This document shows, in pieces, positions 1 through 64,000 of a DNA stretch of 64,000 nucleotides. Position 1 is the stretch's first letter. Each line of letters opens with the position of its first letter. Source of the DNA: Pseudobacteriovorax antillogorgiicola (lineage in GTDB: Bacteria > Bdellovibrionota_B > Oligoflexia > Oligoflexales > Oligoflexaceae); contig NZ_FWZT01000031.1 in NCBI RefSeq assembly GCF_900177345.1, positions 1-64,000 of the forward strand, read 5' to 3'. Made by a program: the position numbers and the translations under genes. Below the pieces are notes generated by a model. The model was not told the origin of the DNA. It worked only from the letters and a program-made list of their open reading frames with translations, and ran no database searches.

Positions 1-194
1 TTCTCGGGTAAGTCTCTCCACATGGCACCAGTATTAAGTATCCAACAGATACCATTAAGGGTCGTACGATGATCATTCCACTGCCCACCTCGTTTTCCTG
101 TAGGGGGCAGAAGATCTTTGATCAACCCAAATTGCTCATCCGTGAGCTCAAAACGACCAGCCAAGGTGTGTCTCCTAGAAGTTTCGAGGATCAT
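1..194 (-). CDS. IS5-family transposase, N-terminal part (cut by window edge)
   Basis: Reading the minus strand from an ATG at 194 gives 64 open codons that run off the left edge. The peptide contains ELTDEQFGLIKDLLPP, then KRGGQWNDHRTTLNGI, then NTGAMWRDLPE. This is the typical N-terminal DUF4096-like region of IS5-family DDE transposases, which cut and paste their own element. The catalytic DDE core would lie outside the window, so it is not known whether the element is intact. The terminal inverted repeat should lie between about 195 and 235, but I could not identify it without the other end. It is the only mobile-element gene visible in the window. Confidence 0.85.
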   Translation of the reverse strand, partial: MILETSRRHTLAGRFELTDEQFGLIKDLLPPTGKRGGQWNDHRTTLNGICWILNTGAMWRDLPE

Positions 195-233
195 ACACCA
201 TTTTTAGGTATTCGTCAGACAGAACCTAATACT

Positions 234-264
234 AAAAAACGGCTTGAGCCATAAGCTCAAGCCG
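234..264 (-). terminator. Rho-independent terminator of the fasciclin gene
   Basis: On the minus strand a perfect 10-bp stem (CGGCTTGAGC / GCTCAAGCCG) with a 5-nt loop is followed directly by a run of six T. It starts about 40 bp after the stop codon of the fasciclin lipoprotein gene. It also separates that gene from the IS5 fragment. Confidence 0.9.
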
Positions 265-305
265 TATAAAGGCAATTCTCGGAAAGAAAATGGATGCGTG
301 TCGCC

Positions 306-1637
306 CTAGTTCCCGGCGGGCGGAAGGAGGACTTTGTCGATCACATGAATCACACCGTTACTCGCTTGAATGTTAGTGTTGATGATAGCCGCACCATTTA
401 CCTTAGTTTTCTCCTGGTCAATCGCTAGGGAATCACCTTGCGCTGCTGTCAAAGATTCGCTTGCCAATACTTCTGAAGCAAGAACACGACCTGGAACAAC
501 ATGATAGAGTAGAATATTTTCTAGTTGTTTGGGGGTTAGGGTCGCTACTGTAGCCTTGATCTCTTCGAAGGCCGCATCGGTTGGAGCGAACACCGTATAT
601 GGTTCTGTTCCAGTAAGTGTCGGTGCAAGACCTGCTGTAACCGCTGCTTCAATGAGCTGGGTGAACGACCCTGCTTCTTCTGCAACTTCGACTAAGTTCA
701 TAGTGGGTGGCAGCATGACCTTATTGATAACATGAATGACTCCATTGCTTGCGGCTACATCACCAGCAGTAACTTTCGCACCTTGTACCATAAGTCCATC
801 GTCCTTCACTTCTGCGAAAAGATAGGCACCGTTGAGAGTCGCTAGTTCTTTCTCTGAACTTACGTCAGCTCCGCTGAAAGTACCTTCCACAACGTGATAG
901 GTAAGGATAGCCTTACGCAAATCCGGATTGCTATTCACAGCTTCCCGTTGCTCGTCTGTTAGCGCCGCGAATGCAGCATTAGTAGGAGCAAAGACAGTGA
1001 GTTTCGCATCACCTTGCAAAGCTGCGACAAGATCAGCCTTTGTTAAAAGTTCAACAAGAGTCGAAAATTGGCTGTCAGCTAGTGCGATGTCAACGATAGA
1101 CTTTGGCCCAAGGTCGATACTAGCAGGAACCAATACTGCATCGATTTGGTGAACGATTCCATTGCTAGCGAGCTTATTAGTGGCAGTAATCTTTGCATCA
1201 TTGATGAAGTTAGAGCCATTTTCGCTCTTAACCATGAGCTCGTCGCCTAGCTGTGACTTCAAGCTCTCGCTAGCGAGCACCTGAGCTGCATCGAGTCGAC
1301 CTGGAACCACATGATAGAGTAGAACCTTACGGAGCAGGTCTTTGTCCTGATCCAGTGTCGCAAGAACATCCTGAGGCACAGCATTGAACGCAGCGTCAGT
1401 CGGTGCAAAGATCGTGTACTCACCGTCCTCAAGGACCGAGACCAATTCTGCTTTCACCAATAGTGACTCTAAAACGCTATAGTTACTCTCTTGCCCGATG
1501 GTTCCGGCCAGAGACAACTGGTCATTGGTTTCTGGGGCAACAACCGGATCGTCATCATCATCGTCGCTGCAAGCCACGAGGCCTCCAGCTAGTACACCAG
1601 CGATGAGCACATTGAATAGCTTCGTTTTGACAAACAT
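306..1637 (-). CDS. Lipoprotein with three fasciclin (FAS1) domains
   Basis: The 443-aa product begins with a lipoprotein signal peptide ending LVAC (Cys23), followed by six consecutive Asp residues. Three FAS1 domains follow, at about residues 38-172, 177-310 and 312-441. Each has an H1 box of the type YTIFAPTDAAF and an H2-like YHVVPGRL, and ends in SNGVIHVIDKVLLPP or similar. FAS1 domains mediate adhesion to matrix or other cells, so this is probably a surface-anchored adhesive or matrix protein. AAGGAG lies upstream of the ATG. It is monocistronic with its own terminator and is transcribed divergently from the TIGR02147 regulator gene. Bacterial FAS1 proteins often have one domain; three is unusual but known. 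Confidence 0.92.
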   Translation of the reverse strand: MFVKTKLFNVLIAGVLAGGLVACSDDDDDDPVVAPETNDQLSLAGTIGQESNYSVLESLLVKAELVSVLEDGEYTIFAPTDAAFNAVPQDVLATLDQDKDLLRKVLLYHVVPGRLDAAQVLASESLKSQLGDELMVKSENGSNFINDAKITATNKLASNGIVHQIDAVLVPASIDLGPKSIVDIALADSQFSTLVELLTKADLVAALQGDAKLTVFAPTNAAFAALTDEQREAVNSNPDLRKAILTYHVVEGTFSGADVSSEKELATLNGAYLFAEVKDDGLMVQGAKVTAGDVAASNGVIHVINKVMLPPTMNLVEVAEEAGSFTQLIEAAVTAGLAPTLTGTEPYTVFAPTDAAFEEIKATVATLTPKQLENILLYHVVPGRVLASEVLASESLTAAQGDSLAIDQEKTKVNGAAIINTNIQASNGVIHVIDKVLLPPAGN

Positions 1638-1677
1638 TTTTATTTCTCCTTATCATGGGCATAATTGCATACAAGAA

Positions 1678-1715
1678 TATCTATTAATTAACTGTATTTA
1701 TTATGATAATAGATA
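1678..1715. promoter_or_regulatory. 9-bp inverted repeat in the fasciclin/regulator intergenic region
   Basis: TATCTATTA at 1678-1686 and its exact complement TAATAGATA at 1707-1715 lie 41-78 bp upstream of the fasciclin start codon. The same 307-bp intergenic region (1638-1944) carries three copies of GCATAC at 1667, 1743 and 1766. It also carries a TTGACT at about 1728. Repeats between divergent genes could be operator sites or structured leader RNA. I see no convincing complete promoter on either strand. Confidence 0.3.
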
Positions 1716-1944
1716 CAGAATAAATAATTGACTTACTTTCCTGCATACATAGAAGGTTTTAAGCTGCATACGAAAATGGGTCAAGAAAAAACTCGATTTG
1801 CCCATCTATCAGCAACTTATTGTTTCACTCAAGCTAGCCTCACCTAGAAAATAGGCTAGAATCTGTATACAAAGTCCAACGGAGTGGGTATAAGATACTG
1901 CGGCTATTCTACGCCGATGCGAACTTTTGATTTAGGAAAGAAAG

Positions 1945-2811
1945 ATGCCCACAGGTCGAGCTCTACTCAAAAAAGTTGTGGCTGAGCAGCAACCCACAGC
2001 TTATTTCAGTGCGAAAGCTTTCTTGAAAGCTCTTCACAGCACAATGAAGAGCGATCATGGAGGCTATTCCTATCGCCAGTTCGCAGACGACCTAGGTTTT
2101 TCAACAACCAATGTGGTTCACCTTTACGCTAGTGGAAAGCGTCCGATCAGTGAGCAAGGAGCGCGCCGTATTGTGGATGCCTTGCAGCTGCGCAAGGAAC
2201 AGCGGCAGTATTTTCTTAAGCTCTGTCATCTCACACGAAACCTTAATGCTGAAGATTTCTCTCAGACATTGGCAGAAGCCCTTGCCATCCGAGCGTCCCT
2301 GATAACCGACACGATCGAACAGAGGCAGCTAGCTTTCTATTCAAGCTGGTCGAACATCGTGATCCGAGAAATGGTTGCACTACCGGATTTTCAAGCTGAC
2401 CCTAAATGGATTTCTCAGAAGCTATGGCCCAAGGTGTCGGTGAAAGAAGCAGAAGAAGCTCTTGAATTACTAAAGGAGCTGGATTTAATTCGTTACAATA
2501 AGTCGCGAAAAGCATGGGAACTAAGTTCTCCTTCGATCACCACAGGTCCGGAAGTTGCTCACCTAGCAGTAAATCAGTATCATCAGCTATCCATTCCTCA
2601 AGGACTCCAGTCCTTGGTCGATGTTGAGCAAGAGAAGAGGCATATCAGTTCTCTTACCCTGTGTATCAACGAATCTCAATTCGATCTGATCAAGAAAGAG
2701 ATCGAGGCCTTTCAGCAAAGGCTACTTGAACTTGAGCAGAAAACAGACTACGGTCCCTCTGATCGCATCGTCCAGCTCAACATGCAATTGTTCCCTAATA
2801 CAACAGAGTGA
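1945..2811 (+). CDS. TIGR02147/DUF4423 family putative transcriptional regulator
   Basis: The 288-aa soluble protein has an N-terminal HTH-like region (about residues 25-90) of the form YSYRQFADDLGFSTTNVVHL, followed by GKRPISEQGARRIVDAL. A helical DUF4423 region follows, ending VQLNMQLFPNT. This architecture matches the TIGR02147 family, a large paralogous group in Fibrobacter and Bdellovibrionota, usually regarded as DNA-binding regulators. The spacer before the ATG carries AGGAAAG. The next gene, an exported CGTQTGNP protein, begins 10 bp downstream, so the two are probably co-transcribed. The same arrangement recurs at 46147-47546. Its targets and ligand are unknown. Confidence 0.85.
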   Translation: MPTGRALLKKVVAEQQPTAYFSAKAFLKALHSTMKSDHGGYSYRQFADDLGFSTTNVVHLYASGKRPISEQGARRIVDALQLRKEQRQYFLKLCHLTRNLNAEDFSQTLAEALAIRASLITDTIEQRQLAFYSSWSNIVIREMVALPDFQADPKWISQKLWPKVSVKEAEEALELLKELDLIRYNKSRKAWELSSPSITTGPEVAHLAVNQYHQLSIPQGLQSLVDVEQEKRHISSLTLCINESQFDLIKKEIEAFQQRLLELEQKTDYGPSDRIVQLNMQLFPNTTE

Positions 2812-2821
2812 AGGCCTTGAC

Positions 2822-3844
2822 ATGAAGTTCACCTCTCGACAATCAAGTGGCATTCCAAGAATGATCTTACCCATGGTGATGCTTGCCGGCCCTGGTTGCG
2901 GCACGCAGACAGGCAATCCACCAAGCAGTGGCTCCAAGACAAAATTTGCTGATAGCTCTATAGCGACCATGATGAGCCTCGCTTATACTGAAACTATCGA
3001 CGCTATCAATAGCGGCGACTACCTCTTTAGCTTTGCTGAATCTAGGGTAATCAATGAGGACAACTGTAATCCTCCGGATACATCCCTCTCACTTCTTAAA
3101 AGTACCAACACCGAACACTCCGTCTCTATCAGTAGAGACAATCGAGAAAGTCGTGCCGACTTATCAATAAAGAGACAGTATCAGGATCGCTGGTTACAAG
3201 GCACTCGTCAGCTTGAATGCCAAGCTGGAGGTGGCTTACGCCTTTCTCCTGGCACGATCAAAACAGGAGACTCCCTAGAGCTTCGATCCGATGTTTCTGA
3301 AACCAAAAGCCGGCAGCTAACGGCTGTTCTTTTAGATTCTGTCACCAGCCAACCAAGGCTCGAACAGTTCAGCAGCATCGAAAAATCAGGCCAACGGCAA
3401 CTAAGGTTCACAAACCTTTCAGATACTTCAGATCTGAGCACGTGGCGAGGCACTGTTCAAGAAAGCATCGATCGACGCCTCAACTTTGAGGTTGCTAGCG
3501 AGAACTTCTCGGGCCCCTACGAGAGCAACTTGGATATCGCACCGATAACATTCTCCTTTGAAATCGATAAAGCTAGCGGCCTGCTGACTCGTTACCGACT
3601 TGATCAGCAAACTGTCAGCTTTCGCTTTCAAAACCTCGGTACCGTTGATCTAACCTTTGAAGACCTTGTCCTTGAGCCAAGCCAAGGCTGCTTCCCAGTG
3701 ACAGGTACGATAAGAGCCGATTGGCGTGATGTGCAAGGGGACTTGCAATCTCAAGTCTGGACGTTCCGAGACGGAGCCCTGGTAGGAAGTCAGAACCTCA
3801 AGATGCTTTTCACTCCAGAAGCCTGTGTCCTGAACGAAAGATAA
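2822..3844 (+). CDS. Exported (probable lipo-)protein of the CGTxTGNP type
   Basis: The start is placed at the ATG 10 bp after the regulator stop, because the hydrophobic signal (PRMILPMVMLAGPGC) directly follows it; the reading frame is open further upstream. The product is 340 aa. The Cys at the end of the signal is followed by GTQTGNPP, the same signature as in the partner protein at 46983 (GCGTEIGN). The lipobox is atypical (GPG before the Cys), so lipidation is likely but unproven. The rest is beta-rich with scattered Cys residues and no domain I recognise. Probably a cell-surface or periplasmic protein controlled by, or acting with, the TIGR02147 protein encoded just upstream. Confidence 0.75.
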   Translation: MKFTSRQSSGIPRMILPMVMLAGPGCGTQTGNPPSSGSKTKFADSSIATMMSLAYTETIDAINSGDYLFSFAESRVINEDNCNPPDTSLSLLKSTNTEHSVSISRDNRESRADLSIKRQYQDRWLQGTRQLECQAGGGLRLSPGTIKTGDSLELRSDVSETKSRQLTAVLLDSVTSQPRLEQFSSIEKSGQRQLRFTNLSDTSDLSTWRGTVQESIDRRLNFEVASENFSGPYESNLDIAPITFSFEIDKASGLLTRYRLDQQTVSFRFQNLGTVDLTFEDLVLEPSQGCFPVTGTIRADWRDVQGDLQSQVWTFRDGALVGSQNLKMLFTPEACVLNER

Positions 3845-3877
3845 GTACTTTACACCGCATATATTTATTCATTAAAT

Positions 3878-3908
3878 CCGAGCAAGAGCGTCTACAGCTC
3901 TTGCTCGG
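3878..3908. terminator. Strong hairpin, probable terminator
   Basis: A perfect 12-bp stem CCGAGCAAGAGC / GCTCTTGCTCGG with a 7-nt loop lies 34 bp after the lipoprotein gene. There is no clear T run on the plus strand, and only ATTT on the minus side. It may act as a terminator for the regulator/lipoprotein operon or protect its 3' end. Confidence 0.55.
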
Positions 3909-3983
3909 CGCGAGTGTGCTATCATAGAAGAGCATCGGAAAGATTGTCTCCGACGAGGCGAACATCTTGAGGAACCCTTGGCT

Positions 3984-4373
3984 ATGGCTAACGACACTTC
4001 AAACATGCGAATTGCTGTCATCGATGACGAGGCTGACCTTCTCGATATGTATACCTGGGAGTTAATCGATCATGGTTTTAAGCCTGAAAGCTTCATTAGC
4101 TCGGTGGAAGGCCAAAAATCGATTTTAGAGGGAAACTTCGACCTCATCATCTCAGATGTTCGCATGCCTAGCCTCAATGGGCTGTTGCTACTGCAATCCA
4201 TCCAAGCGGAGATGAAACATCCTCCACCCTTTATTTTCGTAACTGGCTACTCGAAGTATCATCGTGACGAGCTAATCGAGGCTGGCGCTAAAGAAGTATT
4301 TATGAAACCAATCGATGTGGAAAAAATTGTCAAGTGGATCGACAATTATTTCGACAATAAAAAGGCATCTTAG
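3984..4373 (+). CDS. Single-domain response regulator (REC only)
   Basis: About 129 aa forming one receiver domain. The acidic pocket is IDDEAD near the N-terminus, the phospho-acceptor Asp is in LIISDVRMPSLNG, the conserved Thr is in FVTGYS and the Lys is in VFMKPID. There is no output domain, so it is a CheY- or Spo0F-like phosphorelay or signalling intermediate. The ATG at 3984 has GAGGA 10 bp upstream; a TTG at 3978 is possible. It is an orphan: no kinase gene is adjacent, although two hybrid kinases lie 8-15 kb downstream. Confidence 0.92.
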   Translation: MANDTSNMRIAVIDDEADLLDMYTWELIDHGFKPESFISSVEGQKSILEGNFDLIISDVRMPSLNGLLLLQSIQAEMKHPPPFIFVTGYSKYHRDELIEAGAKEVFMKPIDVEKIVKWIDNYFDNKKAS

Positions 4374-4458
4374 ATTTTTTACACCCTAGTGCCTAGTCGA
4401 TTTGAAGCCTCGGCGTTGTTGACATTGTCACTCGCTCGTGACGGTACCCAGCACCACC

Positions 4459-5598
4459 CTAGAAGTACTTTTTTAGCTTCAAAAACTTTTCTTCAAACCC
4501 ATGATAACTCATCATTGCCAAGCCAACAGACAGAAAGCAACCCACTGTGACCTGTAGTAGGTAGGCCCCGGTATGGTTTGGAATCAAGGTTTGAAATAGT
4601 TCGATCCGATGGTTCAATTGAAAGTCATAGGAGATGATATTGTGATAGAGATAGATGCCATAGCTATATTTGCCGAGAAACGTAAAAAATCGCCAGCGAT
4701 AAAATGAGTCTACCAAAGACTGGGGTTTTGCCAATAGCCCAAAGCCGATAAAAGAACTGATAAATAAGCCGTACGCCAAGTACTTGAATGGTTCTAGCCA
4801 ACGTCCATCTTGAAAGAAGCCTTCAGCTCCTGCCAGAGTCAAAACCCCTAAAAATCCAAGAGGTCCCACTCGATGGACGTAGGTTTTCAGCCAAGCCAAG
4901 CCCTGATCTGCATTATCCACGAGCCTAACTTTTGTAGCAAGGTAGGCTCCCAAGCATAGCACATCCAGTCGAGCCACTGTAAATGCATACCGTACAATTT
5001 CCGGCTGCCCTTCAGCAATACTCCAGCAACGAAACCCAAAGGAGAGCCCCATCATTCCCAAACAAACGGCCGGCAGTCGATGGTTGGGTGTGAAGTACAC
5101 AACAAACGGCCAAAACAGATAGAAGTGCTCTTCCACGGCCAAAGACCAGAAATGATTGATATAAGCTGGGGTCCATTCCCCTTTCCAGGAGACATAGAGA
5201 TTCATTGAATATAGCCATGCCCAAGGCTCTGAGTCTAGAATTTGATCTAAAGTAGGCCCATGGAAAACTGGAAATAATGGGATCAAAATAAAAATAACAA
5301 ACAGCAGTAAGTAATAGACCGGGAAGATCCGTAAAAAGCGTCGCATGAAAAATCGCTTGAAGTAGTCAGCTCTTTCCTTTGAATGAAGCAAAATACCTGT
5401 AATCAAAAAGCCTGAAAGAACAAAGAAAAGATCGATCCCCCACATTCCAAAGCGACTAAGTCGCCACAAGATGGCTTCCACCTGGTTGGTCGGTGGCAGC
5501 TCAAAAAAGTGGATCATTAGGACTGCAAAGATCGCCATTCCTCTAATTCCATCAAGGGCAGGAATGTGATTGGGAAATGGGTTGACCAAGGGCTTCAT
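4459..5598 (-). CDS. Acyltransferase family 3 membrane protein (OafA/YrhL-like)
   Basis: The 379-aa polytopic membrane protein carries the N-terminal signature IPALDGIRGMAIFAVLMIHF, FVLSGFLITGILL and RFFMRRFLRIFPVYYLL, all typical of acyltransferase 3 proteins. A later YSYGIYLYHNIIS segment fits as well. These proteins transfer acetyl or other acyl groups to extracytoplasmic glycans such as O-antigen, peptidoglycan or exopolysaccharide. The ATG at 5598 is chosen because AGAGG sits just upstream; a longer frame to 5619 lacks this. It stands alone, so the substrate cannot be inferred. Confidence 0.92.
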   Translation of the reverse strand: MKPLVNPFPNHIPALDGIRGMAIFAVLMIHFFELPPTNQVEAILWRLSRFGMWGIDLFFVLSGFLITGILLHSKERADYFKRFFMRRFLRIFPVYYLLLFVIFILIPLFPVFHGPTLDQILDSEPWAWLYSMNLYVSWKGEWTPAYINHFWSLAVEEHFYLFWPFVVYFTPNHRLPAVCLGMMGLSFGFRCWSIAEGQPEIVRYAFTVARLDVLCLGAYLATKVRLVDNADQGLAWLKTYVHRVGPLGFLGVLTLAGAEGFFQDGRWLEPFKYLAYGLFISSFIGFGLLAKPQSLVDSFYRWRFFTFLGKYSYGIYLYHNIISYDFQLNHRIELFQTLIPNHTGAYLLQVTVGCFLSVGLAMMSYHGFEEKFLKLKKYF

Positions 5599-5814
5599 AC
5601 AAACCTCTGTGCGTGACAATACTTAGACGCTAGATTTATATGTATTTTTGACTTATGTCAATATCAAAATGACATATTCTGCAGAATAAAATCAAGACTT
5701 TCCAGTATCTTATGCTTCGCACTCGACACCTATGGTATTCATACGGATCTTGCCTGCCTTGGAAAGATCAGCTATTGTCAAGGGCCGAGAATTTTTCATA
5801 AAACTGGATTTCCT

Positions 5815-6909
5815 ATGGCCCCCATCAGACTCCTCCTTACGACCTTAAGCTTCTTAGTCCCAATCAAAGCCATAGCTTATGAGTCACAAGAAGAAGATAA
5901 AAAAAACTCACCCCATGAAAGCCGGCAGCTGCATCAACCGCAACCCTGGTTTCCAGATTGGCAAGTTCCTCCTTTTGATTGGAGTTTTCAGCCTATTTTC
6001 AGCTTTCGCAGTAGGGCAACAGAAGTTGGAGGAGTGAAGACCGAAACTTCGGCAACGGAAGCTGGGGCTCATGTAGGCTTATACAATATTACCGTTCGTC
6101 CTGAAGTTCCTACCGTGCAACTGGCTCCCCACGCAGGAATCGCCTGGGGGCATTTTGCTCGCGACATCGAGTCTGATGAATTAAGGCAATCTGGAGACTC
6201 ACCCTATAACAGGCGCTGGTACGGACTGGATCTGATCGGCTACTATCGATTCTATCGTCATCAGATCGGCTATCACCAAGGCCGTATCAGTTACGACGAT
6301 AGCTTTTCTCAGGTGCAAAATAGGATTCTCTTCAATGACTTTGGCCTGATGGTTCTGCCACACATGTCTGCCCACCTAACAACCACAATGCAAACAGTCT
6401 TCAGCGAAAGCTTTAGCAGACCACAGCTCGAAGAGATCGACCACTGGCTCCATGCACAGATGACCTTCGATTTTCTTACCTCTTTGCTTGATATAGGGCC
6501 TGGAATCACAAATGTCGAAACTTATAGCGAATCCAATGAGGAACACAGCAAAACAAGCGATGGCGCCACCAGCTATCTGCTTGCTCGCGCAAGGGCAAAG
6601 TTTTTCTGGCGATTCGGCCTCTGGAGTTCTCTAAAATATATTGTCACGGCAGATGATAATCTTGACGGTAGCGAGACGGTGATCAACCAGCTTCCCAATC
6701 AAGGCCTTCACGACCCCAGTAATATTCAATCTCTTCCAGAGGACAGCCTCGATATATATGCCTTTATCGGGATTCGTAATATCATCGCAGGATTTGGTTT
6801 CGGGTATCGATACAGTATTTTGACACTGAACTATACCGAACGGCAGGGACGAGAATCCCAAACCTTCATCGATAGTGGTTATACAGTCTCTTATTCCGCA
6901 TCCATCTAA
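5815..6909 (+). CDS. Predicted outer-membrane beta-barrel protein, unknown function
   Basis: 364 aa with a signal peptide (to about residue 21, cleavage after IKAIA). A polar linker and a Trp/Pro-rich segment (QPWFPDWQVPPFDWSF) follow. The rest is a succession of alternating hydrophobic/aromatic strands that ends in an aromatic-containing strand, TVSYSASI. This pattern suggests an outer-membrane barrel. I recognise no family. The Shine-Dalgarno is weak and the neighbours are unrelated. Confidence 0.65.
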   Translation: MAPIRLLLTTLSFLVPIKAIAYESQEEDKKNSPHESRQLHQPQPWFPDWQVPPFDWSFQPIFSFRSRATEVGGVKTETSATEAGAHVGLYNITVRPEVPTVQLAPHAGIAWGHFARDIESDELRQSGDSPYNRRWYGLDLIGYYRFYRHQIGYHQGRISYDDSFSQVQNRILFNDFGLMVLPHMSAHLTTTMQTVFSESFSRPQLEEIDHWLHAQMTFDFLTSLLDIGPGITNVETYSESNEEHSKTSDGATSYLLARARAKFFWRFGLWSSLKYIVTADDNLDGSETVINQLPNQGLHDPSNIQSLPEDSLDIYAFIGIRNIIAGFGFGYRYSILTLNYTERQGRESQTFIDSGYTVSYSASI

Positions 6910-7113
6910 GTGCTCAGTTCCATAGTGGTTCGCATTTATGCTTGGAGTGAACCATTATACCAGGCGCCATTTGTAGGGCTGCTTCTGACCTAATTCTACG
7001 TTCTAAGGCTCGATATTCATTTCAGTTTCACTCCTATTGTTAGTTTTTGGTTAAGCTTAAAGCCAAAACTCCGAACCGGAGTCCGTGGCAAACATGAAAT
7101 CGAGAAATGGAAC

Positions 7114-8781
7114 ATGATGAAAACGATGACTCGTCGGAGAATCTTTGGAGCTGCTTCACTTGCAATGGCTTTGGTGACGCTGATTGCAACAATTATCTTT
7201 TTCAACAGCCGATCGTTGACAGAAGCTCACGGTTGGGTCGTGCACACTAATAAAGTGATCGGCCAAATGAATGCGCTCCTTTTAAAGATGATCGACATGG
7301 AAACTGGTCAGCGGGGCTACCTAATGAGTGGCGATAAAAACTTTCTCGAGCCTTACCTTGAGGCGAAAGATAAATTCGAGCCGTTTATCACCGAACTTAA
7401 AAACACTGTTTCCGATAACCCAGTTCAAGTTGCAAGGCTTAGCACATTGCACGATCTTAAGAGATCTTGGCTGAATGATGCCGCCCAGAAAGAAATGGCA
7501 CTGCGGGCCGCATACGATGCTGGGGAAATCAACAAGGAAGAGTTCGAATCCACCCTGAAGCAGGCACAAGGTAAGAAAACCATGGATGAGTTTAGGCGTG
7601 TTCTTGCTGAAGCCATAGCCATGGAAGTACAGCTCAATGAAGAGAGAACAGAACGAAGTGAGTCTTTGGCTGCAATTTCCCAGATATTGCTGGTATTTGG
7701 TAGCTTTGGCTCCATCTTGATCGGATCAATCTTCCTATGGCGGGTCACAAACAGTGTATCAACCGATATATCCCATGTGTCCGAATTTCTTGTGGGAGCC
7801 TCTCGTGATCTCAAGAAATCCTCTCGTTCTCTTGCGGGCTATAGCCGGGCTATCACTCAGGCGGCTCAGGACCAAGCATCGAGCTTACAAGAAACTTCGG
7901 CTAGTATCACTCAAATGTCCCAAACGATTAACTCCACTTCAGACAAGGCTACAGACGCCGCTAAACAGGTGGCGTTCACCAATGAGATTGCCGCGAAGGG
8001 CAAACATACCATCGACGAACTAGTCAACTCCATTAGCGAAATCCAGGTTAGCAACGATCAAGTTACCAGCCAAATCCATGAAAATAATGAGAAAATATCT
8101 AATATCGTCCAAGTCATCACGGAGATCGACCAAAAAACCAAGGTGATCAACGACATCGTGTTCCAGACCAAGCTTCTTTCTTTCAATGCTTCGGTGGAAG
8201 CTGCTCGCGCTGGGGATCAAGGTAAAGGTTTCGCTGTAGTTGCAGAAGAGGTTGGAAATCTCGCGGCCATGAGTGGTGAAGCTTCAAAAATGATTCAAGA
8301 CTTGCTTGAAACGAGCAAGGTCCAAGTTCATCAAATTGTAGAAGAGACCATGACCAAAACTGTGGCACTTCTTGACAAAAGTCGGGACCGAGTCGCCTCT
8401 GGTGTGGAAACCGCCAATCGTTGTGGAGAAAATTTCGATCAGATTGCAGAAAACATCCAGCTTATCAATCAACTTAGCAATGATATTTCAGAGGCGAATC
8501 GTGAGCAATCCGAAGGTGTTGGTCAGATCAGAGATGCGATCGGCAATCTCGACCAAGTTACTCACGGCAATGCTAAAACAGCTCGCTCTGCTTCAGATTT
8601 AAGCCTTGCTCTCACTCAGCAATCCGATTCAATGAGCGAATCTATCGAACGACTCGCAAAAATCGTTGGCTCAGCCTTGGATCACGAGGAACAAAAATCG
8701 TCTGTCGCCCTTAAAGAGAACGCAACACCTGAGAATCGAAAGTCTTCTGCGAACAAAGATAATCGTAAGCGGGTCGCATAA
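7114..8781 (+). CDS. Methyl-accepting chemotaxis protein with CHASE3 sensor domain
   Basis: 555 aa. TM1 lies at about residues 11-31. A periplasmic CHASE3 domain follows (about 36-178, with MIDMETGQRGYLMSG typical of the family), then TM2 at about 188-208. The C-terminal part is a long coiled-coil signalling domain whose hairpin tip reads INDIVFQTKLLSFNASVEAA, followed by RAGDQGKGFAVVAEEV. It should signal to a CheA/CheW array and control motility. No che genes are nearby, so this is an orphan receptor. A linker without an obvious HAMP domain connects TM2 to the signalling region. There is no pentapeptide methylation-enzyme tether at the C-terminus, which is basic (DNRKRVA). Confidence 0.93.
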   Translation: MMKTMTRRRIFGAASLAMALVTLIATIIFFNSRSLTEAHGWVVHTNKVIGQMNALLLKMIDMETGQRGYLMSGDKNFLEPYLEAKDKFEPFITELKNTVSDNPVQVARLSTLHDLKRSWLNDAAQKEMALRAAYDAGEINKEEFESTLKQAQGKKTMDEFRRVLAEAIAMEVQLNEERTERSESLAAISQILLVFGSFGSILIGSIFLWRVTNSVSTDISHVSEFLVGASRDLKKSSRSLAGYSRAITQAAQDQASSLQETSASITQMSQTINSTSDKATDAAKQVAFTNEIAAKGKHTIDELVNSISEIQVSNDQVTSQIHENNEKISNIVQVITEIDQKTKVINDIVFQTKLLSFNASVEAARAGDQGKGFAVVAEEVGNLAAMSGEASKMIQDLLETSKVQVHQIVEETMTKTVALLDKSRDRVASGVETANRCGENFDQIAENIQLINQLSNDISEANREQSEGVGQIRDAIGNLDQVTHGNAKTARSASDLSLALTQQSDSMSESIERLAKIVGSALDHEEQKSSVALKENATPENRKSSANKDNRKRVA

Positions 8782-8809
8782 AAATATATAGACCCATGCG
8801 AAGCGCCCA

Positions 8810-9289
8810 CTACTGGGCATCCACATCAATGTTCGCCCGCACCCTCATATCATGCTCAAGGACCCTCAAGGACATAAAGAAGTCGCCTATAAAAGAGATC
8901 AATCCTGCCAGCATACAGAATAAGCCTAGTAGAAAGAAGACGATTGGCAGTACACCGACCGGAATCTCCATGCTCAACGAGAGAAACACAGAGCAAATAG
9001 TTAAAACAACCATGGATGCGGCAACAATCTCGGATATGATCATCAGCCGCAGCATGCGGGCTCGCTTGTAAAGGGTTTTGAATTCGTGCTCCATATGGTC
9101 AGCACCTAAGGCCATCCCATAAAGCTTCGGTCCATCTCGGAGAAGCGTTCGCGTGCGATCGATCACTCGATTATAGCGTGCATTCATAGCAGCAATGATC
9201 GCGACAATACCTGTAATGAGAAATACCGGTGCCACAGCAGCGGATAATATATCGACAATTTCGCCTGGTTCTGTGTGAAGGGTCACCAT
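8810..9289 (-). CDS. DUF2721 family membrane protein
   Basis: 159 aa from the ATG at 9289, which is preceded by AGGAG with good spacing. The frame is open to 9439, but that part has no signal or start site of quality. The core reads AVAPVFLITGIVAIIAAMNA then YNRVIDRTRTLL, the DUF2721 signature. Two further TM segments follow. The family is widespread and of unknown function. Its stop lies 28 bp from that of the convergent chemoreceptor gene, a functionally uninformative arrangement. Confidence 0.82.
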   Translation of the reverse strand: MVTLHTEPGEIVDILSAAVAPVFLITGIVAIIAAMNARYNRVIDRTRTLLRDGPKLYGMALGADHMEHEFKTLYKRARMLRLMIISEIVAASMVVLTICSVFLSLSMEIPVGVLPIVFFLLGLFCMLAGLISFIGDFFMSLRVLEHDMRVRANIDVDAQ

Positions 9290-9517
9290 ATAGCTCTCCT
9301 GGCTGACCAAGTTTATACCCTGCCATGAGTGTCTTGTAACAGACTCTTCCCCTAAGGAAAACCCCCCAGAGACAAAAATTACTACTTTAATCGGAACCCA
9401 GGCCAAGTCCTTACAAAAGCGCTTCGTAAAGATACTCAAGTGCTACTAGTCAGCCCCTTGAATCCCATGTAGAATCCCGGTCAGCCCCGAGTCTTGAATT
9501 CAGCTAAAGGAGCCGCC

Positions 9518-11293
9518 TTGAAATCGAATCACCGCCTGAAACGCCTGTTGACCTATAGCCTCGCTCATCGTCCAGATATGATTAAGGCTAGCATCTTTTC
9601 TATCGTCAACAAAATCTTTGATGTCTTTCCTGAGATCCTGATTGGGGTCGCCATCGATGTGGTGGTCGAGCAAGAGCAGAGTTTTCTTGCCAAGATCGGA
9701 ATTGCTGACCCGAGACACCAACTGGCCTTGCTCGCCGTTGTCACCCTTTTGATTTGGGTTTCAGAGTCGCTGAGTGAGTATGGGGCTGTGGTTCGCTGGC
9801 GTAATCTCGCCCAAGAGATTCAACACAAACTCAGGCTTGATGGGGTGTCCCACATTCAAAAGCTTAGCCTTTCGTGGTACGAAGAGCAGAACTCCGGACA
9901 ACTATTAGCAATCCTCAATGACGACGTCAATCAAGTGGAGCGTTTCCTTAACGAAGGCCTTCACAACTTGATCCAGATGCTGGTCTCAAGCCTTCTGATA
10001 GGGGCTGTCTTTCTCTACCTGTCCCCGATTGTCGCTCTATTCGCAATTCTTCCTATTCCGATTATTATCCTCGGCGGCTTTAGGCTGAAAGGACCTTTAG
10101 CTGGGCGCTATAGCGATGTTCGCCAGCGTGCGGCTCAGCTTGGTGAAAAGCTTTCTGGTGTGATCACCGGCGTCGTGACCATTCGGGCATCTGTTGCTGA
10201 GGATGCTATGGTTGAAAACATCAGTCGGGCAAGCCAGGGGTATATTGATGCCAACCGGGAGGCCATTCGCCTGAGTTCCGCCTTTGTGCCCATCATTCGC
10301 ATGGCTGTCCTTGCTGGATTTTTGGTTACGCTAGTTTTAGGTGGGTTAAAAACTCTCGATGGAAGCTTGGCACCTGCTGCATTCACGGTGCTAGTATTTC
10401 TAACTCAAAGACTTCTTTGGCCTTTTACAAGATTTGGCGATCTTCTCGACCTCTACGAACGCTCCCTAGCCTCAGCACAACGGGTTCTCGACCTCATCGC
10501 AACGCCTATTGATATTGCAGATAGCGACCAAACCAAGACCTTGGAACGAATTGAAGGCCGGATCACCTTTAAGAACGTGGAGTTCGCTTATCCTGGCTAT
10601 AAACCAGTACTAAATGGCTTCAATCTAGATATTCAGGCTGGCGAATTTATAGGGATCGTAGGGTCGACTGGTTCTGGGAAAAGTACGCTCATTAAACTGC
10701 TCCTGCGTTTCTACGATCCTCAGTCTGGCAACATCACGATCGATGGAGTCCCCATTGACAAGCTCTCCCTAGCTCAGTTGCGCAATTCGATCGGTTATGT
10801 TGGTCAAGATGTATTTCTAATGGATGCCAGTATCGAGGACAACTTATTGCTGGGCAAGGAGTTCGCGTCTCACGAAGAAATCACTGCAGCCTTGCAGGCT
10901 TCCGACTCAGAAAATTTTGTGAACAAGCTGCCTGAGCAGCTCGGTACAGCTATTGGTGAACGAGGACAACGGCTATCAGGTGGCCAACGGCAGCGCTTGA
11001 CGATCGCTCGTGGTATCCTGGGCCAACCGCCGATCCTGGTGTTTGACGAAGCAACCTCAGCAGTAGATAACGAAACCGAGGAAGCGATTCAGAAGTCTCT
11101 TCAGAGACTAGCTCACAACCGCACGATGATCGTTATAGCTCATCGATTATCGACTATCCGTCATGCCGACAAGATTATCGTCTTGCAAGAGGGCACCATA
11201 GCCGAATCTGGCCGACATGATGAATTAGTTGAAAGTGGGCAAATCTACAAGAGGCTTTGGGACCTCCAAACTGGAGTAAGTACCGAGCCTTAG
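9518..11293 (+). CDS. ABC exporter, fused permease and ATPase
   Basis: 591 aa. An N-terminal six-helix exporter-type TM domain spans about residues 15-310, with the intracellular helix IQHKLRLDGVSHIQKLSLSW. The ATPase has Walker A GSTGSGKST, Q-loop VGQDVF, signature LSGGQRQR, Walker B ILVFDEATSAVD and the H-loop IAHRLS. All catalytic residues are present, so it is an active type IV exporter half-transporter, presumably a homodimer because no second half is adjacent. The TTG at 9518 is chosen because AAAGGAG lies 5 bp before it; an upstream TTG at 9494 lacks this. The substrate (lipid, peptide or drug) cannot be told from sequence. Confidence 0.93.
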   Translation: MKSNHRLKRLLTYSLAHRPDMIKASIFSIVNKIFDVFPEILIGVAIDVVVEQEQSFLAKIGIADPRHQLALLAVVTLLIWVSESLSEYGAVVRWRNLAQEIQHKLRLDGVSHIQKLSLSWYEEQNSGQLLAILNDDVNQVERFLNEGLHNLIQMLVSSLLIGAVFLYLSPIVALFAILPIPIIILGGFRLKGPLAGRYSDVRQRAAQLGEKLSGVITGVVTIRASVAEDAMVENISRASQGYIDANREAIRLSSAFVPIIRMAVLAGFLVTLVLGGLKTLDGSLAPAAFTVLVFLTQRLLWPFTRFGDLLDLYERSLASAQRVLDLIATPIDIADSDQTKTLERIEGRITFKNVEFAYPGYKPVLNGFNLDIQAGEFIGIVGSTGSGKSTLIKLLLRFYDPQSGNITIDGVPIDKLSLAQLRNSIGYVGQDVFLMDASIEDNLLLGKEFASHEEITAALQASDSENFVNKLPEQLGTAIGERGQRLSGGQRQRLTIARGILGQPPILVFDEATSAVDNETEEAIQKSLQRLAHNRTMIVIAHRLSTIRHADKIIVLQEGTIAESGRHDELVESGQIYKRLWDLQTGVSTEP

Positions 11294-11446
11294 TTTCTAT
11301 CAACCCAATAGATGATCTCTAGAATCGAAGTGAGACCCATCACTAGCAGGCAATTTTCGCAGTCATCTCAGTTCGAAAAACTGTGTAAGCTGATAGTGGC
11401 AGGAATCTATTTTCTAAGCTGCATTCAGTAAATTTTAGAGATCCAT

Positions 11447-14400
11447 TTGTTCATTCTAGGATTTTACAGACCGATCTTCTCAACCATTGGAGTCTGGTTC
11501 ACACTTCTCCTTTGGCTGAGCACGCCTGGGTTCAGCAAAGGCCTTGAAACAGGGGGCTCCATAGACCTGTCTCAGCGCCAAGATTTTGACAGTACAATCC
11601 CTCTAAGTGGTGACTATCACGTTTGGCCCAAGCAAATTTTAGATCAGCCTCCCCAAAGCTATGAAACCGTACCGTTCACGGCTCTCCCAAGCTCCTGGCG
11701 AGGTGCCGACCACCCTGATTCATCGGGGCTTGCCACCTACTTAATTCGCCTCACCCTTCCTCCAAGCAAGACTCTTGGTATCTATCTTTCACCCAATTAC
11801 AGCGCCCAGAGGCTACAGATCTTTCACCGTGGGCAGTTGATCGGCACTATCAAGCAAGGCATCGTCGGCGAAAATGCGAATCTGGAAACACCTCAGTCAC
11901 GGCCTCAAGTCCTAAGCCTCAACGGCTATCAGGGGCAAACCCTCGAACTTCTCTGGAACGTATCGAATTTTCACCATTCCCGAGGAGGGCCAAAGCGAGT
12001 TCCCGTCGTCGGAACTCTTGATCTGCTTCAACAAGACTTAAGTACTCGATATATTTTAAACACCTTCCTAGTGACCATGCTTGTAATCATGGCTCTCTAT
12101 CACTTGGGACTGTTCATTCAAAGACCTGAAGATAGAACTAGCATCTTTTTCTGCCTGGCGATGTTCAGTTATAGCATCTTTCAGGGAACCAATGCTTACC
12201 TGCCCCAGTTCTTTTTCCCTGATCCTCACAAAGACCTAGAGAGCATACTGAATCGTTCGCGCTATATAGCTCTCTACCTACAACTTGGATTTTTCATCAC
12301 CTTCATCCGCTATCTTCAGCCTGGTCCACTCATCCAAAAGATGATGCTACCACTCTGGGTTACAAGCTTGAGCTTTGTCGCATCTGCATTATTCATGGGC
12401 CCGCAAATCTATACTCGCGGCAGCATCTACTTCAACTATGCACAAGGTATCTTGATCTCTGCGACCTTTCTTCACCTTCTCTACTCGATACTACGTAGAG
12501 CTAAACACTCTGTCCTATCTACCCTGGGTTTCTCGATTTATGGGCTGGCGATTCTTCATGATATCCTGGTTGGGATTCGCGTAATTTCGGGCTTCTACCT
12601 GATCTCTTATGCAATAGGAGTGTTCGTCCTGATTCAAAGCTATTTGTTAGCTCAACGATTTGCTCAAACCTATCGTGACAATGAACGATTGATCTTAGAA
12701 TTGGCAGAGAAGGAGAAAGCTCGCACCTTATTCTTTCATAACACATCACATGAGCTACGAACGCCTCTCAATGGCATCATTGGCTTTCTTCAATTTCTCT
12801 CACGAGGACGCTACGGAGAATTGCCAGAGCCAGCTGTTTCCCAGATCAATAAATGTATCCGCTTGGCCCAATCACTTAAGTTTCAAGTTAATACCATATT
12901 AGATCTCGCAAAATCGAAGCGAGGTAATCTCTCACTTAGCAACAGCTTAGTCTCAGTAGAGGACATCGTAACTGAGGTCGACGACTTGGCAACTGGCTTG
13001 ATGCTGAAGAAGAATAATCTCAGTTTTAAACTTGAACAAAAAATAGCCGACCCTGAGCTCATCATAGATCGAGAAAAGTTCATGACTATAATTCGTAATT
13101 TGCTTGGCAACGCCTTTAAGTTTTCTGACGTACAGCGAGCAAATCACGTGACGATGAAAATGGAATCTCAAAACCAACATCTCGTGATTCAAGTTTCTGA
13201 TACGGGCATTGGTATTCCCGAAGACCAGCTTCCCTATATTTTTAACGAATTTAGACAAGTTTCAGGAGACGCACGACGGATGTATGAAGGCACTGGCCTT
13301 GGTCTAGCTATGGTTAAAGATCTCGTGAAACTTATGGATGGCGACTTAACCGTCAGCTCAGAGCCTGGAACTGGGACAACATTCCGCGTGTCGATTCCAA
13401 GCCAATCAGAAGTTCATGCCACAGCGGGCGAGGAAAACATAGGCCTCTTTGAAGACAATCAAATGCCCATACCCCGGAACACACGAAAGAACTATGACGA
13501 TAAGACAAAATCTGAATCTTCCGACTACCACATCCTAGTGATCGACGACAACCAGACTAATTGTGAAGTGATTCAAGAAATTCTTGAACAAAGCCACTAT
13601 CGAGTCAATACCGTTACCAGTGGAGAGGAGGGCATTCGGGTTGCGAGAACAATTCATCCTGACATGATTCTCCTTGATATGATGATGCCGAACATGTCGG
13701 GTGAAGATGTGATTAAGGTTTTGCACGATGACTCAGAATTGAAGGCAATTCCTATAATCCTCATCACGGCTCGGGCAAGTGACGATGACCGCGTCTTCGG
13801 CTTGAGTCTGGGAGCGGATGATTACATTGCCAAACCAATTCACCATGAGGAATTGCTTTTCAGGGTCAAGAATATTCTTCACCGAAAGGAACTGGTTGCA
13901 AGCCTCACTAGCTGGGAAGAGCGGGAGCGGCTCGTTCAATTGGGTGAGATGTTGCGCGATCTCAGCCATGAATTGAAGAATGTCCTCAGCCCCCATCAAC
14001 TGGATGAATCGACCGTGGCTTTCGGGTGCCGGCAGATCCTTGAAAAAGTTCCGATGACCCATGCCTCATGGCAATTGATGATCGACTTCATCCTATCTAG
14101 TCAACAACACTGGACTCACAATGATGACTTGAGTCAGTTTTCTTTCACTTCTCCTGAAGATCGCAAAGATACCAATTTACGAGTCATGAGATCATATCTT
14201 CCACAAATGAAAGCGAACGACGAAACCCGCCTCGACATCTGGCGAGCGCTTACCAAACTGAGTCGGAAAGAAAGGCAAGAGGTCGCCAGTGCCGTTCAGA
14301 TTATTTCCGAATTCCTTGCTATGAGGCGGCAGAACGAACATGGAATCGCCCTGATTCGTGACATATTGGAGTATAGCCGGCTGTCGGATCAGGGCCATAC

Positions 14401-14842
14401 GTGCTTCCTTGATGACGTTGTTGACTCCATTCTAAAGATTCTTTCATCTAAACTAGGACGCTTGGGGGTTCAGGTAAAATATCAGGGCTTTAGTACTCCC
14501 TTAAGGGTGGGTAAGCTTCACATGATGCAAGTCCTACTAAACCTGGTAAACAATGCCTGTGATGCTGTGGAAGATCTCGCCCCTAAAGATCGCTGGATCG
14601 CGATCGAAGCACGAATCACTGAAGGCAATGTCAATATCAAAGTTAGCAACGGTGGCCCTCCCATCCCTGAAGAGATCCGAACCAAGCTCTTCCAAGAGTC
14701 CTTTTCTGGGAAGGGACATCAAGGCTTTGGCCTAGGCCTAGGTATCAGTCGTCGCTTAATTCATAAATCACATGGCCACTTAGATAGTCCAGCTCAGAGC
14801 AAGCACCCTGAGTTTTTAATCACCCTGCCGAAAGTTGGATAG
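11447..14842 (+). CDS. 7TM-DISM hybrid sensor kinase: kinase-REC-second kinase
   Basis: 1131 aa from a TTG start. After a signal peptide comes a jelly-roll-like periplasmic sensor (about 40-190), then a 7TM DISM-type region (about 203-405). HisKA follows with phospho-His435 in SHELRTPLNG, then HATPase_c with N-box NLLGNAFKFSD and GTGLGLAMV. A receiver domain (about 694-815) has Asp744 and Lys796. A second kinase module then has H841 in LSHELKNVLSPH and an ATPase with NLVNNACDAVED and GFGLGLGISRRL. Two kinase cores in one chain are rare. It is a close paralogue of the next gene, starting 8 bp after it ends, and the two form an operon. Confidence 0.9.
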   Translation: MFILGFYRPIFSTIGVWFTLLLWLSTPGFSKGLETGGSIDLSQRQDFDSTIPLSGDYHVWPKQILDQPPQSYETVPFTALPSSWRGADHPDSSGLATYLIRLTLPPSKTLGIYLSPNYSAQRLQIFHRGQLIGTIKQGIVGENANLETPQSRPQVLSLNGYQGQTLELLWNVSNFHHSRGGPKRVPVVGTLDLLQQDLSTRYILNTFLVTMLVIMALYHLGLFIQRPEDRTSIFFCLAMFSYSIFQGTNAYLPQFFFPDPHKDLESILNRSRYIALYLQLGFFITFIRYLQPGPLIQKMMLPLWVTSLSFVASALFMGPQIYTRGSIYFNYAQGILISATFLHLLYSILRRAKHSVLSTLGFSIYGLAILHDILVGIRVISGFYLISYAIGVFVLIQSYLLAQRFAQTYRDNERLILELAEKEKARTLFFHNTSHELRTPLNGIIGFLQFLSRGRYGELPEPAVSQINKCIRLAQSLKFQVNTILDLAKSKRGNLSLSNSLVSVEDIVTEVDDLATGLMLKKNNLSFKLEQKIADPELIIDREKFMTIIRNLLGNAFKFSDVQRANHVTMKMESQNQHLVIQVSDTGIGIPEDQLPYIFNEFRQVSGDARRMYEGTGLGLAMVKDLVKLMDGDLTVSSEPGTGTTFRVSIPSQSEVHATAGEENIGLFEDNQMPIPRNTRKNYDDKTKSESSDYHILVIDDNQTNCEVIQEILEQSHYRVNTVTSGEEGIRVARTIHPDMILLDMMMPNMSGEDVIKVLHDDSELKAIPIILITARASDDDRVFGLSLGADDYIAKPIHHEELLFRVKNILHRKELVASLTSWEERERLVQLGEMLRDLSHELKNVLSPHQLDESTVAFGCRQILEKVPMTHASWQLMIDFILSSQQHWTHNDDLSQFSFTSPEDRKDTNLRVMRSYLPQMKANDETRLDIWRALTKLSRKERQEVASAVQIISEFLAMRRQNEHGIALIRDILEYSRLSDQGHTCFLDDVVDSILKILSSKLGRLGVQVKYQGFSTPLRVGKLHMMQVLLNLVNNACDAVEDLAPKDRWIAIEARITEGNVNIKVSNGGPPIPEEIRTKLFQESFSGKGHQGFGLGLGISRRLIHKSHGHLDSPAQSKHPEFLITLPKVG

Positions 14843-14850
14843 GAGAAAAG

Positions 14851-17800
14851 GTGCGGCCCATGGTTTTGAAAAACTTTATAGCGTTCTTGTTCATGGTACA
14901 GCTAACTAGCGCTCCTCTTTTGGCCAAGGACGTTAACCCCAAACCAAGGGCCGTCGCCGGGCAGCTTGATCTGTCCCATTGGGACTTCGACAAGCTCGGG
15001 CCAATTTCATTAGCAGGTGAATGGAAGTTCTGGTGGAAGGCAGTCCCTGATCCAGTAGGAGACAATGATAGAATCAATCACCACGATACCTATTATATGG
15101 TTCCAGAAATCTGGAAAAACCTTTCCGACAATGCTTTGCCTGGAGCGCCACAGGGATTTGCAAGCTATATCCTTGATGTTAAGCTACCGAAACAGGAGCA
15201 AGAAGCCATTGCCATCAACCTTTCAGATGTCTACAGTGCTCAAAAAATGGAAGTTTGGCACCAAGATAATGTGGTTAGTCGATTTAAGCAGGGAGTCGTG
15301 GGCCGTAACAAGAGCCAGGAAGTGCCACACTATGGCAATCAAATCCGCTCGATCCCTATGGGAACCGACAGTATCCGAATCGTCTGGCAGGTTTCCAATT
15401 TTCATCACTCTCGGGGCGGGGCTCGCAAGACCCCAACGATCGGCCTCGAATCCGACTTGCAGCATCGACTCAATTTCCGGCACATGACCAAGGTTGCGCT
15501 GATAGTCCTTTTATTCACCATGGCATTTTATTTGTTTGGTTTGGTATCTCAGAGACCCGATGATCAAAGTAGTCTTTGGTTTGGCATCACACTTAGTTTT
15601 ATGGGATCTTGGCTGATGCTTAACAGCAGGTTGGTTCAATACTGGACTGGAGGCTCCGGGGTTCAGTTCCATGAATGGCTAAATACTGCCGAATATATGT
15701 CGCTCTACCTAACAACGCCCACGTTGATGATGTTTATCAACTCCATCGCCAGCACCCCCTTGTTTCGCAAGGTTTGTCAGGGTAGCTGGATCATATTCGG
15801 AATCTATGCCTTCATTCCCTTCACCAACCCGCTTGAGATCTATTCACATTATCACAAGTATTACTTCTATCTTGACCCAATCTTTCAGTTCCTCGCCCTT
15901 GCCCACTTGATTCGAGAATCTTGGAAAGGGTCACACGACGCTAAACTTACATTGATAGGTTTTTCTGTCTATGTCTTGGCTAGGAGCCACGATCAACTCA
16001 AGGTTGCTGGCTACTTCAGAACTCCGTTCCTAGCTCCTTATGGCTTGGGCCTATTTGTTCTGATTCAAAGTCACATGATGGCACGTTTTTTTGCTGCTAC
16101 CTACAGAAAAGCCGAGGGACTTAGTAAGGATTTGCAAGCTGAAGTAGATATTCAGACGCAAAAGCTCCGGGTACAGAAAGAAAAACTGGAAGCTCAACAT
16201 GTTGAGATCACCAAGGCTCATGAGGTTCTAAAGCAAGGTGACCAACAAAAGACTGCTTTCTTCCGCAATATCTCCCATGAGCTGAGAACACCGCTCAACA
16301 TCATCCTATCATCCCTAACGACTGCGGAAGACACTTATCCCAACGATCGCCACATAGAAATTGCCCAAAGAAATACCAAACGCCTCTTGCGCCTGGTCAA
16401 TCAACTCCTCGACTATCAGAAAATATCGATGTCACAGATGCGAATGCAGCTTGAAGAGGTTCATCTCGACTCCATATTCGAAAATATCGTACTAAGTATG
16501 AACGAAATGTGCAAAGCTAGAGAGATTCAATTTGACTTCAATAAGGTGGCACAAAATACTGATGGCTGGGTCATTCTTGGCCAGATCGATGCTCTCGAAA
16601 AGATCATCTTCAATTTCCTCAGTAATGCACTTAAATTTACTCCCTCGAAAGGACGAATCACCTTACAGTTAGTTCAAAAAGGGGCATTCGCTAGAATCCA
16701 AGTATCGGATAGCGGGCCCGGCATACCAGAAAAAGATCAAGATCAGATTTTTGAAGTATTTTCGCAGGTAGAAGAGCACAAACCTCTTAACAAACAAGGG
16801 ACTGGTATAGGCTTAGCCCTCGTCAAAGAACTTAGTAAGCAAATGCAAGGTCGCGTTGGTTTGGAAAGTCTTGTGGGGCAGGGTACTAAGATTTGGGCGG
16901 AATTTCCTTTAATCAGCCAGGGGCCGTCTCATTATGAAGTCGTCTATGTTGAATCAGACACTGAGTTGATCAACCAGTTTCGAACGTTTATGTATGACCA
17001 TGGCCTTGACCAAAGATGCTCCACTACCACCAGTCTGGAGCGAGCGCGTACCCTACTTGAAGATCACGTCGTTCGTATTATGATTTGCTCTACAAACTGG
17101 GGAGAGGATCTCGGCAAGTTTCTTGATGACGTTCATGAAACGCACCCCCATTGCAGCCGACTATTGATCAGCGACCCCAAGAAGAAACACTCCCTCCTAA
17201 GCTTGAGCACACTTCACTTTGAGGCGTCATTCATCCTGCCTTTTGATTTGGACCTTCTCCACGCTATCCAATCGCGACTAGCACGATACCAGCAAGACTC
17301 CTCTAAGCCTGTCTTGGATCTCCTTTACATTGAAGACGACTCTCAGATGCGTAGCCAGTTTCTCAGAAGCCTGTCCACTCACACACTGCTAGAGCGCTTC
17401 AAGATCATCGCATCGCCAGATGACTTCAAGGAAATCGTCAGTAATCATAGAATCAAAGTCATTGTCGCCGACGAAAATTTAGGGGATGGTATCCATGGCG
17501 TTGATCTCTTAGCTTACTCAGAAAGCATTCTGCCAGATAGCTTCAGAATCCTATACACCGCCGAGCAAAACGGTCAGGTCCTCAAAAATGCTCTGGAAAA
17601 GGCAAAGGCTCACTACGTCATCTACAAGCCAGCCAATCTAGGTATGGAAATGAAAGTCATCGAATCCTATGCTGATAAAAGCCCCTATCGGGAATCTGAA
17701 GGCAAACTGCCGCGGGTAGAACCAAACTCTGCCTTTGTCGATGCCCTTGCTGCTGACAATTTCGACACAGGAATTGTTGAAGATATTTCGAACCAAGATC

Positions 17801-18897
17801 TTGAAATTCCTGAAAACAGTACTGCTACAATTTTGGTGATTGATGATGTTCAAGACCTTCGAACAGTGATCAAGTCAACACTAGAGCAAGAAGGCTATCA
17901 TGTGGTACAGGCTGTCAATGGTCGCCAGGGTTATAACAAAGCTCGTCGCTTAGGTCAGGAGCTAGACGTGATTATTACAGATTGGCTGATGCCTGAAATG
18001 GATGGTCAGCAGTTCCTGGAAGCTCTCCATCATGACGAAAATCTTTCATCCATACCCACCATTCTACTTACCGCTAAAGCAGGCAATGAATCACGTTCTC
18101 TGGGACTTAAACTGGGAGCCAGTGTCTATCTTTCAAAGCCCTTCGACCGGCTGGAACTCCTATCAGTGATCGAGAACCTCCTGCTCTTGAAAAAAAGAGA
18201 GCGACGCATCTCAGAGCTCAATCGCTTCATCAATCAAAACGTGCTCCAGCGCTTCCTCCCTCCTAACTTAGTAAAGGAGCTAGTTGATGGCCAGGCAGTC
18301 TTTAACGATACACCGAGCAAACGTGTTATCACTGTACTATTCGCAGATCTCTGTCGCTTCACATCAAGCACCGAACAGCTTGGGGCCGACGCAATCGCGA
18401 GGATTTTAAACAAATTCCTTATAGAGATGACAGAAGTTATCTTTTCCGAAGAAGGGACCATCGATAAGTTCATTGGTGATGGAATTCTGGTTATCTTCGG
18501 CGCTCCCGAAGAGATGAGTGCTCAGAAGCAGGCATTGAAAGCCACACGCTGTGCCAACAAGATGCAGGAAAAGCTTGCTGAGCTCAATGAAACCTGGCTG
18601 TCGGAAGAAGAACATCAGTTCGATATGAGAATCGGCGTTCATCAAGGAGTGGCCATTGTAGGGGGCTTTGGGGGAGCCAAGAGATCCGACTACACCGCCA
18701 TTGGCGGCACAGTGAACTTGGCTTCACGGATCGAATCTCGGGCTGAGGGCGGTGAGACCCTTGTTTCCGCGCAGGTGATTCAACACTTATCCCCTTCCCA
18801 ATACGAGGTTGCAGGAGACTACCACCTGAGGGGGATCAATGAAACCATAACCCTTTACCGCCTTCGTGAGCAGAAGTCGATATCAAGCGCCTCTTAA
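14851..18897 (+). CDS. 7TM-DISM hybrid kinase with receivers and class III nucleotide cyclase
   Basis: 1348 aa, GTG start; the Shine-Dalgarno AGGAG overlaps the stop of the preceding gene. Signal peptide, periplasmic sensor (about 40-200, sharing the NFHHSRGG motif with its neighbour), 7TM region (about 210-415) and coiled coil come first. HisKA with His476 (ISHELRTPLN) and HATPase_c follow. Next are a degenerate receiver (about 695-810), a second receiver (about 823-940, VIVADENLGDG) and a canonical third (about 990-1105, ITDWLMPEMDG). The C-terminal cyclase (about 1155-1335) keeps both metal Asp residues (FADLCRFT, FIGDGI), the DYTAIG specificity region and VNLASR. It should therefore make cAMP (or cGMP) under phosphorelay control. 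Confidence 0.92.
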   Translation: MRPMVLKNFIAFLFMVQLTSAPLLAKDVNPKPRAVAGQLDLSHWDFDKLGPISLAGEWKFWWKAVPDPVGDNDRINHHDTYYMVPEIWKNLSDNALPGAPQGFASYILDVKLPKQEQEAIAINLSDVYSAQKMEVWHQDNVVSRFKQGVVGRNKSQEVPHYGNQIRSIPMGTDSIRIVWQVSNFHHSRGGARKTPTIGLESDLQHRLNFRHMTKVALIVLLFTMAFYLFGLVSQRPDDQSSLWFGITLSFMGSWLMLNSRLVQYWTGGSGVQFHEWLNTAEYMSLYLTTPTLMMFINSIASTPLFRKVCQGSWIIFGIYAFIPFTNPLEIYSHYHKYYFYLDPIFQFLALAHLIRESWKGSHDAKLTLIGFSVYVLARSHDQLKVAGYFRTPFLAPYGLGLFVLIQSHMMARFFAATYRKAEGLSKDLQAEVDIQTQKLRVQKEKLEAQHVEITKAHEVLKQGDQQKTAFFRNISHELRTPLNIILSSLTTAEDTYPNDRHIEIAQRNTKRLLRLVNQLLDYQKISMSQMRMQLEEVHLDSIFENIVLSMNEMCKAREIQFDFNKVAQNTDGWVILGQIDALEKIIFNFLSNALKFTPSKGRITLQLVQKGAFARIQVSDSGPGIPEKDQDQIFEVFSQVEEHKPLNKQGTGIGLALVKELSKQMQGRVGLESLVGQGTKIWAEFPLISQGPSHYEVVYVESDTELINQFRTFMYDHGLDQRCSTTTSLERARTLLEDHVVRIMICSTNWGEDLGKFLDDVHETHPHCSRLLISDPKKKHSLLSLSTLHFEASFILPFDLDLLHAIQSRLARYQQDSSKPVLDLLYIEDDSQMRSQFLRSLSTHTLLERFKIIASPDDFKEIVSNHRIKVIVADENLGDGIHGVDLLAYSESILPDSFRILYTAEQNGQVLKNALEKAKAHYVIYKPANLGMEMKVIESYADKSPYRESEGKLPRVEPNSAFVDALAADNFDTGIVEDISNQDLEIPENSTATILVIDDVQDLRTVIKSTLEQEGYHVVQAVNGRQGYNKARRLGQELDVIITDWLMPEMDGQQFLEALHHDENLSSIPTILLTAKAGNESRSLGLKLGASVYLSKPFDRLELLSVIENLLLLKKRERRISELNRFINQNVLQRFLPPNLVKELVDGQAVFNDTPSKRVITVLFADLCRFTSSTEQLGADAIARILNKFLIEMTEVIFSEEGTIDKFIGDGILVIFGAPEEMSAQKQALKATRCANKMQEKLAELNETWLSEEEHQFDMRIGVHQGVAIVGGFGGAKRSDYTAIGGTVNLASRIESRAEGGETLVSAQVIQHLSPSQYEVAGDYHLRGINETITLYRLREQKSISSAS

Positions 18898-18909
18898 TGG
18901 CAATGAAAA

Positions 18910-19785
18910 TCAGATCCGATCAAGTAAATAGGCATACTCCGTCTTGACTCTATGACTTCGATACTGCTTACTACGATTCAAAGCCTGATCATGATGCCCC
19001 TGGTTGTAGCCAATGGTTCGAAAGGCAGAAAGGGTAAACGTCTGCCCTTCCTGGCTAACGTAAAGCGTCAGACGGCGGTTGGCCTTAAATTCTAGCTTTC
19101 CCAAATCAGGGTCGCTTACCCACTCTTCCAAACTTACATAAACACCTCTACCTAGCTTATAAAGATTGAGACCGACGTCATGAAAGGCGTTAAAGTGATG
19201 TCTGCCGTAAACAAACTTGGTCTCCGCCCGGTATTCCTGTTTCTCTAGTAGTTCTGGATTAGTTACTTGAATGTCTTGCTCGGGAAAGAAATAAGCTTCG
19301 TACTGGAAATCACCACCGATGGTTACACTTCCAATTTGCATCGCTTGCTTCACATAATTCATGATGTAGTCTTCACTCGCAACAGGAATGGCCATGCTGG
19401 TGATCGCCGTATACTCGGAATAGTTATCCGGTAACTCCTGACTAAATAGAAATTCAATAAAAGGCTCACCGATTCCCGAATAGGGTGACTCTAGGTGGAA
19501 ACGATAGCGACTGAAGTCTTCATCTGCTGGACAAAGGGTGTTTCGCTCCCGGTTGATAACAGCTAAATCTGGAATCAACTTAAGTTGCTGACACGCTTGG
19601 GCTAGGCTTTCACTCAAGTCACTAACCTGTACTTCTTCAACATAGCCAAACTCCTCTTCGACAACTGGTTCGAACGGCACTGGCTTGTCAACTGGCCTTA
19701 GAATGCGTTTCTGCGATGACACTTGATTCTCTTGCTTGGCACAAGCAAGCGCCATCATCAACGATATGGCAATCGTTAACCTCAT
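18910..19785 (-). CDS. Lipoprotein of unknown function
   Basis: 291 aa with a short lipoprotein signal ending ALAC (Cys15). GGAGGGG precedes the ATG. Behind the Cys is a charged, proline-containing linker and then a beta-rich mature region. I recognise no domain or catalytic motif. It converges on the cyclase/kinase gene with only 12 bp between stops, so the two 3' ends may share termination signals. It is probably anchored in the outer membrane, but nothing in the context gives its role. Confidence 0.75.
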   Translation of the reverse strand: MRLTIAISLMMALACAKQENQVSSQKRILRPVDKPVPFEPVVEEEFGYVEEVQVSDLSESLAQACQQLKLIPDLAVINRERNTLCPADEDFSRYRFHLESPYSGIGEPFIEFLFSQELPDNYSEYTAITSMAIPVASEDYIMNYVKQAMQIGSVTIGGDFQYEAYFFPEQDIQVTNPELLEKQEYRAETKFVYGRHHFNAFHDVGLNLYKLGRGVYVSLEEWVSDPDLGKLEFKANRRLTLYVSQEGQTFTLSAFRTIGYNQGHHDQALNRSKQYRSHRVKTEYAYLLDRI

Positions 19786-20411
19786 AAGTCCCCTCCACTC
19801 AAAAGCGTTTTTCGAAGAAAGGGCAGTTTTACGGGGAATCCGTCACAGGATCATGGGAGTGATTCAATGTTTTGCACCTCTAAGAAAAACAGTCTCGCGC
19901 CCTCGTCCCTATCGAAGGCCTGCAAGAAGCAGTTTGTTTTTTTGTGATGTTGTTTGCTTGGTACTATTCGGTAAGAATTCGATTATCTTTAGCAAAAAAA
20001 CATGATCTCATGAATTTATGTGGGATATATCGCCGTTATAAAACGTTTTTCGATTTTACTCGCTGTCACGATCTACTAGCTGAAGCGTATAGAAGGTGCA
20101 ACAGATTTACCAAGATCAACTGAGTGGTTTGTTTTGTCCCCTATAAGTTTGATTAGAGAACCATTCATCAAAACTCAACTCCCTTCAAAATCCTATTGAC
20201 CAAAGAGAAATATCCATTTCTGTGACTCATTTAATATTTTTTAAGTCGATTCATCTTTCCTTTACAGCGCTTTTCATTCTATTTTTTAAATCAAGACTAG
20301 TCTTCCGTTTTTGAAAGCACATAAGCCTGATTTAGACACGTTTGAAACGTTTATAAATCAAGTTCACCGTTGTTTCAAATTCACTCAATTCTATTTTATT
20401 TAGAGGACAAC
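19786..20411. other. Gene-free intergenic region (626 bp)
   Basis: The region separates the divergent lipoprotein gene (minus) and the EEP hydrolase gene (plus). It is AT-rich, particularly 20180-20400, with scattered A and T runs. I see no coding frame with a Shine-Dalgarno, no strong hairpin and no convincing sigma-70 promoter. Regulatory signals for both genes presumably lie here. Confidence 0.5.
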
Positions 20412-21287
20412 ATGAGATTATTTAGACTTCGTCTGATTATGCTAGCCACTATAGGGCTTGCTTTAAGTGCGTGTGGGAGTCGAATCAAGACCGACGACGA
20501 GCGCTCATCACTTTCCACCAACACTCGTTCCGCATCGGATCTTGGTATCATGAGCTTCAATATCCGAGTGCCAGTAGATCCTTACCCTAACGATTGGGAA
20601 ACCAGGCGGTGGCAAGTTTATAATGTGATCAATCGCTTTAATCCTGATCTCGTTGGTCTTCAAGAAAGCGAGGGGCGCACGGTAAATGATATCGTAGCTA
20701 ACACTCCATTGGTGCTTGCTTCCCGCCCAGACACTGGAATACTATACAATCCTAGTAGACTAACTGTGATTGAAGCAGGGGAGTTTTACTACACCGATAC
20801 TCCAGATGTGGAAGACTATCGTCTTGTATGGGGACAACAGTATTTCCGACGCTGCGTCTGGGTGCTATTTCAAATGCCAAACGGCAAGCGATTCTATCAT
20901 TACAACAATCATTGGTCCTACATCAGCTCGGCCTGGCAACCTAGCTCGGAACTCTTGGACCGTAAAATCGCTGAACGCCGCAATCCGCAACACCCCTTTG
21001 TTATTACGGGCGATCTTAATGTCAGTGAGTTTCAAGATAGCATCAACTACCTTAAGTATGGTGGCCGCTCTCGAATGCAAGACACTTTCAGAGATATCAA
21101 ACCAGCTTATTCAGAGGATGGTACCTATCATTACTTTAGCGGATTTAGGGGCGGGGATAAGATTGATTTCGTTTTCGCCGAAAGAGGGCGCTACCAGACC
21201 CTCGACGCTGCTATTATCCATGACAACGATGGCGGGCGCTATCCATCTGATCACTTTCCAGTTTACGCAAGAATTCGATTGAAATAA
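20412..21287 (+). CDS. Endonuclease/exonuclease/phosphatase-fold lipoprotein
   Basis: 291 aa from the ATG at 20412, which has AGAGGA upstream. The lipoprotein signal ends LSAC (Cys21). The mature part is a complete EEP (DNase I-like) metal hydrolase: SFNIRV, GLQESEG, NNHWSY, ITGDLNVSEF, KIDFVFAE and SDHFPVY. These provide the metal-binding Asn/Glu, the catalytic His/Asp residues and the terminal Asp-His. Such secreted enzymes cleave DNA, sphingomyelin, inositol phosphates or similar phosphodiesters; the substrate is not clear here. It is envelope-anchored, which fits extracellular nutrient scavenging. It ends 1 bp from the convergent LETM1-like gene. Confidence 0.9.
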   Translation: MRLFRLRLIMLATIGLALSACGSRIKTDDERSSLSTNTRSASDLGIMSFNIRVPVDPYPNDWETRRWQVYNVINRFNPDLVGLQESEGRTVNDIVANTPLVLASRPDTGILYNPSRLTVIEAGEFYYTDTPDVEDYRLVWGQQYFRRCVWVLFQMPNGKRFYHYNNHWSYISSAWQPSSELLDRKIAERRNPQHPFVITGDLNVSEFQDSINYLKYGGRSRMQDTFRDIKPAYSEDGTYHYFSGFRGGDKIDFVFAERGRYQTLDAAIIHDNDGGRYPSDHFPVYARIRLK

Positions 21288-21288
21288 C

Positions 21289-21675
21289 TTAGGGTTGGCG
21301 AGTGGCTTCACCTTGGTTTTCCATCTCTTGCTGGCGCCAAGCCTTAGGAAGGATGGGAAGCCCCAAGCGATCGCCTAAGCGCACTAGAATGGGGAGTGTT
21401 AAGAAAGAAAACGGCAGAACAATGAGAACTCCAAGACCCATGGTTTTCATAAGTTCTCGAAGTTGTCGATTCGCTAGCTGAAGTTCATAGCGAGAACTCT
21501 TGCCGCTGACGAAACGACCATAGACCTGAATCATCAACTTGGTTTCTTTTTTTTCTTCCGATAAGGCAATTCTGAGAAGGCGGAGTTGCTTGATCAATCT
21601 TGCCTTAAATCCAGCGATATGGTTCACAAGAAAAAGCACAACGCCAACCCCTAAATCCACCAAAAAATCTCTCAT
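21289..21675 (-). CDS. Small LETM1-like membrane protein
   Basis: 128 aa; AGGAAGGA lies just before the ATG. The C-terminal part (about residues 45-115) has the order seen in LETM1 domains: an amphipathic helix (LQLANRQLRELMKTM), a hydrophobic LPFSFLTLPILVRLG segment and LGLPILPKAW. LETM1 proteins act in mitochondrial cation homeostasis and ribosome binding. Short bacterial proteins with this pattern exist but have no settled role. One N-terminal and one central hydrophobic segment suggest it is in the inner membrane. The assignment rests on motif resemblance only. Confidence 0.6.
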   Translation of the reverse strand: MRDFLVDLGVGVVLFLVNHIAGFKARLIKQLRLLRIALSEEKKETKLMIQVYGRFVSGKSSRYELQLANRQLRELMKTMGLGVLIVLPFSFLTLPILVRLGDRLGLPILPKAWRQQEMENQGEATRQP

Positions 21676-21755
21676 GAGTCCTTCCTAATGTAGATTAAAG
21701 GCAGAGCCGGTCTTGCAAACCAATGTCGCTGAAATTTGATGAGCAGCACCTAAGC

Positions 21756-22331
21756 TTAGTTTGGCTTCAACTCGTCTAAAAAAAGCCTCACATGTAACTT
21801 AATGTAGTCATCAACACTCGCTACCAAGCCACCAGCTACGGAAGGTGGCTCAATTTTGAAGGCTGACAGGGTACTTTCAGTGGAACCAACAAGCACAGTC
21901 TTACCAGATTCATTTGTAACTTTTATGTCAAACTCCACAGGGAAGCTTTCTTTGCCGATCGTCAGCGTCCCAGAGATCTTCTTCGTAGTCCCTTTCTCAA
22001 GATCCTGCCAAGCCGCTTGATTGAAAGCTTGCGACGTAAATCTTAGGCTACCTCCCCCTAAAATCTGGGCAACATCCTTATCCCGATCGGGTTCATCACT
22101 ATCAAACTTATCCACTGGAATCTGCACTGTGATTGCTTCACCATCACCCTTTTGCTCAAGACGAACTGTAATAGCGTTATTCATTCCAACAGGCTGAGAG
22201 CTACTCACTAAAAACATCGTTTTCTTAGCTTCCCAAGCAGCTGCAGGGGTTTCTTGCGGCCATTTAAGTTCAGCCATAGCAACCTGCCCGATTAACATGC
22301 TTATCAAAACCAATTTCGACAATACACCCAT
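21756..22331 (-). CDS. YceI-like periplasmic protein
   Basis: 191 aa with a signal peptide cleaved near VAMA-E. The mature domain has the lipocalin-like features of YceI proteins: a charged segment DSDEPDRDKDVAQILG followed by LRFTSQAF, then ISGTLTIGKESFPVEFDIKV and a C-terminal VDDYIKLHVRL strand. YceI family members bind isoprenoid-type lipids in the periplasm. It lies 80 bp downstream of no partner and precedes the LETM1-like gene in the same orientation, with which it could be co-transcribed. A nested hairpin sits upstream at 22403-22443. Confidence 0.75.
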   Translation of the reverse strand: MGVLSKLVLISMLIGQVAMAELKWPQETPAAAWEAKKTMFLVSSSQPVGMNNAITVRLEQKGDGEAITVQIPVDKFDSDEPDRDKDVAQILGGGSLRFTSQAFNQAAWQDLEKGTTKKISGTLTIGKESFPVEFDIKVTNESGKTVLVGSTESTLSAFKIEPPSVAGGLVASVDDYIKLHVRLFLDELKPN

Positions 22332-22402
22332 AAGACCTCCTACTTTTTGAATCGATGAGAATGGTTTAGAGTACGTGAGTCTTTCACGGGATTCAATGAA
22401 GC

Positions 22403-22443
22403 AGCGTCACCTTCTAGACATCAACGTCTAGATTTCTGACGCT
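22403..22443. promoter_or_regulatory. Nested inverted repeat upstream of the YceI-like gene
   Basis: Two concentric perfect inverted repeats share a centre. The outer pair is AGCGTCA (22403-22409) and TGACGCT (22437-22443). The inner pair is TCTAGAC (22413-22419) and GTCTAGA (22426-22432), with a 6-nt loop. It lies 72-112 bp upstream of the YceI-like start codon in the 487-bp gap between divergent genes (22332-22818). It could be an operator, a leader hairpin or an attenuator. The rest of the gap shows no gene; GGGGGA at about 22807 serves the protease gene. Confidence 0.4.
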
Positions 22444-22818
22444 CAAATGCCTGTGACCCTTACGTTAAAATACTGTAAATACTAACTTAATATAGATATG
22501 GCCGGCAATTCCAAAACACCAGCCCGGCGATCGATAGAATTTCGAATGATTTCCGAATCTTTCAATCTGGTAAGCCTTACCAGGCCTCGTTGGGCTAGCT
22601 TGTTTAGGATATAGGCTCAAAATTTGGCTGGATGAGCTAGGAGTGCAGCACTTCGCTGGGAATTGAAGAGCTTGGCGTTGTCAGTAGCTTAGCAGAACCG
22701 TACTCTAGGTAAGATTCCCCCCTCGATTTCAGTGAGTTATTGGCATAATCCTTGAATAAAATAAGCAAAATCTTCGAATTGTTGATGTATTTTTTGCTCT
22801 AGGATCGGGGGATCGCGC

Positions 22819-24678
22819 ATGAAAATATGGCTCATATTAATTGCCATGATCAACACTGAAACTTCACTTGCCGCTAGCCAGTGGGTGTCAATGATCAGGG
22901 ACTCTGTATTTGAAGTGGTCGTCCATAAGCATGACGACTACCCCTTTTTAAATCGCAAGATCGATACCTCCGACATTCCCTACGTGCAACGTATTTCCCC
23001 TTATCGTTCCATCGGCACCGCGTTCTTTATTGCCCCAAACCGATTGGTGAGTGCGGCTCACGTTGTCGATATTTTTTCCCGCTCTTGGGAACTTGGTACT
23101 TACTATATTCGTGACCAGTTCGATCAAATTCATCAAATTGCTAATATCCATGCCTACGATCAGGAAAAAGACCTCGTCGTATTTGACCTTAAAACTTACC
23201 CACGAAAAGTTCGCCCCCTACCTATTCGCTACACCAGCCAGAGAGATTTAGGTATCGATCTGTGTGCCCCAGGTAATGCCATTGGCGAGGGTATCAGCTA
23301 TCGCTGTGGAGGCCAGCTGGCTTTGTTTACTCCTGAGCCTCTTTACGGCCGCTGGCAAAATATTAGGTTTTCCACTCCTGCCTCGCCGGGTAATTCTGGA
23401 GGCCCCCTATTAACTAAAACAGGGCAGGTCATTGGCATTATCGTTCGCAAGTCTAAAAACGAAAACTTGAATGAAGCCACGCCCATTCAAGAAGTTTATA
23501 ATACCAAAGGTGCAATCATCCGCGATCTCAAGCATGAGATCATAGAGGAGCGAGGCTTAACCACCAAACACCCCATAGAGTTAAAGTACGCCACACCCGT
23601 ACCCATTCAAGTACTTTGGAAGCGGATTGTAAAGGACCTCGACCGAAAAAGACTACAGGCGATCAAACACCATCAGAAAAACTTTAGCTTTTCACTCTAT
23701 CCAAATAGCCGGCATATCTATCGTTCGATTCGAGATGGTGCTGAGCCTGATCGCTTGGGTGGCTTGCTCCACACTCAAAACGGTCGACAGTGGGGCTTTT
23801 TAGATCTTGGCTATAGGGATGTTCAGACCGCCGATGGTGTATCTCTTGCCGTCGGGAGTCAATCTATTGATGGCTTGACCCCTTTTTATGTGTATTCTCA
23901 GAGCCTGAAAGATCGAGGGATTGTTGAAAAATACTTTAATGCCCTCGGCTCCGGCTTAACCCTCTTCAACAGCCGCTATCGATTGATCAGCTTAGGTGAA
24001 TCCGATCGAAAAGTGCAAATGACAGATCACCATGATCGGCTTTGGCAGATGAGCTTTTGGAATGTGAAAGCAATGGAATGGCGAGCGGTGCTCGCATGCA
24101 CCACGATCCCTTCGGGAAAGTTTTGCCTGTTTCAGTCAGCCCCATACGAGCATCTTGGCCAAGCCTATTTTTACGAACTTCGTAACATGCTCAACCAATT
24201 GGTTTTCACCTATAAAGGCAGCTATCGGGATTGGGAAGTATTCTTGGAGCATCGAAACACTCCTAGCTTCGTTAAGGATGCCATCCAATTCGACGAAGAG
24301 GGTGTTCTTTATAGCAAGCTAGGTGAAAAACTAATTTATCACGATAATGCCGATCTCATCGAATTGGTTCCCAATTATAAGGCTAACAGAGGTAAGCTAA
24401 AGTTGACGAGTGGTATGATTGTGTCTGTTCCTGTCGCCGAAGAGCCGAGCAACATCACCATCTTCAAACGGGTATTCGCCCCTAGCCGCAGGGCTCCAGG
24501 GGATATCCGCGCAGCCTATCGGCAGATCAAAAAGAAAGAGTTTCCATTCAATGGCCAGGTCTTTAAAAACGTCAACAAATACTTCAAAATGGATGTCGTC
24601 CACTCTGAGAAAAAATATCAGTTTACCAGGATCTGTGTGTCTCGCAGCAAGGTTCTACTGCGAGGTTGCGAAGAATAA
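22819..24678 (+). CDS. Secreted trypsin-like serine protease with large C-terminal region
   Basis: 619 aa with a signal peptide (to about Ala18). The N-terminal trypsin-fold domain (about 25-225) keeps the triad: His81 in LVSAAHVVD, Asp118 in KDLVVFD and Ser193 in SPGNSGGPLL. The remaining 390 residues are beta-rich and have no family I recognise; there is no PDZ domain, unlike DegP/HtrA. It is probably a periplasmic or secreted protease with a substrate-recognition or anchoring C-terminal part. GGGGGA precedes the ATG. It is monocistronic, converging with the gene at 24720. Confidence 0.87.
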   Translation: MKIWLILIAMINTETSLAASQWVSMIRDSVFEVVVHKHDDYPFLNRKIDTSDIPYVQRISPYRSIGTAFFIAPNRLVSAAHVVDIFSRSWELGTYYIRDQFDQIHQIANIHAYDQEKDLVVFDLKTYPRKVRPLPIRYTSQRDLGIDLCAPGNAIGEGISYRCGGQLALFTPEPLYGRWQNIRFSTPASPGNSGGPLLTKTGQVIGIIVRKSKNENLNEATPIQEVYNTKGAIIRDLKHEIIEERGLTTKHPIELKYATPVPIQVLWKRIVKDLDRKRLQAIKHHQKNFSFSLYPNSRHIYRSIRDGAEPDRLGGLLHTQNGRQWGFLDLGYRDVQTADGVSLAVGSQSIDGLTPFYVYSQSLKDRGIVEKYFNALGSGLTLFNSRYRLISLGESDRKVQMTDHHDRLWQMSFWNVKAMEWRAVLACTTIPSGKFCLFQSAPYEHLGQAYFYELRNMLNQLVFTYKGSYRDWEVFLEHRNTPSFVKDAIQFDEEGVLYSKLGEKLIYHDNADLIELVPNYKANRGKLKLTSGMIVSVPVAEEPSNITIFKRVFAPSRRAPGDIRAAYRQIKKKEFPFNGQVFKNVNKYFKMDVVHSEKKYQFTRICVSRSKVLLRGCEE

Positions 24679-24719
24679 GAGGCCTATGGAATGCTTGAGC
24701 CACCCTTAAGGGTTAGAGC

Positions 24720-25262
24720 TTAAGCGTGACCAACCTTGAGGTTTCTCTCGGTGGTTTGCAAGTATTGGTGAGCATGATGCACCAGTCCCATCAACTCTTC
24801 CTCATCCCGATGACCATCTGATACCATGGACCAAACCCTGTTGAGAAGCCGCTCTGCATGGGCCAAGTCGCTCATGGCGATGGTTACTTGAGTCATAGAC
24901 ATTCGTCGGTACAGAACCTTCCTCGCTTCCACAACCCGGTGGATCAGAGCTAGGCACTGGTCGATAGTCGGCAGAAGTGTTTTATAGTCCAGAGGCTTTT
25001 GGGTTAAGGTGCAAACAATCTCGTGAGCTTCATGGATACTTGCTCCTAGATCGTCCGGGCTTAGGTCATCTGAACTAGAGGCTGCGTCCGAAGCCGCAGC
25101 TCCTTTACGCCACAGAACCATCCCAGAAAAACCTACCAGCAAAGCTCCCATAAAAAGCGGAACCTGATCAGAAAAGTCCTCTTCTGGCGCTGGGTTCTTT
25201 GCCGCTGCAACTGTTCCCACGATGATTCCGAACCAGAATAATAGAATACCTAAATTCCTCAT
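24720..25262 (-). CDS. Small membrane protein of unknown function, coupled to the OPT transporter
   Basis: About 180 aa. Two TM segments lie near the N-terminus (about residues 4-20 and 35-52), followed by a soluble helical region rich in His, Leu and charged residues. GAGGGA before the ATG at 25262 supports this start; a GTG at 25274 overlaps the transporter stop by 4 bp and is the alternative. The coupling to the OPT gene suggests a role in the function or assembly of that transporter, but no family is recognised. Confidence 0.7.
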   Translation of the reverse strand: MRNLGILLFWFGIIVGTVAAAKNPAPEEDFSDQVPLFMGALLVGFSGMVLWRKGAAASDAASSSDDLSPDDLGASIHEAHEIVCTLTQKPLDYKTLLPTIDQCLALIHRVVEARKVLYRRMSMTQVTIAMSDLAHAERLLNRVWSMVSDGHRDEEELMGLVHHAHQYLQTTERNLKVGHA

Positions 25263-25270
25263 GTCGTCCC

Positions 25271-26986
25271 TCACATGGATTTTAAGATGTCAAAGCCAGC
25301 CATGCCTATTCCCATAATGGCTTCGCCAATAATGAGTCCGGCTGCAAATGGCACAAGCTTTTGCGCACAAAATTCTGGGCCTTTGGCCTTTTCAAGTCCC
25401 ATTTGAATGAGACAGCCAAGACCATATCCCAATGTTATGGAGAAAGGTAAGTACATGGCAAGACCAATCAACACTCCCAAGCCTGCCACTGGAGCAAAGC
25501 CAAGAAGCACACCAATTCCACCACCTAAAAGATATTTATCAAGGGGAATATTACCGGTGCTAAGGCCTTCGATGATACCCATTAGAACCCCAGCCTGCGG
25601 GGCTGGCAAGGCAGTTCCCTCGCCAAAACCCTGGGAGCCACCAGGTCCACTCTTCCACAACACGTAGATTGCGAAAACCGAGACAATCGCTCCAATCCAA
25701 GTGGTTGCGAACTGGGCGATCTGCTGTTTGGCTGGTTGACCACCAACCATAAAACCAGTTTTCAAGTCTTGCATCATGTCGGCAGCCTGACCAATCGCCA
25801 CGCACACCGCAACAGCCACAGCCATCGCCGCGCTGATGTTCTTATCAAGCATGAACATCACCAGAGTCACGGTGATCAGGGCCATCCCTGACATTGGTGA
25901 AATATCCGTCATACCCGTAGCTTGAGCTACGATTAGGCCAGCAAGGGCAATCCACACAACTCCGACTAAGGACACCATCACCGTTTGCCCGATGGAAATG
26001 TCAGACGACATATTCGCTGACAGTGCCAGTAATAGGGCGGCGCCCACGATGCCAAAGCCTAGAACCTTCGCTGGCAATTCTCCTGTATCTCCTTTAAGGC
26101 TGCCCGACTTGCCTGCGTTTATCAGAGACTGGATTGCAGCCTTAATTGCAGGAAAGGTAAGGATCACACCAACCAAGGCTCCACCAATCAATGCACCGAT
26201 CCCCAAGGGTCTTAACATTGAACCATAAATCAAACCTTGCGACCCTTCCGTCGGCACCCAACCGAGATGAACCACTGCTGGCGACACAACCCACCAGGCT
26301 AGAACACCTCCAATGAAGAATGGGATTCCCCCCTTGCCTGCAAGTAGCCCCGCCGCCAAGTTCATCAGTGAAAGATAGAGCACGGGATATAGGTAGTCGG
26401 GAATCACCCCAAAACCGAAATTTAGCTCCTCATGTCCAATCAGCCCTTCCACATCAAGCCAACCCGCTCCTAATAAGAATTTCCAAATTGCGCTGATCAA
26501 AAAACCGATAGCCAGCAGCTTGGCCTTCCCGAGACCACCAGAGCCGGAGCGAATGATCGTAGTTACAGCAACCCCTGAGGGAAAGCGCAAACGATCGATA
26601 TCGATCATCTGCTTTCTTAGAGGTATGATAAAGACAATACCCAGCATGGTCCCAGCCACTGCCGCAACGATAAATGGTAACAGATCAACCTCTTGCCCCG
26701 ATTGCCCGTAGAGCATGAAAATCGCTGGCAGAGTAAAGACCACTCCGGTTCCTGCGGTGTTGATCCCCGATGCTATTGTCTGGTTGACATTGTTCTCGAT
26801 GCTGGTGCCTTTTTTAAGAACACCCTTGAGCAAGGCGTAGCCCATGATCGCCGCGACAGTAGAACCGCCAATCGAAAACCCTAGCTTTAACGCAGCGTAG
26901 ACGAAGGCCAGATTGAGTATGATCCCCTGTAGAATCCCGAGCACAACGGCTGCAACGGTAAGTTCACGATAGCTGGATTTTGGCAC
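25271..26986 (-). CDS. OPT family oligopeptide/metal-chelate transporter
   Basis: 571 aa, GTG start with GGAGGGG close upstream. A highly hydrophobic protein of about 14-15 TM segments, beginning ELTVAAVVLGILQGIILNLA and ALKLGFSIGGSTVAAIMG. Conserved stretches are GINTAGTGVVFTLPAIFML and PSGVAVTTIIR, with DMMQDLKTGFMVGG later. These are characteristic of prokaryotic OPT proteins, which import peptides or metal-siderophore complexes by proton coupling. It is the first gene of a two-gene operon with the small membrane protein downstream. Confidence 0.92.
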   Translation of the reverse strand: MPKSSYRELTVAAVVLGILQGIILNLAFVYAALKLGFSIGGSTVAAIMGYALLKGVLKKGTSIENNVNQTIASGINTAGTGVVFTLPAIFMLYGQSGQEVDLLPFIVAAVAGTMLGIVFIIPLRKQMIDIDRLRFPSGVAVTTIIRSGSGGLGKAKLLAIGFLISAIWKFLLGAGWLDVEGLIGHEELNFGFGVIPDYLYPVLYLSLMNLAAGLLAGKGGIPFFIGGVLAWWVVSPAVVHLGWVPTEGSQGLIYGSMLRPLGIGALIGGALVGVILTFPAIKAAIQSLINAGKSGSLKGDTGELPAKVLGFGIVGAALLLALSANMSSDISIGQTVMVSLVGVVWIALAGLIVAQATGMTDISPMSGMALITVTLVMFMLDKNISAAMAVAVAVCVAIGQAADMMQDLKTGFMVGGQPAKQQIAQFATTWIGAIVSVFAIYVLWKSGPGGSQGFGEGTALPAPQAGVLMGIIEGLSTGNIPLDKYLLGGGIGVLLGFAPVAGLGVLIGLAMYLPFSITLGYGLGCLIQMGLEKAKGPEFCAQKLVPFAAGLIIGEAIMGIGMAGFDILKSM

Positions 26987-27613
26987 GGCCCCTCCGCAGT
27001 CATCTTCAAAAACGAAGCCGCACTCTAACGAAATTAAACAAGGATGTGTAGTTCAAAAAATTTTTGCGTATAAAGATTAGGAAGCCTAGCAAAAACTATT
27101 AGAATATATTTTCAATAGAGGCCATCTAAGCGAGATTTAAATGTATAATTTCGGATAGTTATAGTAGAATCGATCCAACACTTAGACGAAAGCATTATGG
27201 GATTTTTCGTGCACCAAACCTCTGTACCCAACCTGGTTTAAGGAGCAGACTTAACTGGCCCTCGATGACCCTGCTTCCAAAGACAAAACCTACCTGATTA
27301 CTGAGCCATCTTATTGTAAAGAACAATTCTCCAATGAAAGCTATGACTTGTCAATCAACGACGCGGAGTCCTGATTGTGCAGCTGAATGGTCTTATGCCC
27401 GCCAATAACCTCTAAAAAAGCGACGTTCAGCTCCTATACCCACGCCCCGTCCTGTAAATCGTAACTTGGTGTGAGCCTTTTGCTTTCATGCTCTAAACTG
27501 ACTACATTATGACATGTTTTTTAGGAATGATTGAGCTTCTCGATTGGCATAGAACCGCTTATTAATACCCGGCACGATTTAAGGAGGCTCATAGTAATCA
27601 TGCCTGATTTTTG
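26987..27613. other. Gene-poor intergenic region (627 bp)
   Basis: The stretch lies upstream of the OPT transporter gene and downstream of the minus-strand gene at 27614-28225. There are short open stretches on both strands but none with both a standard start codon and a Shine-Dalgarno. A 39-codon plus-strand run after an AAGGAG at about 27240 begins with CTG and is not convincing. I see no tRNA, repeat or strong hairpin. Confidence 0.5.
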
Positions 27614-28225
27614 CTAAACAACCTCGCAGTAAAGCAAGGAACACCTTTGAGCCACTTCAAGACAAAGGTCAAAGGCGCGATTCCCCGCTTGGCCTTCCCG
27701 CTCCCCAGTAGCACGATAGCGATTGCCAAAGGGGTCAGCTACGACGCAAGCCCACTTTTCCACCCCTGGATCAGGGCTAGGCTTATCGCCACCGCATTGT
27801 TCATCTAGGTAATCACTAAGCTGTTCGAAGGCAACAACCACAGCAGCCAGATCCTGGCTAACCTTTTCAGGACCGCGCTTGAGTTCACCAATTTTCCCCT
27901 TCAGTGACTCCAGATCACGGCTAAGAACAATCAAGCCACGGCGAGCTTGTCGTAATGCAAAACCTTGCTCCAAAGGCTCTATGATCTTGCTGTTTACATC
28001 GTATCTCAGGTTCTGTGCAATATCTGCGGCCTGCTCTAAAATGTCAGAAACTGAGGGTGTATTGGTTTCACTTGCAAGCTTTTCACTGCGGTCCTGAAGA
28101 TCAAGCAATCGCCATTTCACATTCTGACTCAGAGCGATAGCCTCTGATCGTGCATCCTGTCCAAGGCCCCACTGCGATCCAAAGAGACAAGCCCACAACA
28201 CTAGAATTCCTTGTATCACTTTCAT
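27614..28225 (-). CDS. Exported protein, helical, unknown function
   Basis: About 203 aa from the ATG at 28225, which has GGGAGA 4 bp upstream (a further ATG at 28237 lacks this). A signal peptide is present (to about Gly-Gln-Asp). The middle part is strongly helical and charged (about residues 25-145). The C-terminal 45 residues form a Cys-rich module, CVVADPFGNRYRATGE ending DLCLEVAQRCSLLYCEVV. Small secreted Cys modules of this kind (CxAxDxxGxxY...C...CxxxxC) occur in many periplasmic proteins, but the function is unknown. Confidence 0.7.
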   Translation of the reverse strand: MKVIQGILVLWACLFGSQWGLGQDARSEAIALSQNVKWRLLDLQDRSEKLASETNTPSVSDILEQAADIAQNLRYDVNSKIIEPLEQGFALRQARRGLIVLSRDLESLKGKIGELKRGPEKVSQDLAAVVVAFEQLSDYLDEQCGGDKPSPDPGVEKWACVVADPFGNRYRATGEREGQAGNRAFDLCLEVAQRCSLLYCEVV

Positions 28226-28327
28226 AGCATCTCCCATGAGTCGTAAACGAGTGCATTATTCTTGGCCATTTTTAGAGTGATCGCAAGACCTTAGATGTGG
28301 TGGGTCACGAGGGGGTTTGTTTTACAA

Positions 28328-28371
28328 AGAGTTCGGCCGACCTCCGTGAAGTGGAGAACCTTCCGAACTCT
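28328..28371. terminator. Hairpin downstream of the thiol peroxidase gene
   Basis: AGAGTTCGG (28328-28336) pairs perfectly with CCGAACTCT (28363-28371), with an inner CTCC/GGAG pairing. It starts 15 bp after the stop of the minus-strand peroxidase gene. On that strand it is followed by TTTGTAAA, a weak U tract, so it is a plausible terminator. Confidence 0.5.
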
Positions 28372-28385
28372 TGCTGAGCTTGATC

Positions 28386-28970
28386 TTACTTTGCAACCAG
28401 CTTGTTAGCTACGGCAAAGGCTTTCTCCATATCAGGCATCAATGTGATGTCATCGTTGATTTGAAGATGAACAATTTTACCAGTGGCATCCGTCACCATC
28501 ACTGCCCGGGCTAATAATTCGGGCCCTTTCATTAGCAGCCCTGATTTTTTTCCGAATCTGCCATGACTAAAATCAGAGATGTAATCGATATTCTGGAGCT
28601 TGCCAGCCTCAGCAAAACGCTTTTGGGCCATTGGCGTATCGCGGCTCACTGTTATTTTTCGAACCGCTGGATTCAGAAGATCGCTTTCGCCTAGAATATG
28701 GGTCTGTGCTTCGCAAACCTTGGTATCGATCGACGGCACAATGCTAACGACGGAAACTGTATTCACTGCTGGGTAACCAATTTCTTGAAGCATCGGATTG
28801 ATATTGTCTCCTACCTCCAAGTTGCCCTTATATAAGGGGATCGATTGACCCTGTCGCTTGACAGAAGTTCCCGACGCAACAGACTCTTTAGTGACTGGCA
28901 TCTTGCTATAGTCAGTAGACGCGCAGCCAGTAGCAAGTGCGGCAGCGAGAATGAGGCTCGTTCGAAACAT
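28386..28970 (-). CDS. Lipid-anchored thiol peroxidase (Tpx family), one-Cys type
   Basis: 194 aa. The lipoprotein signal ends ATGC (Cys16). The peroxiredoxin domain carries the Tpx active-site region VSIVPSIDTKVCEAQT with Thr83 and the peroxidatic Cys86, then SRDTPMAQKRF, SDFSHGRFG, LLARAVMV and a final acidic helix. In standard two-Cys Tpx a resolving Cys follows in a KRFCxxEG context; here that position is RFAEAGK and no other Cys is left in the mature domain apart from Cys86. The Pro after Thr is replaced by Lys. It should reduce peroxides in the periplasm with an external thiol. AAAGGA precedes the ATG. Confidence 0.88.
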   Translation of the reverse strand: MFRTSLILAAALATGCASTDYSKMPVTKESVASGTSVKRQGQSIPLYKGNLEVGDNINPMLQEIGYPAVNTVSVVSIVPSIDTKVCEAQTHILGESDLLNPAVRKITVSRDTPMAQKRFAEAGKLQNIDYISDFSHGRFGKKSGLLMKGPELLARAVMVTDATGKIVHLQINDDITLMPDMEKAFAVANKLVAK

Positions 28971-29083
28971 GTCATGGTCCTTTCTAAGAATGAAAATTTT
29001 AACCCTGGGTCAAAATACTAGCATTGTTGCTGAGCCCAAAGTTCTTTTTTACTACAGTACTTGTCAACTGTATATTTGTGGCC

Positions 29084-30058
29084 TTATTTTGATTCGAGAA
29101 TCCCATGAGCCAGTTGCAAGCCACTTAAAAAAGCTCCCTCAACCCGACCGCCATTAAATATATCCCCAGCCATGGCTAAGTTAAGATCTGGATTCCATAA
29201 ATAGGCTTGTTCATAAGCCGCAGCGGGGCGAGCGTATCGCCAGTAATGGCTAGAGCGATGGGTGATAGTCGCATTATCTAGCTGAAAAAGCTTCAAGAAC
29301 CGCTTCACGAGGATTTCCTCCATGTCATGGGCTTGCTTGGGTTCGTAGTGAGATGACCACTCTTCAGCACCGTGGAGCGTCAAACAAAGCTCGTCAGCCT
29401 TCCGCCCCTTGCTATTATTAGAGGCAAACCAAGATAAAATAGGGTCCTTCACAAACGCCCCTTGCCAAGCGAGATTGGTCTCAGGAGACAGGCCTAACAT
29501 CACACAAAAACAGGGCTTCATAGGCGGTAGAATAGAAAGCTGCCAATGATCTCCTAGGATGGCTTGACTCTGAACTGAAGGAGCTGTGGTGATGACATAA
29601 TCGAAAGGCCCCAAATCCTCGTCATTTTCGCTCACAAGATACCACTGTGGGCCGTCCTTCCTAAGGGATGTGATCCTTGTTCTAGTTTTTATGGACGCGC
29701 CTTGAAGTAGCTCCTTAACTAGGCTGTTCGCTGTGCTCGCCACATACCGAGCCTCCTTGCGAGCTGGTTCGATCTCTCCTGATTCTTTGAGATAAGCAAG
29801 CTTCGCTTCCCAGGGTAATATCAGCCCCAGTTTGAGATAGGGCTCTAGGACCGATTTGAACTCAGGGTCCCTGGCTGTGAAGAACTGAGCCCCGTGATCA
29901 AAATCACCAACACCATTCACAAAACGATGACTCATACGCCCCCCAACGCCGCGAGCCTTCTCATAAAATGCAAGTTGATATCTGTTTGCCAACCGATGGT
30001 TGATCGCCGCAGCAGCGATCCCAGTTCCAATAATGGCAATTCGCTTTTGATGACTCAT
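29084..30058 (-). CDS. FAD-dependent oxidoreductase, renalase-like
   Basis: 324 aa. The N-terminal dinucleotide fold reads RIAIIGTGIAAAAINHRLA, followed by EKARGVGGRMSHR, both typical of renalase-type FAD enzymes. GDFDHGAQFFTAR and a C-terminal GDIFNGGRVEGAFLSG (FAD contact) complete the pattern. Human and bacterial renalases oxidise 2- or 6-dihydro-NAD(P) isomers. The prokaryotic group to which this belongs is often annotated only as FAD-dependent oxidoreductase. AAGGAGG lies just before the ATG. It is the last gene of a three-gene operon, 9 bp after the AlkB-type gene. Confidence 0.87.
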   Translation of the reverse strand: MSHQKRIAIIGTGIAAAAINHRLANRYQLAFYEKARGVGGRMSHRFVNGVGDFDHGAQFFTARDPEFKSVLEPYLKLGLILPWEAKLAYLKESGEIEPARKEARYVASTANSLVKELLQGASIKTRTRITSLRKDGPQWYLVSENDEDLGPFDYVITTAPSVQSQAILGDHWQLSILPPMKPCFCVMLGLSPETNLAWQGAFVKDPILSWFASNNSKGRKADELCLTLHGAEEWSSHYEPKQAHDMEEILVKRFLKLFQLDNATITHRSSHYWRYARPAAAYEQAYLWNPDLNLAMAGDIFNGGRVEGAFLSGLQLAHGILESK

Positions 30059-30067
30059 GCCCCTCCT

Positions 30068-30652
30068 TTACAGCAGCTTTCGAAATGTCAGATTGATTCT
30101 TGGCCGATCGATCCGTAGTCGTTTCGGTAGGCAATGTAGCCAATGATCCTGGCAATCTCCCTGCATCAATAGTAGGCTCCCATCTTCGAGTTCGAGTTTA
30201 ACCTTTAAGTCCTGGGTGCTACGATGCTTGAAATGGAAGCTGCGATGAGCGCCGAAGCTCACCGACGCAATACAAGGCCGACGGCCCAATTCAACTTCGT
30301 TATCCTGATGCCAGCCCATAGAATCCCTGCCATCTCGGTAGAGGTTGAGCAAAACACCATTAAAGCTCTGTCTCGCAACAGATTCCACCCGACTCTTAAT
30401 AAGAATCAGTTCTTTCGACCAAGGATCAGGAATCATGGTGATACCTGAATACCGCAGATGCTTATCTGAGTCAGCACACCAAGCTGTCAAGCGAGGCTGC
30501 ATCACCTTTCGGCCAAATAGAATGATTTCCTCTTGGCGCCAGATCACGTTTTGATAAAGAGACTGGAAGAGTTGCTGCGACTCTTCCGGGCTGAAAACTT
30601 GAGGGAACAAATACGCTTCGCCATCGCGGGGCAGAAGATTTTCAGAATCCAT
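30068..30652 (-). CDS. AlkB-type 2-oxoglutarate/Fe(II) dioxygenase
   Basis: 194 aa. The double-stranded beta-helix has all cofactor residues: His115 and Asp117 in MGWHQDNE, His173 in DHWLHCLPK, and Arg185/Arg191 in PRINLTFR for 2-oxoglutarate. NLYRDGRDSMGWHQDNE resembles the ABH2/ABH3-type AlkB branch. These enzymes repair alkylated bases (1-methyladenine, 3-methylcytosine) in DNA or RNA by oxidative demethylation. It lies second in an operon between a 66-aa protein and a renalase-like FAD enzyme. Confidence 0.92.
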   Translation of the reverse strand: MDSENLLPRDGEAYLFPQVFSPEESQQLFQSLYQNVIWRQEEIILFGRKVMQPRLTAWCADSDKHLRYSGITMIPDPWSKELILIKSRVESVARQSFNGVLLNLYRDGRDSMGWHQDNEVELGRRPCIASVSFGAHRSFHFKHRSTQDLKVKLELEDGSLLLMQGDCQDHWLHCLPKRLRIDRPRINLTFRKLL

Positions 30653-30661
30653 AGGTCCAAT

Positions 30662-30862
30662 CTATCTAAGTTTCTTAGGTGTCACCAGGGCGATGACCTC
30701 CCCTGAATCATGGTGCACCAACTCTACCCTATCTCCACGATGAGGATCAATAAAGCAGTCAACGTCGAAGACCATCTCGCAGTCGGTGTTACGCCGAGGC
30801 ATCACCTGATCGACCTTAGGCTTGCCTTCTAAAAACCCCAAGACCTTCTCTAAAACCTTCAT
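30662..30862 (-). CDS. Small protein of unknown function (first gene of the AlkB operon)
   Basis: 66 aa, acidic/basic mixed and soluble. A strong AGGGAGA lies 8 bp before the ATG and the stop is 9 bp before the AlkB-type gene, so it is a real gene and probably co-transcribed. It has a beta-rich pattern (CEMVFDVDCFIDPHRGDRVEL then GEVIALVTPKKL in sequence) that I do not recognise. No signal peptide or TM segment is present. Confidence 0.75.
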   Translation of the reverse strand: MKVLEKVLGFLEGKPKVDQVMPRRNTDCEMVFDVDCFIDPHRGDRVELVHHDSGEVIALVTPKKLR

Positions 30863-31040
30863 AATACTCTCCCTTTAGTGATCACAACACAACCGCCATT
30901 TTATCTACTACTAGTATCGACAGCTTCAGGGAAAATATTACCGCAACAAATGAACGCACACGATCCAACCCATGGCCTTACCTTATTAAGGGCTTTAGAG
31001 AGCTGGATGAATCCGCTAATCCTAGCGCTTCTAACCACCT

Positions 31041-31973
31041 CTAGCCTAGCTGACTAATAAACAATGTAGCTAGCCCCAGGAAGCTAACGAATCCCACGAT
31101 ATCGGTTATGGTGGTGAGTACTATGGATGAGCTTGTCGCTGGGTCTTGGCCGAGAGCTGTTAAAATCATGGGAATTGCAGCCCCTGAAAGACTCGCAGCT
31201 ACCATAGCGATCACCATCGCCACTCCTATCACCCCAGCTAAGGCAGCCGACTGACTCCAGTAGAGAACCGATACCGAGCATAAGGCTCCGATCACCGCAC
31301 CGTTGATCAGTCCCACCGTTCCCTCTTTAACCATGACTCGCCACTTGTGACGAAGTCTGATTCCTCGAAGTGCCAGGCCCCTCATGGTCACCGCTTGGGA
31401 TTGGGCACCAGTATTTCCTGATTGCCCAGCAACCACTGGGAGTAGGACTGCTAACGCTGTGATTTTAGCAATTGTATCTTCAAAGACACCTACAACAAAC
31501 GCCGCTAGAAATGTTGTAAGGTGGTTCACGGAGAGCCATGGTAGGCGCTTTCGCACTGAAAAGAACGGCGTCGATAAGGCTTTTTCATCCTTGCTTACCC
31601 CCACCATCTTTTGCAGGTCATCCAGTGCGTCTTGATGGACAATACTCACCAGTTGTTCGTAACGAATAACCCCAAGTATCACTTGATCGTTATTCAGAAC
31701 AGGGATCGATGGCACCTGGTTTTTCTCAACCACTTCGACAATCTCATCCCTGGGAGCCATTTCTTGAACCCATGGAGTTTTTTTCGATATGTCCTTTAGC
31801 AAGGTATTGCCCTCAGCACTGATCAAATCTTGAAGATAAACTCTACCCTGCAGCACGCCATCAAAATCAACGAGAAAGACGCTACTAATGTTATGACCAC
31901 GGGCCTTTCTCAGCCTTTCGATAACGTCGTTCACACAATCGCTAGGATGGAAGACATGGAATCGTACTTCCAT
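31041..31973 (-). CDS. MgtE magnesium channel, C-terminal part (CBS pair and pore domain), out of frame with its N domain
   Basis: 310 aa. Residues about 10-120 are two CBS domains (FLVDFDGVLQGRVYLQDLI; IPVLNNDQVILGVIRYEQL). From about 150 the protein is the five-helix MgtE pore domain, with LLPVVAGQSGNTGAQSQAVT at the family's signature. Together with the ORF just upstream this makes a complete MgtE (usual length about 450 aa), but the reading frame changes at 31931-31973, just after the N-domain helix ending SYPLDSAG. This ORF's own ATG has no Shine-Dalgarno. MgtE imports Mg2+ and is gated by its cytoplasmic domains, so the break is expected to matter unless the frame is restored. Confidence 0.85.
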   Translation of the reverse strand: MEVRFHVFHPSDCVNDVIERLRKARGHNISSVFLVDFDGVLQGRVYLQDLISAEGNTLLKDISKKTPWVQEMAPRDEIVEVVEKNQVPSIPVLNNDQVILGVIRYEQLVSIVHQDALDDLQKMVGVSKDEKALSTPFFSVRKRLPWLSVNHLTTFLAAFVVGVFEDTIAKITALAVLLPVVAGQSGNTGAQSQAVTMRGLALRGIRLRHKWRVMVKEGTVGLINGAVIGALCSVSVLYWSQSAALAGVIGVAMVIAMVAASLSGAAIPMILTALGQDPATSSSIVLTTITDIVGFVSFLGLATLFISQLG

Positions 31974-32329
31974 GAGCCAGCAGAATCCAAGGGGTAACTG
32001 GAAAGGCCTTCGATCTCCTTAGCAAGGCTAGCCGGGAGCTGATCCAAAATAGACTTTCTCGCCTTTTCTTCGATTCTAAGCAAAATCCTAACCATAAGGG
32101 CTGGATCACTAGCCTTGATAATCTTTATCACAGACTTGGTTTGTTGCAGCAACTGAGCAGCTATATCAGGGTTCACGCGTTTCATAAGGATCGCGCTCGA
32201 CGAGGCCGGTAGCTGCTCAATGATTTCCAGTTGCTGTTCTGGCAGAAACGATTCAAATGCTTCCGATGCCTTACGAGGGAATTTGGTAATGAAATCCGAA
32301 ATCAGGCCAAGGGCGGCGAGATCTTTCAT
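31931..32329 (-). CDS. MgtE N-terminal domain, separated by a frame change
   Basis: 132 aa. This is the MgtE N superhelical domain (LPEQQLEIIEQLPASSSAILMKRV, read in order) ending in SYPLDSAGSW, where a normal MgtE would continue into the first CBS domain. Instead it runs 13 residues on in this frame and stops, overlapping the next ORF by 43 bp. GGAGGAA precedes its ATG, so translation begins here. There is no homopolymer or slippery heptamer at the junction, making programmed frameshifting unlikely. Either a genuine inactivating mutation, a two-polypeptide MgtE, or a sequence error. Confidence 0.8.
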   Translation of the reverse strand: MKDLAALGLISDFITKFPRKASEAFESFLPEQQLEIIEQLPASSSAILMKRVNPDIAAQLLQQTKSVIKIIKASDPALMVRILLRIEEKARKSILDQLPASLAKEIEGLSSYPLDSAGSWKYDSMSSILAIV

Positions 32330-32469
32330 GAGCGTTCCTCCACCTGGGGCACGACAGAAGCTGTGCTACTAACCAATGCCGAGAAACCGATCGTGTACAG
32401 TTCCCCTAAGGCCTGACCAGCAACAGAAGAATCCTCTCGGCTCAATCGCCCCCGTTTCGCTTGCTGCAT
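32326..32469 (-). CDS. Possible 47-aa small protein overlapping the mgtE start
   Basis: A short frame starts at an ATG 5 bp after the stop of the preceding channel-like gene. Its TGA overlaps the mgtE ATG by 3 bp (ATGA). The product is 47 aa, basic at the N-terminus and mildly hydrophobic in the middle. The Shine-Dalgarno (GAAGCGG) is poor. It could be a coupling leader for mgtE. It could equally be chance, as nothing else supports it. Confidence 0.3.
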   Translation of the reverse strand: MQQAKRGRLSREDSSVAGQALGELYTIGFSALVSSTASVVPQVEERS

Positions 32470-32474
32470 CCGCT

Positions 32475-33098
32475 TCATCGCTTCATAGTTGTTACGATGG
32501 CCGCTGACCCCATACCAAACGAGATAGCCCCACTAAGGAGCGTACAAAATAAAACAATCAGGATTATTGAGGTTAAGAACTCGACATCAATACCAACCTG
32601 CTTGATGGATACCAGAACCGTGATCGCGCAGGTACTGACGTAGGCGATGGTGGGCAAACTATTTGCTATTTCTAAGCCTGCTGCCACCGACGTTCTACGT
32701 AAGAAATCCCTGAGAAACTTCGCCGACAGAAAACCACTGATAAGAATCAATACAGCGCCGAAGAGGTTTGGTATGAAGTTCGCGAGAATTTTCATCCACT
32801 CCTGGAAAATATCCACACCAAATAGCTGCATGGTTAGCGCAAAAGAAATAAAAAAGGTGGTCCAGAAAAGAACCCTCGAAACACCTACAGCGATACCATG
32901 TAACTGAAGTGGGCCAACCACCCGAAGAATACGATGGTCGTTTGACTGAAGCTTTTTTATCAGCTAAAAACTCACCTTCTTGACCAGAAATGCAGCAGCA
33001 GCTCCAAAACCGAGCACTGATAGCGCCAGGATGATATCGTAACTATAGGAGCTAAGCTGAGCGCCAAATCTCTCCTGCAAACTTGATAGTACTGACAT
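32475..33098 (-). pseudogene. Conserved-TM-helix channel-like protein interrupted by an in-frame TAG
   Basis: From an ATG at 33098 with AGGGAG upstream, the frame encodes one TM segment ending FLVKKVSF. It then hits TAG at 32964-32966 and continues in the same frame for 162 more codons to 32475. The second part has several TM segments, including FIPNLFGAVLILISGFLSAK and FLRDFLRR. This repeat pattern resembles the TM-helix repeat family (PF05552) of mechanosensitive-channel-like proteins. The segment after the TAG (LIKKLQSNDHRI...) reads as natural continuation. Either a nonsense mutation, a suppressed codon, or two separate proteins, the second starting at GTG 32921. It lies directly upstream of the broken mgtE. 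Confidence 0.65.
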
Positions 33099-33330
33099 GT
33101 TAAGCTCCCTATGATGGCCGCAATTCCCGCGGACATTCCAACAAATATAGAGCTGTCTCAGCATTTTCTCAAATATTTTTAATCTACTAGGGCTAACACG
33201 CCCAAAACTTCAGCTCTGCTTTAAGGAATATTTGCGAAGAAAGCCCTGCAAAAAGTTGGGTAGTCTTCAGATTGGGCCTAATACCCTAGGCCTCGCAGCT
33301 CAACAAGCTCTGCACGCCCCGCTAGATTCA

Positions 33331-34308
33331 TTAACCCAAGCGTCGTGCATCATGAGGGATCACTTGGTTATGAATGAGATCTTGCTGGCTCATGAACAGC
33401 TCCAAAACTGAAAGGGATTCTTCAATCATCCTTCGCCCATGGCCTATAGGAATCCGTCCTGTATCTGATAATAAGGTAAATATTCCGTCGCTCTTGCCCT
33501 GGTCAAGATCTACTGTAAGATAGTCTCTTTGAAAAAGTTTGAAGGTAAACATCTTCTGTAACAGCGTTTTTATAGGATGATCATCCAAGTAGATAGCTCG
33601 CTCGATAACTTCAAGCACTAGGTAGGCATGAAGGCTTCGCCGCTTATAAGCTTGCTCAAATGATTCGAAAACTTTCTTCGTTTCCTTTAGCACTAAGTCA
33701 TCCCAGCCTTGATTCAGATCGAGGGCTGACATAGAGCCTTCCACAGTTAGCACGTACGCTTGCATATCGGTAATCATCGTTTCCATATGACGCGGCAAGC
33801 TTGCTTCAGAATCGTAGAAAGACTCAAGCCGAGTGGCAAGATACTTGCTTTGAGCGAAGGTTAGCTTAGCAATCTTCATAAATGTGCTAGGATCTTTCGC
33901 AAAAGCATTTTCTAGTGGAGTTTCGGGGAATCTAAAAGAGTTAATAAAATAGCGAAACTTTGTATAGAATGGAATAGGATCGAGAAAGATGCTAAACCAG
34001 CGGCTCCGACAGGTAAAATCATCTGAGTTCGCCCAATGCTCGAATTTTATCCATTCAATCTCCAGTCTTTTTTTGGAACCTGTTAGCTTTGAGCTTACAA
34101 AACATACTGGGAGATGAGCAAGCTTGTGGAGCAACCATTGGCAGGAGTCATGCTCAGGTTTTTGAGAAAAAAAGGACAAACCTTCGATAACCCGATTGCG
34201 ATCAGAATGATCTAGGTTGATGTAAATCTGCTCTCTGGGTCCTTGAAGTATCAAACGCTTTCCCTGAACAGCTCCCGATATATCTGGATATGGCAAATAG
34301 TATCTCAT
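33331..34308 (-). CDS. Cytosolic protein of unknown function after the stator-like operon
   Basis: 325 aa from the ATG at 34308, which has GGGAGA 4 bp upstream. It has no signal peptide or TM segment. An N-terminal beta-rich part (about 1-130) is followed by a long helical region. I recognise no family. It starts only 39 bp after a strong terminator that closes the four-gene MotA/MotB-like operon. Little room remains for its own promoter, so readthrough may express it as a fifth, down-weighted gene of that operon. Confidence 0.65.
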   Translation of the reverse strand: MRYYLPYPDISGAVQGKRLILQGPREQIYINLDHSDRNRVIEGLSFFSQKPEHDSCQWLLHKLAHLPVCFVSSKLTGSKKRLEIEWIKFEHWANSDDFTCRSRWFSIFLDPIPFYTKFRYFINSFRFPETPLENAFAKDPSTFMKIAKLTFAQSKYLATRLESFYDSEASLPRHMETMITDMQAYVLTVEGSMSALDLNQGWDDLVLKETKKVFESFEQAYKRRSLHAYLVLEVIERAIYLDDHPIKTLLQKMFTFKLFQRDYLTVDLDQGKSDGIFTLLSDTGRIPIGHGRRMIEESLSVLELFMSQQDLIHNQVIPHDARRLG

Positions 34309-34347
34309 GACATCTCCCTGCGGTTCATCCCAGTGTATCACTGTGGC

Positions 34348-34375
34348 AAAAAAAAAGCTGCCAAACGGCAGCTTT
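34348..34375 (-). terminator. Rho-independent terminator after the stator-like operon
   Basis: On the minus strand AAAGCTGCC pairs perfectly with GGCAGCTTT around a GTTT loop, followed by an uninterrupted run of T (nine in total from the stem end). It lies 21 bp after the stop of the 906-aa protein gene and 39 bp before the next start codon. Just downstream is CAGTGTATCACTG (34331-34343), a small palindrome. Confidence 0.92.
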
Positions 34376-34395
34376 CTGGATCAGATTATATTGTA

Positions 34396-37116
34396 TTAAG
34401 GTTCTTTCGGGTCTGAAGGCAGCAGGGGAGGTATTTTATTTTTCTCTCGCTCCTCCTTGGCCTCAGCGATCTTTCGCTTCTGCTCATCGATTCTAAAGGT
34501 ATAGATATCATTATAGTGGACAGATTCGTAGACCTTGTAGCCAGCTGCCCCTATGAGAGCTAAGATCAGAGCTAATCGAGCCAAGCGTACAATCACACTG
34601 GTACGTCGTTTCACTCTCTGCTTCGAGCTGATATGATGATTGAGCCAAACAATTCTATTTTTGAACGTTGCATTATTAAAGTAGCTATCCTCTTCTGATT
34701 CTTTATCTTCAGCAAGAATGATGTCGAGAATCTCATGACTTCGAATCCAAAGCTGCTGACCATCGGCATTGTTGGTTAACACTGATTTATCATCATTTTG
34801 ACGTAAATATAAATATTGAAGCATATGAGGAATTCCACGATAGGCTGCTACCAAAGAATCCTTAATCAAATGAGGATAGCGGCTGTAGTTACGCTTATAG
34901 GTTCGCGTCAGATACTCTCCAAAGGACCTAAATCCGCCAGGCAGCCTCCAACGTACTTCAGACAAAGAATTGCTGAAGCTTTTGAACAAGCTGTGCCTAG
35001 CATAAACGGCACCGAGTTCACTGAGGAGAAGACCATACATAAAGTCCTGGTAGTGTTCAGTCCGTGTCTCCACCTTGCGAACAAAGTCTGGATCTTCGTC
35101 CTCTTCTTGATCCACAGCTTGCTCTGGGAGCTCTGGCTCTGGCTCATCGACGGACAAGCCTTTCTCACCCAACGCTTCGACTTCGAAGTCTTTAAACGAT
35201 GTAAGATTCTTAAACTGTTCGAACTTCATAAACTTGGATTTGAGCTTTTTATCTTGTCTGATCTTTAATTCCTCGTCCTCGTCCTCGTCCTCTGAATCTA
35301 GTTCTTCGCTATCTTCATCGGGCTCGAAGGTCACCGGAATCTCCTCGATTGGTGCAGTATCATCTTCGGGCTGATCCTCTAGATTTCCTATGGCAAGATC
35401 AATTAACTCCTGATCAATCACAATTCGAGCCTTGCCTAGAGCACCACCGTAGCTAATCACACCCTCCGCCTTTTGTGCTAAAAATAGGGTATTTTTGATC
35501 AGCCGTGGCTCCATCGTCAGGTCATTACGGGCTAGGTATTCTTCAAAGTAGCGCTGGAGGGCTTTATGATGCTCATTGTCAGAGCGGGCCTTACCGATGA
35601 TTCGTTTTCTATCCTTTATAAGAGTCAGACTCTCCGAAATCAAGGCGAGAACAAACAAACTTAGCAAACCAATCACAGGGACTGCCAAGGTCCAATAGAG
35701 TAAGTCGGGTAGCAGTGATGACTGTTTTAGCCACCACAAAATCCCAATACTTGGAGCTAAAACAATTGTCATAATCACCAAGCGCCAGCTCGAAATCAGA
35801 GCCCATGATTTGAGTAACGAGGGTTGAACACGGTTTGCAAAACTATCAAAACCATAGATCCTAGGGAAAATAACCTTGCTAAGAAACACCAGCATGAGAC
35901 CCCAAAGGAGACCGCCAACGATTGGATAGATCTTTAGGCCAATTTCTAGCAGAACTGCGGGAACACTATAAGGATCGTCGATTCCCAGGATTTCAAAAAA
36001 TTTTTCTTTACTAACCAAGTCTTCGGAGGTTAGTGCTTCAAGGTCCTGACGAGCCTCAATAGAATCTAGAATGCCTCCATGACGACTGAACGCTCGGATC
36101 TTTTTGAACATTTCTATCTTGAAATGATTCAAATCACTTCCAGCTTTAATCTTGTAAATGCTGTCTGATATGAGTTCTTCGTTTTGTATATCATAGATTT
36201 GAAGGATTAGATCATCGTAAACGATCTTACCTTTTATGAAGATATGAACACCTTCTCGACCAAGCCACTCTAATTGGCAATTGAGTGGATAACATGTTTC
36301 ATGAAACTCAGCTGGTGCGGGACGGCCTTCGAGACGCTCAAAGCCTGAAAGGACGTGAAAGGTTGTGCGCTCCATCGCTCTTGCTATCCAGCCATGCTGA
36401 AAAAGGTCCGATTCAAAGCTAACAACAAAAACTCCAGGCATCTTCTGCTCGTCCTTGTCCTCCTCCTCAGATTCTTGGGGCTTTTCCTTAGCCTTAATGA
36501 GGCCCTGAGTCATCGATGCATCAGCCGTTATAAATTGGATCAAGGCTGATGAGCATGCCTGCCATGTGGAATGTCCATAGTCTGCTTGTTTCCGGCAGAA
36601 GGAATCTATTGAGATCGCAAAACAATCCTCTTTCCGCGTTAAGCAAGTAATCTCTGGGGATATACGAAAGCTTGTGGCTAGCTCAGCATAGCGATTCCAT
36701 AGCTCTTCTTGTAGTGAATTTTTGTGGCTATCAGGACTTTGCAGGATTTTTACCTGCTCTCGTGCGCTAATGAAGTCACGAAGACCTAGCTCTCCAGCGA
36801 CAAGAATATCGAGAACCTTGTGACAACCATTGCGATCTCGCTCGTCAAACTCTTGGCAGTAGTCTTTCGCACCTTGACTCAAACACTGTACTTTTAATTC
36901 CAGATCCGAGGACCGGCAACTTGTCTTCTTCATAAAAGCTACGTATTCACGGAACTTGTTTATGTCGTCCTTGCTATAAAGGGTAAAATGATCGATTGCC
37001 TGCCGTATATGCTCCGCGCGATTTACTGCTGCATAGGGAGAACCATCGCCATCTTGTGCTGACAATGAAGCGAAGGGTAAGCTGACTAGAATCAGAAGGA
37101 CTATCGATCGCATCAT
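34396..37116 (-). CDS. Large envelope protein with Cys-rich periplasmic domain, 4th gene of the stator-like operon
   Basis: 906 aa. Signal peptide (cleavage near SLSA-Q21), then a periplasmic domain (about 22-390) with ten Cys (67, 78, 87, 98, 158, 165, 174, 188, 275, 280). None occurs after it. TM segments lie at about 391-415, 440-463 and 470-497. A cytoplasmic part follows with a very acidic stretch (about 595-617), then a TM at about 842-860 and a short tail. Residues 538-577 and 690-712 (ALGKARIVIDQELIDL; LLLSELGAVYARHSLF) faintly resemble an M48 metalloprotease with the HExxH lost. The ATG shares one base with the previous stop (TAATG). Function unknown. Confidence 0.8.
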   Translation of the reverse strand: MMRSIVLLILVSLPFASLSAQDGDGSPYAAVNRAEHIRQAIDHFTLYSKDDINKFREYVAFMKKTSCRSSDLELKVQCLSQGAKDYCQEFDERDRNGCHKVLDILVAGELGLRDFISAREQVKILQSPDSHKNSLQEELWNRYAELATSFRISPEITCLTRKEDCFAISIDSFCRKQADYGHSTWQACSSALIQFITADASMTQGLIKAKEKPQESEEEDKDEQKMPGVFVVSFESDLFQHGWIARAMERTTFHVLSGFERLEGRPAPAEFHETCYPLNCQLEWLGREGVHIFIKGKIVYDDLILQIYDIQNEELISDSIYKIKAGSDLNHFKIEMFKKIRAFSRHGGILDSIEARQDLEALTSEDLVSKEKFFEILGIDDPYSVPAVLLEIGLKIYPIVGGLLWGLMLVFLSKVIFPRIYGFDSFANRVQPSLLKSWALISSWRLVIMTIVLAPSIGILWWLKQSSLLPDLLYWTLAVPVIGLLSLFVLALISESLTLIKDRKRIIGKARSDNEHHKALQRYFEEYLARNDLTMEPRLIKNTLFLAQKAEGVISYGGALGKARIVIDQELIDLAIGNLEDQPEDDTAPIEEIPVTFEPDEDSEELDSEDEDEDEELKIRQDKKLKSKFMKFEQFKNLTSFKDFEVEALGEKGLSVDEPEPELPEQAVDQEEDEDPDFVRKVETRTEHYQDFMYGLLLSELGAVYARHSLFKSFSNSLSEVRWRLPGGFRSFGEYLTRTYKRNYSRYPHLIKDSLVAAYRGIPHMLQYLYLRQNDDKSVLTNNADGQQLWIRSHEILDIILAEDKESEEDSYFNNATFKNRIVWLNHHISSKQRVKRRTSVIVRLARLALILALIGAAGYKVYESVHYNDIYTFRIDEQKRKIAEAKEEREKNKIPPLLPSDPKEP

Positions 37117-38738
37117 TATAACCTCCCCCGAGAGTTTCGATACTCCTTGCGAAAGGAATCAACAAAATTGTACAAATGTAGATGCCAAGGATAGACTTCT
37201 AGAAGATCAGGCTGCTCTTGTAGCCAATCGTGCCCTAACATAATGTCTGCCTTGCGGAGATACTCAAGCTGCGTCAGAAGCATCGGTGACACTTCTTCAA
37301 ATCGAGCTGCAAAGTCCTCTTCAGAGCTCGAAGCTAACTCTTGATTGCTGAGATAGGTGGAATAGGAAAAGTGAGGAATTAGGGTTTTAGCTAAACCCTT
37401 CATTACTTTTCGCGGCAGCTTATGAGGTTTGACTTGATCCTCTTGAACCAGAGTCACCGTAGCACTAGCCACATCCTGCCCGGAAATAGTATACGTCCTA
37501 CTTTCAACTTCTTGAGCTAGCTCATTAAAGTTTAGACATTGGAATGACACGACGCGAGATAGTAGATGCTCTCGTGGCCGCTCGTCATAGCCACCAAGAT
37601 ATGCAAGTGAATCCTGTCTTTGAAGAACATCGTTGACATCGCTCCAAATACCATGATCTTTCAAAAACTCCTCGGGATTGGCTGACAGTCTATCACAACT
37701 ATCAGTATCAGCAGCCCAATGAATCGCAAATTCACGACAGAATCCAGCTGCTGGTTGATGCCGATCATTGAACAGGAGATGGGCGTAGGAGAATTCAAAG
37801 TTCTGACTGTTGTAGGTGTCCCAACCGTGTTCAAGGCGAATCGTATGAGGCAAGTCAGAATACTTTTGTAAGCAGTAGTTCGATTCAGTCAACTCGCGGA
37901 ACCTTTGCTCTAAAGATTGGGGCGGCTTAGCCAAGTTTGTAAAAATATGATGAACGCTATGGGGACTAGCCTCCATGGAGTGTTGCTGGGCCTTGACCAA
38001 CTTATCAAGATTAGCAGTTTTCTCCTTGAAGTCTTTGACTTGATCACTGACAGAATTTTCGTTCAGCCAAAGATCGAAATTTTGATAAACTGTTTCTAAC
38101 TGGCGGTAGGTAAAATGAAGGAACGGTTCATCCTTCTGCCTCTTGTAGCAAATTCCATCTTCCCCCTCTTGCTGATCTTTCTTCGTTTCACAGTCACCCA
38201 AAGAATCGCTATAGCCAAGCTTGTAAGCACGAATGACAAGCTCACAACCTGGTGGCACCTGTTCTTCAGCCTCTGCCTCGTCATCTTCATCAGGGCAGTA
38301 TTGATTGTTGGACTCTTCGAAATAGCGTGGGGCATCAGCCATCAAGATCAGCGTCCGGCTGTTGACAACTAGCATTGTGATCAGAAAGAAAGCTGGAAGT
38401 AGCAAAGCTTTCTGCAACCACAGAGGAAGCTCTAAGGCGGGTCGCCCACGATTCTCAAACAGGGAAAACTCCAGACGGAAGATATTCAAAAGAACAACTT
38501 TTCCTGGCAGTTCTTGCCCTCGTTTCAAAATTGAAAAGCCAAAATCACTGGCTCGTCTTTGCCCGAGAAGACGTCCACAAATGTCTGTAAATAGTAAGGT
38601 CAAACCACCAATGACAGTCAGGGTTAATGGTTGCAATCGTTCGATGTATGATAGTTTAAACAGATCCAAAGCCCAACCCAGGCCTAATAAGGCAGCGAGA
38701 AGGGTGAGAATCGTGATAGTTCTAAGTCCAATTTTCAC
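37116..38738 (-). CDS. Membrane protein with Cys-rich periplasmic domain, 3rd gene of the stator-like operon
   Basis: 540 aa, GTG start 3 bp after the stop of the MotB-like gene. Three TM segments (about 7-26, 36-56, 105-130) put the large C-terminal region in the periplasm. This fits its eight Cys (148, 165, 183, 197, 289, 334, 348, 401), an even number suited to disulfides. The first periplasmic loop has an acidic run (DEDDEAEAEE). No family is recognised and no catalytic motif is visible. It is not similar to ZorC, despite the similar length, in having N-terminal TM helices. The stop overlaps the next start. Confidence 0.8.
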   Translation of the reverse strand: MKIGLRTITILTLLAALLGLGWALDLFKLSYIERLQPLTLTVIGGLTLLFTDICGRLLGQRRASDFGFSILKRGQELPGKVVLLNIFRLEFSLFENRGRPALELPLWLQKALLLPAFFLITMLVVNSRTLILMADAPRYFEESNNQYCPDEDDEAEAEEQVPPGCELVIRAYKLGYSDSLGDCETKKDQQEGEDGICYKRQKDEPFLHFTYRQLETVYQNFDLWLNENSVSDQVKDFKEKTANLDKLVKAQQHSMEASPHSVHHIFTNLAKPPQSLEQRFRELTESNYCLQKYSDLPHTIRLEHGWDTYNSQNFEFSYAHLLFNDRHQPAAGFCREFAIHWAADTDSCDRLSANPEEFLKDHGIWSDVNDVLQRQDSLAYLGGYDERPREHLLSRVVSFQCLNFNELAQEVESRTYTISGQDVASATVTLVQEDQVKPHKLPRKVMKGLAKTLIPHFSYSTYLSNQELASSSEEDFAARFEEVSPMLLTQLEYLRKADIMLGHDWLQEQPDLLEVYPWHLHLYNFVDSFRKEYRNSRGRL

Positions 38739-38741
38739 AAT

Positions 38742-39341
38742 TTACTCTTCATTATCAAAGCGATTCACCGTTCGATCTTCAATAGTGATTCGACGATTCT
38801 TAGATTTCAAACCTCTCAAGATCTCCCGTTGTTCCTTAGAGATCTTTCCTTTAAACAGTGGAACTTCTTCCACCGGAGAGTTGTCTGCATGGGTACATAT
38901 CACAGCATGCTCACTGAGACCTGGATTATAACGCTGAATTTCCTGATAGGCTGATAACGCCCGTCGGTATCCTAGATCAATATTTTTTGACTTTTGGCCA
39001 TCGTTATCAGTATGCCCGTGGATTACAATCATTCGTTTAACAACACCATTGTCATCGAAACCCAGAACACCATTACCATCTTGATCCCGAAACAATTTTC
39101 CAAGGACATCCTTACCCTCACCTGAAAGGCTTGCCTTACCAGGAGAGAAGAGAACATCACCAGGTAGATTGATCAATCGAGTGGTGACATCGCCAATGGT
39201 ATCGCTGATGCCATCGTCTGCACCCGGACTCAAAGACCAGATGATAACGAAGAAAACCATGATATTGGTCATCAAATCCATGTAGATCACCTGCCAAGAT
39301 GGATTCCGACCTTTTCTGCGTCGCAGATTTACTCGACTCAA
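38742..39341 (-). CDS. MotB/OmpA-type stator subunit
   Basis: 199 aa, TTG start overlapping the previous stop by 4 bp (TTGA) with GAGGTAGAG upstream. A basic N-terminus precedes one TM segment, SWQVIYMDLMTNIMVFFVII, with Asp22 at the position of the proton-carrying Asp of MotB/ExbD/TolR. The periplasmic part is OmpA-like: VLFSPGKASLSGEG, VIHGHTDNDG, NIDLGYRRALSAYQEI and NRRITIEDRTV, which form the peptidoglycan-binding fold. It should anchor the complex to the cell wall and pass the ion through a channel with the MotA-like partner. Confidence 0.9.
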   Translation of the reverse strand: MSRVNLRRRKGRNPSWQVIYMDLMTNIMVFFVIIWSLSPGADDGISDTIGDVTTRLINLPGDVLFSPGKASLSGEGKDVLGKLFRDQDGNGVLGFDDNGVVKRMIVIHGHTDNDGQKSKNIDLGYRRALSAYQEIQRYNPGLSEHAVICTHADNSPVEEVPLFKGKISKEQREILRGLKSKNRRITIEDRTVNRFDNEE

Positions 39342-40156
39342 ATCTCTACCTCGACTTCATTCTTGTTTTCGATGATCACTTTGATAGCTTGACAAACAGT
39401 TTCATAATCATAGTCAAGGGCTTTGAGTCTTTGATCAAAGCGCGATCCCACGATCTTATAGACTGACGAGAAGACCGCACCGTAAAGTGTTGTCTTAAGA
39501 GCTAGAGCAAGCTGGGGAGTCAGTGATTCAATAGAAACGTTGGCACCTAAGCCATCAAACATGGCGATCAAACCTATGATAGTACCGATCAAACCGAAAA
39601 GTGGCATGGCGTCAGCGACAAACTCAAGGTTTGCATGAGAGTAGTCATAAAGCTCATGACACTCGGTATAGTATGAGTGGGCAACGAATTCTGCATATTC
39701 GTAGTCCTTACCATCTTTTGCCAATCGTTGGATGTCTCTAGTAAAGGGATTATCAGGAAGGCGAATAACTTCACCCTCAGCAACGGGACCAATTTTGATA
39801 TGGCCTTGCTTATTCTTTTTAATGGAAAGGGCCTTATTGAGGGCATCGTTGGTTTCTACTAGACATGCGGCTTTTTCGATCACATGACGACTTGAAAAGA
39901 AAACCGTAAACGATGAAAGAAAGATCTTCACCACATCTGTTCCCGCTACATAGACCATAAGGCCAACGGAGATAATCGCCATCGATACAAAGTAGTTCTC
40001 CGTAACGAAGAAGACGATCGATAGAAGTAAGAGCCCTACAAACCCTAAAAGCCCCACAACCCCGGCACCAGCACCCTTCTGGTTCACTCCCAATTTTGGT
40101 GCCTTAACTACTGCGCTGACAGCTGTTTTCTCTGCAGAGCCATTAAACTTAAACAT
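39338..40156 (-). CDS. MotA/TolQ/ExbB-type stator subunit
   Basis: 272 aa; AAGGAT lies 5 bp before the ATG. Four TM segments: about 30-50, 54-78, 185-212 and 222-243. The cytoplasmic loop between TM2 and TM3 is helical. The last two TMs carry the family pattern DAMPLFGLIGTIIGLIAMFD and LALALKTTLYGAVFSSVYKI. Together with the MotB-type protein it would form an ion-driven 5:2 rotary or force-generating complex. The N-terminal 25 residues contain a basic soluble segment. It is the first gene of the operon, so the whole set is named after it. Confidence 0.9.
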   Translation of the reverse strand: MFKFNGSAEKTAVSAVVKAPKLGVNQKGAGAGVVGLLGFVGLLLLSIVFFVTENYFVSMAIISVGLMVYVAGTDVVKIFLSSFTVFFSSRHVIEKAACLVETNDALNKALSIKKNKQGHIKIGPVAEGEVIRLPDNPFTRDIQRLAKDGKDYEYAEFVAHSYYTECHELYDYSHANLEFVADAMPLFGLIGTIIGLIAMFDGLGANVSIESLTPQLALALKTTLYGAVFSSVYKIVGSRFDQRLKALDYDYETVCQAIKVIIENKNEVEVEI

Positions 40157-40528
40157 GATGTATCCTTCATTGAACTTAAGGTGACGACCACAGGCTACGA
40201 TGCAATTTGCGAACCGCCTGACAAAGCCTTTAGATTATTATATAAAGATATGTTATTATTAGGTTATTTCACCTCAAGTTTTCGTGTTCCAATTGATCCG
40301 AAAGCCAGAACGTTTCTTCAAATGGCGTCTGTCTGAAAAATCAACACCTCGAAAATACGCCTTGGTAACCTTCAAAATAATGCAGCCTAGTGAAGTCTTT
40401 TCAGTTCTTTTGGACTAGAAGGTTTCCGGTCGTCTTTGTACTTCCTCGAAATGGGGAACCTTTTCGATTCACAGCTCGGCAAAATCTGCCGAAACCCCGA
40501 ATGAAAAATTAATTCGTGAGGGGATACC
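40157..40528. other. Intergenic region upstream of the stator-like operon
   Basis: 372 bp between the divergent stator-like operon (minus) and the pentapeptide-repeat lipoprotein gene (plus). On the minus strand TATAATAAT occurs at about 40234-40246 in an AT-rich block, a possible -10 region, but no good -35 precedes it. No gene or strong hairpin is visible. Promoters for both operons must lie here. Confidence 0.4.
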
Positions 40529-41581
40529 ATGGATTTAGTCATGCTCAGGCTGAGCGCTCAGCCTTTATCAATGATTTTGTTAAGCTTTGTAATCAGCAGC
40601 TGTGGTAAGGCTGCGTTTCAATTTAAGGCAAGTCGGGCCCAAGATGCTACGGAACGGCCTTCGGAAGGCCAATCCATTCCAAGACAGTTGCCACCTATCT
40701 TATCCCAAGAAGAACGTGACACGGTCGAACCTCAGGAAACTAAGGTGACGATTATCATTGAAGAAAGCCCCGTAAAAATCAGTAAGCCTCCAATGCACTT
40801 AGATGAGCCAGATGTTGAGGCTGAAATCGTGCCATACCCGCCGCACCCCTTCCAAAAACCTGATGATGACCACGAAGACGATGAACTTCCGCTGGGTAGC
40901 TTATGTCATGATATTCAGAAAAACCTGTTCACCGCTTGTGAACAAAGCCCGTTGTTTTTCGGCCCACAGCTAGTGTTTGAAAATCTAAACCTCTCGCGGA
41001 CATGGCTGTCTCAAACCAACTTATCTAGGAGCATTTTGCGTCTTTCGAACCTTCAGGAGTCTTGTGGGCAAGGGATTCAATTAAGCGGTGGTTTGCTAGC
41101 TAACAATAACTTTTACCGTTCCGATTATAGGGGTGCAAACTTCTCTAGGGCAAGTATTGCGAAAAGCAACTTCAGTTCTAGTTTGCTAAGCCAAGCAAAT
41201 TTCAGCGATAGCCAAGTTGAGGAAGCGGACTTTAGCGGGTCATGTTTGAATCAGTCCAATTTTTCCGCAGCTCAACTCAAAGGTCAGATCAATTTTAGTG
41301 GTTCAGATCTCAGCGGCACAACTTTCGCGGGAGCTTCTTTTAGCCTAGGAATAGACTTTTCTGCAGCTCGGCTTCAGGGTGCAAACTTCCAAGGTGCTAC
41401 CTGGCAGCCTAGTTCTAAAGCTACAAGTTTTAACATAAATTTCGCCGACGCAGATCTTAGAGGTGCTAACTTTCTCAGGAGCGATGTTACAGGGCTCAAT
41501 TTCTCTGGGGCGCAGCTGGAAGGAGCAACCTGGACTGATGGCCGCATTTGTTCAGAGCAATCCGTAGGTGTTTGCCGCTAA
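40529..41581 (+). CDS. Lipoprotein with pentapeptide repeats
   Basis: 350 aa; GAGGGG lies 5 bp before the ATG. Lipoprotein signal ending VISSC (Cys25). A low-complexity Pro/Glu-rich linker spans about residues 30-125, with acidic DDDHEDDE. From about 150 to the end are pentapeptide repeats of the A(D/N)FxG type (ANFSRASIAKSNFSSSLL, ADFSGS, ANFQGA and so on). They fold into a right-handed quadrilateral beta-helix. Function of such surface helices varies (adhesion, DNA mimicry in cytosolic ones); here lipid anchoring implies an envelope role. It is the only gene in its unit. Confidence 0.88.
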   Translation: MDLVMLRLSAQPLSMILLSFVISSCGKAAFQFKASRAQDATERPSEGQSIPRQLPPILSQEERDTVEPQETKVTIIIEESPVKISKPPMHLDEPDVEAEIVPYPPHPFQKPDDDHEDDELPLGSLCHDIQKNLFTACEQSPLFFGPQLVFENLNLSRTWLSQTNLSRSILRLSNLQESCGQGIQLSGGLLANNNFYRSDYRGANFSRASIAKSNFSSSLLSQANFSDSQVEEADFSGSCLNQSNFSAAQLKGQINFSGSDLSGTTFAGASFSLGIDFSAARLQGANFQGATWQPSSKATSFNINFADADLRGANFLRSDVTGLNFSGAQLEGATWTDGRICSEQSVGVCR

Positions 41582-41833
41582 CCGAGTGGTCTTCTAACCA
41601 GTTCGTGAGTCCATCCTGGCAAGAATTGCAACACACTTGTCAGGATCGGCTTCACTCTCAATTTTTTTTGAATTCTTGATCTATTAAGATGCTCACCTAA
41701 ACTCTACAGCTAGAAACATATTCCGATTACAATTCGATCAGGTCACTCCCAATCTATAGAAAGCAGAACTTTAGCAAGGGCACATATCTTGCGGTGGCTC
41801 TTGTGTTCAAAACTTGTCGATGGAGGCAACCTC

Positions 41834-43189
41834 TTGATCCAGCTATTAGTTTCGTTTAGTATCGGCTTCTTATTAGCAGGAATTTTTGCCTGCACGACTA
41901 AGACCCGTGAAAGCAATCAAAGAACGGTGGAACCACCTGCCAGCTCCGAAGACCTTAACCAAGAGGACTCGATACCAAAGATGGATTCAGGAGGTGTACC
42001 ACCAAGCGAATCACCTGAGGAGGATGAAATTAGTTTTTCTCATACTCGGGGAACAAAGATTATCGATCACAATGGTCGAGAAGTTTTTCTGAACGGTATC
42101 AATCTCGGTAACTGGCTCGTTTGGGAAGGTTATTTGATGATGGACGACTTTAAGTATCGCACCCACACCCAGTTTTTTAACTCTCTAGCGACTGCGCTCG
42201 GGAGTGTAGAACGCGCTGCTGAATTTGAACACCAATGGCGTCTTAGTTATGTTGATGAGAGAGCGATTCGTGAGCTTGCTGACTTAGGATTTAATAGTGT
42301 CCGGGTTCCATTTAACTATAAGCTTTTCTGGGATGGTACTGAACTGACAAATGATGGCTTTCAATACATCGATCAACTTCTTACGTTCTGTAAGACTCAT
42401 GAGATCTATGTGCTCCTGGATCTTCATGGTGCTCCCGGGTATCAAAATCCGGGGGATCATGCCGATAACCATCTTTCGAATGAATTACAACCCAGAGAAT
42501 CTGTTCAATTCTGGGATGACGACAACGTTGCCTTGACTGGCAAGATCTGGCAGCACATCGCTCGATACTATCGAGATGAACCTTATATCCTCGGCTATGA
42601 CTTGATCAACGAACCGGTGCCCCAGGCTGGACGAGAATTTGAGCTTCTACCATCACTGATAGCAATAACGAAGGCGATTCGAGAAGTCGACCCTAATCAT
42701 GTCATCGTCGCCGAGGGCAGCTGGTGGGCTTCTGATTTAACAAAACTCGACTGGCTCGATCCCCAGGTTCAACAGGAGACAGGAGTAAGAGCTGCTTGGG
42801 ACCACAATCTGATCTATCAGATTCACCACTATGGCCCTGCTGAGGAAACCTTCGGCCGGGAAGAAATCACAAATCGACTCAATATACCTTTGATTATTGG
42901 TGAGTTCGGAGAAAGTGACAACGGCAATCTACGAGCCATTGCAAACTGGGCTGGCGAATCACTTGCTGGGGCGTTTCCTTGGTCTTTCAAAAAAATGTCT
43001 CATGACAGGACTCTGTGGACAATTCCAAGCAACGTTGCTTACGAAAGAGTCAAAACCTTTATCAATGACGGCGGCTCGCCCCCGATTGATGCCTTCGATG
43101 ATATGATGCGTTTTGCTCGTGAGAACATACGCAATGGGCATCCATCCCATATTTGGCACCAGGACTTCTATGATGCTGTAAAGCCATAG
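41834..43189 (+). CDS. Secreted GH5-like glycoside hydrolase (lipoprotein)
   Basis: 451 aa. TTG start with GGAGG 7 bp upstream, which also gives a proper lipoprotein signal ending GIFAC (Cys20). An earlier TTG at 41789 gives a longer, poorer signal. After an acidic linker the catalytic domain (from about residue 75) starts FLNGINLGNWLVWEGYL, then LGFNSVRVPFNY, LLDLHGAPG, DLINEPV with the acid/base Glu and IIGEFGES with the nucleophile Glu. This is a GH5 clan-A hydrolase, resembling exo-1,3-glucanases and endoglucanases. It probably degrades beta-glucan outside the cell, as does the nearby GH16 enzyme. Confidence 0.9.
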   Translation: MIQLLVSFSIGFLLAGIFACTTKTRESNQRTVEPPASSEDLNQEDSIPKMDSGGVPPSESPEEDEISFSHTRGTKIIDHNGREVFLNGINLGNWLVWEGYLMMDDFKYRTHTQFFNSLATALGSVERAAEFEHQWRLSYVDERAIRELADLGFNSVRVPFNYKLFWDGTELTNDGFQYIDQLLTFCKTHEIYVLLDLHGAPGYQNPGDHADNHLSNELQPRESVQFWDDDNVALTGKIWQHIARYYRDEPYILGYDLINEPVPQAGREFELLPSLIAITKAIREVDPNHVIVAEGSWWASDLTKLDWLDPQVQQETGVRAAWDHNLIYQIHHYGPAEETFGREEITNRLNIPLIIGEFGESDNGNLRAIANWAGESLAGAFPWSFKKMSHDRTLWTIPSNVAYERVKTFINDGGSPPIDAFDDMMRFARENIRNGHPSHIWHQDFYDAVKP

Positions 43190-43232
43190 CTTGCAATTGA
43201 ACTGACCTACAGCATCATTCCATTTTTAAGAT

Positions 43233-44792
43233 TTACTGTGTGATAACTGGAAAGAACTCCGGTACCAACTGGCTCAAACCAGCTGTGATTGCGGGAACTC
43301 CTGAACCAGTAAACGCTTCGCCAATGAAGATCAGACCATCCTTACCTTGTAATGACGACCAAGCTTCAGACCACGAAACGGGATCAATGGGAATTGCTGG
43401 AAAAGGATACCGTCTCTGAGCTATCTTCTTAGTCAACTCAAAACCTAGGGTTGAGCGAGCATAATCCTCTACAGAAGCATAGGCTTGGTCGATATTTACC
43501 TCCGGAGACAGTGTGTATGTTCCAACGAAGATCACATCCCGGCGGTGGCGCTTCTGCCAAAAGAATGGTTTAACAGCACTACCCAATTCCGGATTTAATA
43601 GGTCGATGCTTCCAAGACCAAGAGATTCTGGCCACCACGCAGCCTGCTCTGGCAGCCCAGCATTGTCATAGCCGCTAATCTCTGCAAGATACACATCATT
43701 GGGTGGAGTCCGATTAATGGCGGTTTCTAGTATCTTTTTCCGAGGCCCGTCTGGTAAGAAGTGCATGGCGGCTCTTGGAGTTGTTGCAGCCACCACCTTG
43801 TCAAACTCATAGCTTCCTTTTGGAGTTTGAACCTGCCAGTAGCGGCCCCCCTCTGCTTCCACTAAATTTAGGGCCGTAACAGGTTCCGACAGCTTGATGC
43901 GAATCCTTTCCCTTGCAACAAGCTTCTTCCAAAAGGTTTGATAGCCCTTCTGAAAGAACCACCACCGTTGACTACCTTTACCTTTGTTAGCAGCAAATAA
44001 GGAAACGATGTTATCGGCTGTGTTAGGAGGTAGATCATTGACGCCAAAACCCAAGCTTTTCAGCACCCGAACAACCTCAACCGGGGTCCAATAAAATCCA
44101 CCAGCGAGGCCTCGCGGAGCGTTTGAAAGCGAGCTAGGCCCTGCACCAAGTGCATCAGCAGTATAAGTAATGAGGTGAGTAAAAGCGGGGATACCGAGCC
44201 TTTGCCCCCAATCGTAGATGCTTTCATCGGGTTGATGAGCATCGCTGATTCCACATGTCACACTATCGATACCATTGGCGATGCAATAGGCCCATTGCGA
44301 CATTAGATCCAAGCCCTTCAGCAGCTGGCGCTTTAACTCATGAGGTTCAAAGGATTGATGAAATGTATTCAATGGACTTAAAGTGTTAGCTGGAAGATTC
44401 AGTGTTTCAAAGTCTACAGCAGGAACCAGTTTTGCCTTAGACCGATCGATCATTTCTTGCAATAGAGGCTGGATACCATCACCAGATATGGAAGCCCCAG
44501 GCACAAACATCGTCGCCATATCGTAGGCCTTCCCTTTCACCCACACCGTCTGCGCCACCCCTCCCACAGCATCAGCCTTTTCAAAAACAACTACATTTCG
44601 ATAGCCCTGTTTTTTAAGGAGATAGGCTGTCGTGAGACCTGATGCCCCAGCCCCAATGATTGCAATTCTAGGTTCTGAAGGCTTCTTATCCGCCGCCATT
44701 GCTGGAAAGCACAAACTGCTGAGAGCAATAGTACATGTCACATGACGTACTATACGTTTTAATATGAAAGACATATCATTTCTTATCATCAT
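43233..44792 (-). CDS. Exported flavin-containing amine oxidase family protein
   Basis: 519 aa. A signal peptide (FPAMAADKK) precedes a Rossmann FAD fold, RIAIIGAGASGLTTAYLLKK and VVVFEKADAVGGVAQTV. The C-terminal FAD contact (GLIFIGEAFTGSGVPAITAG) fits amine oxidase/phytoene desaturase relatives. The substrate is unclear. FAD enzymes are usually folded in the cytosol, so Tat-type export would be expected, but there is no obvious twin-Arg in the signal; it reads RRIVRH-like only weakly (KRIVRH). Two ATG codons precede the signal; GGGGGAATG supports the first. Confidence 0.82.
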   Translation of the reverse strand: MMIRNDMSFILKRIVRHVTCTIALSSLCFPAMAADKKPSEPRIAIIGAGASGLTTAYLLKKQGYRNVVVFEKADAVGGVAQTVWVKGKAYDMATMFVPGASISGDGIQPLLQEMIDRSKAKLVPAVDFETLNLPANTLSPLNTFHQSFEPHELKRQLLKGLDLMSQWAYCIANGIDSVTCGISDAHQPDESIYDWGQRLGIPAFTHLITYTADALGAGPSSLSNAPRGLAGGFYWTPVEVVRVLKSLGFGVNDLPPNTADNIVSLFAANKGKGSQRWWFFQKGYQTFWKKLVARERIRIKLSEPVTALNLVEAEGGRYWQVQTPKGSYEFDKVVAATTPRAAMHFLPDGPRKKILETAINRTPPNDVYLAEISGYDNAGLPEQAAWWPESLGLGSIDLLNPELGSAVKPFFWQKRHRRDVIFVGTYTLSPEVNIDQAYASVEDYARSTLGFELTKKIAQRRYPFPAIPIDPVSWSEAWSSLQGKDGLIFIGEAFTGSGVPAITAGLSQLVPEFFPVITQ

Positions 44793-44799
44793 TCCCCCG

Positions 44800-44823
44800 T
44801 TTCATGTCACTCCCGACATGAAA
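44800..44823. promoter_or_regulatory. 9-bp inverted repeat upstream of the amine oxidase gene
   Basis: TTTCATGTC (44800-44808) and GACATGAAA (44815-44823) are perfect complements separated by 6 bp. They lie 8-31 bp upstream of the minus-strand start codon. Farther upstream TTTAATATT occurs twice (44829-44837 and 44845-44853), 16 bp apart. Either could be a regulator site; the repeat near the start codon could also hide the translation start in mRNA. Confidence 0.4.
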
Positions 44824-45030
44824 TAATATTTAATATTGACAATGTTTAATATTTTTAATGGCATTCGCAGAATTGTAAACTAAATTAATCTTTACCAAAA
44901 GGGGCGACGTTAGACACTGAACCGCATGTTTTTGCAGCTAGGCTGCAAGTACTAGCGCCATAGCTCGCAGAAATTGCAAGCAGACCGATCCTGCAGTATG
45001 AAATGACTTCCGAACTGTAGGAAGGAGTGA

Positions 45031-45888
45031 ATCATCAAGCCAAGTAATGACACATTCATCGCCTATCCAGGCTACACTGGCATCTACCCAGGCTATACAC
45101 TAGAGATCGACGACCGCTTCCAAGAATTCAATGAGAGCATTTGGACCACTGGCGATGGTAGCTTCTACGAAAACTTCGTGCGTTTTTGCGATCGTGGGGT
45201 TGTCTTCGAAGGAGACGGCTATTTACGTCTTCGTATTCAAAAGGAGTTCATGTCGGATAGCTATTCCCAGGCAGAGCTGGGCTACCCCGGAGATCGCCTT
45301 TACTCGGGGGGCGAAATAAGAACCCGTAAAAAATATCGCTATGGTCGCTGTGAGGTCCGCATGAAAGCACCTCACGAACTCTCTGGTTTTGTACAGTCAG
45401 TCTTCACCTTCCACTATCCTAAATTGCCGGTTTGGGACGAAATCGACTGGGAACTCCAGGGGCGACACCCCGACCGTGCTGCAAGCAATATGATCGTCGG
45501 CAAGTATGCTAAGGAATGGGCTGACACCCGTGATTTTGGTTCTTACGAACACGAAGTCTCTCTGCCTCACGGTAGCTTGATCAGCGACTGGCACGTCTAT
45601 GCCTTTGAATGGACTCCAGACTTCATCAAATGGTACATTGATGGCCATCTTATGCGCACACTGACACGGGGCGCCCTCCATCCACGCGGCTGGATTCCAG
45701 GAGATGACTCGCCCTTTGGTGGCCAAAGCAGCGAGATTATGATGAACTTCTGGTTACCAAACCCTGAAATCATGGCTGACTTTGGTGGCTGTTGGAATGA
45801 GGCTGCTTTTGATCACGGCCGGAGTGTCGATGCCACATATGATTGGTTTCGATACTATTCACTCGATGCATATCAACCGAAGTCATAG
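45031..45888 (+). CDS. GH16-like glycoside hydrolase with no canonical start codon
   Basis: The frame is open from a TGA at 45028 to 45888 and encodes a GH16 beta-jelly-roll enzyme. RFQEFNESIWTTGDG near its start belongs to the fold; GEIRTRKKYRYGRCEVRM, the catalytic DEIDWELQG (Glu, Asp, Glu) and DWHVYAFEWTPDFIKWYIDG follow. No ATG, GTG or TTG lies in frame before GTG 45178, which would cut the domain's first strand. A strong GGAAGGAG (45020-45027) is 6 bp before an ATC at 45034, so initiation at ATC is possible. Alternatives are a lost start codon or a base error. No signal peptide is seen. Activity: probably laminarinase- or carrageenase-type beta-glycanase. Confidence 0.75.
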   Translation: MIKPSNDTFIAYPGYTGIYPGYTLEIDDRFQEFNESIWTTGDGSFYENFVRFCDRGVVFEGDGYLRLRIQKEFMSDSYSQAELGYPGDRLYSGGEIRTRKKYRYGRCEVRMKAPHELSGFVQSVFTFHYPKLPVWDEIDWELQGRHPDRAASNMIVGKYAKEWADTRDFGSYEHEVSLPHGSLISDWHVYAFEWTPDFIKWYIDGHLMRTLTRGALHPRGWIPGDDSPFGGQSSEIMMNFWLPNPEIMADFGGCWNEAAFDHGRSVDATYDWFRYYSLDAYQPKS

Positions 45889-46146
45889 AAGCATCCAGAG
45901 AATGCATAGCTAGGCCCATACATGTCACTTAGGCACTCAATTAAAACTCCAAAGATCGTTATTCTAAGCTGAAGTTGAATGGATACAATCGAAATGCAGT
46001 GTCGGGCGTATTCTCTCGTATTCGAACGCCCATAAAACTTCGCATTTATCTTTATCCTACAATAATCACCGAATTGAGCTTGAAAGCACTCAATAACATA
46101 GCTAATACTTGATCAGCGAGGGCTTCGATTACAACAGGGTTTTCTT

Positions 46147-46977
46147 ATGATCAAAATCTTCGGTTACACAGACTTCAGAAAGTTCCTCAAAGATTACTAC
46201 GATCAAAGAAAGTCTGAAGGTCAGGGCTTCAGCTATCGGCGATTTTCGAAACAATGTGATTTCAACTCGCCAAACTTTTTGAAGCTTGTGATGGAAGGCA
46301 AGCGGAACCTAAGTATCGACTCCATTGAAAAAATCGTAACGTCTTTGAATCTTTCCCCCAACGAAGGTAATTACTTTCGAGTTCTAGTGAAGCTCAACCA
46401 AGAATCAAAGCATCAGATCAAGGCCATTTACTTCGACGAGCTAAAAAGGCTTACGCCTTACGCGCAGAAGCGCAAGCTTGATGCAGAATCCGTCGAATAC
46501 CTCTCTCACTGGCTCTACCCCGTCCTGCGCGAGATGGCGAGGCAAAAAGACTTCCGTGATGATCCCTATTGGATAGCCCGTCGATTGACGGGTCGAACAT
46601 CGGTTAAAAATATTGGCAAAGCGCTCCAGTTTCTCAAAGAGAATGGCTTTATTGTCAAGCAGAACAACCATTGCTTCACGGCTCCAGATATCATTGTACT
46701 ATCTAGCGACGAGGTCCGTAGTCTAGCGATTCGTCAATACCATCGCACTATTCTTTGTCAAGCACAGGAAGCCCTCGATGATATATCAGTCTCTGAAAGG
46801 GAGTTCGGCGCTTTGATTTTATCCCTTTCTGATGACAAAGTTGGCGAACTGAAGCAGAAACTCAAAGCGTTTCGAAAAGAGGTTCACGAATGGGCGTTGC
46901 ATCATCAAGATATAGAAGAACATAAGGAGCAGGTTGTCCAACTCAATTTCCAGATGTTTCCACAAAGCAAAAGGTGA
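46147..46977 (+). CDS. TIGR02147/DUF4423 family putative transcriptional regulator
   Basis: 276 aa, a paralogue of the protein at 1945-2811. The N-terminus has the HTH-like segment YTDFRKFLKDYYDQRKSEG and FSYRRFSKQCDFNSPNFLKL, then LVMEGKRNLSIDSIEKIVTSL. It ends VVQLNFQMFPQSKR, the same pattern as the partner's VQLNMQLFPNT. A likely DNA-binding regulator of unknown signal. The 3' end is tightly coupled to a gene encoding a second CGTxxGN exported protein. Confidence 0.85.
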   Translation: MIKIFGYTDFRKFLKDYYDQRKSEGQGFSYRRFSKQCDFNSPNFLKLVMEGKRNLSIDSIEKIVTSLNLSPNEGNYFRVLVKLNQESKHQIKAIYFDELKRLTPYAQKRKLDAESVEYLSHWLYPVLREMARQKDFRDDPYWIARRLTGRTSVKNIGKALQFLKENGFIVKQNNHCFTAPDIIVLSSDEVRSLAIRQYHRTILCQAQEALDDISVSEREFGALILSLSDDKVGELKQKLKAFRKEVHEWALHHQDIEEHKEQVVQLNFQMFPQSKR

Positions 46978-46982
46978 AACCA

Positions 46983-47546
46983 ATGAAACGTAAGAATAAA
47001 TTAATGCTTTTGGCAACCATTACCTGCAGCCAATATTACCTAGGCTGCGGTACTGAAATAGGCAACGGGATCGTCTACGATGAAACTGAAAAAAATCAAC
47101 ATCCAAATGCCCCAAGTGATGGCGACTCATCCCTGAACCCAGAATCGCCGATGGATCAGGAAGCAGCTTCAATTCTAATTTTGAAGCTTGCCAACAGCTG
47201 TGGAACACCGATAGCTCAGGGCGCAATAGGAAGTTATGAATCCCACAGCGAAAGCTTTAACATAAGCAAGCTAGAGGATGGGAAATTACTGATTAAGGTG
47301 CAGAATCAAAGCGAGATTGTTGCTATTAATGAAGATACCGAAAGTTTCTATGACATCACTTGGCAAAATACTTCAGATCAGCCTAGTTATCAGTGTCAGC
47401 AAGAGGATGACTTCTCAATCACAAACCCATCATTTCGAGTAAACTCAGTTGATTCGGGGTCATTTTTAATCTCTTGGTCGATCGCTGATGATGGGACACC
47501 GAATTCCATTCGTATCGATGGACTCACCTTCCAGAAGAAACCCTAA
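46983..47546 (+). CDS. Exported CGTxxGN-type protein, partner of the second TIGR02147 gene
   Basis: 187 aa. ATG at 46983, 5 bp after the regulator stop; AAAGG lies 7 bp upstream. A GTG at 46974 overlaps the stop and is the alternative. The signal ends YYLGC, followed by GTEIGNG, the same CGTxxGN signature as the protein at 2822 (GTQTGNP). Lipidation is probable, although -3 is Tyr. The mature part is Ser/Asp/Asn-rich and beta-type with two or three further Cys. It shares no other clear sequence with the first partner. A bidirectional terminator follows. Confidence 0.75.
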   Translation: MKRKNKLMLLATITCSQYYLGCGTEIGNGIVYDETEKNQHPNAPSDGDSSLNPESPMDQEAASILILKLANSCGTPIAQGAIGSYESHSESFNISKLEDGKLLIKVQNQSEIVAINEDTESFYDITWQNTSDQPSYQCQQEDDFSITNPSFRVNSVDSGSFLISWSIADDGTPNSIRIDGLTFQKKP

Positions 47547-47547
47547 G

Positions 47548-47579
47548 AAAAAGGCGCTTGCACAAGCAGGCGCCTTTTT
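47548..47579. terminator. Bidirectional Rho-independent terminator
   Basis: AAAAAGGCGC (47548-47557) pairs with GCGCCTTTTT (47570-47579). It ends in T5 on both strands and lies between two convergent genes, serving both the second lipoprotein gene and the beta-propeller gene. Confidence 0.93.
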
Positions 47580-47587
47580 AGATGCCC

Positions 47588-49642
47588 CTACTCAACAAAG
47601 GATACTGTTTTTATCGGTGCCGCTAGATCGCTATTATGCACAGCCCTGATTCCAGAATTGCTTATTCCATAGATAAAGTCATCTGCAAACACAGATCGCC
47701 GAACTTGACTGCTATACCACCAGCCATAATTTTCATTGTACACTGCTAGATCCGACATAGAGATGGAACCTCTATTCGAAATACCCGCCTCGGTATCAAT
47801 GTTGAAGACTTTCAATTCGGAAGTCCAACTTCGATCGATATAGCCGCCTAACGGAATAGCCAGAAGCTTTCGACTAGCGAAATATGTGAAAGCATGATGA
47901 TCGTAGAGTGCTTCGCTCCAATTCCAGCCATTGCCATTATCGATGATGAACTTGTGCTTTTCTTTTGGATTTGCAAAGTCACTCACATCGAAAATACTAA
48001 CCTTCAGCCCAGTAATCCGCCCCTCATTGGTAGCTTCGTTACCAACTGCGAGCAGGTGGCCCTCGTCTAAGGGATGCATGTAAGTGGAAAAGCCAGGTAT
48101 CTTTAATTCTCCAACAACTTTTGGTGCTGCAGGATCAGTTAGATCGAAGGTATATAGTGGGTCGACTTGACGAAATGTTACCACGTAGCCCTTATCGCCC
48201 ATGAATCGCGCACTATAAATTTTCTCACCTTCGGCCAGACCAACACTCTTACCCAGAACTTGCAACTTATTCTCTACCAGATTCATGGTAATCACACGAT
48301 TGATGGTATTCATCGGGCGCCACCACCAAATGTCATCGTCCTCATTGGTGTCTTCTGAAGATGGAATATTTTCCGTTACCGCGATCCTTAAAACGTCGTC
48401 TTTCTCATCCATAGAGAATTGGTTATTAATATATCCAGAGTAGCTTCCTGACCCCAGGTACTGGGTTGAACTTGGATTTTGTATATCAAATCGATGCACA
48501 AAGCTTAAGGTTTCCCAATTCGACAACCCCCGCCAAAACCAGCTGTAGGATTGCGTGATGTAGAGACTTTTTTCAGATGCATAGACATGATTGGAAGGCA
48601 CAGTAACCGCAGATTGGTCGACGGTAGATGTTGCAAGTTCGATGGTTGTGACTTTGGTCAGGCCAGTGTTGCGAATTCCCTCAGGAGAAAAAACTTTCTG
48701 ACAGCTTTCAGGAGTCTTGCCCAATACATCATTGGTCTCACCACCAGTATTCAAGATATCGCTTAGGGCTGCGGCTGCCACCGCTTTGCTATTAGCAGCT
48801 TTGGCAAGGTCGACTCGTTTGTCGAACTCACTCATACTGATCGGACCATTGCCCTCCCAAGTATCGATATAAGTCTGCAAGTTGTCGATTCTAAAGCCCC
48901 ATGAGTTTTGGATAAGGCGGATGCTACTACCGATTCGTCTCATAGACTGGTAGTTGCCATTGAATGCCCAGGATGCAAGTGCCACCGGACTTTCTGGATT
49001 ACTCACGTCATAACTGCTTATGAAGACCTTATCTCGATTGAAGGAGTATGGATAGAACTCATCATACACAGAGCCCACATATGGCTCAAAGTAGCTCACA
49101 ACAAGTTTTTGATCTTCAGTCAAGAAGAGGTTATTGACCCGACCAGGAAACTCCAAAGCGGGAAGTGCAATCATGTCAGCGGCTGGCCAAGACTTGACGA
49201 TCTGGACCTTATTGCCAGTAGCTGTAAAGATATGAGTACCGTTGGTTTTTACAATGTCTGGCTCATCGACACCTTCAACTTGGGTATTAGTTTTCGAAAA
49301 ATCTTGAGGTTCGCTGGCTTCTGTAGCCATGTCTGACGAGGCTTCTTCCGCCTGAGGAAGCTCTCGATTCCTGCGGGCAAGCCAATAGGCGTGATTGACC
49401 CTTTGCTGGGCAAAGCGCTCCTCTAAGTACCTAAGATACTGACCCTTTAAATGCCCTTCCAGGGAGTTGCATCCGTCGAACTGGGTGAGAGCCACCAGGG
49501 AGCTTTCATCTAAGGCATAATTACTCGCAAAACGCTGCTTACTAAGTTCGGATTCAGAACTGTCTTTACCACCGTCTGTACAGGCGACCCCCAGGGCTAA
49601 TGATAACCCACATAAAAGCGGCTTCGAATAGAATTTCATCAT
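47588..49642 (-). CDS. Lipoprotein with beta-propeller domain (PF09826-type)
   Basis: 684 aa; GAGGAGA lies 4 bp before the ATG. Lipoprotein signal ends GVAC (Cys21). A Glu/Ser-rich linker is followed by the conserved TQVEGVDEPDIVKTNG and IFTATGNKVQIVKSWPA of beta-propeller proteins of this type. The rest is a long chain of propeller blades (FLTEDQKLVVSYFE; YVVTFRQVDPLYTFDL; LDEGHLLAVGNEA). The protein is surface-anchored and may bind ligands or sense. It ends in a shared terminator and starts a single-gene unit. Confidence 0.88.
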   Translation of the reverse strand: MMKFYSKPLLCGLSLALGVACTDGGKDSSESELSKQRFASNYALDESSLVALTQFDGCNSLEGHLKGQYLRYLEERFAQQRVNHAYWLARRNRELPQAEEASSDMATEASEPQDFSKTNTQVEGVDEPDIVKTNGTHIFTATGNKVQIVKSWPAADMIALPALEFPGRVNNLFLTEDQKLVVSYFEPYVGSVYDEFYPYSFNRDKVFISSYDVSNPESPVALASWAFNGNYQSMRRIGSSIRLIQNSWGFRIDNLQTYIDTWEGNGPISMSEFDKRVDLAKAANSKAVAAAALSDILNTGGETNDVLGKTPESCQKVFSPEGIRNTGLTKVTTIELATSTVDQSAVTVPSNHVYASEKSLYITQSYSWFWRGLSNWETLSFVHRFDIQNPSSTQYLGSGSYSGYINNQFSMDEKDDVLRIAVTENIPSSEDTNEDDDIWWWRPMNTINRVITMNLVENKLQVLGKSVGLAEGEKIYSARFMGDKGYVVTFRQVDPLYTFDLTDPAAPKVVGELKIPGFSTYMHPLDEGHLLAVGNEATNEGRITGLKVSIFDVSDFANPKEKHKFIIDNGNGWNWSEALYDHHAFTYFASRKLLAIPLGGYIDRSWTSELKVFNIDTEAGISNRGSISMSDLAVYNENYGWWYSSQVRRSVFADDFIYGISNSGIRAVHNSDLAAPIKTVSFVE

Positions 49643-49895
49643 TTGGTCTCCTCTGATGGACTTTTCTAACCATTTGTCTTCATGCCGAAAATCTAGAACT
49701 TACCTTCAAAAGCTGCTCTTAGTATTCGGCTCTAAACCTGTTTCTATCAAGGCCTTAGACAATCAATCTGTATACTGATGTATTCAACTTGCGCTTTTGC
49801 GAGCGAACTGGTGTCCATGGAACGGTTACAGAGGCTAGAGAAGACTTTTGCCTCGAAGAGCCCAAGGCCAAACGGCCTCGGACAATCTCCCTGAT

Positions 49896-50855
49896 CTAAT
49901 ATTGTTTGCGAGATTTGGGGTGGGCAAAGTGAAGGCGATGATCACAACTGGAGCTGACTGCCGAGTCGTCAAAGCGGATATAGCCAATCTTCTGCCACTT
50001 CTTCTTCCCAAGGCGTTTACCATCACTAGCGACTTCGATATCCATGATGAGTCCACCTGGATAGTTGCCAATGTTCAATTCGTCTCGGAAGTCACCAGCA
50101 TCGATTCTTGGCATCGTCTCGTTGCCAACGACTCTCATCCAAATGGGGCTCTTGGACTCTTGGCCTTCAGCCAAACCCAATTCACCGATAGGATAAAGCT
50201 CACGAATCAGTGCTGTAAGAATGTTGCTATCGTCAGCCTCGGCAAAGGCTAACCCGGCAGTCGCGCCAACCAAACCATTGAGGAACGCGGTGAGAGATGG
50301 GGAGATTTTAATAATGTCGTTGGTATTTTCTGCATCTAAAAAGTACCGACCGCGCTTACCACCAAGATCTTCGATAGTAAAAAAGTTCGCTGTTTTAAGA
50401 CGCTCTAGATGTCCTTCATCTGTCGTAGGATAAATCTTTCCCGCTAGGCCAAATGCTCGATTGGTTCCCGTCTTCGTATTGGAAAGTGCCGTCGAAGCAC
50501 GGGCAATAATGAGACCTTCGCTGCCCTTTGCGAAATAGCCAGTGTAATCAGTTTCTGCGGTGATATTCCAAGTTCCTTTCAGGCAGACTCCGTTAGGATG
50601 AAGAAGCTTGTTGAAATAAGGCAGAACATCGGACTGGTTATCAATGGTTCGCTCGGAGCTCTCCAGAAGAAGATTTCGGAAGCCATCGAAAAGGCTTTTG
50701 AACGTAACCTGATACTGAGGTAATCCGTCATAAGGATCAGATGTCACCTGCTCCCAAACATCCTGAAACCTAGATCCTTGATAAGCCTCTTGGGCCAATC
50801 CAGTTCCTGATGTCAAGGCGAGCCCGAGCCCTAATCCCATCAAACGTAAACGCAT
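49896..50855 (-). CDS. Secreted protein with catalase-fold-like motifs
   Basis: 319 aa from the ATG at 50855, which has AAGGAGA 5 bp upstream. Signal peptide (SGTGLAQEA cleavage). The mature protein has LHPNGVCLKGTWNIT, DYTGYFAKGSEGLIIARAST and RAFGLAGKIYPT in a row. These resemble the heme-pocket region of catalase (HPRG..., GYF, RFS, RGLALKV). The heme-ligating Tyr and distal His are not obvious, so catalase activity is doubtful. Alternatively a lipid- or heme-binding relative. Confidence 0.5.
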   Translation of the reverse strand: MRLRLMGLGLGLALTSGTGLAQEAYQGSRFQDVWEQVTSDPYDGLPQYQVTFKSLFDGFRNLLLESSERTIDNQSDVLPYFNKLLHPNGVCLKGTWNITAETDYTGYFAKGSEGLIIARASTALSNTKTGTNRAFGLAGKIYPTTDEGHLERLKTANFFTIEDLGGKRGRYFLDAENTNDIIKISPSLTAFLNGLVGATAGLAFAEADDSNILTALIRELYPIGELGLAEGQESKSPIWMRVVGNETMPRIDAGDFRDELNIGNYPGGLIMDIEVASDGKRLGKKKWQKIGYIRFDDSAVSSSCDHRLHFAHPKSRKQY

Positions 50856-51017
50856 TTTAGTCTCCTTCATCATGGGTGAGATGTCGATTGCAAAATTTAA
50901 TTGCACACAACTTTAGCTCGGTTATAAGGGAGACGGATTCCATTTGCATCATGATTTCTTGATGTGCCACAGCCGGTGGCTCCAGCTATCTAAATCAATA
51001 TAGTTGTAAATATTCAT

Positions 51018-51035
51018 GCCAGATGGACATCTGGC
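51018..51035 (-). terminator. Hairpin after the RND pump gene
   Basis: GCCAGATG/CATCTGGC, a perfect 8-bp stem with a 2-nt loop (4 nt in practice), lies 18 bp after the pump gene stop on the minus strand. ATGAATATTT follows, a weak U tract. It is a plausible terminator of the TolC/RND operon. Confidence 0.4.
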
Positions 51036-51052
51036 GCATTTGAATCCGTTTT

Positions 51053-54000
51053 TCAAGAACGGCTTGGAGATTCAGAAGCACTCACTTCTTGAGTATGTTC
51101 TTGCTGTGATTCGCCTTTCCATTGTTTCTGGAATAATCCACCGAGCCACCGGAAACCCGCAAGGATATCATGCCTCATCTCCATGACGATCGGAATCACA
51201 AACAATGTCGCTATGGTCGACGCAAGTAGACCCCAGCCCATAGAAAAGGCAATTGGCTTCGTGTATCCAGACTCACCTCCCCAGCCATAGGCCATAGGGA
51301 AGACTCCACCTAGCGTTGTGATCGTCGTCAGCATAATCGCCCGTAAGCGACTAACTGCTCCTTCAATCACTTTGTCTCGCTGCGCAGCACGCTCCTTCAC
51401 TCCTTCCATCAACCGATTGACTGAGTAGACCATAATGATAGAATCATTCACTGCCACACCAGCAACACCCAGAAGCCCGACCATACCAATCAGTGTAAGA
51501 TCAAGTTGGTGAAGGTAAAAGGCCCAAACCGCACCGAGGAATCCAAGTGGAATTGGCAAAACCACAAGAACTGATTGACTGATAGAGCCGAGGGTCAGAG
51601 CAAGGATTAATAAAATAGCGGTAAGTGATAACCCAATAACCTTTATGATCCAGCCTTGGGCTTCTTCTTGGCTCTTATCAGCACTCTCGACGCTTAGAGT
51701 GTAGTCTGGAAACTGTTCGGACGTCTTGTTCAAGGCAGCAGCGACAGCCTCTTTGAACTTCAGAAGATCCGTCTGCTCTTTATCATAGCGAACATCAACT
51801 TCAAAGATTCTCTTACCATCACGGTGAGCAATAAAAGTCTGAGCTTTTACCCGTTTCCATGAGCCAATATAAGACACAGGGATATCGGTTTTCTGAGGAG
51901 TTTGCACGGTTAACTTTTGCAGGTCTTCGTAGTCAAAATCTTCCTTGCGATTGATCTCGCTGTAAATCTTCACCTGCTTGCCATTAAAGCGAGTGTAACC
52001 CAACTGCACAGGTGAAAAAACACCGGCTAGTTGGTTGGTGAGCTCCTGATTGCTAAGACCATACGACTCCATCTTCTTGAAGTCTGGAACAAAAAACCAC
52101 GACTCTTGCAAGCGCTCGTCATCAAAGTAGGCCCCTAGCATTCCGGGGATTCCATCAAGATCTTGCTTTAGGGCTGCCTCGATCTTATCGAAGCCGACTC
52201 GGTCCTTACCGCTCACATAAACCGTAACCGTATCTTGCTTAATATCTTCCGAACTCGCAGTTCGGCTGACTAGCTCCAATGAATCAAAGCGGTCGTCCTT
52301 CAGTTCAGGGAGACCTTTTTCAATGGCATCTTTCACCCTTGCTACGAGCGTCTTCTGATCTTCCTTCAAGTCGAAGACAAACATACTAAACTCGAAGTAA
52401 CGCATCCCAGTTTTTCTCGATCCACCGATGTATGCAGATCCTGGGCGGGTTACAACGTCCAGGTTGGCATTATCGCGCAAAGATACGAGAAAGCTTTCTA
52501 CCTCCTTGATCTGGCTGAGTGTGTCATCGATAGACTGACTCTCTTTAAGTGTGCCTACAACTTGCAGCCGTGTTGCTCCGATATTAAGATCAAAGTCTAA
52601 CTTCATGCGATCCTTCAGAAAAGCGCCTGAACCAGCAAATATACCGAGACCAACAAAGAGCATTAGCCATCGCAATTTGAGAGTGACTTTTAATACGTTG
52701 CGATAGACCCGGGCGAAGTACTGAATGACTCCATCTCCCCAAGCCTTGGTATCCGTGACAAAGTGCTTCAAGTGATTGGGTAGGATAAAGAAACACTCAA
52801 ACCAACTTAGAGCCAATGCCGACATGATAATGATAGGGACAGAATAAAACCAGTCGCTGATATCGCCATCTACAAGTAGGATAGGGCTAAAAGCAACCAT
52901 TGTTGTCAGTATCGTTCCTGTGATCGGTGCCATCAATGAGAGAGCCGCATCGATTGCTGCGTCGCGAGGTTTTAAGCCTGCCTCAATGTTCTGGACATAC
53001 TTCTCTGCCACAATGATCGCATCGTCAACGAGTATACCCACGATAATAATCATCGCCATCACTGAAATCAGGTCGATATTCACACCAAAGTGGTCAATGC
53101 ATATCATGGTTCCTAGATAAGCAACAGGTAAGCCGATAGCTGTCATGATTGCTGGGCGAATCCCTACAAATATTGCTAAGAGAATCGTAACCAGCACAAA
53201 CCCCATGAGGGCATTGGAGGTTAGTACATCAAGTTGCTGCTGAATAAAATCGCCACTGTTAAAAGCTTCTTCTATATAGAGAGGCTCCGGTAATTCCTTC
53301 TCGAACTCTGCAACCGCCTCTCTGATTGCGGTACTAATAGTAATCGCATCATCTGAGGTATCCATAGCTGGCTGAACAAAAACTCCAGGCTTGCCATTAA
53401 ACGGGAAGACCCGGCTCAAATGATCTGGCCTAAACTTAATCTCCGCAACGTCCTTGATCAGAATCTCTTGTCCAAATCGATTGGACGATATGGTGACATT
53501 CTCTAGGGTTTCCAAGGTAAGAGGTGGACGCTGGATATCGACGATGATCGCACGACCATCTTTACGCACAGCGCCAAGGGGCGTGGGCTGAAGAAACGAT
53601 GCTAACTTACGACGCAAATCGGATATGGAGATGCCGTGGTATGAGAGCTTTGCCGGATCAATTTCAATATAAAGATCCTGCTGAGGCTCCCGAGAGTCGA
53701 CTCGCACCACCCCTTTCACCTGTCGCATTGTTTCCTTGAATGAATCGAGCCAGCGATGGTGCTCAGGATTGCTAACATCGAAGTTGAAGAATCCGTAACC
53801 CATCACATCGATGGTTTCAAGCTTCACTAAAGAAGCTTCCATTCTCTCGATATTACTCGGCAACTGGGATTGCATCGACTGCAAGCGGCTGCGAACAGCT
53901 TCAAGAGTTTCCTGGAGACTTTGCTTACCACGATAGAGTTCTAGATTAAAGCTAACGCTGCCCTTGCTGGAATAAGAATAAATTTCTTCCACAGCAGGCA

Positions 54001-54223
54001 TGCCGAGCAGAGATTCCTCGATGGGAAACGCGACCTCTTGCTCCATGGTTTGAGGAGACGCCCCCAATATAGATACTTCGATGCGAATCTTATGCATGGG
54101 TACCTTGGGAGCCAGGTTCCGGGTTAAGCTCATCATCATGAAGATGCCGGCTCCACAGATCGCGAGGCAAATCAAGTTTACAGCAAACGAGCGATCGATA
54201 AAGTAGGTAACAAGCTTTTTCAT
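51053..54223 (-). CDS. RND-family efflux pump inner-membrane protein
   Basis: 1056 aa from the ATG at 54223, whose ATGA overlaps the stop of the TolC-type gene; GAGGA lies 7 bp upstream. Twelve TM segments in two six-helix halves, with TM1 and TM7 flanking large periplasmic loops (about 40-330 and 560-880). TM4 has the proton-relay pair in VGILVDDAIIVAEKYV. The start is FIDRSFAVNLICLAICG. It resembles the AcrB/HME superfamily. There is no periplasmic adaptor gene in the operon, so the adaptor must come from elsewhere or be dispensable. Confidence 0.93.
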   Translation of the reverse strand: MKKLVTYFIDRSFAVNLICLAICGAGIFMMMSLTRNLAPKVPMHKIRIEVSILGASPQTMEQEVAFPIEESLLGMPAVEEIYSYSSKGSVSFNLELYRGKQSLQETLEAVRSRLQSMQSQLPSNIERMEASLVKLETIDVMGYGFFNFDVSNPEHHRWLDSFKETMRQVKGVVRVDSREPQQDLYIEIDPAKLSYHGISISDLRRKLASFLQPTPLGAVRKDGRAIIVDIQRPPLTLETLENVTISSNRFGQEILIKDVAEIKFRPDHLSRVFPFNGKPGVFVQPAMDTSDDAITISTAIREAVAEFEKELPEPLYIEEAFNSGDFIQQQLDVLTSNALMGFVLVTILLAIFVGIRPAIMTAIGLPVAYLGTMICIDHFGVNIDLISVMAMIIIVGILVDDAIIVAEKYVQNIEAGLKPRDAAIDAALSLMAPITGTILTTMVAFSPILLVDGDISDWFYSVPIIIMSALALSWFECFFILPNHLKHFVTDTKAWGDGVIQYFARVYRNVLKVTLKLRWLMLFVGLGIFAGSGAFLKDRMKLDFDLNIGATRLQVVGTLKESQSIDDTLSQIKEVESFLVSLRDNANLDVVTRPGSAYIGGSRKTGMRYFEFSMFVFDLKEDQKTLVARVKDAIEKGLPELKDDRFDSLELVSRTASSEDIKQDTVTVYVSGKDRVGFDKIEAALKQDLDGIPGMLGAYFDDERLQESWFFVPDFKKMESYGLSNQELTNQLAGVFSPVQLGYTRFNGKQVKIYSEINRKEDFDYEDLQKLTVQTPQKTDIPVSYIGSWKRVKAQTFIAHRDGKRIFEVDVRYDKEQTDLLKFKEAVAAALNKTSEQFPDYTLSVESADKSQEEAQGWIIKVIGLSLTAILLILALTLGSISQSVLVVLPIPLGFLGAVWAFYLHQLDLTLIGMVGLLGVAGVAVNDSIIMVYSVNRLMEGVKERAAQRDKVIEGAVSRLRAIMLTTITTLGGVFPMAYGWGGESGYTKPIAFSMGWGLLASTIATLFVIPIVMEMRHDILAGFRWLGGLFQKQWKGESQQEHTQEVSASESPSRS

Positions 54224-55635
54224 GATGGCGTCCTCATGGTCTGACAAAAGCTGGGGCTATTGTATGATAGGCGTCTTAACTCTAAAAGGCTCTTCATATA
54301 GTTGAGTTGTAGCTGTAGAAGTCCAATTCGTTGCTGGACAGCTGATTGCCGATCGCGAATGTAATCGGTCAACTCCATCTGCAAGGCCTTCGTCAATCTC
54401 CTAGACTCCGTTTGCTGCTGTTCGGAAACCTTAACTTTCTGTTCGGCAATATCTGCTTGGGTTCGATAGAATTTGGCCCCAGCCAGGGTTGTACGCCAGC
54501 TTTCCAGGAGTTTTTGCTCAGCATCGTTTATCTGTTCTTCAGCAAGCCTGTGATCGATGGCAGCCTGCCTTGTAGCTAGCTTCGCCGTTTTTGAGCTTAA
54601 AGGAAGAGTCAAGCTAAGGCCTAAGGTAACATAATCTTCATCTTCCGACGTGACCCCAGCCTTATAATCAATTTTCTCTTGCTTTTGCCGCCCCGCCGTC
54701 ATCGATAAAGTCCAATCGGATTGACTCTCCCAACGGGTGACGTTGAGTTTTTCTTTCGCTGCCTGTTCGTTATGCTTGAGGGAGGCTAGTAGAGGGCTCT
54801 TCTTTGGATCGAACTTAGTCCCTTCTAGTGACATCGCTAAGAGTTCGGTCTTGGGCTCATGGAGATTTTTGGGAAGCTCCTTAGACACTGCCGTTTCCAT
54901 GCGGATGAGGGATTGGCGAAAGCTATTCTCATGCTCTTCAAAGGCTGATTTCACAGCCAGAAAATCAAGCTTTGATCGCAGAAAGTCGATCTTCTTCACA
55001 TGCTTTTTTTCATAGAAGTCCGAAAAATATTGAAATAGCTCCTCGGCGTCGCGAACGTTCGAGCGATATAAAGAACTGATCTGTTGCAAGAAGTAGGTAT
55101 CGATAAAAAGTGCGGCTGCTGTGGTGCACTGATCAAGCTGTTCCTGATTAAGGCTTTGTTCCTGACTACTGAGCAGCAATTGGGCCTCTCGGGCTTTGCT
55201 ATCGTCAAGTCTCCCCAAAAAATTCTTACTTAGGTCCTGCTCAATACCAATTTCAAACTTAGAGCTAGGCTTGAAACGACTACCATCCGACGCTTCACTC
55301 TCTCCTCCAAGCCAGGTCGAAGTAACCGCAAAGCCACTGGTAAAGCTTCTGCTTGCAGATGCCTGTAAATTTACGGAAGTGATCTCATCGCTCCCCGCAG
55401 GAAATTCATAGTTGCGCCGCGATACCTGAGGCCCTATTCCAAAAACTGTTTCGTAAGGATCTTGAGCAGCATCTCGGTTCAGTTCTGCCACCTGGCGCTC
55501 AAGACTTTTGCTTTTTAGCTGACTGCTGTTCGCCAAGTAGTCAGAGACAAAGGATTCAAGCTGAAGCTTGGGTTGAGCACTCGTACCTGAACTAAGGAAC
55601 AAGAGCAAAAACAGGGATTTCTTAAGCTTAAACAA
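54220..55635 (-). CDS. TolC-type outer-membrane efflux protein
   Basis: 471 aa. TTG start at 55635 with GAGAGGG 8 bp upstream; this also gives a sound signal peptide (KKSLFLLLFLSSGTSAQ). The frame is open up to 55812, but that part lacks a Shine-Dalgarno and a signal. Two OEP repeats with long helical hairpins (EQSLNQEQLDQCTTAAALFI; EQQTESRRLTKALQMELTDY). It forms the outer-membrane channel of the pump encoded next, with which it overlaps by 4 bp. Confidence 0.87.
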   Translation of the reverse strand: MFKLKKSLFLLLFLSSGTSAQPKLQLESFVSDYLANSSQLKSKSLERQVAELNRDAAQDPYETVFGIGPQVSRRNYEFPAGSDEITSVNLQASASRSFTSGFAVTSTWLGGESEASDGSRFKPSSKFEIGIEQDLSKNFLGRLDDSKAREAQLLLSSQEQSLNQEQLDQCTTAAALFIDTYFLQQISSLYRSNVRDAEELFQYFSDFYEKKHVKKIDFLRSKLDFLAVKSAFEEHENSFRQSLIRMETAVSKELPKNLHEPKTELLAMSLEGTKFDPKKSPLLASLKHNEQAAKEKLNVTRWESQSDWTLSMTAGRQKQEKIDYKAGVTSEDEDYVTLGLSLTLPLSSKTAKLATRQAAIDHRLAEEQINDAEQKLLESWRTTLAGAKFYRTQADIAEQKVKVSEQQQTESRRLTKALQMELTDYIRDRQSAVQQRIGLLQLQLNYMKSLLELRRLSYNSPSFCQTMRTPS

Positions 55636-56148
55636 TCGTATGGCCCTCTCGCTAGAGTATGAATTCGAACTTAAGGTGGGACTCTCAAGGTGATCAGCTA
55701 CTTGCCCTTGGCATACTATTGATCCAGGACAAACTAGTATTGTCACGTTAAGAAGACAATGAGAACTTTGTCTCCAACTAGCCTTTTTATTTAGGACATT
55801 TCCTTGTCTCAAGACCCATTAAGTTTCAAAGTTCACCCAATAGTCGTAGGGACTTAGCCTATCAAAAAGGCCGTACATTTCCCTATGGCCCTCGACTTCT
55901 CATCTTGTGCATTTCGCATCAAATCACATCAAAACAATTGGGAGTATAGATGTTTATGGCTTTTTCCCCGTGAATTATAACCTAAACGTCGGTCAATCAA
56001 CGCGTCATCTTTCAGGGGAGATTGCAATATGGGCATTTCATGGGACTATGTGCCTGCTAAAATCAGAGCTTTGGGACTACAGCGAAGCAACTGGACTTCG
56101 GGAGGGTAAAAAAATCAAGTTCCTCGGACATTTATCGCCTCTCTTTAA

Positions 56149-56177
56149 TTGACATTGAGTTTTTCTTCGGGTACGGT
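56149..56177 (+). promoter_or_regulatory. Possible sigma-70 promoter
   Basis: A perfect TTGACA (56149-56154) is followed after 17 bp by TACGGT (56172-56177), a poor -10 that keeps TA and the final T. It lies 38 bp upstream of a strong AGGAGG and a 10-codon ORF. Confidence 0.35.
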
Positions 56178-56214
56178 TTCTTTATACCCATCATCCTATC
56201 TAGGAGGGCTCGCC

Positions 56215-56247
56215 ATGGAAAATATCACTTCACAATTTGCAGCTTAA
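56215..56247 (+). CDS. 10-codon mini-ORF with a perfect Shine-Dalgarno
   Basis: TAGGAGGG (about 56201-56208) is at ideal distance from an ATG followed by nine codons and TAA (MENITSQFAA). The same frame then runs a further 17 codons to a second TAA, so a once-longer small protein may have been cut. Translation would be efficient if the promoter upstream works. It may be a leader peptide or a remnant. Confidence 0.3.
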   Translation: MENITSQFAA

Positions 56248-56754
56248 ACGTATCACGCAAGCAGCAACGTAAAAGAATTCCCTAAAATCTTAGTTTTTTA
56301 AGTCAAGTATTTCAGCTTGGTCCTTAGTCGTGTTCTTGCGCTTTATCTTCGCGACCACACTAGACCTAGCTGCCAGTTCAGATTGTCTAATTCTCAATGA
56401 GGATGCAATGAAGTATCGTTTCGTGTGCCCATGGTCTGGCGAACCCAGCCTTTTTCCTTGGAGATCTTCGTACCTGGTCTCATGCAGGTCGACTGGACCG
56501 CCTTGGATTCTAATTTCAATTCCCTTTCATGTCCACTTTCAGCCCTCCCCCTACACTCTACAAACTACGTCTTTAGAACATGCTTGACTTGATATTTTTT
56601 AAACCCTTAAAATTTTCAGTTAATACTTTCTATATTAATAACGAAAACCATTAACAATTTATAGTTGATTTCATGCACGACTTGATGTATCCCAGTGTCA
56701 TCAAAACGTCCTTGACTCCCTCCCGTAGGGAGATTGAGATACACCGTTTGTTGT

Positions 56755-56783
56755 GAGAGAGTGGTGTCGCTCACCGCTCTCTC
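56755..56783. ncRNA. Long hairpin in the gene-poor region, possible structured RNA
   Basis: GAGAGAGTGGTG (56755-56766) and CACCGCTCTCTC (56772-56783) pair over 12 bp with one mismatch (A/G opposite), around a 5-nt loop. A smaller CTCCC/GGGAG hairpin lies at 56717-56733. No T run follows on either strand. It may belong to an RNA transcribed toward the MFS gene or be its leader. Confidence 0.3.
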
Positions 56784-56929
56784 GGGTCAACTCCTGGCCA
56801 GACCTTTTCTCCCTAGCTTTACATTGATCTATTGATCCTCTGATCTAGGTATTGACTATCACCCCGATGTGGTGTGACCATACTTGCGTATTTGTTTCAC
56901 GTCGCCGTTCCTATCACCAATGGATTCAC

Positions 56930-58150
56930 ATGAAAACACCTGAATCAGCTCCATCAAGCACTGAGTTTGTAGTTCTCATGGCTAGTCTCATGTCTTTAGT
57001 CGCCTTGTCCATCGACACCATGCTGCCGGCCCTGGATAATATCGGTCGCAGCCTTCAAATCACCGACCCCAAGGATTCGCAATTCATTATTTCTACGGTC
57101 TTCTTGGGAATGGGATTTGGCCTCGTCTTTTACGGACCTTTTGGGGATACCTTTGGTCGTAAGAAATCGATCTATCTTGGAGTTGCTATATTTGCGGTAG
57201 GAAGTCTGATTTCTTTGCTTTCCGAAAGTCTGCCCGTGATGCTTTGTGGGCGCTTCCTACAAGGCTTCGGCGGTTCGAGCTGTAGGATCATGACCATGGC
57301 TATGATTCGAGATCGGTACTCTGGTCGAGACATGGCTCGCGTGGTGTCATTGATCATGATGATTTTCATCTTGGTTCCAGTCCTTGCTCCAACTGTAGGC
57401 CAGGGAATCTTATTTGTTGGTAGTTGGCGCACGATTTTCGGACTTTTTCTGGTGATGAGCTTGCTCACCGTATCGTGGTTAGCATGGCGGCAACCCGAAA
57501 CCTTGAAAGAAGAAAATCGGAAATCATTTAATCTCAAAGTGATTCTGTCTGGCTTTCGAGAAACCATCCTCCACCCTAAATCTCGCGCCTACACCATCAC
57601 TGCTGGAGTCATGTTTGGCGGCTTCGTAGGCTATTTAAGTCTCTCCCAGCAACTCCTGCAAGTCGCCTACGGCCTTGATGAGATGTTTTCAGTCTATTTT
57701 GGAGCTATGGCTCTCGCCGTTGGCTTCTCCTCCTTTGCCAATTCACGACTGGTCATGCTAGTGAGCATGGAGAAGCTTTGCGCCACCGCACTGCTGCTAG
57801 GTAGTGTAATATCAGCAATTTTTTTTACTTATGCATACTTCAAGGGTGGCTTGCCGAGAATTGAGTTTTTAACCGTATACTTTCTCGGGACGTTTTTTAG
57901 CCTAGGCCTGCTGTTTGGCAACTTAAATGCTATGGCTGTGGAGCCTCTTGGACATATTGCTGGTACTGCCAACTCGGTGATTAGTTCCATTCAAACTTTG
58001 ATATCGGTCGTTATTGGGACCGCCATTGGCAGTTTCTACGAAGGCAATGTATTGCCCATAGTTGGGGGCTTCTTTGCCTGCACCACCCTGTCCCTTATTG
58101 TTATTCTCACAGTAAAAAAAGAGTCGTCATCAGTGGTCGGATCCATTTAA
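56930..58150 (+). CDS. MFS multidrug exporter, Bcr/CflA-type
   Basis: 406 aa from the ATG at 56930, just before the first TM. The frame is open from 56852 but that part is polar and without a Shine-Dalgarno; none is good here either. Twelve TM segments. TM1 has SIDTMLPALDNIG and loop 2-3 has YGPFGDTFGRKKSIYLGV, the MFS motif A. GRFLQGFGGSSCRIMTMAMI and RDRYSGRDMARV match the Bcr/CflA drug-exporter family. It should export drugs or metabolites by proton antiport. Confidence 0.9.
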   Translation: MKTPESAPSSTEFVVLMASLMSLVALSIDTMLPALDNIGRSLQITDPKDSQFIISTVFLGMGFGLVFYGPFGDTFGRKKSIYLGVAIFAVGSLISLLSESLPVMLCGRFLQGFGGSSCRIMTMAMIRDRYSGRDMARVVSLIMMIFILVPVLAPTVGQGILFVGSWRTIFGLFLVMSLLTVSWLAWRQPETLKEENRKSFNLKVILSGFRETILHPKSRAYTITAGVMFGGFVGYLSLSQQLLQVAYGLDEMFSVYFGAMALAVGFSSFANSRLVMLVSMEKLCATALLLGSVISAIFFTYAYFKGGLPRIEFLTVYFLGTFFSLGLLFGNLNAMAVEPLGHIAGTANSVISSIQTLISVVIGTAIGSFYEGNVLPIVGGFFACTTLSLIVILTVKKESSSVVGSI

Positions 58151-58346
58151 TATTACAGACCTATTGTCGGACTTTTATGATTTGCTTTCAACGATGATAG
58201 GCCAAAACCGATGATCGCCTATTAAGGAAACAGCCATTCCAATCGATGAGATTCTACTGACTCCAACAATCCGGATCCGATAGAAATTTTACCAACACTT
58301 GTCGGATCACCTGAGAGCTAAAAGAATCTGTTCGGAAGGAAGCATC

Positions 58347-59039
58347 GTGCTAGAGTTTTCATTACCCGGTGGGGGCTTAAAGGGCATTACTTTAGTGGGG
58401 ACTTTGATTGCCCTACGAGACCGCAAGATCATTCCCGATATCGTCACTGGAATTTCAGCTGGCGCTTACGCAGGTTATATGACCTATAGCGGCATGAATC
58501 GGCAGAAGATTTTAAAGTGGTTTGCATTGAGCCGAAATCACTTCTATAAACGCTCGTTGTCTTGGTACCTGCCTCCCTACGATGTTCAAGGGGAATATGT
58601 TAAGAAGATGAGTCGTCCCTATCTGGTAGAGCGGGCGGACTTTGATCGCTACGGTATCAGAAAATTCTACGTTGGCTATACGACTCTACCTCGCTTTAAA
58701 TTCGAATCTGTCGACATACTAGACAATTATTGCAAGCACCAAGCCTACGAAAAGGTGATGAAGTCGTCTCTTGTACCATTTGTCACTCACTATGCCCCTC
58801 ACTTTGAGGGAGCCATCGACGGTAGTTTTCGACGACTATTTTTCGCATCACCCGAAGAGCCGAAAGAGCGATGGCTCTTTACGCTGGGTGATCTCTATAT
58901 CTTCCGCAATCATAGCAAAGAATTCGACCGGGTGATTCGATTGGACACTAAGATAAAATCACTGACCCGCGCGCGGACCAGTGATCTGATTGATGAGTTT
59001 GATATTGGCTATGAACAAGGCTTGAAGATTACTGCCTAG
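58347..59039 (+). CDS. Patatin-like phospholipase
   Basis: 230 aa. GTG start at 58347, GGAAGGA 6 bp upstream; the frame is open to 58299 but the domain begins right here. LEFSLPGGGLKGITLVGTL holds the oxyanion-hole glycines, GISAG the nucleophile Ser and DGSF the catalytic Asp of the Ser-Asp dyad. There is no signal peptide. It probably hydrolyses phospholipids inside the cell or after secretion by an unusual route. It is somewhat shorter than typical patatins (about 300 aa). Confidence 0.87.
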   Translation: MLEFSLPGGGLKGITLVGTLIALRDRKIIPDIVTGISAGAYAGYMTYSGMNRQKILKWFALSRNHFYKRSLSWYLPPYDVQGEYVKKMSRPYLVERADFDRYGIRKFYVGYTTLPRFKFESVDILDNYCKHQAYEKVMKSSLVPFVTHYAPHFEGAIDGSFRRLFFASPEEPKERWLFTLGDLYIFRNHSKEFDRVIRLDTKIKSLTRARTSDLIDEFDIGYEQGLKITA

Positions 59040-59191
59040 AGCCTGTTTGTAAAGCACCAGTCCTTAAATTTTTAGGTGAGGCTGGATCTTGTTTTTTTAA
59101 AACTGATTCCAAGTCTTTCAGCAAAACTTGGGCCGTGGTTAGCAGAACCTCCAATTCATTCACAGGCCACATGCTATCACCCTATCTTGAC

Positions 59192-59917
59192 CTAGATATC
59201 GTAGGAATACTTGGCCTTAATTTTATTGTAGGTGCCGTTGGCCTTAATCTGCTTCAAGCCGCGATTAAAAGCGTTTCGCACCTCCTCATCGATGAAACCA
59301 GCGACGTAGTGATTCGGCTTAAAAATTTCGTGAAAGTGGAGATTCTTACTCCTACGAACTTCCATGGGAATCGATTGGTTATTGTGCATAAATATTAGTT
59401 TGTCGGCGATTACAATATCGATCTTGTCTTTGTATAAATACTCGTTTTGCCGAATCTGTATTGGAGTTTCTTTGTATTTCGTGTTCTGACTCACAAAGTC
59501 CTTATACTTCGCTCCAAGGTAGACCTTTGCATCTTGGAAAGCCAGGATTCGACCTTTGGTAAGATCACTGACGCTATCGATCTTGATATCTTTTTTTGTA
59601 GTGATGGCAAAGTTTTGATAAGTCACATAAGTGTCGGTAAAATATAAAGGCAAGCCGATATTTTCCAAAACCGTAAGTGCACCATCAACCTTTTTCTTCT
59701 TTACCATCATTCTCAAGCGCTTCATCGACACGAATTCAGGAACCAGTTTTATCCCTTGGGATTTGAGTGCTTCGATAGCAGTTTCAAGCTCAAGGCCTGA
59801 CTTCGTATCCTTAATCACATAGGGAGCCAGGGACATGCCTACTGCAACCGTTATCGTCTTGGCAAAACCGATGTTTGAAAACGCAAAGGCTAGCAAAAAC
59901 AAGTATAAACGCATCAT
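59192..59917 (-). CDS. Periplasmic solute-binding protein family 3
   Basis: 241 aa; AGGAAGA is 6 bp before the ATG. Signal peptide (FSNIGFAKT). The mature domain has TITVAVGMSLAPYVIKD, SGLELETAIEALKSQGI and the C-terminal VRNAFNRGLKQIKANGTYNKI, which fit the SBP_bac_3 fold. Such proteins bind amino acids or similar. No permease or ATPase gene is adjacent; several orphan proteins of this type act as sensors or are without transport partners. Confidence 0.85.
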   Translation of the reverse strand: MMRLYLFLLAFAFSNIGFAKTITVAVGMSLAPYVIKDTKSGLELETAIEALKSQGIKLVPEFVSMKRLRMMVKKKKVDGALTVLENIGLPLYFTDTYVTYQNFAITTKKDIKIDSVSDLTKGRILAFQDAKVYLGAKYKDFVSQNTKYKETPIQIRQNEYLYKDKIDIVIADKLIFMHNNQSIPMEVRRSKNLHFHEIFKPNHYVAGFIDEEVRNAFNRGLKQIKANGTYNKIKAKYSYDI

Positions 59918-60207
59918 ACGATATCTTCCTATTAGTATCTGTTCGACTACCTAAAACAAAAATTCTCGAAAGCTATAGAATCATTGTATCTCGGCAAGCT
60001 TTTAGATTCCATTCCTCACCCCATGCAAAATCAAATCTTATTGAGAACTGTCTCTACACCTTGGGCGTTCGGCCCGTAATAGTTGCTAGAGAAAGCCTCT
60101 AATACAAAGATAATATTAGTATAATTGAATCAAAATTCTTACTCTTGATCTGCTGGGAGAACTAACCGAAACGAATTGTAGAGATATCCATGCATTTTGA
60201 GGAATAC

Positions 60208-61116
60208 ATGAAACTACGCGAAGCTCTTCAGCTTATCATTGGCACGACGTTAATCGTATCGTGCTCTCAGACCGACCTAAAAAGCGGTAATGCCGATGCG
60301 CCCAAATCAGAAGCAGAAACAGCTGATATTACCGAAGATACCAGCCTTGCGAACGAACCAGTAAGTGTCGCTGGGGCTTTTCTCATGTGCCAATACGAAG
60401 GCAGCGAGAGCCAAGGGATTCACACCGTAGGCTGCGATATTCGCAACCAAGACCAACGTTCGCTTTCTGACCTTGGTGATGTGAGCTTTACCTGGAATCG
60501 AGAGGCTTCGATTCCTTCAATCATTCGCTTGGGACCACTACCGTACAAGCTCACTCTAACGTCAATTCAGCTAGATACAAGAACCGCTTTTATCGAAGCT
60601 ACCCTCAATCTGCCAGCCCGAACTTTAGCTGTAAAGCTCGATATTGGCAGTATCGAAGGATTGCCTTCTACCCAAGTACTATCAGGTTTCGCAGCAAACA
60701 TATTGCTCGTACGATCGTGGCCTGAGAATGGTGCTGAGGGTCCTATCGTGCTAATTGACGGACGATGTATTACAAGTACCGAAATCAATTTTTCAGGGGG
60801 ACAAAAGGTTCAGGTTCAGCCTTGCGTTGCTAGCAACCCTTTTCAGCAGTTCGTGTTTTCCACAGCCGCCGATGGAACCTCATTTAATATTCAGAAGGCT
60901 GGAGAGGAGGAGTGTATGGATATTCCCATTGATGACGGCCTTGAAGTCCTATCCGTAAATACATTTAGGTCGTGCCATGAAGATAGCAATCAGATGTTCC
61001 GATTCACAGAGCGGAACGGCTTTTTCAGCATGAGCGCCACTCCAGTAACTGGCCAATGCTTTTACGCAACTGGATCAGATATCCTCTTGCAACCATGCTA
61101 TAGCACAACACAGTAA
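60208..61116 (+). CDS. Lipoprotein with a ricin-B-like C-terminal domain
   Basis: 302 aa from the ATG at 60208 with GAGGA 4 bp upstream; an earlier ATG at 60190 adds six residues. Lipoprotein signal ends LIVSC (Cys19). An N-terminal beta domain (about 45-180) is of unknown type. The last about 110 residues carry beta-trefoil features: GRCITSTEI, QVQPCVAS, QQFVFS, then ECMDIPIDDG and QMFRFT. These are QxF-type sugar-binding repeats with paired Cys. It probably binds carbohydrate at the surface. Confidence 0.75.
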   Translation: MKLREALQLIIGTTLIVSCSQTDLKSGNADAPKSEAETADITEDTSLANEPVSVAGAFLMCQYEGSESQGIHTVGCDIRNQDQRSLSDLGDVSFTWNREASIPSIIRLGPLPYKLTLTSIQLDTRTAFIEATLNLPARTLAVKLDIGSIEGLPSTQVLSGFAANILLVRSWPENGAEGPIVLIDGRCITSTEINFSGGQKVQVQPCVASNPFQQFVFSTAADGTSFNIQKAGEEECMDIPIDDGLEVLSVNTFRSCHEDSNQMFRFTERNGFFSMSATPVTGQCFYATGSDILLQPCYSTTQ

Positions 61117-61120
61117 AATA

Positions 61121-61165
61121 CCGGGTCACTCACCTTAGCCTTGCGCAAGGACAGAATAAACCCGG
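61121..61165. terminator. Nested hairpin between convergent genes
   Basis: Outer CCGGGT (61121-61126) and ACCCGG (61160-61165) enclose the perfect 12-bp palindrome CCTTGCGCAAGG (61139-61150). It lies 5 bp after the ricin-B-like gene and 24 bp from the end of the decarboxylase gene. There is no T run. It may stop transcription from both sides. Confidence 0.4.
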
Positions 61166-61188
61166 AACGCATACAAACTGGAGAGAGT

Positions 61189-62727
61189 TTATATTTTGGC
61201 AATATGCACTTTGATCTCTTTTACAGCACCGTTTAGCTGACTCCACAAGTAATCAACGTCTTGATCTTCAGTATTCACGCCCCCTAAGGCAATGCGTAGA
61301 AAGAAGCGGCCCTCAATCTTTGATGGGTAAACAAGAAAATTGCGTCCATTTTCGCTTCGTCTTTCCAAAGCTTCCCAGAATAAAACCCAACGCTCCTGCA
61401 ATCCATCTTTCAAACCAACGCAAACGAGGCCCAATTGGCAAGCCACGATCGTTTCGAAGTCTGAAGACTGGTCCACCAAGGAGCGCAGACGATTGGCTTG
61501 CTCGATACCTTTTCGCAAAAAAGCCTGCATCCCGGTGACTCCGAAGTAAGATAGTACCATCCAGATTCGTAACGATCGAAACCTGCGGCCGAGAGGCACT
61601 GCCCAATCCTTGAACTCAGGGTTGTAAGCCCCTTCCTCATCTACCGTAGCCAGATAGTCTCCACCTGCTGCGTAAACCTGCTTCATCAATCGTCGATCAC
61701 GGACATAGAGAAAGGCCGAGTCAAAGCCGCACAAAAACCACTTCGAACCGTTAAAATTGAACGAATCTGCGATCTCTTGAATCACGCGAGAGGCACCCTG
61801 AAATTCCGGCAATATCAGCGAGGCACCGGCATAAGCAGCATCCACGTGAAGCCAAACCCCCTCTGCCTGTGCAAACCCAAGAAATGACTTCATATCATCC
61901 ATGCCACAGGTGTTGGTAGAACCATAATTGAGTTGCAGCGCGCACGGCCTTAGCCCTTGGCGTCGATCTGAGGCCATGGCTTCAGCGACCATCACACGAT
62001 CAATCCCATAATTACCATCCGATAAAAGCTTGCTCTTGATGATGTTAACTCGCATCCCTGCGACACGCACCGCCTTGGGCCCTGAGAAGTGGGTCTGATC
62101 AGACATATAAACCACAAGGCGAGATGAGTCTTGATAAAATAGTGATTCTCGCTGATCCTCATCAAGAGGCTTGTCCCAAGGAATACCAGCCGCTTTTTGG
62201 TGACAGGCAACACGAGCAGCAACCATAATATTCACCAGAGCATCGCCAGCAGTGTTTTGGATCACCCCACCGCCCCGACAAGAGTGATGGTAGAAAGGTG
62301 AGTCTTGAGGTGCATGGAGCATCTTCAAAATCCAATCCATCACGACACATTCAAGCTCAGTGGCAATAGGATTGGCACTCCATTGCAATCCCACAGAGGC
62401 CAGGCCAGCGATCATGGTTTCTGCTAGAACTGCTGGGAGCGATGTGTTGGCAGGATAGTAGGCAAAAAATCGCGGATGCTGCCACAGAGTTGCTCCTTCG
62501 GTGATTTTACCCTCCAGGTCTTGGATCAATCGCTGCCAGCCAATGCCTTGTTCCGGCGGCTCTGAACTAAATAATTTCGCTAAATCCCCCGGATGACAAT
62601 TAGGCTTCACAGGATTTTGAGAAATTCTTCGTTGCAAATTTTCTAACAGGGAGATGATTTTTCGCCCTTGCTCAGCGAGTTCGTCAGCATCAAAAATAGG
62701 AGGAGACATCCGGGATTGATCAGTCAT
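61189..62727 (-). CDS. PLP-dependent group II (aromatic-type) amino acid decarboxylase
   Basis: 512 aa. The N-terminal part has QHPRFFAYYPANTSLPAVLA and the PLP fold carries HVDAAYAG with a substrate-binding His, then FNFNGSKWFL with the PLP-binding Lys. The order and spacing fit the aromatic amino acid (tyrosine, tryptophan or DOPA) decarboxylase group, which yields the amine and CO2. No transporter or pathway partner is close by. It is soluble and cytosolic. Confidence 0.9.
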   Translation of the reverse strand: MTDQSRMSPPIFDADELAEQGRKIISLLENLQRRISQNPVKPNCHPGDLAKLFSSEPPEQGIGWQRLIQDLEGKITEGATLWQHPRFFAYYPANTSLPAVLAETMIAGLASVGLQWSANPIATELECVVMDWILKMLHAPQDSPFYHHSCRGGGVIQNTAGDALVNIMVAARVACHQKAAGIPWDKPLDEDQRESLFYQDSSRLVVYMSDQTHFSGPKAVRVAGMRVNIIKSKLLSDGNYGIDRVMVAEAMASDRRQGLRPCALQLNYGSTNTCGMDDMKSFLGFAQAEGVWLHVDAAYAGASLILPEFQGASRVIQEIADSFNFNGSKWFLCGFDSAFLYVRDRRLMKQVYAAGGDYLATVDEEGAYNPEFKDWAVPLGRRFRSLRIWMVLSYFGVTGMQAFLRKGIEQANRLRSLVDQSSDFETIVACQLGLVCVGLKDGLQERWVLFWEALERRSENGRNFLVYPSKIEGRFFLRIALGGVNTEDQDVDYLWSQLNGAVKEIKVHIAKI

Positions 62728-62906
62728 AGTTACAGCCTTTCACGTAGCGTTACAAGTCCGCAAGTTGACCGTAATTCCCTTTTAATGGCAAGCCCGTTTC
62801 AAAAAAACATGATCAAAAGGTAATCATTGGTTTTCGCTCCCATCTAAACAATAGGCCATTTCACGCCGATGGGGACTGCGTTCCGGGGACCAAATGAGAT
62901 CGCACC

Positions 62907-63956
62907 ATGAAGCCTTTCGCCGCTCTTTTAATCGTGATAACTGTTATAAGTTGTAAAAATTCCGAGAACAAAGGCGAAGCGAGCTCAGCTGATGAGCAAA
63001 CCGCCGTGCCCTTGCCCATCAGCCCCGACCACCGCCCTGAATATCTATCCAAGGCTGGAATCTTCCTAGACCTAGCAACGCTTCAGCCTCATAGTAGTTT
63101 TCTCGCCTACGAGATCAATCATGAATTTTGGTCGGATTTTGGCACCAAGAAGCGTTGGGCCTTAACCGGTGCCCCAGGAATTCGCCAAGAGAATGCCAAC
63201 TGGCAAATTCCGGTGGGTAGCACTTTCATCAAGCATTTTGAAATGCCTACAAGCCAAGTAGATCTCAGTCAGATCCGCTCTGTCGAAACTAGAGTCCTTG
63301 TGAAGAGCGCCAGCGGGTGGATCGCTAGCAGCTATATTTGGAATGAAGCTCAAACCGAGGCAACCCTTGCCAAGGGCGGTGAAACGATCGAGTTGTCAAT
63401 CCAAAGAGGCACTGGTCCTGATAAAGTAATCAACTGGACCGTTCCCAGCGAAGGTCAATGCTTTTCATGCCACAACGAAAAAGCAGGTGTTATTCTTGGG
63501 GTTCGGCCACGGCAGCTCAATCGCCCGAACCCTAGCGGTGAGGGCAATCAACTGGAACTATGGCAAGACAAAGGCTGGCTACAAGGAAACTGGTCCAATG
63601 ACGAAGCCAAGCCCTACCCAAGCAGACAAGACGCTAATACTAACGCAGAAGCCTTGGCCAGAGCTTATTTGGAAGTCAATTGCGGCTTCTGTCATCAGCC
63701 AGAAGGATTCGAACGTAACCTCAACCTCAGTTGGAGCGCAAACCTTCAATCACTTCAAGACGCTTCTTTCTTCTATGACGATCTCGGAATAGCCGATGCA
63801 AAAATTGTAGCCCCAGGAATCCCTGAGCAATCCTTGTTGTGGTTACGGATGAGCCGTACCGATCGATATCGTATGCCTTACATATCCAGCTACGAGGTGG
63901 ACGAGCGAGGTTTAGCAATCATTGCCGATTGGATCCAGAGCCTTCCCTCACCATAA
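62907..63956 (+). CDS. Lipoprotein with two CxxCH motifs (SO2930-type diheme cytochrome)
   Basis: 349 aa. Lipoprotein signal ends VISC (Cys16). The region PEYLSKAGIFLDLATLQPHS, EINHEFWSDFGTKKRWAL and ETRVLVKSASGWIASSYIWN matches the SO2930-type protein family (TIGR03806-like). Two c-type heme sites occur: CFSCH and CGFCH. It is probably a periplasmic electron carrier anchored in the membrane. No heme or partner genes are adjacent, and its redox partner is unknown. It ends 44 bp before the window edge. Confidence 0.85.
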   Translation: MKPFAALLIVITVISCKNSENKGEASSADEQTAVPLPISPDHRPEYLSKAGIFLDLATLQPHSSFLAYEINHEFWSDFGTKKRWALTGAPGIRQENANWQIPVGSTFIKHFEMPTSQVDLSQIRSVETRVLVKSASGWIASSYIWNEAQTEATLAKGGETIELSIQRGTGPDKVINWTVPSEGQCFSCHNEKAGVILGVRPRQLNRPNPSGEGNQLELWQDKGWLQGNWSNDEAKPYPSRQDANTNAEALARAYLEVNCGFCHQPEGFERNLNLSWSANLQSLQDASFFYDDLGIADAKIVAPGIPEQSLLWLRMSRTDRYRMPYISSYEVDERGLAIIADWIQSLPSP

Positions 63957-64000
63957 TCGGCTCTCAGCACCTCAGCAGTTTCAAAGCATTGCAGCCCGAT

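Follow-up and report, generated by a model that had tools for sequence, protein, structure and literature searches.

To our knowledge, the understood uses of the MotA/TolQ/ExbB motor are few: swimming, Tol, Ton, gliding, type IX secretion and Zorya. Which of these, if any, is served by a motor pair that shares its operon with large envelope proteins of no recognisable family? The question is posed by a locus in the window – the whole stretch of 64,000 nucleotides analysed here, which lies on contig C31 of a 7.28 Mb host genome with 18 MotA_ExbB matches genome-wide. The ORF reading of the window places four coupled minus-strand genes (A, B, C and D) at 34396-40156, followed by a strong hairpin:

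39338..40156, minus strand: A, MotA/TolQ/ExbB-type, 272 aa, ATG start; PF01618 match of 60 bits; 4 TM helices expected
38742..39341, minus strand: B, MotB-type, 199 aa, TTG start; 1 TM helix and an OmpA-like peptidoglycan-binding domain; MotB_plug and OmpA matches
39276..39278, minus strand: codon of Asp22 of B, the ion-binding TM residue; invariant in 10 loci
37116..38738, minus strand: C, 540 aa, GTG start; 3 N-terminal TM helices (hydropathy) and a large predicted periplasmic domain with 8 invariant Cys
34396..37116, minus strand: D, 906 aa, ATG start; D1-D2 fusion
36502..37116, minus strand: D1 part of D, signal peptide and 8-Cys exported domain; encoded on its own in other loci
34396..36441, minus strand: D2 part of D, membrane protein; joined to D1 in the window, encoded on its own in other loci
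36082..36441, minus strand: TolB-N-like periplasmic domain of D2 (AlphaFold, Foldseek, hhalign)
34618..35622, minus strand: M48-peptidase-like domain of D2, degenerate and carrying an acidic insertion (hhalign); SELGA at the HExxH position
34346..34377, minus strand: intrinsic terminator downstream of D, a hairpin (-16.1 kcal/mol, z -3.3) with a T run

A compact cassette

The genes follow one another closely, with a 4-bp overlap (TTGA) between A and B, a 3-bp gap between B and C, and a 1-bp overlap (TAATG) between C and D. The preliminary description of this DNA had reported the same location and junctions, and all four ORFs were recovered. The terminator that it proposed is likewise borne out by folding: the hairpin stands 18 bases past D, is followed by the T run and has a folding energy of -16.1 kcal/mol (z -3.3); a simple consensus scan missed it. 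For the 336-aa gene downstream of the terminator, no conservation alongside the cassette was found.

Recurrence and gene order

Searches covered 58 genomes of the window's phylum and 369 of a second phylum, about 427 together, and found the cassette in 10 further genomes from the two phyla – complete or nearly so in nine, cut by a contig end in one. Within the window's phylum, a search with C yielded two relatives among the 58 genomes, L014 (the same locus as L017) and L015 (the same as L020). In the first, from Oligoflexales DT_79, A, B and C are followed by a 203-aa exported protein (D1) and then by a 1092-aa membrane protein (D2); in the second, from Oligoflexaceae RH-23may17, the large membrane protein (D2) stands ahead of A, B and C, and the small exported one (D1) is last. 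Two loci of the second phylum, L018 and L019, emerged from a scan of genome contigs with the B alignment, and both are ordered D2-A-B-C-D1, the usual order across the loci. In the same 369 genomes, four more loci with C were found (L055-L058), and a search with B added the divergent L095 as well as L096, the copy cut by a contig end. The plasmid and viral collections contained no relative of the cassette. One further match, in genome G034 (E 2e-4), was rejected, as it sits in an HD-GYP-type protein.

Because D1 and D2 are separate genes in the neighbourhoods of L017 and L020, the 906-aa D must be a fusion of the small, Cys-rich D1 and the membrane protein D2. The set of four genes proposed at the outset is coupled, as claimed, and recurs with conserved order in 10 other genomes, but its components number five.

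The components also travel together. Profiles of B, C and D1 each give full-strength matches in one identical set of genomes (6 of the 369), and in the window's phylum full-length B is confined to the 3 of 58 genomes that have C. Across A, B, C and D1, adjacent genes overlap by 1 or 4 bp in almost every locus; the C/D1 overlap of L017 is 16 bp when counted from the first possible start, and in L057 A and B abut. The relocation of D2 within the cassette, together with the D1-D2 fusion in the window, argues for a shared function. Where D2 would stand, L095 has an ORF with one TM segment and a start resembling a signal peptide, but with no detectable similarity to D2; it is a candidate for D2 by position only.

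The motor pair

A matches the MotA_ExbB channel domain (PF01618) well above the cut-off of 22.9 bits, and its length ranges from 256 to 308 aa over the loci. Pro185, Thr192 and Thr223, which fall within the GxxGT..GL and ALKTTLYGA motifs, are invariant in 9 loci. B matches MotB_plug above cut-off (29.5 bits) and OmpA just below it (23.5 bits); its TM Asp22, the OmpA core HGHTD112...N120...R127 and the NRR motif are invariant in 9 loci, and the divergent L095 retains D22, D112, N120 and R127. The spacing of 15 between Asp and Arg is that of the peptidoglycan-binding pair of Acinetobacter OmpA. The stator-type pair with a conserved TM Asp and OmpA motif that had been proposed is therefore well founded, and A and B would be expected, from these residues, to conduct ions. 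In L019, the sequence ALKNTLYGA stands where other copies of A have ALKTTLYGA.

Similarity to known motors is spread thinly. Against the PDB, MotA, PomA and TolQ are about equally similar to A (44-40 bits); the best match of B is chain 8qyd_F, presumably ZorB, and ZorB1 is its best match in PADLOC. Other MotA/MotB pairs are distant, with a best A-type score of 41 bits (E. coli TolQ; 39 within the window's own genome) and a best B-type score of 35 bits.

Could A and B simply be an ordinary flagellar stator pair lying beside unrelated genes? Like MotAB, PomAB and MotPS, they have the TM Asp, the Thr/Pro motifs of TM3 and TM4 (PomA-like in A) and, next to the MotB-type TM helix of B, an OmpA-like peptidoglycan-binding domain. 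Unlike those stators, however, they have three obligatory non-flagellar partners in one operon, two of which, C and D1, strictly co-occur and overlap with A/B, and no flagellar genes were seen next to the copies. Among the NCBIfam stator equivalogs, PomA scores best with 57 bits against a cut-off of 341, and MotB models reach at most 29 bits where the cut-offs are at least 259; with A and B far under every such cut-off, membership of the flagellar stators was rejected, and the notion of a plain stator pair is, in our judgement, hardly credible.

Zorya and the generic ion transporters

The cassette resembles Zorya in its MotA/MotB-type pair – with a B subunit most similar to ZorB – as well as in the two large proteins encoded downstream and in its patchy spread. 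All Zorya types combine ZorA and ZorB with ZorCD, ZorE or ZorFG, and the tail of ZorA is important for Zorya function (PMC11890865). Here, by contrast, ZorC, ZorD, ZorE, ZorF and ZorG are missing, and the partners, with their conserved Cys, are either exported or membrane proteins; no ZorCD, ZorE or ZorFG effector was found in C, D or the neighbouring gene. A aligns with just 50-70 positions of ZorA models (545-590) and lacks the long cytoplasmic tail. B has a PADLOC E-value of 5e-13 against ZorB1 and scores 20 bits in NCBIfam, where the cut-off is 400. With neither the ZorA tail nor Zorya effector genes, membership of Zorya was rejected, in keeping with the preliminary description, which had pointed to the lack of a nuclease or helicase.

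In a recent phylogeny of MotAB, the generic ion transporters are recognised as a diverse class whose appendages are unknown, and no OmpA homology was discernible in their B subunits (PMC12505986). This class – ExbBD, TolQR, AglRS and others of unknown role – shares with the cassette the use of non-flagellar MotA/TolQ/ExbB motors with lineage-specific partners, but differs from it in that the B of the cassette carries an OmpA-like domain.

Partners with conserved cysteines

C and D gave no credible match in Pfam, NCBIfam, PADLOC or PHROG, and neither C nor D1 has a matching family or solved structure; with the relatives of C and D2, Pfam returned only noise at E up to 10. Likewise, neither Pfam nor NCBIfam placed a partner family of Agl/Glt, Gld/Por or Ton in C or D. 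AlphaFold modelled C too poorly (pLDDT 46.5) for a fold search.

What C and D1 do reveal is a strict pattern of cysteines. In C, Cys 148, 165, 183, 197, 289, 334, 348 and 401 are invariant in 9 loci, and L095 retains part of this set. Given an N-terminus on the inside and the three N-terminal TM helices, the large domain of C would be periplasmic. D1 has a signal-peptide-like start and 8 Cys, all invariant in 9 loci, and the equivalent stretch of L095 also contains 8. Two earlier suggestions – partners with Cys-rich, presumably periplasmic domains, and a third protein with N-terminal TM helices – thus fit the data. So does the statement that no matching system is known: C and D1 resemble no family, and a search of the open-access literature found no description of this gene set.

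The membrane protein D2 and its domains

The AlphaFold model of D2 has an overall pLDDT of 49.9, with values of 59-84 per block for residues 1-120; its first ~118 residues form a moderately confident b-a-b-a-b-b-b-a domain. Foldseek placed Acinetobacter TolB at the top for this domain (E 1.6e-4 and 3.8e-4), then GNA1162, PelC, TolB-Pal and LpoB, with CsgG lower, and hhalign scored it at 26.0 against a TolB-N profile based on E. coli TolB alone, where 60 column shuffles reached at most 17.7. D2 is therefore predicted to begin with a periplasmic domain of TolB-N-like fold. The TolB-N fold is common to TolB, LpoB, PelC and CsgG, and is exclusive neither to TolB nor to motor proteins.

This domain invites comparison with Tol-Pal, in which, as in the cassette, a TolQ-superfamily motor stands beside a protein with a TolB-N-like domain and the system includes a peptidoglycan-binding OmpA-like domain. 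One might hence picture a second, derived Tol-like system that stabilises the outer membrane. The TolB-N-like domain of D2 is, however, tethered to the membrane; Tol offers no counterpart of C or D1; Pfam and NCBIfam detect no TolR, TolA, TolB propeller or Pal in the cassette; and the genome apparently has a tol cluster of its own, with TolB_N and PF01618 matches 2 kb apart on contig C10. We judge a derived Tol system improbable. Homology to a Tol component, which the preliminary description would have taken as evidence against its reading, was found at the level of fold and for one domain of D2, and not otherwise.

The rest of D2 comprises three TM helices, then a predicted cytoplasmic part that aligns with M48 peptidases, the HExxH position included (hhalign 37.6, E 1.8e-4); this moderate link comes from a single comparison over chosen columns, those of the insertion-free L020 copy, for which none of 100 shuffles was as good (maximum 21.3) and reversed or unrelated controls reached at most 15.8. 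Whole-length D2 yielded nothing against M48 by hhalign, owing to its long acidic insertion. An assignment of the middle domain to M56 instead was unsupported (16.7 only). In contrast to M48 peptidases, HExxH is lost in all 7 of the D2 copies compared (DGLAR, SELGA, SEIGH, HQFGM, REQGV, REVGK and REVGV), and the domain, to judge from these sequences, is probably inactive. It is missing altogether from L055 and L056, where D2 measures 370 and 249 aa, and must therefore be accessory; since it cannot be the obligatory receiver of force, C is the better candidate for that part.

A sixth gene is optional. Directly after D1, L018, L019, L057 and L058 encode a KBL/AONS-type PLP enzyme – in L058 scoring 328 bits against E. 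coli KBL – whose gene shares 1 or 4 bp with that of D1 in three loci and follows it after an 8 bp gap in L058. The position of the PLP lysine is occupied by His in L018 and L019 and by Lys in L057 and L058.

Distribution and possible tasks

The carriers make up 3 of 58 genomes in the window's phylum and at most 8 of 369 in the second, hence at most 11 of about 427 over both, and the cassette is accessory and patchy, scattered among Bdellovibrio-like bacteria. An unrooted tree built from A, B, C and D1 places the window beside L017, from another family, rather than beside L020 from its own (support 99). This suggests horizontal transfer between families, although the branch of L020 is long. Neighbouring genes vary among most loci and are housekeeping-like or unrelated, and the neighbourhoods of the loci contain no gene pointing to a cargo.

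Such rarity, and the transfer suggested by the tree, would suit a Zorya-like defence or damage sensor, in which the motor – with ZorB as the closest relative of B by sequence – senses perturbation of the envelope and signals through its partners. The neighbourhoods, though, do not look like defence islands; PADLOC found nothing for C or D; and the partners, predicted to be periplasmic or membrane proteins, come with neither a nuclease or helicase nor the long ZorA tail. The chance of a sensor of this kind seems to us small.

A different task is suggested by the carriers themselves, which belong to Bdellovibrio-like lineages and, in the case of the window, have a genome rich in stator-type motors. 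The motor might drive surface gliding, or shift envelope complexes as the cell attaches or enters prey, in the manner of Myxococcus AglRQS/Glt; gliding machines use a peptidoglycan-anchored motor with periplasmic partners. Yet none of the parts of the cassette matched an Agl/Glt, Gld or Por family, C and D2 are unrelated to them by sequence, and the cassette is linked to neither a regulator nor an adhesin of the outer membrane. A machine for motility or predation is, on balance, unlikely.

A proposed envelope machine

Recurrence in 11 genomes, overlapping junctions, the co-occurrence of B, C and D1, and the invariance of motor residues and cysteines together support one machine. The gene set, its coupling and co-occurrence, the motor residues and the conserved Cys are features of sequence, the TolB-N-like fold one of a model. 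We accordingly favour a single inner-membrane machine, in which a peptidoglycan-anchored 5:2 motor drives an undescribed envelope apparatus through C, D1 and D2, and give this reading an even chance of being right. The patchy distribution, which is unlike that of housekeeping envelope systems, counts against it, as do the occurrence of the TolB-N fold in proteins that have nothing to do with motors and the lack of a neighbouring gene that hints at a cargo.

In such a machine, a pentamer of A would surround a dimer of B to form an ion-driven 5:2 motor, with ions travelling past Asp22 of B and a ring of Thr and Pro residues in A; the motor would rotate, held to peptidoglycan by the OmpA-like domain of B. 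C, D1 and D2 would be dedicated motor partners within one complex, and disulfides may stabilise the periplasmic domain of C. Force might then go through the TM helices of C, and perhaps of D2, to the periplasmic partners, which, by analogy with TolA and TolB for TolQR, could link the movement of the motor to some target in the periplasm or the outer membrane.

More tentatively – and here we would lean slightly towards doubt – the cassette may represent a distinct trans-envelope class, defined by a peptidoglycan-anchored 5:2 motor, obligatory C and D1 and a membrane-tethered, TolB-N-like D2, with a task other than swimming, gliding, Tol, Ton, type IX secretion or phage defence. Inactivated enzyme folds – the pseudo-M48 domain and the KBL-like protein that lacks the PLP lysine in some loci – would serve it as structural or sensory parts.

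The motor is of a known kind, and the system built on A and B appears undescribed. Since the cassette is accessory and forms one operon, experiments by deletion or transfer should be straightforward, and they might uncover a further role of ion-driven motors as well as the way in which a TolB-N-like domain is employed outside Tol-Pal. Its carriers probably own a trans-envelope machine so far undescribed, encoded in a compact, self-contained cassette of an intact motor and three dedicated partners, two of them without known relatives.

Genes flanking the cassette

Directly after D1, the gene for the exported eight-cysteine protein, a gene for a KBL/AONS-type PLP enzyme is found in four loci of other genomes:

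L018, 10815-11996, KBL/AONS-type gene
L019, 10869-12053, KBL/AONS-type gene
L057, 7746-8942, KBL/AONS-type gene
L058, 6817-8010, KBL/AONS-type gene

The L018 and L019 copies look, from their sequences, like pseudoenzymes, because His takes the place of the PLP-binding Lys. Further genes flank the cassette in L019, in L095 (a very divergent copy) and in the window:

L019, 4041-4853, FecR-domain gene just upstream of D2
L019, 12050-13096, gene downstream of the cassette, of the same kind as the next
L095, 12110-13219, gene after the cassette, RlmM-like by eye, containing ..TVCQVGAEPALKKE..
Window, 33331-34341, minus strand, 336-aa gene just past the terminator

The similar downstream genes hint at a neighbourhood shared by the L095 and L019 copies. 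The L019 FecR-domain gene, itself preceded by two response-regulator genes, possibly has a regulatory link to the cassette. The 336-aa gene has no family match and is not conserved alongside the cassette.

Other stator-type motors in the genome

Contig C26 of the window's genome carries a further uncharacterised MotA/MotB operon (L078:3591-8198, minus strand). Alongside the motor pair, this operon encodes a 565-aa protein that has one TM segment and no family assignment, another protein that resembles a TPR lipoprotein, and some exported proteins. Genome-wide, there are 18 MotA_ExbB matches, and the set of stator-type motors is unusually rich.
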